This document shows, piece after piece, positions 1 to 35,038 of a DNA stretch of 35,038 nucleotides. This DNA comes from Clostridiales bacterium (GTDB lineage: Bacteria; Bacillota; Clostridia; Oscillospirales; Oscillospiraceae), in the NCBI GenBank assembly GCA_012521555.1, contig JAAYMC010000067.1, positions 1-35,038 of the forward strand, read 5' to 3'. A model generated the notes under the pieces. The model was not told the origin of the DNA and ran no database searches. It saw nothing but the letters and a program-made list of their open reading frames with translations. The first letter of the stretch is position 1. The number at the start of each line of letters is the position of its first letter. The translations under genes were made by a program, and so were the position numbers.

Positions 1-1115
1 CACGGCAGGTCGAGGTCAGGCCGGCCGAAATGGCCGTACGCGGCGACCTGGCGGTAAATCGGCTGGAGGAGATTGAGCTTGGAGATGATTTTCGACGGCC
101 GGAAATCAAAGACCTTATTAATGATGGCCTCGATTTTCTCGTCCGGGACAGTGCCTGTCCCACGTGTGTCCACAAAAATGGAGACGGGTTTTGCCACGCC
201 GATGGCGTAAGCGACCTCAATCTGGCACGCCCTGGCAAGGCCGGCCGCGACGATATTTTTTGCAACATAGCGCGCCATATACGCGCCGCTGCGGTCGACT
301 TTCGTCGGGTCCTTTCCGGAGAAGGCGCCGCCGCCGTGGCTGGCGTAGCCGCCGTAGGTGTCCACCATGATTTTGCGCCCGGTCAGGCCCGTGTCGCCGA
401 CGGGGCCGCCCGTCACGAAGCGGCCGGTGGGGTTGATGAAGATTTTTGTGTCCGCCGTGATGTATTCGGCGGGGATAACTTTCTTGATGACAGTTTCCAT
501 CACGGCCTCCCGCAGCGCCGGCGTGGAAATTTCATCGGTATGCTGCGTGGAGACGACGATGGCCGGGCAGGCGACGATCTTTCCGTTGTCGTACGCGACG
601 GTGACCTGGCTTTTCCCGTCCGGCCTGAGGAAAGGAAGCTCCCCGGACTTGCGCACCTCGGCGAGGCGGCGGGTCAGGGCGTGCGCGAGGGATATGGGGG
701 CGGGCATGAGCTCCGGCGTTTCGTCGCAGGCGAAGCCGAACATCATTCCCTGGTCGCCGGCGCCCGTCTCGCCGTCTTCGTCCATCGCGTGGTTGACGCC
801 CATGGCGATGTCGGGGCTTTGCTCTTTAATCGAGGTCAGGACCGCGCAGCCATGATAGTCAAAACCTAAAGCGGGGTCGTTGTACCCGATTTCGCGGATG
901 GTGTCGCGGACTGTCTGTGGGATGTCGACGTAGGATTCCGTCGTGATTTCGCCCATGACAATGGCCATGCCGGTGGAGACGACCGTCTCGCACGCGACGC
1001 GGGCGGATTTGTCGTTTGAGAGAATTCTATCGAGAATGGCATCGGAAATCTGGTCGCAGATTTTGTCGGGATGCCCTTCCGTAACGGACTCTGACGTAAA
1101 GATTCTGCTGGACAT
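1..1115 (-). CDS. metK: S-adenosylmethionine synthetase, C-terminus truncated by window edge
   Basis: Reverse-strand translation from ATG at 1115: [29 protein letters not shown]...[28 protein letters not shown]...[27 protein letters not shown]. The ORF track misses it because its stop lies outside the window. Confidence 0.97.
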
Positions 1116-1275
1116 GAGCTCGCGTTCCTCCTCGGAAAAATGAGAAATTGAAATTTAAAATCTAAATTTCATAATTAAGCAGTATAGCATATTATTTGCC
1201 AATCATAAAGGCTTTTTCTTCAAAAAACGGACAAGTTCGGCAATTTTGTGTTGAAAAATGTCAAAACAGAGGGAA

Positions 1276-1296
1276 GCCGCCGTCAAAAACGGCGGC
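1276..1296 (-). terminator. Hairpin downstream of citrate synthase (gccgccgt-caaaa-acggcggc); U-tract is imperfect
   Basis: Perfect 8-bp GC-rich stem, 5-nt loop, about 20 bp after the stop codon; followed on the minus strand by TTCCCTCTGTTTTG rather than a clean T run. Confidence 0.5.
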
Positions 1297-1315
1297 AGCG
1301 ATGTAAAAAAACGCC

Positions 1316-2680
1316 CTAGCGGTCGCGCAGCGGGACAAATTCCATGTCCGGCGCGATGGCTTTGTATGCCGGGCGGATAATCCGGCTCTGGTTGAACACT
1401 TCCTCGATTCGGTGCGCGCACCAGCCGACCATGCGCGCGACGGCAAACAGCGGCGTGTACAGCTCGTCGGGGATGCCGAGCATCTTGTAGACAAAGCCGG
1501 AGTAGAAGTCGACGTTCACGCACATGCCCTCCGCCGACCGCCCTTCTTTTTCAAACGCCACGGGAATCAGGCGCTCCACCGAGGCAAACAGGTTAAACTC
1601 CGCTTCGTACGGCGTGCCCTTCGCGAGCTTTGACGCCAGGTCCCGCAGGCGGACGGCGCGCGGGTCGCTGAGCGTGTAGATGGCGTGGCCGAAGCCGTAG
1701 ATGAGGCCGTCCCCGCAGCCGGCTTCCTTCCGCAGGATGCGGCGCAGGTACGCGACGATTTCCTCGTCGTCCGTCCAGTCCTTCACGCCTTCCTCGATGC
1801 ACTTGAACATCTCCATAACCTTCTTGTTCGCGCCGCCGTGCTTCGGGCCTTTGAGCGAGCCGACGGCCGCGGCGATGGCCGAGTAAATGTCCGTCCCCGT
1901 CGAGGAGAGCACGCGGCAGGCGAAAGCCGAGTTGTTGCCGCCGCCGTGTTCGGCGTGCAAAACGAGGCACAGGTCGAGAAGCTGCGCCTCCTCCCGCGTA
2001 AAGGAGCTGTTCTGGCGGGCGATGTGCAGGAAGTTTTCCGCCGTGGACAGGCCGTCCTGCGGGCGGTGGATGATGAGGCTCTCCTTGTCGAAGTAGTGGC
2101 GCTTGGCCGCGAACGCGTGCGCCACGATGACGGGGCAGCGCGCAATCAGGTGCAGCGCCTTGTCAAGCTCCGAGCGCAGATCCGTCAGCTCCGGGTTCGG
2201 GTCATACGAATACAGAGCCAGCACGCTGCGGGCGAGCTTGTTCATGATGTCGATGCTCGGCGCGGAGAGGATCATATCCTCCGTAAAGCCGGGGGGCAGG
2301 GTCCTGTACTCGGCAAGTATGTCCTGAAAAACCTGAAGTGATGTACTGTCCGGCAGTTTGCCGAAAAGGAGCAGGTAGGCCGTCTCCTCAAAGCCGAAAC
2401 GCCCCTCGCCCATGAAACCGTCTATGAGCTTTTCAACGTCGATGCCCCGGTAGACGAGCTGCCCGCGCATGGGCTGGCGCACGCCATCCATAAGCTTGTA
2501 GCCGCGCACGTCGCCGATGCGCGTGATGCCGGCCATGACGCCCGTCCCGTCGGCATTGCGCAGGCCGCGCTTGACGTCCGTACCCACGTACTGCGATATG
2601 TCCACCGATATGCTCTCCTGGATATCGGCAATTCTGTTGTCGATAAACTCAGCAACGACTTTTGAAACGTCGGGCTGCAT
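1316..2680 (-). CDS. Citrate synthase (Si type)
   Basis: 454 aa; RGIDVEKLI, LHAEHGGGNNSAF, GSLKGPKHGGANKKV, GFGHAIYTLSDPRA, NVDFYSGFVYKMLGIP motifs. Confidence 0.95.
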   Translation of the reverse strand: MQPDVSKVVAEFIDNRIADIQESISVDISQYVGTDVKRGLRNADGTGVMAGITRIGDVRGYKLMDGVRQPMRGQLVYRGIDVEKLIDGFMGEGRFGFEETAYLLLFGKLPDSTSLQVFQDILAEYRTLPPGFTEDMILSAPSIDIMNKLARSVLALYSYDPNPELTDLRSELDKALHLIARCPVIVAHAFAAKRHYFDKESLIIHRPQDGLSTAENFLHIARQNSSFTREEAQLLDLCLVLHAEHGGGNNSAFACRVLSSTGTDIYSAIAAAVGSLKGPKHGGANKKVMEMFKCIEEGVKDWTDDEEIVAYLRRILRKEAGCGDGLIYGFGHAIYTLSDPRAVRLRDLASKLAKGTPYEAEFNLFASVERLIPVAFEKEGRSAEGMCVNVDFYSGFVYKMLGIPDELYTPLFAVARMVGWCAHRIEEVFNQSRIIRPAYKAIAPDMEFVPLRDR

Positions 2681-2925
2681 GATGCTCTTCCCTCGCCTTC
2701 TGGAAAGTACTAAACAATTAAAGTGATTTTACTCCGAATTGCAGACAAAGTCAATAAATTTGCATGATAATTCTTGGTGACTTGCATGAAACGCGCTTTC
2801 GGGCCTTTTTAAGCGGATTTGACCAAACGTTAGAATAAATTCCAGAAAGTAGCAAATAATACAGGTGTGTCAAGCGCAAAAAGCCTGCTGTTTTGAACTG
2901 AACTTGCATTGGAGGTTACTTTGAA

Positions 2926-3927
2926 ATGAAACGAAGCTTTAGGCTCAAAAGCGCACTGATTCTCGCTTTGGCCCTCTCGGCTTTCAGCCTCGCGCTCGCC
3001 GCTCCCGCCATTGCGGAGTTTTGGCCCACGATGGCGACGACGATAACGTCCAACGCGCGGCCGATTGCCGAGAACATCGAGCTCGAGACGTACCGCTCCG
3101 TTTCGGTGTCGGCCCGGTTTAAGGCCGTCGACCCGGACGGCGACGAGGTGACGTTCGAGCTTGTGGACATGCCCAAGAAAGGCACCGTGAAGGTGGAGGA
3201 GGACGGCACGTTCACCTACACCCCCGACTCGGGCAAGCGCGGGCGCGACACGTTTACCTACATCGCCTGCGACCCGAAGGGCGGCCTGTCGAACAAGGCG
3301 ACGGTCACCATCGAAATCAGGAAGCAGCAGACGGACATCACCTATTCCGACATCGCCGGGACGGGCCTTGAGTATCCCGCCGTCGCGCTGGCGGAGAGAG
3401 GCGTCTTTATGGGCGACGCCATCGCCGGCCGCTACTTCTTCCGCCCGGCGCAGACCGTCACGCGCGGCGAATTTGTGGCGATGTGCCTGGCGCTGTCCGG
3501 GACGGAGACGCTCAAGGACATCGTCCGCACCGGGTTTTACGACGACGACAAGATTCCCCAGTGGGTCAAGCCCTACGTCTCGACGGCTCTGATGAACGGC
3601 CTCATCACCGGCTGCAAGACGGAGGACGGGCGCCTCGTCTTTAACGCCAACGACCCGATCACCGTCGCGCAGGCGGCCGTCATCCTCAACAACATGCTGC
3701 GGCCGACGGACGTCTCCGTCTCGGCCTTCGCCGAGATGACCTCCCTGCCCTCCTGGGCGCATCAGGCGGGCGCGAACCTCGACGCCTGCGACATCCTCCC
3801 GAGCGAGACGGCAGACTACAACGCCTATCTCACGCGCGCGCAGGCGGCCGAAATGCTGGTCAGGTCCATGCGCCTGCTCGACAGCCGCGACGACGACCGC
3901 TCCATTCTCAGCTGGGTGCAGTTTTAG
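2926..3927 (+). CDS. Secreted protein with signal peptide, cadherin-like/Ig-like tandem-repeat domain and SLH-type repeats
   Basis: N-terminal signal (MKRSFRLKSALILALALSAFSLALAAPAIA); DPDGDEVTFELVDMPKKGTVKVEEDGTFTYTPDSGKRGRDTFTYIACDPKG; SLH-like YSDIAGTGLEYPAVALAERGVFMGD...TVTRGEFVAMCLALSG. Confidence 0.85.
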   Translation: MKRSFRLKSALILALALSAFSLALAAPAIAEFWPTMATTITSNARPIAENIELETYRSVSVSARFKAVDPDGDEVTFELVDMPKKGTVKVEEDGTFTYTPDSGKRGRDTFTYIACDPKGGLSNKATVTIEIRKQQTDITYSDIAGTGLEYPAVALAERGVFMGDAIAGRYFFRPAQTVTRGEFVAMCLALSGTETLKDIVRTGFYDDDKIPQWVKPYVSTALMNGLITGCKTEDGRLVFNANDPITVAQAAVILNNMLRPTDVSVSAFAEMTSLPSWAHQAGANLDACDILPSETADYNAYLTRAQAAEMLVRSMRLLDSRDDDRSILSWVQF

Positions 3928-3953
3928 CCCCTTTACAGCGTCCTTAATCTGCC

Positions 3954-3984
3954 GGGCGGCTTAAAAAAGCCGCCCTCTTTTTTT
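3954..3984 (+). terminator. Rho-independent terminator after the SLH protein
   Basis: GGGCGGCTT-AAAA-AAGCCGCCC followed by TCTTTTTTT. Confidence 0.9.
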
Positions 3985-4082
3985 GCCTTTTGCCGCGCGG
4001 TATTTACAGAAAAGGGAAAAAGGTATAGAATATGCAATTGCCGTTTTTGCAGGATAAGAAAGAGATAAAGGAGGAAGTTGCT

Positions 4083-4685
4083 TTGGAAACGGGATTCGGG
4101 CGCGAGACGGGGCTTAATCACCTTCTTAAGTACAACAAGGAGCCCTTCCACATTCAACACGCCCTCACGGTCGAAGGCGTCATGCGGTATTTCGCCGAAA
4201 CGCTCGGCTATGGCGAGGACGCCGATTTCTGGGCCATGGTGGGGCTTTTGCACGACATTGACTACGGGCAGTATCCGGAGCAGCACTGCCGGAAAGCGCC
4301 GGAGCTTTTGCGGGAGATCGGCGCGGGCGAGGAATTTATTCACGCCGTCGTCAGCCACGGGTACGGGATCTGCGCGGACGTCGCCCCCGAGCACGAGATG
4401 GAGCGCGTGCTGTTTGCGGTGGACGAGCTGACGGGCCTCATCGGCGCGGCGGTGAAAATGCGGCCGTCCCAGAGCGCGTCGGACCTTGAGGTGCCGAGCC
4501 TGAAAAAGAAGTACAAGGACAAGAAGTTTGCCGCCGGCTGTTCCCGCGAAGTGATTGCCCGCGGCGCCGAGATGCTCGGCTGGGACCTCGACACGCTGTT
4601 TGAAAAGACGATCCTCGCCATGCGCGCGTGCGAAAAGCCGGTCGCCGAGGAGTTTGCCCGCCTGATGGAAAACACAGGCGCGTAG
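4083..4685 (+). CDS. HD-domain (HDIG-type) hydrolase; probable TTG start at 4083 rather than ORF-track start 4032
   Basis: WAMVGLLHDIDYGQYPEQH ... HAVVSHGYG motifs; AAAGGAGG about 8 nt upstream of the in-frame TTG at 4083. Confidence 0.8.
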   Translation: METGFGRETGLNHLLKYNKEPFHIQHALTVEGVMRYFAETLGYGEDADFWAMVGLLHDIDYGQYPEQHCRKAPELLREIGAGEEFIHAVVSHGYGICADVAPEHEMERVLFAVDELTGLIGAAVKMRPSQSASDLEVPSLKKKYKDKKFAAGCSREVIARGAEMLGWDLDTLFEKTILAMRACEKPVAEEFARLMENTGA

Positions 4686-4824
4686 GCGGTTTTTGATTTT
4701 GTTCATTAAATTTTGGAATTCTCGCTTTGAAAAACACTCCTTTATTGACATATTGATTAGCAGGAGGTTATACTGGAAGCGGAATTTCGTATATTTTGCC
4801 CATTTATTTTAAAGGAGCTGTGTT

Positions 4825-5541
4825 ATGAGTACAATGAAGGGCGTCGCCGACGAAATCGTCGATATCGAATGGGAGATGTTCCTGGCGGTCAATGACGGCC
4901 TGGACCCCGCCACCTGTCAGGAAGAGAAGGGAACCTTTGAGGCTATGCGGAAAGCGCAGTACGTCGCGTGGCCGGAGGATGTCTTAAGCTTCCTTCTCGA
5001 GGACTATAAAAAGGCCCGGGAGGAGGGCCGCAACCTCCTCGCGGAGAAGTACATTCACATGATGCAGTCGGCCGACCCCGAGCAGTACGCTGTGGCCATC
5101 GAGTCGATTCCGGCGCCTTCCGAGGAGCAGAGGAGGCTCGCCGGAGCGATATCGGAGCAGCTCCTTGCCGAAACGCAGGCTCTGCACGAGGAATTCCCCT
5201 ATCTGGCGATGACGAGCCGCCCGCTCCGCGCGTCGCAGGATACGCCGTACGTCACGTCCGTCGAGACGTACCAGATCGGCGAGATGCTCACCTATTCGGA
5301 AAAGACGCTTAGAGCGCTTTACGACTACGTCATGGCAAACGCCAAAGCGGGCAATTCCACGGCGCGCAGGATTCTGGAGAACACCGTCCGCTATTACGGG
5401 TTTATCAATCTCATCGAGGCCAACGCCGCCATCAGGGAGCGCGTCGAGCTGCAAAACATCCGCTACTCGCCGGAGTCCGACTGCGACGGCTGCGATTTCG
5501 ACGGCTGCGGCGGGTGCGACGGCTGCGACGGCTGCGAGTGA
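4825..5541 (+). CDS. DUF4125-like protein with a C-terminal 6-Cys tail
   Basis: 238 aa (MSTMKGVADEIVDIEWEMFLAVNDG...) with RBS aaaggag; C-terminus ESDCDGCDFDGCGGCDGCDGCE. Family assigned from recall of the N-terminal DIEWEMF-type motif. Confidence 0.7.
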   Translation: MSTMKGVADEIVDIEWEMFLAVNDGLDPATCQEEKGTFEAMRKAQYVAWPEDVLSFLLEDYKKAREEGRNLLAEKYIHMMQSADPEQYAVAIESIPAPSEEQRRLAGAISEQLLAETQALHEEFPYLAMTSRPLRASQDTPYVTSVETYQIGEMLTYSEKTLRALYDYVMANAKAGNSTARRILENTVRYYGFINLIEANAAIRERVELQNIRYSPESDCDGCDFDGCGGCDGCDGCE

Positions 5542-5592
5542 CGCGCCGGCGCGCAATCTGGGAATCTGAAAGAAGGAAAAGAGGCGATCAGT

Positions 5593-6504
5593 TTGAAAAG
5601 GGTTTTAGCCATCGGAGGCAGCGCCTTTACGGGGCGCGTGTTCTCACTTCAAGCCTCTAAAAATCCGGAAATTGAGCTGCACGTCGTCAACCGCGGCCAG
5701 TTTCCGCTCAATCTCCAGGGCGTCAAGGAATACAAATGCGACAGGCACAATCCCCGCATGGTCGCCCACCTCCTGAAGGATCTGACGTTCGACGCCGTCG
5801 TCGATTTCTGCGCATACAGCCCGGGCGAGGTCAGCTCCCTTGTCACGGCGCTCGCCGGCCATTTCAAGCAGTATATCCTCTTCTCCACCTGCGCCGTCTA
5901 CGTGCCGTACAAATCCGAGCCGATTGCGGAGGACGGAGAAGTCCTCACGCGGTCCGACGGGAGCCTGGCGTCTGAAATGGCGTACAACAAGCTCCTCCTC
6001 GAAAAGGAGCTTATAAGGTCGTGCGGCGAAATCGGCGCGCACTACACCATCCTCCGCCCGACGTTTATCTACGGGCCGTTTAACTACAGCGCGCGAGAGT
6101 CGCATTACATCGAGCTGATTGCGCGCGGCCACGTCGTCCCCTACCCTGTGGACGCCACGTCGCGCTTCAGCCTTGTCTACGTCTTCGACATCGCCCGCGC
6201 GCTCATGACGTCCTTCGGGAACGAAAAGGCCTACGATGAAATTTTCAACCTCTCCGCGCCGGAGATTATCACGCACGCGCGGCTGTTTGAGGCTTTTGAG
6301 GAGTTCAACGGCGGCCCGATCATGACGCGCCCGGTGACGATTGAGGATATACTGAACGAAAACCTCGCCGTCCCCTTCCCGCTGACGGAGAGCGTCCTGT
6401 ACAGCGGAAAGAAATTTGCCGAAAAGCTGGACTTTGAATACACGCCGTTCATGGAGGGCATGGAGACAACGTACAAGACCTTCTATTCCCTCTTCATCAG
6501 CTAA
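5593..6504 (+). CDS. NAD-dependent epimerase/dehydratase (SDR family), TTG start
   Basis: LAIGGSAFTGRVF Rossmann start, YNKLLLEKEL (YxxxK), LRPTFIYGP. Confidence 0.88.
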   Translation: MKRVLAIGGSAFTGRVFSLQASKNPEIELHVVNRGQFPLNLQGVKEYKCDRHNPRMVAHLLKDLTFDAVVDFCAYSPGEVSSLVTALAGHFKQYILFSTCAVYVPYKSEPIAEDGEVLTRSDGSLASEMAYNKLLLEKELIRSCGEIGAHYTILRPTFIYGPFNYSARESHYIELIARGHVVPYPVDATSRFSLVYVFDIARALMTSFGNEKAYDEIFNLSAPEIITHARLFEAFEEFNGGPIMTRPVTIEDILNENLAVPFPLTESVLYSGKKFAEKLDFEYTPFMEGMETTYKTFYSLFIS

Positions 6505-6513
6505 AGAGAAACG

Positions 6514-6548
6514 AAAAAGCCGCCCGCTTCCAAAGCGGGCGGCTTTTT
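6514..6548. terminator. Bidirectional-looking rho-independent terminator
   Basis: AAAAAGCCGCCCGCTT-CCAA-AGCGGGCGGCTTTTT. Confidence 0.9.
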
Positions 6549-6637
6549 GCGCCTTTCCGGGCGCGCACGGCGCTGCATAAACACCTGCCGGTGGGGAAAA
6601 ATACCACAGATAAGCCACACTGGGAGGTTTGAGATAA

Positions 6638-9600
6638 ATGTCCACAAAGCACCGCCGGGACGCGCGCCCGGAGGAGACGCATCAGAATTCTGTTGAAACG
6701 GCCAGAAAAGGCGGGCTCGTTTCGACTTTCCATACAGCTCAGAAGGCTCTGCGCCACCTTGCGGAGATAAAGGACGTTGTGCGGGACGGGACGCGGTACG
6801 CCGCGGAACACGTCAGCATCCCGCAGGCCCTCGAGTGGCTTCTCGACAACTGGTACATCGCCGAACGGGAGGGCAAAGGCGCCGCGGACGACATAAGGCG
6901 CCTTGGCCGCCTGCCGCGATGCGGGGACGGGAAAACCCTCTTCGTCCTGTACGCGGCGCATGAGTATTTGGACAGGCAAAATGACGCCGTCGACGCCGAT
7001 TCCCTCGAGGCGTTTCTCGACGATTTTCAGACGGAGACCATCCTCAGCGAAGCGGAACTGGCGGCCATGATCCCCGCCGTGCGCCTTGCCCTCATCGAGC
7101 GGCTCGCCGAAGAGGCGGCCGGCCTGCTTCGGGCGCTCGGCGGCGGGGTGGCGCAGTCACTCACGGAGCTTGCCGGGACGTTCTCCCGCATTTTCACGTC
7201 CCTGCGGTTCCTCTCAGGGTTTGACAGCTCCGACCTGCTCGAGCGCGTCGGGCGCGTCGAACACCTGATGAGGCAGGACCCCGCCGGCGTCTACCCCGAG
7301 ATGGACGAAGCAACGCGCCACGACTACCGCCGGACGCTTGCGCGCCTTGCCGAAAAGCACGGCATGAGCGAGCACGAGGCGGCGGAGAAAATCCTTGCCC
7401 TCGCGCGGGAGAGCGGCGAGCATATAGGGAATTACCTTTACGTAAAGCCCCTTGGGAAAGAGATCAAAACGCCGCGCGGCGGGCTGTACATCGCCTCGAT
7501 TGTCTTAACGAGCCTGGCGCTGAGCATCCTCGCGGCGCTGCTTTTGCGCCATCCTGTCTATCTTGTCGCGCTGTTTTTCCCGCTTTCATCTCTCGTCAAA
7601 AGCGCGGCGGACTATGTGGTCCTTAAGTTTTGCCCGATCCGCCGCGTCCCGCGCCTTGCCCTGGAGGGTGGCGTGCCAGAAGAAGGGCGGGCGCTGTGCG
7701 TCATCTCGCTTCTGCTCACGTCGGAGGATGAGGCGAAAAGGGCCGCGGCGCTCCTTGAGGAATACGCCCTGGCCAACCGCGACGCGGGGAAAAATGTCTC
7801 CTACGGCCTGCTCGTCGACCTGCCCGACTCCCTCGAGGCGGAGACGGATGCGGACAGGGCGCGCCTTGCGCACGCGGCGAGGGAGATTGCGGAGCTGAAC
7901 GCGCGGCATGGCGGCGGTTTTTTTCTTTTTTACCGCGCCAAGACATACAGCCGGTCGAGCCGGTGCTACACCCCTTGGGAGCGCAAGCGGGGCGCGATTT
8001 TGGAGATGTGCCGCCACCTGCGCGGAAAAAGCAGCCGGATTGTCTGTCTTACCGGCGACGTGAAGGCGCTTCACGGCACGCGCTACCTCATTACGCTTGA
8101 CGGCGACACGCGCCTTTGCGCCGGGACGGCGCGGGAGCTCATCGGCGCGGCGATGCACCCGCTTTGCCGCGCCGCCGTCGATGAAAAAAGGCGCGTCGTC
8201 GTCTCCGGCTGCGGCATCATCCAGCCGCGCGTGACGGTGGACCTCACAGCGTCGAACCAGACGGCGTTTACCCGCGTCTTCGCCGGGCTCGGCGGCATCG
8301 ACCCGTACGGCGCGACCGTCGGGGACGTGTACCAGAACCTCGCGGGCGCCGGCAGCTTCACCGGGAAAGGGCTCATCGACGTCGACGCGTACCTGGAGTG
8401 CCTCGACGGGCGCTTCCCGCAGGAGCTTGTCCTCTCCCACGACTTGCTGGAAGGCGCTTACCTGCGCTGCGCCTTCGCCGGCGACATCGAGGTGACGGAC
8501 GGCTTCCCCGCCAAGGTCACCTCCTACTTTGACCGCATGCACCGCTGGACGCGCGGGGACTGGCAGTCCGCGCCGTGGCTCTTCCCCGTCGTGAAAGACG
8601 AAAGCGGGCGGCTTGTGCCCAATCCCCTCTCCGCGCTCGACAAGTGGAAGATTTTCGACAATCTCCGGCGCTCGCTCGTGCCGGTTGCGACGTTTATCCT
8701 GCTCGTTGCGGCGATTATCACGGGCGCGCGCGCGCCGGTCTGGGCGGCCGTGGCGGCGTTCGGGGCGCAGATTGCGCGCCTTGCGGTGCTGTCGGCGTCG
8801 TCCCTCCTGCGGGGGCGGCGCGCTCGGGCGCGGTACCACTCGACCGTCGTCTCCGGCGTCCGGGCGGCGCTGGCGCAAAGCGCGCTGCAGTTTCTGTTTC
8901 TGCCGTACGAGGCGTGGATTTGCCTGTCGGCCGCCCTGACGGCGCTGTGGCGGATGCTGATATCCCGCCGCAACCTGCTCAAGTGGGTCACGGCCGCCGA
9001 CGCGGAGCGGCGCGCGCAGGGCGGCGCGGCGGACGCGTTCGTGAAAATGTCGCCCGCGCTCATCCCCTGCGCGATGGCCGCCGCCCTCTCGCCGCACATC
9101 GCGGGCACAATCCTCGCGCTCGTCTGGTTTATCTCCCCCTTCGTTGCGGCGCGCATCAGCCGCAAGCCGAGGCCGGGCACCGAGGCGCTGCGCGCGGAGG
9201 ACAGGCGCTTCCTCCTCCGCTGCGCGGGCGATATCTGGCGCTTTTTCGAGACGTTTCTCACGACGGCCGACCACTTTCTCCCGCCGGATAACTATCAGGA
9301 GCAGCCGGCCGTCGGCATCGCGCACCGCACGTCGCCGACGAACATCGGCCTTGCGCTGCTCTCCTGCCTTGCCGCCGCCGACCTTGGGCTGTGCAGGAAG
9401 GAAAAGGCGCTCTCCCTCATCGCGCAGACGCTCACAACCGTCGAGCGGCTGCCGAAGTGGAACGGGCACCTGTACAACTGGTACGACACGCTCACGCTCA
9501 CCGTCCTGCCGCCGGCGTATGTCTCAAGCGTCGACAGCGGCAACTTCGCCGGGTGCCTCATCGCCCTGCGGGAGGGGCTCCTTGAGTACGGCGCGGCCGA

Positions 9601-12600
9601 CCTCGCCGAACGCGCCAACGCTCTGCTGAAGGCCATGTCCTTTGAGCCGCTGTACGATAAAAAGCGCCGGCTCTTCTATATCGGCATCGACGCGGACAAA
9701 AACGCGCCCACGCAGGGGTGGTACGACCTGCTCGCCTCCGAAGCGCGTCAGACGAGCTACATCGCCGTCGCCCGCGGCGAGGTGCCGAAAAAGCACTGGC
9801 GCAGCCTCGGCCGCGCCCTCGTGGAAAAGGACGGGTACCGCGGCATGGCGTCCTGGACGGGCACGATGTTCGAGTACCTGATGCCCGAAATCCTCCTCCC
9901 CTGCTACCCTAACTCGCTCATCTACGAGAGCCTGAAATTCTGCCTGTATATCCAGAAGAAGCAGGCGAAAAGCAAGCCGTGGGGCATGTCGGAAAGCGCC
10001 TTTTACGCCTACGACCACACCTTGAGCTACCGCTACAAGGCCCACGGCGCCGCCACGCTCGCCCTCAAGCGCGGCATGGAACGGGACACCGTCGTCTCGC
10101 CGTATTCGACGTTCCTCGCGCTCCCGATAGAGCCGCGCGCGGCCGTCAGGAACCTAAAATACCTGCAAAAGCTCGGCGCGGAAGGGCGGTACGGCTTCTA
10201 CGAGGCCCTTGACTTCACGCCCGAACGGCTGCCCGAGGACAAGCCGTACGAAATCGTCAGGACGTATATGGCCCACCACCTCGGCATGAGCCTGCTGTCC
10301 ATCGCAAACGCCCTCAAGGGCGGCGTCATACAAAAGCGGTTCATGCGCGACAAGCTCATGGCGGCGTTTGCAGAGCTCCTGCAGGAAAAGCTCCCCGTCG
10401 GCGGCGTCGTGCTCAGGCCCTCCCCCCGCGACGTGCCGGAAAAGCCCCTGCGCGCCTCGGCGGACAGGTGGCGGTATGCCTCCAGCACGCCCGACTACAG
10501 CCACCCCGCCTTCACGCTCCTCGGAAACGGGGCGTACCATGTCGCAATTTCCGAGACGGGGCTGAATCGCTCCGTCTGGAACGGGCTTGAAATCATGCAG
10601 TGCGGCACGGAGCCTTTCTCCATGCAGGCGGGCTTGACGTTCTACCTGCGCGTGGGCGAAGACATCATCCCGCTGCAGTGCGCGCCCGTTTTCAGCGAGA
10701 CGGTGCACTATTCGGCGGAGCTGTCCGGCTCCTGCTGCCGCCTCATGGCGCAAAGCGGGCCGATTTCATCGGTTGTGACGGCGACGGTGCCGAAGGACGA
10801 GACGGGCGAGTTGCGGACGGTGGAGATCACCTCGCGCGTAAGCTGCGAGGCCGAGCTTGTCTGCTACGGCGAGCCGGTGCTCGCGCGGGGGGACGATTTT
10901 GCCTCCCACCCGGCCTTTTCCAAGCTCTCGCTGCAAAGCGCCGTGGTGGATGGCGCCGTCGTCTTCCGCCGCCGCCCCCGCGCGCGCGGGCAGGGCTACG
11001 CGCTGGCAGCGGCCGTGTCGTGCCCGTATACGTTTGACACGTCGCGCGAAAAGGCGCTCGGGCGCGGAGGATTTCACGCGCTCCCGTCGGCGCTGTCCCG
11101 CCCCGCGGGCGGGAGCGCGGGGTCCGTGCTTGACCCGTGCCTGCTCCTGCGCGTGCCGCTGCGCCTTGAGGCGGGGAAAACGGAGCGCGTGCGCTTTGCC
11201 TTGACCGTGTCGCAGGAGCCCGACGCCGCCGCCTGGTCGGCCCTGCGCCTTGTCGGCGAGCCGGAGCGCGCGCCGGCTTCGCACCTTGACGTCATCGCCG
11301 AGGAGCTCAGCTTAAGTCACGAGGACATCGCCCGCGCGATGGCGCTTGTGCCGTACCTGCTGCTCCAGCCGCTGGCACGCGAGATTCCGCAGGAGTGCAT
11401 GGACGCGCTCGCCCTCGGGCAAAGCGGCCTGTGGGTGTTCGGCGTGTCGGGAGATTTGCCGATTGTCGCCTGCGTTGTGGAGGACGAGGAGGCGCTGAAC
11501 GAGGCGGCTTCGATGCTTGCCATGCACCGCCTGCTTCGTGAAAACGGCGTTGCGTTCGACCTCGTCTTTGTCCTAAAGGACGGCGGCGAATACCGCAGCA
11601 CGCTGCGGGAAGGCATCGTCTCCCGCCTGCGCCGGCAGGAGTACGAGTATATCCTCGGCGCGCGCGGCGGTGTGCACACCGTCGACGCGGCGGCGGACAA
11701 CGTGCGGCTGCTGCTGGCTGCGGCGGTGAAGGTCATCCGCACGCGAAGCGACTTTGCCCGCGAGGGCGCCGTCACGGTCCGCCCCGCCCTCGGCGAGCGC
11801 TTTTTCCCGCCCGTACAGCGCCGAGAGCTTGAGTACGGGTACGACGAGGAAAACAGCTTCGTCTTTACGGTAAGCGGTAAGCTGCCGCCCAACGCGTGGA
11901 GCCACGTGCTGGCAAACGAGCGCTTCGGATTTGTGGCGACGGACGCGGGGACGGGCCATTTATGGCACATAAACGCCCGCGAAAACAAAATCAACCAGTG
12001 GCGCAACGACTCGCTTCTCACGCTTGGGACGGAGACGCTCTCGGCATTTATAAGCGGCCGGCCTGTCTCCCTGTTTGCCGCGGAGGACGGCTTTACCTGC
12101 CGCGTCACGTACGGGTTCGGCTGGGCCGAGTGGCGCAAGACCATCGGAGACGTGCAGTTTACGACGACGGCCTTCGTCCCGCCGGACCGCGCCGCCCGCG
12201 TTCTGATGATTGAAGCGTCCGAAGGGAGCCTTGCCGATATCGAATACTACACGGACCTCGTCCTCGCCCCCGACGCGCGCGACGCCGTTTACACCGAGAC
12301 GCGGGAGGAGGGCGGCGTCATCTCGGCGCAAAACCGCTACAACCGCGCCTTTGACGGTTCGGTCTTCCGCCTGACTGCCTCGCAGCCGTACGACGAGTTT
12401 ACCTGCTCGCAGCTCAGCTACAAGACGGGGCGGCTCGACGGCAGGACGGGCGCGGGCTTTCTCCCCTGCGCCGCCGCCCGGTGGCGCGGCGTGCAGACGC
12501 TTGTCATCGTGACGGGGTGCGAAGACGCGGATGTTCTGCGCGCGCTCGCGCAGCCGGCAAGCGCCGCTTCGGCGCTAGAGGACACGAAGCGTTACTGGAA

Positions 12601-14077
12601 GGACCTAACGGGAAAGCTGACCGTCTCGACGCAATACGAGGAACTTGACCGCTATATCAACGGCTGGGCCGTTTACCAGGCTCTCGCCTGCCGCATCTTC
12701 GGGCGCACGTCCCTCTACCAGAGCGGCGGTGCGTACGGATTCCGCGACCAGCTGCAGGATATCTGCGCCGTCCTCGACGAGGCGCCGGACGTCGCCCGCG
12801 CGCACATTCTCCGCGCCGCGGCGCACCAGTTCGAGGAGGGCGACGTCCAGCACTGGTGGCACCCCGCCATCTCCGGCGGGCCTGACAAAGGCGTGCGCAC
12901 CCGCTGCAGCGACGACCTGCTGTGGCTGCCCTTCGCCCTGTGCCAGTACGTCGAAAAGACGGGCGACCGCTCGATTCTGGACGAGACGGTGCCGTACCTC
13001 ACCTCTCCCGTCCTCGGCGAGGGCGAGCACGAGCGGTACGAACAGCCGCAAATCAGCGAAAAGAGCGCGAGCGTCCTGCAGCACGCCGTCGACGCGGCGC
13101 TGCTCGTCATCCGGCGCGGGACGGGGCGCAACGGGCTCCTGCTCATCGGCACCGGCGACTGGAACGACGGGCTCAACCTCGTCGGCGCGCGGGGCGACGG
13201 CGAGAGCGTGTGGCTGACGTGGTTTGCCGTCATCGTCTTTCGCCGCCTTGCCGCCCTCTGCCAGGAGCGCGGGATGCCGGGCGTGGCGGCGACGCTCCTT
13301 GAAAAAGCGGAGGAGTATTTTACCGCCGCGGAAAACGCGTGGGACGGCGCGTGGTACAAGCGCGGCTACTACGACAACGGCGCGCCCCTCGGCTCGTGCA
13401 CGAGCGACGAGTGCCAGATTGACTCCATCGCGCAGAGCTTCGCCGTCTTCGCCGGGGCGGACAGGGAAAAGGCGCGCACGGCGCTGATAAGCTCGGTGAA
13501 GCGGCTTTATGACCCATCCAGCCGCGTCGTGCGGCTTTTCGACCCGCCGTTTTCGCACGGCGGCAGCGTGCCGGGGTATATTAAAGGGTACAGCCCGGGG
13601 TTTCGGGAAAACGGCGGGCAGTACACCCACGGGGCAATCTGGCTGGCGATGGCGCTGCTTCGCGCCGGCATGAAGCGCGAGGGATTTGAGATTACGCGCG
13701 CGCTGTCGCCCCTCGGACGGCTGCTTGAGGTCTACCGCACGGAGCCGTACGTCATCGCCGCCGACGTCTACTGGGCGCAGGGGCACGTCGGGCGCGGCGG
13801 CTGGACGTGGTACACGGGCGCGGCGGGCTGGTACAAACGCCTTGTGGTGGAAGAGCTGCTGGGCCTTGCCGTCATAAACGGGGCGCTGCACATAAGGCCC
13901 AGCCTGCCGCCCGGCTTTGGCGGATATACCGCACGCTGGCGACACGGCGGCAAAACGTACGACATCACCGTGCGGGACAACGGGACGGTCGAGGTCACCT
14001 GCGGCGGGGCGCCCGCCGATGACGGCAGCGTCGTCGTCTACAAGGCAAGTCCCGTGAAGGCTTTAGGCGAAAATTAA
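6638..14077 (+). CDS. Cyclic beta-1,2-glucan synthase-like giant protein (GT84-type glycosyltransferase plus GH94-type phosphorylase domain)
   Basis: 2479 aa; glycosyltransferase motifs YLITLDGDTRL and RMHRWTRGDWQ; several hydrophobic TM segments; glucoamylase-like central region (TGTMFEYLMPEILLPCYPNSLIYES); C-terminal GH94 signature LLIGTGDWNDGLNLVG; RBS gggagg at 6622. Confidence 0.92.
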   Translation: MSTKHRRDARPEETHQNSVETARKGGLVSTFHTAQKALRHLAEIKDVVRDGTRYAAEHVSIPQALEWLLDNWYIAEREGKGAADDIRRLGRLPRCGDGKTLFVLYAAHEYLDRQNDAVDADSLEAFLDDFQTETILSEAELAAMIPAVRLALIERLAEEAAGLLRALGGGVAQSLTELAGTFSRIFTSLRFLSGFDSSDLLERVGRVEHLMRQDPAGVYPEMDEATRHDYRRTLARLAEKHGMSEHEAAEKILALARESGEHIGNYLYVKPLGKEIKTPRGGLYIASIVLTSLALSILAALLLRHPVYLVALFFPLSSLVKSAADYVVLKFCPIRRVPRLALEGGVPEEGRALCVISLLLTSEDEAKRAAALLEEYALANRDAGKNVSYGLLVDLPDSLEAETDADRARLAHAAREIAELNARHGGGFFLFYRAKTYSRSSRCYTPWERKRGAILEMCRHLRGKSSRIVCLTGDVKALHGTRYLITLDGDTRLCAGTARELIGAAMHPLCRAAVDEKRRVVVSGCGIIQPRVTVDLTASNQTAFTRVFAGLGGIDPYGATVGDVYQNLAGAGSFTGKGLIDVDAYLECLDGRFPQELVLSHDLLEGAYLRCAFAGDIEVTDGFPAKVTSYFDRMHRWTRGDWQSAPWLFPVVKDESGRLVPNPLSALDKWKIFDNLRRSLVPVATFILLVAAIITGARAPVWAAVAAFGAQIARLAVLSASSLLRGRRARARYHSTVVSGVRAALAQSALQFLFLPYEAWICLSAALTALWRMLISRRNLLKWVTAADAERRAQGGAADAFVKMSPALIPCAMAAALSPHIAGTILALVWFISPFVAARISRKPRPGTEALRAEDRRFLLRCAGDIWRFFETFLTTADHFLPPDNYQEQPAVGIAHRTSPTNIGLALLSCLAAADLGLCRKEKALSLIAQTLTTVERLPKWNGHLYNWYDTLTLTVLPPAYVSSVDSGNFAGCLIALREGLLEYGAADLAERANALLKAMSFEPLYDKKRRLFYIGIDADKNAPTQGWYDLLASEARQTSYIAVARGEVPKKHWRSLGRALVEKDGYRGMASWTGTMFEYLMPEILLPCYPNSLIYESLKFCLYIQKKQAKSKPWGMSESAFYAYDHTLSYRYKAHGAATLALKRGMERDTVVSPYSTFLALPIEPRAAVRNLKYLQKLGAEGRYGFYEALDFTPERLPEDKPYEIVRTYMAHHLGMSLLSIANALKGGVIQKRFMRDKLMAAFAELLQEKLPVGGVVLRPSPRDVPEKPLRASADRWRYASSTPDYSHPAFTLLGNGAYHVAISETGLNRSVWNGLEIMQCGTEPFSMQAGLTFYLRVGEDIIPLQCAPVFSETVHYSAELSGSCCRLMAQSGPISSVVTATVPKDETGELRTVEITSRVSCEAELVCYGEPVLARGDDFASHPAFSKLSLQSAVVDGAVVFRRRPRARGQGYALAAAVSCPYTFDTSREKALGRGGFHALPSALSRPAGGSAGSVLDPCLLLRVPLRLEAGKTERVRFALTVSQEPDAAAWSALRLVGEPERAPASHLDVIAEELSLSHEDIARAMALVPYLLLQPLAREIPQECMDALALGQSGLWVFGVSGDLPIVACVVEDEEALNEAASMLAMHRLLRENGVAFDLVFVLKDGGEYRSTLREGIVSRLRRQEYEYILGARGGVHTVDAAADNVRLLLAAAVKVIRTRSDFAREGAVTVRPALGERFFPPVQRRELEYGYDEENSFVFTVSGKLPPNAWSHVLANERFGFVATDAGTGHLWHINARENKINQWRNDSLLTLGTETLSAFISGRPVSLFAAEDGFTCRVTYGFGWAEWRKTIGDVQFTTTAFVPPDRAARVLMIEASEGSLADIEYYTDLVLAPDARDAVYTETREEGGVISAQNRYNRAFDGSVFRLTASQPYDEFTCSQLSYKTGRLDGRTGAGFLPCAAARWRGVQTLVIVTGCEDADVLRALAQPASAASALEDTKRYWKDLTGKLTVSTQYEELDRYINGWAVYQALACRIFGRTSLYQSGGAYGFRDQLQDICAVLDEAPDVARAHILRAAAHQFEEGDVQHWWHPAISGGPDKGVRTRCSDDLLWLPFALCQYVEKTGDRSILDETVPYLTSPVLGEGEHERYEQPQISEKSASVLQHAVDAALLVIRRGTGRNGLLLIGTGDWNDGLNLVGARGDGESVWLTWFAVIVFRRLAALCQERGMPGVAATLLEKAEEYFTAAENAWDGAWYKRGYYDNGAPLGSCTSDECQIDSIAQSFAVFAGADREKARTALISSVKRLYDPSSRVVRLFDPPFSHGGSVPGYIKGYSPGFRENGGQYTHGAIWLAMALLRAGMKREGFEITRALSPLGRLLEVYRTEPYVIAADVYWAQGHVGRGGWTWYTGAAGWYKRLVVEELLGLAVINGALHIRPSLPPGFGGYTARWRHGGKTYDITVRDNGTVEVTCGGAPADDGSVVVYKASPVKALGEN

Positions 14078-14180
14078 TACAAATTTCATTTCCAAATATT
14101 GCTCCGGATGGTATAATGGCTTCAATACAAAAGCGCCCGCGCGGAAAAAGCGCGGGGAGAAAAGCAAGGAGTGAACGAAT

Positions 14181-15482
14181 GTGCAGCTTGTCGTGCGAAA
14201 GGAGTTTATGCCGTCGACGACGCTCACGTACGTGCATACGGATAAGTTTAAGACGTGCTGCCTGTCGGTGAGCCTCATCGCGCCGCTGTCGGCCGAGACG
14301 GCGTCGCTTAACGCGCTTTTGCCGCGTGTGCTCATGCGCGGCTCCGCGACGTACCCCGACATGGCGAGCATCAACGCGCACCTCGACATGCTCTACGGCG
14401 CGCGCGTCGTCCCCATGGTGCGGAAAAAGGGCGAGTGCCACTGCATCGGCTTTCTCGCCGACTTTATCGACGACGACTTCGTGCCGAAGGGCGAGAAGGT
14501 CCTCGAGAAGGTCTGCGACCTCGTCGGGGAGCTGCTCCTGTCCCCCCGGACGCACGGGGGGCTGCTTACGGGCGAGTACGTCGAGAGCGAGAAGAAAAAC
14601 CTCGCCGATGAAATCCGCGCCGCCATCAACGATAAGCGCACCTACGCCGTCGAGCGGCTGTTTGAGCTCATGTGCCCGGACGAGGCGTTCGGCGTGAGCC
14701 GCCTCGGCGACCTTACGCGCGTGGAGGCGATTACGGCCTCTTCCCTCACGCGCCACTACAAGAAGCTGCTCCCGCAGGCGCGGGTGGAAATCTTCTACTG
14801 CGGCTCGCACCCAATCGAGCGCGTGGAAGGGGCGCTTCACCGGGCCTTCGCCGCCATGCCGCGCGCGGCCAAGGCGGTGCCCGCCGCCACCGATGTGCGC
14901 ATAAGTCCCGTCAAGGACACGCCGCGCGTGTTTACGGATAAAATGGAGGTCACGCAGGGCAAGCTCTCCCTCGGCTTTCGGCTCGGGGAAATCATGCTCG
15001 CGCCGAACTACCCCGCCCTCATGGTGTTCAACGCCGTCTACGGCGGCGCCGTGACGAGCAAGCTCTTTGAAAACGTGCGCGAGAAGCTCTCGCTGTGCTA
15101 TTACGCCAGCTCCCGCATCGAAAAGCACAAGGGCGTCATGGCCGTCACCTCCGGCGTGGAGTTTTCCAAGTTTGAGGAAGCCAAAAGCGAAATCCTGCAC
15201 CAGCTTGACCTGATGAAGCAGGGCGAGATCAGCGATTTTGAGCTCGTGGCCGCGCGCCGCGCCGTGATTACGTCCATCAAGGCCACGCTCGACTCCCCCA
15301 TCGGGCTGGAGGACCTGTGCTTCGACTACCGCCTCGCGGAGATTTCCATCACGCCGGACGAAATGGCGGCGCTGTGCGATTCCGTGACGCGGGAGGAGCT
15401 GGTGCGCATCGCCAACTCCACGCGGCTTGACGCCGTTTACTATCTCACCGGCAAGGAGGCGGAAGAGCGCGATGAAAATTAA
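14181..15482 (+). CDS. yfmF: M16-family peptidase-like protein, YfmF-type (EF-P modification-associated family); GTG start
   Basis: 433 aa; LPRVLMRGSATYPDMASINAHLDMLYGARV lacks an HxxEH motif; directly upstream of an M16 protein that has it; RBS aaggag upstream of GTG. Confidence 0.85.
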   Translation: MQLVVRKEFMPSTTLTYVHTDKFKTCCLSVSLIAPLSAETASLNALLPRVLMRGSATYPDMASINAHLDMLYGARVVPMVRKKGECHCIGFLADFIDDDFVPKGEKVLEKVCDLVGELLLSPRTHGGLLTGEYVESEKKNLADEIRAAINDKRTYAVERLFELMCPDEAFGVSRLGDLTRVEAITASSLTRHYKKLLPQARVEIFYCGSHPIERVEGALHRAFAAMPRAAKAVPAATDVRISPVKDTPRVFTDKMEVTQGKLSLGFRLGEIMLAPNYPALMVFNAVYGGAVTSKLFENVREKLSLCYYASSRIEKHKGVMAVTSGVEFSKFEEAKSEILHQLDLMKQGEISDFELVAARRAVITSIKATLDSPIGLEDLCFDYRLAEISITPDEMAALCDSVTREELVRIANSTRLDAVYYLTGKEAEERDEN

Positions 15483-16752
15483 AGGGTACGAAAAAATCGG
15501 CGAGCAGCTTTACTCCGAAAAACTTGAAAACGGGCTCACAGTCTACGTCATGCCGAAAAAGGGCTTTAACAAGAGCTACGCCTTCTTCGCCACCGACTAC
15601 GGCGGAGCCGACCGGCGCTTTTTCCTGTCCGGCAAATGGCTTGACACGCCCGCGGGCGTGGCTCACTTCCTCGAGCACAAGATGTTCGACACGCCGGACG
15701 GCAACGCGCTCACGCGCCTGTCCGCCAACGGCGCCTCCCCCAACGCCTACACCTCCACGGACATCACCGCCTACCACTTCGAGAGCATCGAGAAATTCGA
15801 GGAAAACCTTGAAATCCTGCTCGATTTCGTCTCCGTCCCGTACTTTACGGAGGAGAGCGTCCGGAAGGAGCAGGGCATCATCGGCCAGGAAATCCGCATG
15901 ACGGAGGACGACCCGAACTTTGTCGTCTACTACGGCCTCATGAAGGCGCTGTTTGCGCACCATCCCCTGCGCGACTCCGTCGCGGGGACGATTGAGAGCA
16001 TCGCGGAAATTACGGCCGAAACGCTTTACAACTGCCACAAGGTGTTCTACAACCCCTCCAACATGGTGCTGTGCGTGGCGGGCGACGTCGACCCGGAGAA
16101 AATCGTCGAGGTGGCGCGCCGCGTGCTCCCGAAGGAGCCGGGCGAAATCCCGCTGCGCGACTATGGCCCGGAAGAGTCTCTCCTGCCCGTTACGGCGTAT
16201 TCGGAGCGGAAGATGGAAGTCGGCCTGCCGCTCTTCCTCGGCGGGTGCAAAATCGCGGCCGTAAAGGGCGGCGAGGAATACCTCAGGCAGGAGCTGCTGG
16301 CGGACATGGCGATTCAAATCCTCATGGGCCGCTCTTCCCCGCTGTACGTCCGCCTGTACGCGGAGGGCCTCATCAACAACAACTTCGAGGCCGCATACGA
16401 AGCCGCCGCCGGCGCCGCGTTCCTGCTCTTCGGCGGCGAAAGCAAGGACCCGAAAAAGGTGCACGACGCCGTGCTGGACGAAATCGACGCGGCCGCAAAG
16501 TCGGGCGTGGACAGGACGCTCTTTGAGACGACGAAAAAGACCCTCTACGGCCAGCTTATCCGCTCGCTCAACTCGTTTTCCAGCCTGTGCCACGGCCGCG
16601 CCACGGCGCACTTCCGCGGGTTTGACTCCCTGCGCGCGCCGGAAATCCTCATGGACTTTACGGCGGAGGACGTCGACGCCTTCATCCGGGAGCACCTGAA
16701 ACGGGAGCGCTTCGCGCTGTCGACCGTCTTCCCTGTCTCCGGAAGCAAATAG
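15472..16752 (+). CDS. yfmH: M16-family zinc peptidase, YfmH-type; start corrected from 15427 to ATG 15472
   Basis: MKIKGYEKIGEQLYSEKLENGLTVYVMPKKG...GVAHFLEHKMFDTPDG (HFLEH zinc motif); overlaps yfmF by 11 bp. Confidence 0.9.
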   Translation: MKIKGYEKIGEQLYSEKLENGLTVYVMPKKGFNKSYAFFATDYGGADRRFFLSGKWLDTPAGVAHFLEHKMFDTPDGNALTRLSANGASPNAYTSTDITAYHFESIEKFEENLEILLDFVSVPYFTEESVRKEQGIIGQEIRMTEDDPNFVVYYGLMKALFAHHPLRDSVAGTIESIAEITAETLYNCHKVFYNPSNMVLCVAGDVDPEKIVEVARRVLPKEPGEIPLRDYGPEESLLPVTAYSERKMEVGLPLFLGGCKIAAVKGGEEYLRQELLADMAIQILMGRSSPLYVRLYAEGLINNNFEAAYEAAAGAAFLLFGGESKDPKKVHDAVLDEIDAAAKSGVDRTLFETTKKTLYGQLIRSLNSFSSLCHGRATAHFRGFDSLRAPEILMDFTAEDVDAFIREHLKRERFALSTVFPVSGSK

Positions 16753-16782
16753 GCGTCCGGAATCGACGAAAGGAGATACGCC

Positions 16783-17883
16783 ATGGGGGTTAAAATCACC
16801 TTCCCGCTGCTTGGAGACGGTTTCGTGCTCGACCCGCCCACATACTTTACCGTCTTCGGCCGCGCCATCTACTGGTACGCCGTCATCGTGACGCTCGGGT
16901 TCGTGCTCGCCGCGCTGTATGTGTATTACCGCCGCGCCGATTTCTCTCTCACGCAGGACAACGTCCTCGACCTGTTCATCGTCATTCTCCCCTCCGCCTT
17001 AATCGGCGCACGGCTGTACTACGTCCTGTTCAATCCCGACGAGTTTTTCGGGCCGGGGAAATGGCTGAACATCTTCCGCGTCCGCGAAGGGGGCCTTGCC
17101 GTCTACGGCGGCATCATCCTCTCCGCCATCACCGTTTTCATCTACACGCGGAAAAAGAAGCTGCGCATCGGCCGCGTTCTGGACGTGTGCGCCCTTGGCG
17201 TTCTCATCGGGCAGTGCATCGGCCGGTGGGGCAACTTCATCAACCGCGAGGCGTACGGCTATGAGACAACCGTCCCGTGGCGGATGGGCCTGACGTACGG
17301 CAGCACGACGATTTACGTCCACCCGACGTTTCTCTACGAGTCGCTCTGGAACGCCGCCGGTTTTGTCTTCCTGCACTTTTTCTCGAAAAAACACAGAAAA
17401 TATAACGGGCAGATTGCCCTCATGTACATCGCGTGGTACGGGCTCGGGCGCTTTTTCATCGAAGGGCTCCGAACTGACAGCCTCTATATCACCGGCACGA
17501 ACATCCGCGTGTCGCAGCTTTTGGCGATTGTCTCGTTCCTCGGGGCCGCCGCCGCCCTTGTGCGAAACCACATCGTGAGAAAGAGATCCCCCGTCGCCGA
17601 AGGCGCGCCGGACGCGGGCGGCGCGGAGTCTGACGACGGCGTTTTGGACACGGAGCAGAGTCAGGACACAACTCAGGACGCGCCGGCATATCAGGATACG
17701 GAAGAACATCAGGATACAGATTCATATCCGGGTTCAAAGCAGGATACAAAAGACAATCGCGGTACGGATGAAAGCGCCGCGGAGACGCGCGGCGAGCCCG
17801 ATGATCAAACAGAAGAGAGCCATCGCGAAGAGATCGCGCAAAACAGCGTTTCACAGGAGCCGGAAGGCCGCCAACATCAATAA
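16783..17883 (+). CDS. lgt: Prolipoprotein diacylglyceryl transferase with an acidic, QDT-rich C-terminal extension
   Basis: YGGIILSAITVFIYTRKKKL, GRWGNFINREAYG, HPTFLYESLWN, GLGRFFIEGLRTDSLY motifs; about 95-aa tail with repeated QDT. Confidence 0.95.
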   Translation: MGVKITFPLLGDGFVLDPPTYFTVFGRAIYWYAVIVTLGFVLAALYVYYRRADFSLTQDNVLDLFIVILPSALIGARLYYVLFNPDEFFGPGKWLNIFRVREGGLAVYGGIILSAITVFIYTRKKKLRIGRVLDVCALGVLIGQCIGRWGNFINREAYGYETTVPWRMGLTYGSTTIYVHPTFLYESLWNAAGFVFLHFFSKKHRKYNGQIALMYIAWYGLGRFFIEGLRTDSLYITGTNIRVSQLLAIVSFLGAAAALVRNHIVRKRSPVAEGAPDAGGAESDDGVLDTEQSQDTTQDAPAYQDTEEHQDTDSYPGSKQDTKDNRGTDESAAETRGEPDDQTEESHREEIAQNSVSQEPEGRQHQ

Positions 17884-17897
17884 AGGAGGTATGAGGC

Positions 17898-18374
17898 GTG
17901 AATTTTGACGAGCTGATGCAATTTGTGAAAGACAGCGTCGAGATGATTGTGGACAAATCCGCCGAGCTCTACAAAGCCGCCGAAGAAAAAACGAAGAAAG
18001 TCGCGCGCACGACGAAACTGCAGACGGAAATCGCCGTTGAAAAGAGCACCCTTCGCCGCCTGTACCGGCAGATCGGCGAAAAATACTACAATCTCCACAG
18101 GGACGACCCCGAGGAAGCGCTCGCCACGCTCTGCAGCGACGTGACGGCGACCTTAAACCGCATCGCCGAAAAGCAGGAGGAGGTCGACCGCCTCAAGGAA
18201 GAGCTCTGCCCGGAGGACGACGAGGACGAGGACGACTACGATTTCGTCGTTGAAATCATCACCGAAGAACCCGACGAAAAGGAACCGGAGACGGACGAAG
18301 ACGCCGTCTTCGAGGAGTCGGCCGTCGACGAGGACGCGGAAGAGGAAGCGCAAGACGACGACGAGGACGAATAA
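17898..18374 (+). CDS. Small coiled-coil protein with highly acidic C-terminal tail; GTG start
   Basis: 158 aa after TAAAGGAGG; STLRRLYRQIGEKYYNLHRDDPEEAL; tail is almost entirely D/E. Confidence 0.75.
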   Translation: MNFDELMQFVKDSVEMIVDKSAELYKAAEEKTKKVARTTKLQTEIAVEKSTLRRLYRQIGEKYYNLHRDDPEEALATLCSDVTATLNRIAEKQEEVDRLKEELCPEDDEDEDDYDFVVEIITEEPDEKEPETDEDAVFEESAVDEDAEEEAQDDDEDE

Positions 18375-18378
18375 ACAA

Positions 18379-18405
18379 AAAACCCCGCTTCAGGGCGGGG
18401 TTTTT
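18379..18405 (+). terminator. Rho-independent terminator ending the yfmF-yfmH-lgt-orf run
   Basis: AACCCCGC-TTCAG-GGCGGGGTTTTT. Confidence 0.9.
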
Positions 18406-18628
18406 CGCTTCCAGATGTTTCCGCTCCGGGCGGATTCGTAGTTTGACGGGCGTCTGGGCATACTATCGCCGTGTTGGGACGATTTGTCTGACCACAACGG
18501 CGGGCGCGGCGCCGCACGGCTATTGGTTTTTTTGTGCGGCGCGCGGGCGCCTTCAGGGCGTTTTGGTACTTTTCAATCACCTTTTTGAACAATTAAATGA
18601 AAATTGTAAAATTAATCACAATGCAATA

Positions 18629-18657
18629 TTTACTAAACTGAAAGTAAATGTTAGAAT
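18629..18657 (+). promoter_or_regulatory. Candidate sigma-A promoter for the C1 operon
   Basis: TTTACT (18629-18634), 17-nt spacer, TAGAAT (18652-18657), in an AT-rich region upstream of metF; overlaps inverted repeat TTTACT-N8-AGTAAA. Confidence 0.45.
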
Positions 18658-18701
18658 TGTGACGGATTTGACCGGCAATTTCTGCACCTCTAAAAACGTA
18701 T

Positions 18702-18728
18702 CAATTAGGCCTGCGGGCCTTAAATTGA
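18702..18728. repeat. Imperfect inverted repeat just upstream of the metF RBS
   Basis: CAATTAGGCCTGCGGGCCTTAAATTG. Confidence 0.5.
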
Positions 18729-18740
18729 AAGGAGAAACAG

Positions 18741-19667
18741 ATGAAAGTCACGGATATTCTCAATCAGCGCATGGCATTTAGCTTTGAGGTTTTTCCTCCG
18801 AAGACTGACAACGGAATGGAAAAACTGTGCGGCAAAGGCGGCGTGCTGGAACAGCTCGTCTCCATGAAGCCCGACTACATTTCCTGCACCTACGGCGCCG
18901 GCGGCACGAACGTCGGCAAGAACCTCGAAGTTCTTGACCACATCAAGGCGCTCGGCACCATCGGCGTCACGCACTTCACCTGCGTTGGCAACACCAAGGA
19001 AGGCATCAAGCAGCAGCTCCAGACCTACCTCGACCACGGCATCGACCACATCCTCGCCCTCCGCGGCGACCTGCCGTTCGGCTGGACGGGCACTGGCGGC
19101 GACCTGCACTACGCCACCGAGCTCGTGAAGTTCATCCGCGACGAGTTTGGCGACAAGTTCACCATCGCCGTTGCCGGTTCGCCCGAAGGCCACATCGCCT
19201 GCCGCAGCATTGAGGCGGACATCTCCTTCCTCAAGCAGAAGCAGGACAACGGCGCCGACTATATCATGACTCAGCTGTGCTGGGATATGGACCAGTTCCG
19301 CTGGTGGATGGACGCCATCCGCGCTGCCGGCATCACCATGCCGGTCGACGTGGGCATCATGCCCGTTCTCGATGCCGCCGCGACCATCAACATGGCGCTC
19401 TCCCGCAACGGCTGCGTCATCCCGCGCAAGCTCGCCGAGATCATCTCCAAGTACTGGATCTTCCCGAACCCGTTCGCGCCGAACGAGTCCGAGGAGTCCA
19501 TCGCCCAGAAGAAGCGCGACTTCAAGGAAGCCGGCATCGAGTACACCATCCGCCTCATCGACGAGTACCGCGTGTGCGGCATCCAGGGCATCCACCTCTA
19601 CGCGCTCAACAAGTACGAAGATGTGGCTCGCATCGTAAAAGAGTCCGGCATCAAAGACATGGTGTAA
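18741..19667 (+). CDS. metF: 5,10-methylenetetrahydrofolate reductase
   Basis: 308 aa; FSFEVFPPKTDNGMEKL, SCTYGAGGT, HILALRGDLP, GADYIMTQLCWD, MPVDVGIMPV. Confidence 0.95.
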   Translation: MKVTDILNQRMAFSFEVFPPKTDNGMEKLCGKGGVLEQLVSMKPDYISCTYGAGGTNVGKNLEVLDHIKALGTIGVTHFTCVGNTKEGIKQQLQTYLDHGIDHILALRGDLPFGWTGTGGDLHYATELVKFIRDEFGDKFTIAVAGSPEGHIACRSIEADISFLKQKQDNGADYIMTQLCWDMDQFRWWMDAIRAAGITMPVDVGIMPVLDAAATINMALSRNGCVIPRKLAEIISKYWIFPNPFAPNESEESIAQKKRDFKEAGIEYTIRLIDEYRVCGIQGIHLYALNKYEDVARIVKESGIKDMV

Positions 19668-19747
19668 TATTGCTCGTACAAACGCGAGAGAAAATCTTAT
19701 ATTCTCAGGCCGTTAGCGCTTCGGCCAGTTATTAGGAGGGTCACACT

Positions 19748-21430
19748 TTGGAGTACAAGACAGATATTGAAATTGCCCAGGCTACAGAGCTTTCCCACAT
19801 CAGAGAGATCGCCAAGACGGCCGGTATTGACGAGAAATACCTCGAGCAGTACGGCAACTATAAGGCGAAGGTTGACCTGAACATCTTCAACGAGCTGAAA
19901 GATAAGCCCAACGGCAAGCTCGTCCTCGTGACGGCCATCACGCCGACCCCGGCCGGCGAAGGCAAGACGACGACGACCGTCGGCCTCGGCGACGGCCTGC
20001 GCAAGATCGGCAAGAAGAGCATGATCGCCCTGCGCGAGCCCTCCCTCGGCCCGGTCTTCGGCGTCAAGGGCGGCGCCGCCGGCGGCGGTTACGCTCAGGT
20101 TGTCCCGATGGAGGACATCAACCTCCACTTCACGGGCGACATGCACGCCATCGGCGCGGCCAACAACCTGCTCGCCGCCATGCTCGACAACCACATCTTC
20201 CAGGGCAACGCGCTCGGCATCGACACGCGCCGCATTACCTGGCGCCGCTGCGTCGACATGAACGACCGCCAGCTCCGCAACATCGTCAACGGCCTCGGCG
20301 GCCGCACGGACGGCGTGCCGCGTGAGGACGGCTACGACATCACCGTCGCGTCCGAAATCATGGCTATCCTCTGCCTCGCTTCGGACATCATCGACCTCAA
20401 GGAGCGCCTCGGCCGCATCATCGTCGGCTACACGAGAGACGAAAAGCCCATCACCGCCGCCGACCTGAAGGCCCAGGGCGCCATGGCGGCCCTCCTGAAG
20501 GACGCCATCAAGCCGAACCTGGTCCAGACCCTGGAGCACACCCCGGCGTTTGTCCATGGCGGCCCGTTTGCCAACATCGCCCACGGCTGTAACAGCGTCA
20601 TCGCCACGAAGATGGCCCTGAAGCTGGCCGACTACGTCGTCACGGAAGCCGGCTTCGGCGCTGACCTCGGCGCTGAGAAGTTCCTCGACATCAAGTGCCG
20701 CATGGCCGGCCTCAAGCCCGACGCCGTTGTCATCGTCGCCACGGTCCGCGCCCTCAAGATGCACGGCGGCGTGCCGAAGACGGAGCTCGGCAAGGAGAAC
20801 CTCGAGGCTCTCGAGAAGGGCCTGCCGAACCTCCTGCGCCATGTCGAGAACATCACGAAGGTCTTCAAGCTCCCGGCCGTCGTCGCCATCAACGCGTTCC
20901 CGCAGGATACGAAGGCCGAGCTCGAGCTCGTCGAGAAGCGCTGCAATGAGCTGGGCGTCAACGTCGCTCTGTCCGAAGTGTGGGCCAAGGGCGGCGAAGG
21001 CGGCAAGGCTCTTGCTCAGGAAGTCGTCCGCCTCTGCGAGCAGGGCAGCAACAAGGACTTCACCTACGCCTACGACCTCGACATGTCCATCGAGGAGAAG
21101 ATCGAAGCCATCGCGAAGAAGATCTACCGCGCCAGCGCCGTGGAGTTTGTCGGCAACGCGCCCAAGCAGCTGAAGACCCTCACGGATCTCGGCTTCGACA
21201 AGGTTCCCATCTGCATGGCCAAGACCCAGTACAGCTTCTCCGACGACCCGACGAAGCTCGGCGCGCCCGAGAACTTCGAGGTCACCATCCGCAACCTCAA
21301 GATTTCCGCCGGCGCCGGCTTCATCGTCGCGCTCACGGGCGAAATCATGACGATGCCCGGCCTGCCGAAGGTCCCCGCCGCCGAGAAGATCGACGTCGAC
21401 GCCAGCGGCAGAATCTCCGGCCTGTTCTAA
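19748..21430 (+). CDS. fhs: Formate--tetrahydrofolate ligase, TTG start
   Basis: 560 aa; [22 protein letters not shown]-loop, [40 protein letters not shown]; aggaggg RBS before TTG. Confidence 0.98.
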
Positions 21431-21451
21431 AAAACCGATTATTTGCCGTCG

Positions 21452-21480
21452 CTATGCCGCCGATTTCCCCGGCGGCATAG
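21452..21480. repeat. Perfect 10-bp inverted repeat between fhs and fchA
   Basis: CTATGCCGCC-GATTTCCCC-GGCGGCATAG; no downstream T run. Confidence 0.7.
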
Positions 21481-21528
21481 CCCGGCAACCGGCTCTCCAG
21501 GCCCAGTACGATAAAAGGAGAAGACAAA

Positions 21529-22146
21529 ATGTCGTTTGTCAAAGCTTCCTGCACCGAATTTGTCGACGTGCTGGCTTCGAAGGCCCCCGTCCCGGGCGGC
21601 GGCGGCGCTTCCGCGCTTGTCGGCGCCATCGGCACGGCCCTCGGCTCCATGGTCGGCAATCTGACGGTCGGTAAGAAGAAATACGCAGACGTAGAGGCCG
21701 ATATCATTAAAATTCTGGAAAAGGCCGAGGCGCTTCAGAAGGAGCTTTTACGGCTCGTCGACGAAGACGCCGTTGTGTTCGAGCCGCTTTCCAAGGCTTA
21801 CGGCATCCCCAAGGATGACCCCAACAGAGAGAAAATCATGGAAGAGGCGCTTCGCAACGCCTGCTCCGTTCCTTTGGACATCATGCGCGCCTGCTGCCGC
21901 GCCATCGAACTGCACGAAGAGCTGGCCGCCAAGGGCAGCGCACTTGCCCTCTCCGACGTCGGTGTCGGCGTTGCTTTCTGCAAGTCCGCCCTGATGGGGG
22001 CGAGCCTCAACGTGTTTATCAATACGAAATCGATGGTCGACAGAGAGTATGCCGCGAAAATCGAAAAGGAAGCGGACGAGATGCTGTCCAAGTACTGCGC
22101 TCTGGCCGATAGCATCTATGACTCCGTCATCAAGCGCCTGAGATAG
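21529..22146 (+). CDS. fchA: Cyclodeaminase/methenyl-THF cyclohydrolase (FTCD_C-like)
   Basis: 205 aa; EFVDVLASKAPVPGGGGASALVGAIGTALGSMVGNLTVGKKKY. Confidence 0.93.
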   Translation: MSFVKASCTEFVDVLASKAPVPGGGGASALVGAIGTALGSMVGNLTVGKKKYADVEADIIKILEKAEALQKELLRLVDEDAVVFEPLSKAYGIPKDDPNREKIMEEALRNACSVPLDIMRACCRAIELHEELAAKGSALALSDVGVGVAFCKSALMGASLNVFINTKSMVDREYAAKIEKEADEMLSKYCALADSIYDSVIKRLR

Positions 22147-22157
22147 GAGTATGGATT

Positions 22158-23006
22158 ATGGCAGAACTGCTTAAGGGTGCGGCCGTCGTTGCCGCCATGA
22201 ACGAAAGACTCACGGCTGAAGTCGCCGCTCTCAAGGAGAAGGGCGTCACCCCCACCCTCGCGATCCTTCGCGTCGGCGAGAGAGAGGACGACATCTCCTA
22301 CGAGAAGGGCGCCATGAAGCGCTGTGCGACGGTCGGCGTTGAAGTGAAGAACGTCGTTCTTCCCGCCGATGTCACTCAGGAAGAGCTGATGAAGAACATC
22401 GAAGCCCTCAACAACGACAAGAGCGTCCACGGCGTGCTCATCTTCCGCCCCCTGCCGAAACATCTCGACGAAGAGGCCGTCCGTCAGGCTCTCAAGCCCG
22501 AAAAGGACATCGACGGCATCACAGACGGCTCCCTCGCCGGCGTCTTTACGGGCAGCGGCAAAGGTTTCCCGCCCTGCACGGCTCAGGCCTGCATGGAAAT
22601 CCTCGACCACTATAAGATCGACTGCAAGGGCAAGCGCGCCGTCGTTATCGGGCGCAGCCTCGTCGTCGGCAAACCGGCGGCTGTCATGCTCATGGCCAAG
22701 AACGCGACGGTCACCGTCTGCCATACGAAGACCGTCGACATGCCCTCCGTGGCCAGGCAGGCCGAGATCCTCATCGTAGCCGCCGGCAAGGCAAACGCCA
22801 TCACGAAAGAGTACCTCTCACCCGGACAGGTTGTCATCGACGTCGGCATCAACGTGAACGAAGAAGGCAAGCTCTGCGGCGACGTCAAGTTTGATGACGC
22901 CGAGCCCATCGTCGGCGCCATTACCCCCGTTCCGGGCGGCGTCGGCACCGTGACCACCTCCGTGCTGGTTTCTCACGTTGTTGAAGCTGCAAAAAAATCA
23001 TTGTAA
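22158..23006 (+). CDS. folD: FolD-family methylene-THF dehydrogenase, with cyclohydrolase residues substituted
   Basis: 282 aa; EKDIDGIT, VVIGRSLVVGKPAAVMLM, VIDVGINV, TPVPGGVGTVTTSVL; SYEKGAMKRC and VLIFRPLPK replace the usual YVxxKxK and VQLPLP. Confidence 0.96.
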   Translation: MAELLKGAAVVAAMNERLTAEVAALKEKGVTPTLAILRVGEREDDISYEKGAMKRCATVGVEVKNVVLPADVTQEELMKNIEALNNDKSVHGVLIFRPLPKHLDEEAVRQALKPEKDIDGITDGSLAGVFTGSGKGFPPCTAQACMEILDHYKIDCKGKRAVVIGRSLVVGKPAAVMLMAKNATVTVCHTKTVDMPSVARQAEILIVAAGKANAITKEYLSPGQVVIDVGINVNEEGKLCGDVKFDDAEPIVGAITPVPGGVGTVTTSVLVSHVVEAAKKSL

Positions 23007-23025
23007 TTGAAGGAGCTATTGTGGT

Positions 23026-23826
23026 ATGATTATCATAGGTGAAAAACTCAACGGGTCTATCCCGTCCTGCGCGAAAGCGATTGCCGAGCGCAACGCCGAC
23101 TATATCCGCGACCTTGCCAAGAGGCAGGCCGAAGCCGGCGCCGATTTCATCGACGTGTGCGCTTCCATCAACGAGGGCGAGCTGGAGGTCCTTAAGTGGA
23201 TGATCGATCTCGTTCAGGAAGTGACGGACACGCCGATCTCCATCGACAGCCCGAACGCGAAGGTCCTCGTGGAAGCCATGAAGCTCGTCAAGAGGCCGGG
23301 CCTGTTCAACTCCGTCTCCGGCGAAGGCACGAAGATTGAGGACGCTTTCCCCCACCTGGCGGGCACCGACTGGCACGTCATGGCCCTTCTCTGCGACGAC
23401 ACCGGCATTCCGAAGACGGCGCAGAAGCGCATCGAAGTCTTCGAAATGATCATGAAGAAGGCCGACGAGTACGGCATCAAGCACGACCACATCCACATTG
23501 ACCCGCTTGTCGAGATGCTCTGCACCTCCGAAAACGGCATTGAGACGGTCGTCGAGGTCATGACCTATATCAAGACGCACTATCCCGAAGTCCACATCTC
23601 CGGCGCCGTCAGCAACATCTCCTTCAACCTGCCGGCCCGCCGCCTCATCAACCAGGCCTTTGCCGTCCTGGCTATGAACGCCGGTATGGACAGCGCCGTC
23701 CTCGATCCCCTCAACCAGGACCTCATGGGCATGATTTACGCGACGGAAGCGCTCCTCGGCAAGGACGAGATGTGCATCGAGTATATCACGAAGTACCGTG
23801 AGGGCATCTTCGGTCAGAAGAAATAA
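23026..23826 (+). CDS. Methyltetrahydrofolate:corrinoid methyltransferase (pterin-binding family, AcsE/MtgA-like)
   Basis: 266 aa; MIIIGEKLNGSIPS, ISIDSPN, LFNSVSGE, HIDPLVE, GAVSNISFNLPARRLIN. Confidence 0.93.
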   Translation: MIIIGEKLNGSIPSCAKAIAERNADYIRDLAKRQAEAGADFIDVCASINEGELEVLKWMIDLVQEVTDTPISIDSPNAKVLVEAMKLVKRPGLFNSVSGEGTKIEDAFPHLAGTDWHVMALLCDDTGIPKTAQKRIEVFEMIMKKADEYGIKHDHIHIDPLVEMLCTSENGIETVVEVMTYIKTHYPEVHISGAVSNISFNLPARRLINQAFAVLAMNAGMDSAVLDPLNQDLMGMIYATEALLGKDEMCIEYITKYREGIFGQKK

Positions 23827-23889
23827 CGTCGTCCCTTTGTTGTTACAACAATCACAATAGAAGAAGTATTATTACGGGAGGAAAATGAC

Positions 23890-24543
23890 ATGTCTAAAAT
23901 CCAGGAAATCGCGAAAGCCGTAGAACTCGGCAAGGTCAAGCTCATCGAAGGCCTCGTTAAGGAAGCTCTCGAAGCCGGCGAAGACGCGAACGCCATTCTC
24001 AACGAAGGCATGATCGCCGCCATGGGCATCGTTGGCCAGAAGTTCCAGAACAACGAAATCTTTGTTCCCGAAATGCTCGTCGCCGCCAAGACGATGAAGA
24101 AGGGCGTCGAAATCCTCAAGCCCCACCTCGCCGGCAGCAGCGTTGGCAAGTACGGCAAGTATATCATCGGCACCGTCGCTGGCGACCTGCACGACATCGG
24201 CAAGAACCTCGTTGCTCTGATGGTCGAGAGCGCTGGCTTCGAAGTCATTGACCTCGGCGTTGACGTTCCCGCTGAGAAATTCGTTGAGGCCATCAAGGCG
24301 AACCCGGATTGCAAGGTCGTTGGCGCTTCCGCCCTTCTGACCACGACGATGGACTCCCTCAGAAATACCGTCAAGGCTATGATCGATGCCGGCTGCAAGT
24401 CCCAGGTTAAGATCATGGTCGGCGGCGCCCCGATTACCCAGGCTTTCGCCGACGAAATCGGCGCCGACGCTTACACGCCCGACGCCGGCGCGGCCGCCGT
24501 CAAGGCTGTCGAGCTCGCCAAGGAAATGGGCGCTGGTGCGTAA
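23890..24543 (+). CDS. Corrinoid (B12-binding) methyltransferase protein, MtgC/MttC-like
   Basis: 217 aa; B12 base-off motif GDLHDIGKNLV (DxHxxG), SALLTTTM, GGAPITQAFADEIGADAYTPDAGAAAVK; gggagg RBS. Confidence 0.95.
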   Translation: MSKIQEIAKAVELGKVKLIEGLVKEALEAGEDANAILNEGMIAAMGIVGQKFQNNEIFVPEMLVAAKTMKKGVEILKPHLAGSSVGKYGKYIIGTVAGDLHDIGKNLVALMVESAGFEVIDLGVDVPAEKFVEAIKANPDCKVVGASALLTTTMDSLRNTVKAMIDAGCKSQVKIMVGGAPITQAFADEIGADAYTPDAGAAAVKAVELAKEMGAGA

Positions 24544-24563
24544 TCGCTGAAACTTAAAATACA

Positions 24564-24597
24564 AACGCGCCTGCTTAAAGCAGGCGCGTTTTTTATT
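24564..24597 (+). terminator. Rho-independent terminator ending the C1 operon
   Basis: AACGCGCCTGC-TTAAA-GCAGGCGCGTTTTTTATT. Confidence 0.93.
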
Positions 24598-24601
24598 GTT
24601 T

Positions 24602-25873
24602 CTATGATTTCTTAGCGCTTACGCTCTCGCGCTGGCGGGCTTTCGAGACTTCGTTGAAGTAGTTGTTCCGGAACCGTTTCGGCGAAACGCCCGTCTCCTT
24701 CTTAAACACCTTCGTAAAGTAGCTCTGGTCCTTAAAGCCGCACTGCGCGGAGATGACGGCAAGGCTCGAGCCGCCCTCCAGCAGCAGCTTCTTGCTTTTT
24801 TCCACGCGGACTTTCGTGATGTACGACGTCAGGCTCATGCCCGTCTCCTGCTTGAAGATGCTGCTAAGGTACGATTTGCTCAGGTAGACTTCCTTGGCGA
24901 GCTGGTCGAGCGTGAGCTTTTCGCCGCAGTGCTTTTTGATGTAGTTTGTGATTTTGAAAACGACGTCGGAGTGCTTGACCTGCGCGAGGTCGAAGGCCTG
25001 CACGATGAAGCGGCGAACGATATCGGAAATCCAGAACGCGAGCTGGTCGACGTCGTTGTAAGACTCAATCTGCTGGATGAAGTTTTCGGACAGCCGGAAC
25101 GTCTCCGCCGGGTCGGCCCCGGCCTCGATGGTCGCGCGCGAGAGGATGACAAGCAGCTCAAGCAATCGCGCTTTTATGGCGCTTAAGTCGAAGTTGGAAT
25201 AGACGTAAATATGCGCGAGCATTTCGTTGAGCATATCGAGCGCCGACGCCTTCTCGCCCCGCAAAACGGCAAGGCGCAGGTCTTTTTCAAAGCGCAGGAG
25301 CATATCCGCGCTCTGCTTGTCGCCGTCGGCGTAATAATCCTTGGCGATATAGATCTCCTTGAGGATTTTTTCCTGGTCGTAGAGCAGGCGCTGGAGCTTT
25401 TTATCCTCCGCGCTCGACACATACGCCGTCACGGCCGAGAGGATTTCCGCCATATCCTGCACTTTCGACGTCGGGAACACCTTCAGCTCCGACACGGCGC
25501 TTTCCATCTCCGGAACGGGAAGGTCCGCGAGGACGTCCTGCAGGTCGCCCATGACGAAAGGCCCGAGAACGAGGCCGCCGACGAGGTTGCCCGTGTCGCC
25601 GGAAATGGAGGAGGCGATAAACGTCAGACCCATCGGGCAGTAGTAAATGTACCGCCCGTTCCACCTGTGCGCTTCGTGGCACCCGTAGAGATGGGTGGAG
25701 AGCTCGTCGTTCTTATAGACGCAACGGGCGCAGAAGTTCTCATCTTCCGGCTGCGGCGTCAAGCTGGCCGCGCCGCTTTCAGGCATATCGACGAGCTTGC
25801 AACCGACGTCCAAAAGATGAGAAAAGTGCTTTTGAAATTTCACGCATTTTTCTCTTAAATCCTGCGCCAACAT
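24602..25873 (-). CDS. AraC-family regulator with N-terminal PocR-like sensory domain
   Basis: 423 aa; N-term FCARCVYKND...CHEAHRWNGRYIYYCPMGLTFIASSI...GNLVGGLVLGPFVMGD (PocR-like); C-term HTH KLTLDQLAKEVYLSKSYLSSIFKQETGMSLTSYI...SYFTKVFKKETGVSPKRFRNN. Confidence 0.9.
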   Translation of the reverse strand: MLAQDLREKCVKFQKHFSHLLDVGCKLVDMPESGAASLTPQPEDENFCARCVYKNDELSTHLYGCHEAHRWNGRYIYYCPMGLTFIASSISGDTGNLVGGLVLGPFVMGDLQDVLADLPVPEMESAVSELKVFPTSKVQDMAEILSAVTAYVSSAEDKKLQRLLYDQEKILKEIYIAKDYYADGDKQSADMLLRFEKDLRLAVLRGEKASALDMLNEMLAHIYVYSNFDLSAIKARLLELLVILSRATIEAGADPAETFRLSENFIQQIESYNDVDQLAFWISDIVRRFIVQAFDLAQVKHSDVVFKITNYIKKHCGEKLTLDQLAKEVYLSKSYLSSIFKQETGMSLTSYITKVRVEKSKKLLLEGGSSLAVISAQCGFKDQSYFTKVFKKETGVSPKRFRNNYFNEVSKARQRESVSAKKS

Positions 25874-25917
25874 GCTATCCTCCCATACTCTCTTTTTTAG
25901 ACGAAAGTCTACATAAA

Positions 25918-25947
25918 ATTATATCATACTCTCATTCATAAAATCAA
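25918..25947 (-). promoter_or_regulatory. Candidate sigma-A promoter of the PocR/AraC regulator
   Basis: Minus strand: TTGATT (25947-25942), 18-nt spacer, TATAAT (25923-25918). Confidence 0.6.
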
Positions 25948-25972
25948 TCGGAACTGTAAGCGCGCACTCGAA

Positions 25973-26000
25973 AGCCGGCGGACAGAATTGTCCGCCGGCT
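25973..26000 (-). terminator. Strong hairpin 3' of rpoD (weak U-tract)
   Basis: AGCCGGCGGACA-GAAT-TGTCCGCCGGCT, starting 8 bp after the rpoD stop; only TTTC follows. Confidence 0.6.
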
Positions 26001-26007
26001 GTGATTA

Positions 26008-27204
26008 TTAGTTGAGGAAGTCCTTGAGCTTTTTGCTCCGGCTCGGATGGCGCAGCTTGCGGAGCGCCTTGGCCTCGATCTGGCGAATGCGCTCGCGCGT
26101 GACGTTAAACTCCTTCCCCACTTCCTCGAGCGTTCTCGTGCGGCCGTCCTCGATGCCGAACCGCAGCCGCAATACCTTTTCCTCGCGCGGTGTGAGGGTG
26201 CTGAGCACTTCCGAGAGCTGTTCCTTAAGGAGCGTGAAGGACGCCGCCTCGGAGGGCTCGGACGCGTCCTCGTCCGGGATGAAGTCGCCGAGGTGGCTGT
26301 CTTCCTCCTCGCCGATGGGCGTCTCAAGGGAGACGGGCTCCTGCGCGATTTTCAGGATTTCACGCACCTTTTCAACCGGCAGCCCCATTTCCTCGGCGAT
26401 TTCCTCAGGCGACGGGTCGTGGCCGAGCTCCTGCAGGAGCTGGCGCGAGATGCGCATGACCTTGTTAATCGTCTCCACCATGTGCACCGGGATGCGGATG
26501 GTGCGCGCCTGGTCGGCGATGGCGCGCGTGATGGCCTGGCGGATCCACCACGTCGCGTAGGTCGAGAATTTGTAGCCCTTCGTGTAGTCAAACTTCTCAA
26601 CCGCCTTAATCAGGCCGAGGTTGCCCTCCTGAATGAGGTCGAGGAAGAGCATGCCGCGCCCGACATAGCGCTTGGCGATGCTGACGACAAGGCGGAGGTT
26701 GGCTTCCGCCATTCTCTTCTTCGCTTCCTTGTCGCCCTGCGCCATGCGCTTGGCCAGCTCGATTTCTTCTTCCGGCGTTAAAAGCGGCACTTTGCCGATT
26801 TCCTTGAGGTACATGCGGACGGGATCGTCCACGCTGAAGCTGTCGGCAAGTGCGTCGGGGTCGACGATTTCGTCTTCGCTGAGGCTCTCAATCTCCTGCA
26901 GTTCTTCGATATCCGGCGTGATCTCGTCAACGGGCAGGAAAGCGACGTCGTCGCCGTCGGTGATGTCGATGTTTAAGTTTTCAAGCGTGTCGTAAAACTT
27001 GTCGATTTGCTCCTGCTCGAGATGCAGATCCTCGAGGACGTCCAGCAGCTCTTTTGAACTCAAGCGACCCCTCTTCTTCCCTTCTTCAATCAGTGCAGCA
27101 AGGCGCTCTTGTTCGAGCTGCTCCCTCGCCTTTTCCTGCGCCTGCTTGTGGCCCTTCTCTTTTGCGGCGGCTCCACCATCGGCACCTTTCTTTTTACGTT
27201 CCAT
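26008..27204 (-). CDS. rpoD: RNA polymerase primary sigma factor (start corrected from GTG 27219 to ATG 27204)
   Basis: [98 protein letters not shown] lies 8 nt upstream of ATG 27204. Confidence 0.97.
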
Positions 27205-28969
27205 GTTCATATCCTCCACAACCTGATTTATCTCTGACGATTCTCAGAAGCGCCGCTTCCGGGTCTTCCGTCGCCTGTGCGGCCGCTTTCGCGGCCCGAA
27301 TCTTTTTTATGTAATCCCGCATCGCCGCCTCGGCGTTCGACAGCGACTCGGGCTTGGAGATAAACTTCGTAAAATGCGCGGCTTCCGCCCCGTCGAGCGC
27401 GTTCGCGATGAGCGGCGGCGATATCTCCATGTTCTCCTCATACCGCAGCTTTATCATGTCATAAATGCGCCGTAAATAATCGGAGGTAAACTCACTTTCA
27501 GAAAAATCATATTCCTCCAGAACCTTAAATAGCTCACAATCAAGTACCAACAGACGAATAACCCCCTCTTCCGCAAGCGCCGATATTTCATTGGTGTACC
27601 GGATTTCACGGCTTTTCGGCTGAATGGCGGCGCGCACGTTGCGCTCCCGCGCCTCCTGCCGCCGCGCGTTCGCTTTCATCCGCGCGCGTAAGGCTTTTTT
27701 CACCTCGGTCAAGACGGCGTCCGCCGACACGCCGGATATCTCCGCGACGCGCTTTGCGTAGATCTCCCTCTCGACGGCGTTGGAAACGCGCGAGAGCATC
27801 TCCGTCGCCGCCTTGAGGAAGGCAAGCCGCCCCTCGTCCGTCTCCAGCGTGTGCTGCGCAAGCAGCGTCGTTATGCGGTACTCGACGTGGTTTTCCACGC
27901 TGTCGAGCAGGTTCGCGAACGCGTCGCGCCCGAATTTGTCGATGAACTCATCCGGGTCCTTCGCGCCCTTGAGGCGCAGGACGCGCACGCGCAGGTCGCT
28001 GTTTTCCATGAGCGACAGCGCGCGCTCGGCGGCCTTGACCCCCGCAGCGTCGTTGTCGTACGCGATGACGACGTTTTTTGTATAGCGCTTGAGGAGCTGG
28101 ACCTGCTCCTCCGTCAGCGCCGTGCCGAGGGACGCCACCGCGCCGTCAAACCCGGCCTGATGGAGCTTGACGACGTCGATGTTGCCCTCGACGAGCAAAA
28201 TCGTCCCCGACTTCGTCTTTTTGGCGAGGTTGAGGCCGAAAAGCTGCATGCTCTTTTTGAACACGGGCGTGTCGGGCGAGTTTAGGTATTTCGGCTCCCC
28301 GTCCCCCAAAAGGCGGCCGGAAAAGCCCACGACGTTCCCGCGCACGTCGATGACGGGAAACATGAGGCGGCCGCGGAACGTGTCGTAAAATCCGCCGCTC
28401 GCCCTGCCGCTGCGCCTTACGAGCCCCGCCTCAAACAAGTCGCGGGCGGTGTAGCCGCTTTTGATCATCGCGTCGCACAGCGCCGACCAGCTGTCCGGCG
28501 CGTAGCCGAGCCCGAACCGCGTGGTAACCTCCGGCGAGATGCCGCGCCGGGCGAGGTATTCCCGCGCGGCCGCCCCGTCCGGCGATTTGAGCGCCTCGTA
28601 AAAAAAGCGCGCCGCATCGCGGTTTAAGTTCAAAAGCCGCGCGCGCCTTGAGCGCACTTCTGGAGAGACGGCCTCGTCCGGAACGGTCATTCCCACGCGC
28701 CGCGCAAGAAAGTGGACGGCGTCCGCGAAGGTGAGGTTTTCAATTTCCATGATGAAGTTGATCACGCCGCCCCCCGCCCCGCACCCGAAGCAGTGGTAAA
28801 TCTGCCGCTCGGTGTTCACTGAAAAGGACGGCGTCTTTTCGCTGTGAAACGGGCACAGCCCGAACAGGTTGTTGCCGCTTTTTTTGACGAGGCGGACGTA
28901 TTGGCTGACGACGTCAACGATGTCGTTGCGCCGGATAAGCTCATCGAGGAACAGCCCGGAAAAGGCCAT
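27194..28969 (-). CDS. dnaG: DNA primase
   Basis: 591 aa; zinc finger [29 protein letters not shown]; Toprim [16 protein letters not shown] and [14 protein letters not shown]. Confidence 0.97.
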
Positions 28970-29138
28970 AGAACCTCCCTATCCCCGGTATAGGCATAGC
29001 GGCGCACGTCCCAAAAACGAAAATTGACGTATTACCGCTATTTATACCATCCCTAAACGAATTTATACATTATGCATCAAAATTATAAGCGTTTACAGTC
29101 AATTACGACAAATTTTCCGTGCGTTTTCGCGCCCAAAG

Positions 29139-30146
29139 CTACTTGATCTGCCACGCCGCGGGGACAAACAGCTCGTTGTAGACGGACACGGCGTATTTGT
29201 CCGTCATGCCCGAGACGTAGTCGGCCACGGCGCGCGGCAGCCCGTCCTCCTCCGCCAGCGCGCGGTACTCCGGCGGGAGCTTGTCCGGGTTTTTCATGTA
29301 GTGCTCGAAGATGCCGCTGATAAGGCCGAGAACCTTTTTCTCCTCGCTTTTCGCGCGCATGTTGGTGTAGACGTTGTCGAACATGTACGCGCGGAAGCTC
29401 GAGAAGGCGAAATTCATGCCCGGGCTCATTTCGATGGTATCGGAATCCCGGCTGGTTTCAATGATGTCGGTTATAATCGTGTTGATGCGGCTTGAATTCG
29501 TCTCGCCGAAGGCGCAGATGATCTCGTCCGGGATGTCCTTTTCCGTGATAATCCCGGCGCGCAGCGCGTCGTCCAGGTCGTGGTTTATGTACGCGACGCG
29601 GTCGGCCAGGTGCACGACCTGCGCCTCAAGAGTGAGCCGCTCGCGGCCGGAGGAGTGGTTCCGGATGCCGTCCCGGACTTCGTACGTTAAGTTCAGGCCG
29701 CGCCCGTCCCGTTCGATTCTGTCCACGACGCGCAGGCTCTGCTCGCTGTGTGAAAAGCCGCCGGAATCGGCGAGAATCTCGTTGAGCGCGCGCTCTCCGG
29801 CGTGGCCGAACGGCGTGTGCCCCAGGTCGTGGCCCATCGCGATGGCTTCCGTGAGGTCCTCGTTGAGCTCCAGCGCGCGCGAAATCGTGCGCGCGATGCG
29901 GGCGACCTCGAGCGTGTGAGTCAGGCGCGTGCGGTAATGGTCTCCCTCAGGCTGGAGGAAAACCTGCGTTTTGTGGATAAGACGGCGAAATGCTTTGCTA
30001 TGTATGATGCGGTCGATATCCCGCTGGAAGCATGTCCGTATCGGGCACGGTTCTTCCTCGTAAACGCGGCCGCGGGAGAGCCTTGACTTAAACCCGCGCG
30101 GCGCGATGATCTCTTCCAGCGCCTCGCGTTTCTCTCGAATCGTCAA
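29139..30146 (-). CDS. dgt: dGTP triphosphohydrolase-like HD protein (start corrected from 30221 to TTG 30146)
   Basis: SKAFRRLIHKTQVF, RTRLTHTLEVARIARTISRAL, AIAMGHDLGHTPFGHAGE; AAGGAGG immediately upstream of TTG at 30146. Confidence 0.92.
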   Translation of the reverse strand: MTIREKREALEEIIAPRGFKSRLSRGRVYEEEPCPIRTCFQRDIDRIIHSKAFRRLIHKTQVFLQPEGDHYRTRLTHTLEVARIARTISRALELNEDLTEAIAMGHDLGHTPFGHAGERALNEILADSGGFSHSEQSLRVVDRIERDGRGLNLTYEVRDGIRNHSSGRERLTLEAQVVHLADRVAYINHDLDDALRAGIITEKDIPDEIICAFGETNSSRINTIITDIIETSRDSDTIEMSPGMNFAFSSFRAYMFDNVYTNMRAKSEEKKVLGLISGIFEHYMKNPDKLPPEYRALAEEDGLPRAVADYVSGMTDKYAVSVYNELFVPAAWQIK

Positions 30147-30312
30147 CGGAATCCTCCTTATAGGCGGGACAGCCCGTTTACTTTCCTTCTTCCATACATC
30201 TATTACGCGGCAAACGGGCAAAATCCTTTTTTAAAATGACACTTTCGGCCGATTTCGTTTGTTTACACAAGAAAACCGGCCGCAAGTCCCTGTTTTTTGA
30301 TAAAAAGGCAAA

Positions 30313-31452
30313 TCAGTAGCTCCGAAACCGCGCCGGTTTGGGCCGCATTTTGATTCCCGAGACGATTCCCATCGCCGAAAACACCGTGACGATGGACGAG
30401 CCGCCGTAGCTGAAAAACGGGAGCGTGAGCCCGATGACGGGCGTGAGCCCCAGGCACATGCCGATGTTCTCCAGCATCTGGAACGTGAGCATCGCCGCAA
30501 AGCCGGTGCAGACAAGCATGCCGAGCGTGCTGTTCGACTTGATGCCGACGTACACGACGCGGATGATAATCAGAAGAAGGAGCAGGATTACGAGGAAGCA
30601 CCCGGCAAAGCCGAGCTCCTCTCCCGCCACGGAGAAAATAAAGTCGGTGTGCTGGCGCGGCACGGCGCCAGACTGCGTCATGACGCCGTTGTAAAGCCCC
30701 TGCCCGAAAAACCGCCCGCCGGAAATGGCCTGCTTGCTCTGGTTGGCCTGCCACATGACGGACAGCCCCGTCGGGTCGACGCTCGGGTCGTACGGCGCGA
30801 GGATGCGCGCCTTCTGCCCTTCGGAGAGGAAAAACTCCCACGCGACCGGCATCATGGCAAGCGTTAAAATCACGCCGAGGGCAATCCACTTTAAGTCAAG
30901 CCCGCCGATAAACAGCATGACGATAAAAATGAACAGGTACACGAGCGCGGAGCCGAGGTCCTGCGAGGAGATAATAATGAACGCAAAGAGGAAGCCGAAC
31001 GCGGCGACAATCTTAAGCAGCGTGAGCGGCGCGTTGAGCGTGCGCCTCTCGCGCGCCGTCGTAATCATCTTGCCCATGATGATGGTATACGGGATTTTCA
31101 CGATTTCGGACGGCTGGATGCCGATGGAGCCGAACCGGAGCCAGGCGCGGTTGCCCGTATTGCCGGAGACGCCCCAGATAAAGAGCGTGGAAATCAGCAG
31201 GACGCTCAGGACGTAGAGAATCTTCGATTTGTCGGCAATCATATCGAGGTCGATCAGCGAGAATAGGACGTAGAGGATGACGCCCAGAATCAGCGCGGCC
31301 GTCTGAATCGTCACGTGGTTGGTATGCCCCTCATACCGCGTGGCGCTGTCGATGAGGATGATGCCGAACACGGTGCTCACGACGCAAAGGACAAGCAAGA
31401 GCATGTCCGACTCGAGAAGGTATTTGCCGACGGTGTCGATGACTTTCTTCAA
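30313..31452 (-). CDS. rodA: SEDS-family peptidoglycan polymerase (RodA/FtsW)
   Basis: 379 aa polytopic; GNRAWLRFGSIGIQPSEIVKIPYTI, QDLGSALVYLFIF, QHTDFIFSVAGEELGFAG, LTLPFFSYGGSSIV. Confidence 0.94.
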   Translation of the reverse strand: MKKVIDTVGKYLLESDMLLLVLCVVSTVFGIILIDSATRYEGHTNHVTIQTAALILGVILYVLFSLIDLDMIADKSKILYVLSVLLISTLFIWGVSGNTGNRAWLRFGSIGIQPSEIVKIPYTIIMGKMITTARERRTLNAPLTLLKIVAAFGFLFAFIIISSQDLGSALVYLFIFIVMLFIGGLDLKWIALGVILTLAMMPVAWEFFLSEGQKARILAPYDPSVDPTGLSVMWQANQSKQAISGGRFFGQGLYNGVMTQSGAVPRQHTDFIFSVAGEELGFAGCFLVILLLLLIIIRVVYVGIKSNSTLGMLVCTGFAAMLTFQMLENIGMCLGLTPVIGLTLPFFSYGGSSIVTVFSAMGIVSGIKMRPKPARFRSY

Positions 31453-31548
31453 ATGCCTGCCCTCCTTATGAGCTTCCTCATTGGGTCATTTTATCATTTC
31501 CGGAGCTCTTCGTCCATTTAATTTTTTCTTTAATAATCTGGGAGAGTG

Positions 31549-31557
31549 TGGTATACT
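31549..31557 (+). promoter_or_regulatory. Candidate extended -10 element for tsaE-tsaB
   Basis: TGGTATACT 43 bp upstream of ATG 31600. Confidence 0.4.
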
Positions 31558-31599
31558 ATCAAACGGCAAATTTCGCAAGACACGAAAACAGGTATCAAG

Positions 31600-32025
31600 A
31601 TGACGATTTTTTCTCATTCTGAAAAAGAAACTGAGGAGGCTGGCCGCCGCCTCGCCGAGCGCCTCGGGCCCGGCGCTGTCGTCGCCCTCTGCGGCGACCT
31701 GGGCGCGGGCAAAACCGCCTTCGTGCGCGGCATGGCCGAAGGCCTCGGCATCCGCGCGCGCGTGTCCAGCCCGACGTTTACCATCGTCAACGAGTACCCC
31801 GGCAGGGTGCCGCTGTTTCATTTCGATATGTACCGCCTTTCCGGCGAGGACGAGCTGTATGAGATCGGGTGGGACGAATATCTCGAGCGCGGCGGCGTCA
31901 TCGCCGTGGAGTGGAGCGAAATCGTCCCGAACGCGTTTCCCGAAAACACGGTGCGCGTGACCATCGCGCGCACGGACGACGGGGGCCGCCGTATCGACAT
32001 TGAGATGCCGGAGGCGCTGAAATGA
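31600..32025 (+). CDS. tsaE: tRNA threonylcarbamoyladenosine biosynthesis ATPase TsaE (start corrected from 31546)
   Basis: [22 protein letters not shown] Walker [33 protein letters not shown]. Confidence 0.95.
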
Positions 32026-32729
32026 AGATCCTCGCCTTGGAATCGTCCGCCAAAGCGGCCTCTGTCGCGCTGTGCGACGACGGGTTTCTCCTCGCGCAGT
32101 CGTATCAGAACACGGGCCTGACGCACAGCGCGACGCTGATGAAAATGGCGGAAAACCTCCTGAAAAACACGAACACGAAGATTACCGACCTTAGCCTCAT
32201 CGCCGTCGCCGCCGGGCCCGGGTCGTTTACGGGCGTGCGCATCGGCGTCGCCGCCGCCATCGGCCTGGCGTGGGGCGCCGATCTGGAGATTTGCGGCGTG
32301 TCGACGCTGGAGGCGATGGCGCATCACGTCGTCGAGGAAAACGTGCTCATCTGCCCCGTCATGGACGCGCGGCGAAGCCAGGTCTACAACGCGCTGTTTG
32401 TGCGCGAGAGCGGCGCAATCAGGCGATTATGCGAGGACAGGGCGCTCTCCGTCGCGGAGCTGATGGAGGACGTAAAGTCCCGCGGCGTAAACTGCGTGCT
32501 CGTTGGGGACGGCGCGCGCCTGTGCTATGACGCTTTCACGAAGGCCGGCGTTCCCTGCTCCCTCCCCCACCCCGTGCTGCTATTCCAGTCGGCGTGGGGC
32601 GTGGCGCAGGCGGCGCTTTACGGGCGGAAAGTAAGCCCCCTGGAGCTCAGGCCGAGCTACCTGCGCCTGTCGCAGGCCGAGCGCGAGCGCCTCGAGCGCC
32701 TTGCGTCGGAACAGGATGAATCCGTATAA
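32022..32729 (+). CDS. tsaB: tRNA threonylcarbamoyladenosine biosynthesis protein TsaB
   Basis: [44 protein letters not shown]; 4-bp ATGA overlap with tsaE. Confidence 0.95.
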   Translation: MKILALESSAKAASVALCDDGFLLAQSYQNTGLTHSATLMKMAENLLKNTNTKITDLSLIAVAAGPGSFTGVRIGVAAAIGLAWGADLEICGVSTLEAMAHHVVEENVLICPVMDARRSQVYNALFVRESGAIRRLCEDRALSVAELMEDVKSRGVNCVLVGDGARLCYDAFTKAGVPCSLPHPVLLFQSAWGVAQAALYGRKVSPLELRPSYLRLSQAERERLERLASEQDESV

Positions 32730-32764
32730 TCTCTTCCGGCTTCCGGAAACAAAATACATGAAGA

Positions 32765-33406
32765 ATGGATGATAGTATGGGTACTGTACATGTTCTGGAC
32801 CACCCTCTGCTGCAGCACAAGCTGTCTATCCTGCGCGACAAGAATACGTCCGTTAAGGAATTCCGCGAGCTTGTCTCCGAAATCTGCACGCTGATGTGTT
32901 ACGAAGCCACGCGCGACCTGCCGGTCGAGGTCGTGGAAATCGAGACGCCCGTCGCGCCGGCGAAGGTTAAGAAGATTGCCGGGAAGAAGCTGGCCGTCGT
33001 GCCGATTCTGCGCGCCGGCATGGGCATGGTGGACGGGTTTTTGACGCTCGTCCCCTCGGCGAAGGTCGGCCATATCGGCCTGTACCGCGACCCGGACACG
33101 CTCGAGCCCGTCGAGTACTACTGCAAGCTCCCGAAGGACATCTCCGAGCGCGAGGTCTACATCGTCGACCCCATGCTCGCCACGGGCGGCAGCGCGACGG
33201 CGGCCGTTCAGTTTATCAAGAACTACGGCTGCAAGCAGATTAAGCTCCTGTGCATCATCGCCGCGCCCGAGGGCTTAGAGCGCGTGCAGAGAGACCACCC
33301 CGACATCGACATTTTCGTTGCCGCAGTGGACGAGTGCCTCAACGACCACGGCTATATCGTCCCCGGCCTCGGCGACGCCGGCGACCGCATCTTCGGCACG
33401 AAGTAA
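32765..33406 (+). CDS. upp: Uracil phosphoribosyltransferase (start could be ATG 32777)
   Basis: [78 protein letters not shown]. Confidence 0.97.
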
Positions 33407-33457
33407 GGCGCCAATAGATTGTGCACGGTTTTTCCGCGATTCAGTCCTGAAATGCAG

Positions 33458-33496
33458 CGCCTCCGAACAAACGGTTCGGAGGCGTTTTTGTTTTTT
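33458..33496 (+). terminator. Rho-independent terminator after upp
   Basis: CGCCTCCGAAC-AAAC-GGTTCGGAGGCGTTTTTGTTTTTT. Confidence 0.92.
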
Positions 33497-33588
33497 ATGC
33501 GGCCTTCCCCGCCCGGCTGAAAAAGAAAAAGAGCTGAAATCCTCATCAGCCCTTCCATAACGCGCAGCGATAAACCGGCCGTAAGCCC

Positions 33589-33963
33589 TTAACTAAATCT
33601 GTGAGATTTATGAATATAAAGATTGCCGTCAATGCGCAAGGCAAGCTGCAAATTTGTCCAGGCGCCTTCAAAGAGCGCCTCGTTGGTCATCAGTTCCCTT
33701 TCAGTGACTCCGGAAATAATGCTCCACCAGATATCGTAGCCGATGACCATCCCCAGAAGGCCTGCGCCAATTGCGACGAGCCAGTAAGCGTTTGATAAAA
33801 CGGTAAGCGGCAGGATAATCGCGGCGGCCGCAAGAATTAAGAAAAATGTTCTCAGGCGATGGCCATATATAAAGAATAAAAAAGACGCGATGCTAAGCAA
33901 CAGAAACCATTTCGAGATGGAAAAATAGCTGCAGGCGATATAGATCGCAATCAGTGAAAACAT
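33589..33963 (-). CDS. Small membrane protein of unknown function
   Basis: 124 aa; three or four hydrophobic segments (LIAIYIACSYF, WFLLLSIASFLFFIYGH, FFLILAAAAIILPLTVLS, YWLVAIGAGLLGMVIGYDIWW). Confidence 0.6.
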   Translation of the reverse strand: MFSLIAIYIACSYFSISKWFLLLSIASFLFFIYGHRLRTFFLILAAAAIILPLTVLSNAYWLVAIGAGLLGMVIGYDIWWSIISGVTERELMTNEALFEGAWTNLQLALRIDGNLYIHKSHRFS

Positions 33964-34179
33964 ATCTCACCGACCTTTCGCCTTGTCCAACCACTTTCCA
34001 ATAGTCCAATAGTAGCATTTCCGCCCCAGCCTTGTCCAGTATGGGCAAGACCGCGGAATACATTCATGCTTGACTCAGTTTAAAATTAAGCTAATCTTCA
34101 GGGAACCGTCTGTGATTGTAGTAAAGCCCGCATCCAGTTCATCTCGCTCCTGCCACCATCCTGTAGCCTACAGCAGCAT

Positions 34180-34213
34180 AATAAAAAACCTGTAGTCCTT
34201 GAAACTACAGGTT
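34180..34213 (-). terminator. Minus-strand rho-independent-like terminator hairpin
   Basis: Minus strand AACCTGTAGT-TTCAAGG-ACTACAGGTT followed by TTTTATT; perfect 10-bp stem. Confidence 0.7.
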
Positions 34214-34217
34214 GCCC

Positions 34218-34360
34218 GTTGAACCCCTGGTCAACACAGTGAAAAAGTCGCTGTATACCGGAAACATGGGTGACGGTAAAACATTCATTTAGACGTGGAA
34301 AACGTCATAAAAATATGAACCGGCGAAGAAGGCTACGACGCCCTGCAGGACGAAGAGTAA
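34218..34360 (+). pseudogene. Decayed C-terminal fragment of a PII (GlnB/GlnK) signalling protein
   Basis: Frame 1 (34218-34289): VEPLVNTVKKSLYTGNMGDGKTFI; after a 1-nt deletion, frame 2 (34292-34360): DVENVIKI*TGEEGYDALQDEE*. Matches the PII C-terminus (E. coli GlnB: [39 protein letters not shown]). Confidence 0.88.
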
Positions 34361-34372
34361 ACAAGTAAATCA

Positions 34373-34615
34373 GGGGGACGGTTCTTCTGGTTTCTCACGG
34401 TTTCCCTCCTGCTCGGGGGATGGTTCTGGAAGACCGCAAGAACTATCCCTTGTTTTCGCCCCCGGTTTTTGGCTTGGAGACCACTCCAACCAACCCCTTG
34501 AGTTGAAGGCTAGATCTCCCCTTGGCTTTGCCCAGGAAAACCGCATGCCTCTGGGTTGTGGGCTTAGAGACCATCTCTGGTTTGCATGGGCTTAAAGACC
34601 ACCAGAACCGTCCCT
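34373..34615. repeat. REP-like nest of inverted repeats around GGGGGACGGTTCT
   Basis: GGGGGACGGTTCTTCTGGT (34373-34391) versus inverted ACCAGAACCGTCCCT (34601-34615); internal hairpin GGGATGGTTCT/AGAACTATCCC (34417-34427/34439-34449); three copies of GGCTTRRAGACCAY. Confidence 0.7.
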
Positions 34616-34720
34616 CCGGTTTACTTGAATATTACCATATTAATATTATAATTAGACTATGAAAACACAACCAAACGATAACGGTGGGACACGTAAAAAC
34701 AAAAAGCGGTTGGAAATATT

Positions 34721-35038
34721 ATGGAAAGCATACATAATGGCGTTTTGATGTTGCCCCGTTCTTATTTTGAAAAAGAAGAATTGCTTGCCAGGGTCATCGA
34801 ATGTTTCCCATACCCAATTGAAGTCTACGCTCCGGATGGAACAACGGTGCTGGTTAACAGGGCAATGCTGAATGAATACAATGTTTCAGACCCGGATGAG
34901 ATTGTGGGGAAATACAACCTGTTCAAAGACCCTTCCATAATTGCATCAGGACAGATGAATGCGGTAAAGAAAGCTTTCCAGGGCGAAACCATTTTCTTCC
35001 CGGATGTTAAGGTGCCTCTGGAGGAAATCGCAGAAAGG
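34721..35038 (+). CDS. PAS-domain protein, N-terminus only (runs off the right edge)
   Basis: Open frame of 106 codons from ATG 34721: MESIHNGVLMLPRSYFEKEELLARVIECFPYPIEVYAPDGTTVLVNRAMLNEYNVSDPDEIVGKYNLFKDPSIIASGQMNAVKKAFQGETIFFPDVKVPLEEIAER. Confidence 0.75.
   Translation, partial: MESIHNGVLMLPRSYFEKEELLARVIECFPYPIEVYAPDGTTVLVNRAMLNEYNVSDPDEIVGKYNLFKDPSIIASGQMNAVKKAFQGETIFFPDVKVPLEEIAER

Follow-up and report, generated by a model that had tools for sequence, protein, structure and literature searches.

The question raised by this locus is whether its FolD still performs the methenyl-THF cyclohydrolase reaction, or whether that step has been handed over to FchA, whose gene lies 11 bases upstream of folD on the same strand. 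In most bacteria FolD is one enzyme for both folate activities. In the window, by which we mean the whole stretch of 35,038 nucleotides that was analysed, the observed gene order is metF, fhs, fchA, folD, a methyltransferase gene and a gene for an MtgC-like corrinoid protein, all on the forward strand, and then a PocR/AraC regulator gene on the reverse strand (Table 1). The window FolD is the only copy, and no second FolD of the normal type was found elsewhere in the genome.

Table 1. Positions of the genes and codons of the window that bear on the division of the two folate activities.
Feature	Position	Strand	Length (aa)	Evidence or equivalent site
metF, methylene-THF reductase	18741..19667	+	308	PF02219, E 2.8e-64
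fhs, formate-THF ligase	19748..21430	+	560	NF010030 over cut-off; PF01268
fchA, stand-alone methenyl-THF cyclohydrolase (predicted)	21529..22146	+	205	PF04961, E 4e-67
folD, Lys-less/Gln-less methylene-THF dehydrogenase (predicted)	22158..23006	+	282	ATG start; PF00763, PF02882
Ala52, codon GCC	22311..22313	+		Catalytic Lys site, E. coli K54/human K56
Phe96, codon TTC	22443..22445	+		Conserved Gln site, E. coli Q98/human Q100
Thr267, codon	22956..22958	+		E. coli V268/human V280, hydrophobic cage of the Lys (cage: PMC3368264)
Methyl-THF:corrinoid methyltransferase	23026..23826	+	266	NF005719 over cut-off; PF00809
MtgC-like corrinoid protein	23890..24543	+	217	NF047996, E 3e-59 (under cut-off); PF02310, PF02607
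PocR-domain AraC-type regulator	24602..25873	-	423	PF10114, PF12833

A preliminary description of this DNA had placed Ala52 at the site of the catalytic Lys and Phe96 at that of the conserved Gln, and had found the Asp of the DGI/DGF motif to be kept. Our analysis confirmed these three readings. Both codons were read directly, and the register is gapless in alignments to the T. thermophilus, C. jejuni and human enzymes; the E. coli reference sequence used for alignment was checked against 1B0A. Since the register holds against these enzymes, misalignment of the two sites was rejected. The protein thus has neither the catalytic Lys of the YxxxK motif nor the conserved Gln of bifunctional FolD. 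Tyr48 (E. coli Y50, human Y52) and Asp119 (E. coli D121, human D125) are kept. The hydrophobic cage of the Lys is altered at two positions, Glu49 (E. coli V51, human I53) and Thr267 (Val in both enzymes), and Arg97 replaces the Leu adjoining the Gln site (human L101).

The FolD matched PF00763 (E 1e-35) and PF02882 (E 8e-57), with the NAD(P) domain kept. Its AlphaFold model (mean pLDDT 96.5) has an intact, ordinary FolD fold, with query-normalised TM scores of 0.91-0.97 to solved FolDs among the matches listed. The NCBIfam models that match it best are all named 'bifunctional', and all 25 listed scored below their cut-offs, the best with 281.6 bits where 421 is required.

Work on the human enzyme, in which Lys56 acts together with Gln100, implicates a hydrophobic cage with Ile53 and Val280 among its residues in holding the Lys in the unprotonated state (PMC3368264). 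The E. coli K54N mutant has no detectable cyclohydrolase and about 19% of the dehydrogenase, and Q98H has about 1% and 8%, respectively (PMC5688156). These measurements bear out the earlier claim that both residues are needed for the cyclohydrolase, and they point to its loss in the window FolD. The Lys and Gln assist hydride transfer as well (PMC3368264; PMC5688156), so the dehydrogenase of the window FolD must be compensated by other changes. We infer that this enzyme still oxidises methylene-THF.

The preliminary description had proposed a survey of the FolD sites against fchA across Clostridia, which we ran on 196 genomes of the class. FolD was present in 185 of them and was read from all 185; an FTCD_C protein over the cut-off was present in 70. 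Among the 119 genomes with a Lys/Gln FolD, 117 had no fchA and two had it. All 58 genomes whose FolD has neither residue carried fchA, as did the six with Gln at the Lys site and the Gln kept, the one with an Ile/Gln FolD, and the one with a FolD scored as unreadable. When the first FolD of a genome was Lys-less, fchA was therefore found in 65/65. Counted per genome, fchA accompanied a Lys-less FolD in 67/67 cases and was absent from 117/118 genomes with only Lys/Gln FolDs. Tyr48 and Asp119 are invariant in the 58 Lys-less/Gln-less FolDs, in which the Lys site is Ala, Ile, Leu, Val or Met. The absence of both residues from 58/58 FolDs of this type, and their retention in 117/117 Lys/Gln FolDs of genomes without fchA, indicate that the state seen in the window is neither chance nor sequencing error.

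The odd cases mostly confirm the rule. One of the two Lys/Gln genomes with fchA (G003) carries a Lys-less FolD as well, encoded next to fchA. The other (G048) is a true exception, in which the FTCD_C protein is divergent (27% identity) and adjoins ABC-transporter-like genes, with no folate neighbours. The FolD of another genome (G181) was initially scored as a gap. This genome was found to hold a Lys/Gln folD that an in-frame TAA interrupts (L129, around 2500-3334) and an intact Lys-less FolD elsewhere (L210, 1135-1992). It has fchA too, and looks like a genome in which the bifunctional enzyme is just being replaced.

We also surveyed 61 genomes of the organism's own family, one per genus, of which 42 had fchA. 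Where FolD was read, and with the genome of the window not counted, fchA was found in 33/35 genomes with a Lys-less FolD and was absent from 12/12 with only Lys/Gln FolDs. The two Lys-less genomes in which no fchA was found, G223 (91% complete, 6% contaminated) and G243 (59% complete), are perhaps explained by assembly gaps. In G223 the Lys-less folD stands in an fhs-folD-folC-like order (L284), and this genome represents either an assembly gap or a lineage doing without FchA. The named genomes with Gln at the Lys site, nine of the Clostridium group and five of Omnitrophota (L232, L233, L234, L236 and L237), had fchA in 14/14 cases. The named Lys/Gln genomes (one Aquisalibacillus, one Oscillospiraceae, one Bacilli and two Patescibacteria) had none in 5/5. 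In four of the five Omnitrophota genomes the FTCD_C match is split into two neighbouring segments and leaves out profile positions of about 80-103, which amounts to a shortened FchA. Across more than 200 genomes, then, the Lys/Gln state of FolD appears to track fchA almost perfectly. Together with the E. coli mutants, this co-occurrence upholds the earlier proposal that the window FolD would be a dehydrogenase only, and assigning the cyclohydrolase step to FchA is a well-supported reading.

How many independent events lie behind these counts was judged from a FolD tree of 258 rows, built without the trait columns. In this tree 93 Lys-less/Gln-less FolDs fall on one side of a branch with an SH-aLRT of 100 (77 in another tree). 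The Clostridium FolDs with Lys replaced by Gln form a separate group (SH-aLRT 99), and those of Omnitrophota form a third, in a clade of their own (SH-aLRT 100). The Lys state needs a minimum of only two changes on this tree, so the association rests on few events, and the Fisher p of 7e-45 for the two main classes overstates the independent evidence. Likewise, because the Lys-less/Gln-less FolDs are one subfamily, the co-occurrence counts reflect few evolutionary events. These features would also be expected if a single linked fchA-folD cassette had spread, with the residue changes being marks of lineage that have no functional link to fchA, and fchA does adjoin folD in 32/58 of the class loci. 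However, in the other 26/58 it is not adjacent, yet the genome still carries it at another place, a pattern that speaks against simple linkage. The Clostridium FolDs retain their Gln and come from genomes with fchA at another site, Omnitrophota show the same replacement and fchA in another phylum, and the changed residues are those that abolish the cyclohydrolase in E. coli (PMC5688156). We therefore consider hitch-hiking improbable.

The preliminary description had left one escape from a dehydrogenase-only FolD, namely that Lys50 or Lys54 of the YEKGAMK segment takes over the catalytic position. If these or another residue kept the enzyme bifunctional, FchA would be redundant or otherwise employed. 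Position 50 is indeed Lys or Arg more often in the Lys-less FolDs (55/58) than in the Lys/Gln FolDs (44/117), but it is Arg in 30 of those 58. Lys54 corresponds to E. coli K56 and is frequent in both types (49/58 and 86/117), and our comparison of the 58 with the 117 found no Lys newly conserved in the Lys-less type. The modelled helix 43-59 has residues 50 and 54 two places before and after 52, so that on ideal geometry they would point away. A FolD that was still bifunctional would also leave the near-perfect tie to fchA unexplained. On the ground of conservation the takeover was set aside, and we regard a bifunctional window FolD as very unlikely.

In the dehydrogenase-only reading, FchA would be the cyclohydrolase. 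PF04961 (FTCD_C) spans residues 7-183 of the 205, i.e., nearly the whole protein, and fchA is the single match to this family in the genome. Its best relative in the PDB is the methenyl-THF cyclohydrolase 7vg4 (E 1.5e-44), ahead of cyclodeaminases. A role as formimino-THF cyclodeaminase in histidine or purine breakdown, with methenyl-THF opened only spontaneously, hardly survives: FchA belongs to FTCD_C and, despite an E of 1.5e-59, scores under the cut-off of the NCBIfam FchA model, and E. coli K54N is believed to survive through spontaneous hydrolysis (PMC5688156), but besides that best relative, fchA lies between fhs and folD and tracks Lys-less FolD across the class, and PF02971, the formiminotransferase N-domain of FTCD, is absent from the 96%-complete genome. 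For this last reason a part for FchA as the partner of a formiminotransferase was also set aside. The adjacency of the genes, their near-perfect co-occurrence and the lack of PF02971 thus support the earlier suggestion that FchA supplies the cyclohydrolase step, as far as gene content can indicate it.

Our analysis also showed CODH/ACS genes on another contig of the genome (C29). The cluster comprises two acsB, a CODH catalytic subunit, a CooC-like ATPase and RACo, with a CdhD-type subunit and a pterin-binding methyltransferase. The two acsB are both full-length, 55% identical and on opposite strands (L200:9616-11766, reverse; L200:16754-18880, forward). The presence of these genes indicates that the organism is acetogen-like, that the window carries the methyl branch of the Wood-Ljungdahl pathway, and that the FolD/FchA pair belongs to that branch. 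The region 23026-25873, with the methyltransferase, the corrinoid protein and the regulator, suggests regulated entry of methyl groups that a methylated substrate would supply; no methyltransferase for such a substrate was recognised next to it. Further upstream, 6638-14077 encodes a protein of 2479 aa with GH94, GH94 supersandwich and glucoamylase-like domains, which resembles cyclic beta-glucan synthases.

We propose that the window FolD is a methylene-THF dehydrogenase and that, of the two activities usual for FolD, it has lost the cyclohydrolase. Ala52 has taken the place of the catalytic Lys and Phe96 that of its partner Gln, and the cage that keeps the Lys unprotonated is altered in part, at Glu49 and Thr267. 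Tyr48, Asp119 and the NAD(P)-binding domain would still bind pterin and cofactor and permit hydride transfer. FchA would interconvert 10-formyl-THF and methenyl-THF. Fhs, MetF and the FolD/FchA pair would make up the methyl branch, which the downstream methyltransferase and corrinoid protein might tie to methyl-group exchange. We consider this proposal, a FolD dehydrogenase without cyclohydrolase and its partner FchA in the Wood-Ljungdahl methyl branch, highly probable; the analysis itself showed the residues, the gene order, the co-occurrence, the predicted fold and the CODH/ACS genes, and the catalytic activities and direction of flux are what we infer.

Position 267 also differs between the two types. 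In the class it is Ile, Val or Arg in 119/119 Lys/Gln FolDs and Thr, Ser or Asn in 58/58 Lys-less/Gln-less ones. It is Thr in the six Clostridium FolDs with Gln at the Lys site, Val in those of Omnitrophota, and Pro in two divergent Lys-less copies of the own-family sample. Convergence on Thr267 between Clostridium and the main Lys-less groups is not claimed, since a single loss common to both would fit the tree. In E. coli FolD, K54 is the anchor for the inhibitor carolacton, which packs against P265 and V268; the dehydrogenase activity left in K54N does not respond to carolacton at all (PMC5688156). By alignment, Ala, Thr and Thr occupy these three sites in the window FolD. As the contacts are replaced and K54N is insensitive, insensitivity to carolacton is expected for the Lys-less type. 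The Lys-less FolDs may be a distinct, widespread dehydrogenase-only subfamily, in which Thr, Ser or Asn at human position 280 and further changes in the pocket restore hydride transfer in the absence of the Lys and which is intrinsically carolacton-insensitive; to us this wider idea could equally well prove right or wrong. If it is right, carolacton would spare acetogens and many Clostridia.

Such a FolD goes by the name 'bifunctional' in genome pipelines and in papers. A survey of acetogens from 2023 called folD bifunctional, yet most acetogens in it had both fchA and folD (PMC10103890). A rule on two residues, whether FolD has Lys at E. coli position 54 and Gln at 98, foretells the absence or presence of a separate cyclohydrolase in almost every genome tested. 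It would correct metabolic models of acetogens and make carolacton sensitivity predictable, and it carries the warning that a Lys-less FolD alone cannot stand in for E. coli FolD in engineered formate pathways. A division of the enzyme known from biochemistry can here be read from sequence.

The split into separate enzymes is already known biochemically and so is its mechanism; the window pair is another case. The FolD of C. perfringens is reportedly monofunctional and leaves the cyclohydrolase reaction to FchA (Aluri et al. 2016, Microbiology 162:145, on FolD, FchA and Fhs; listed among the references of PMC7219735 and PMC11559097). It would resemble the window in having a dehydrogenase-only FolD with FchA for the cyclohydrolase. 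The named Clostridium relatives have Gln at the Lys site and keep the Gln, in contrast to the Ala and Phe of the window FolD.

Among acetogens, M. thermoacetica has a bifunctional enzyme, whereas C. formicoaceticum and A. woodii have separate monofunctional ones (PMC9124964; source there Clark and Ljungdahl 1982). The window would resemble the latter two in having a pair of monofunctional proteins for the two activities. The order in A. woodii is fhs1-fchA-folD, continuing with rnfC2-metV-metF (PMC6925170). The order fhs-fchA-folD is common to both, but in the window metF is upstream of fhs, and neither metV nor rnfC2 was recognised beside it. Yeast Mtd1 (1EDZ) is, going by titles cited in PMC11064299, an NAD-dependent monofunctional methylene-THF dehydrogenase. 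It has Thr and Tyr at the Lys and Gln alignment positions, so that both are replaced as in the window. However, it is eukaryotic, is distant from the window FolD (E 2e-6), and carries Glu where the window FolD has the pterin-binding Asp.

Bifunctional FolD of the E. coli, human MTHFD1 and M. thermoacetica type shares its fold and NAD(P) domain with the window FolD, which is 34-40% identical to the E. coli and human enzymes in the structure matches but lacks the catalytic Lys and Gln of this type. In the literature searched, which comprised non-subscription papers, no statement of the two-residue rule or of its tie to fchA was found, and we claim no priority. To the known systems our analysis adds a near-perfect sequence rule, evidence that such FolDs are misnamed 'bifunctional', and a prediction of carolacton insensitivity.
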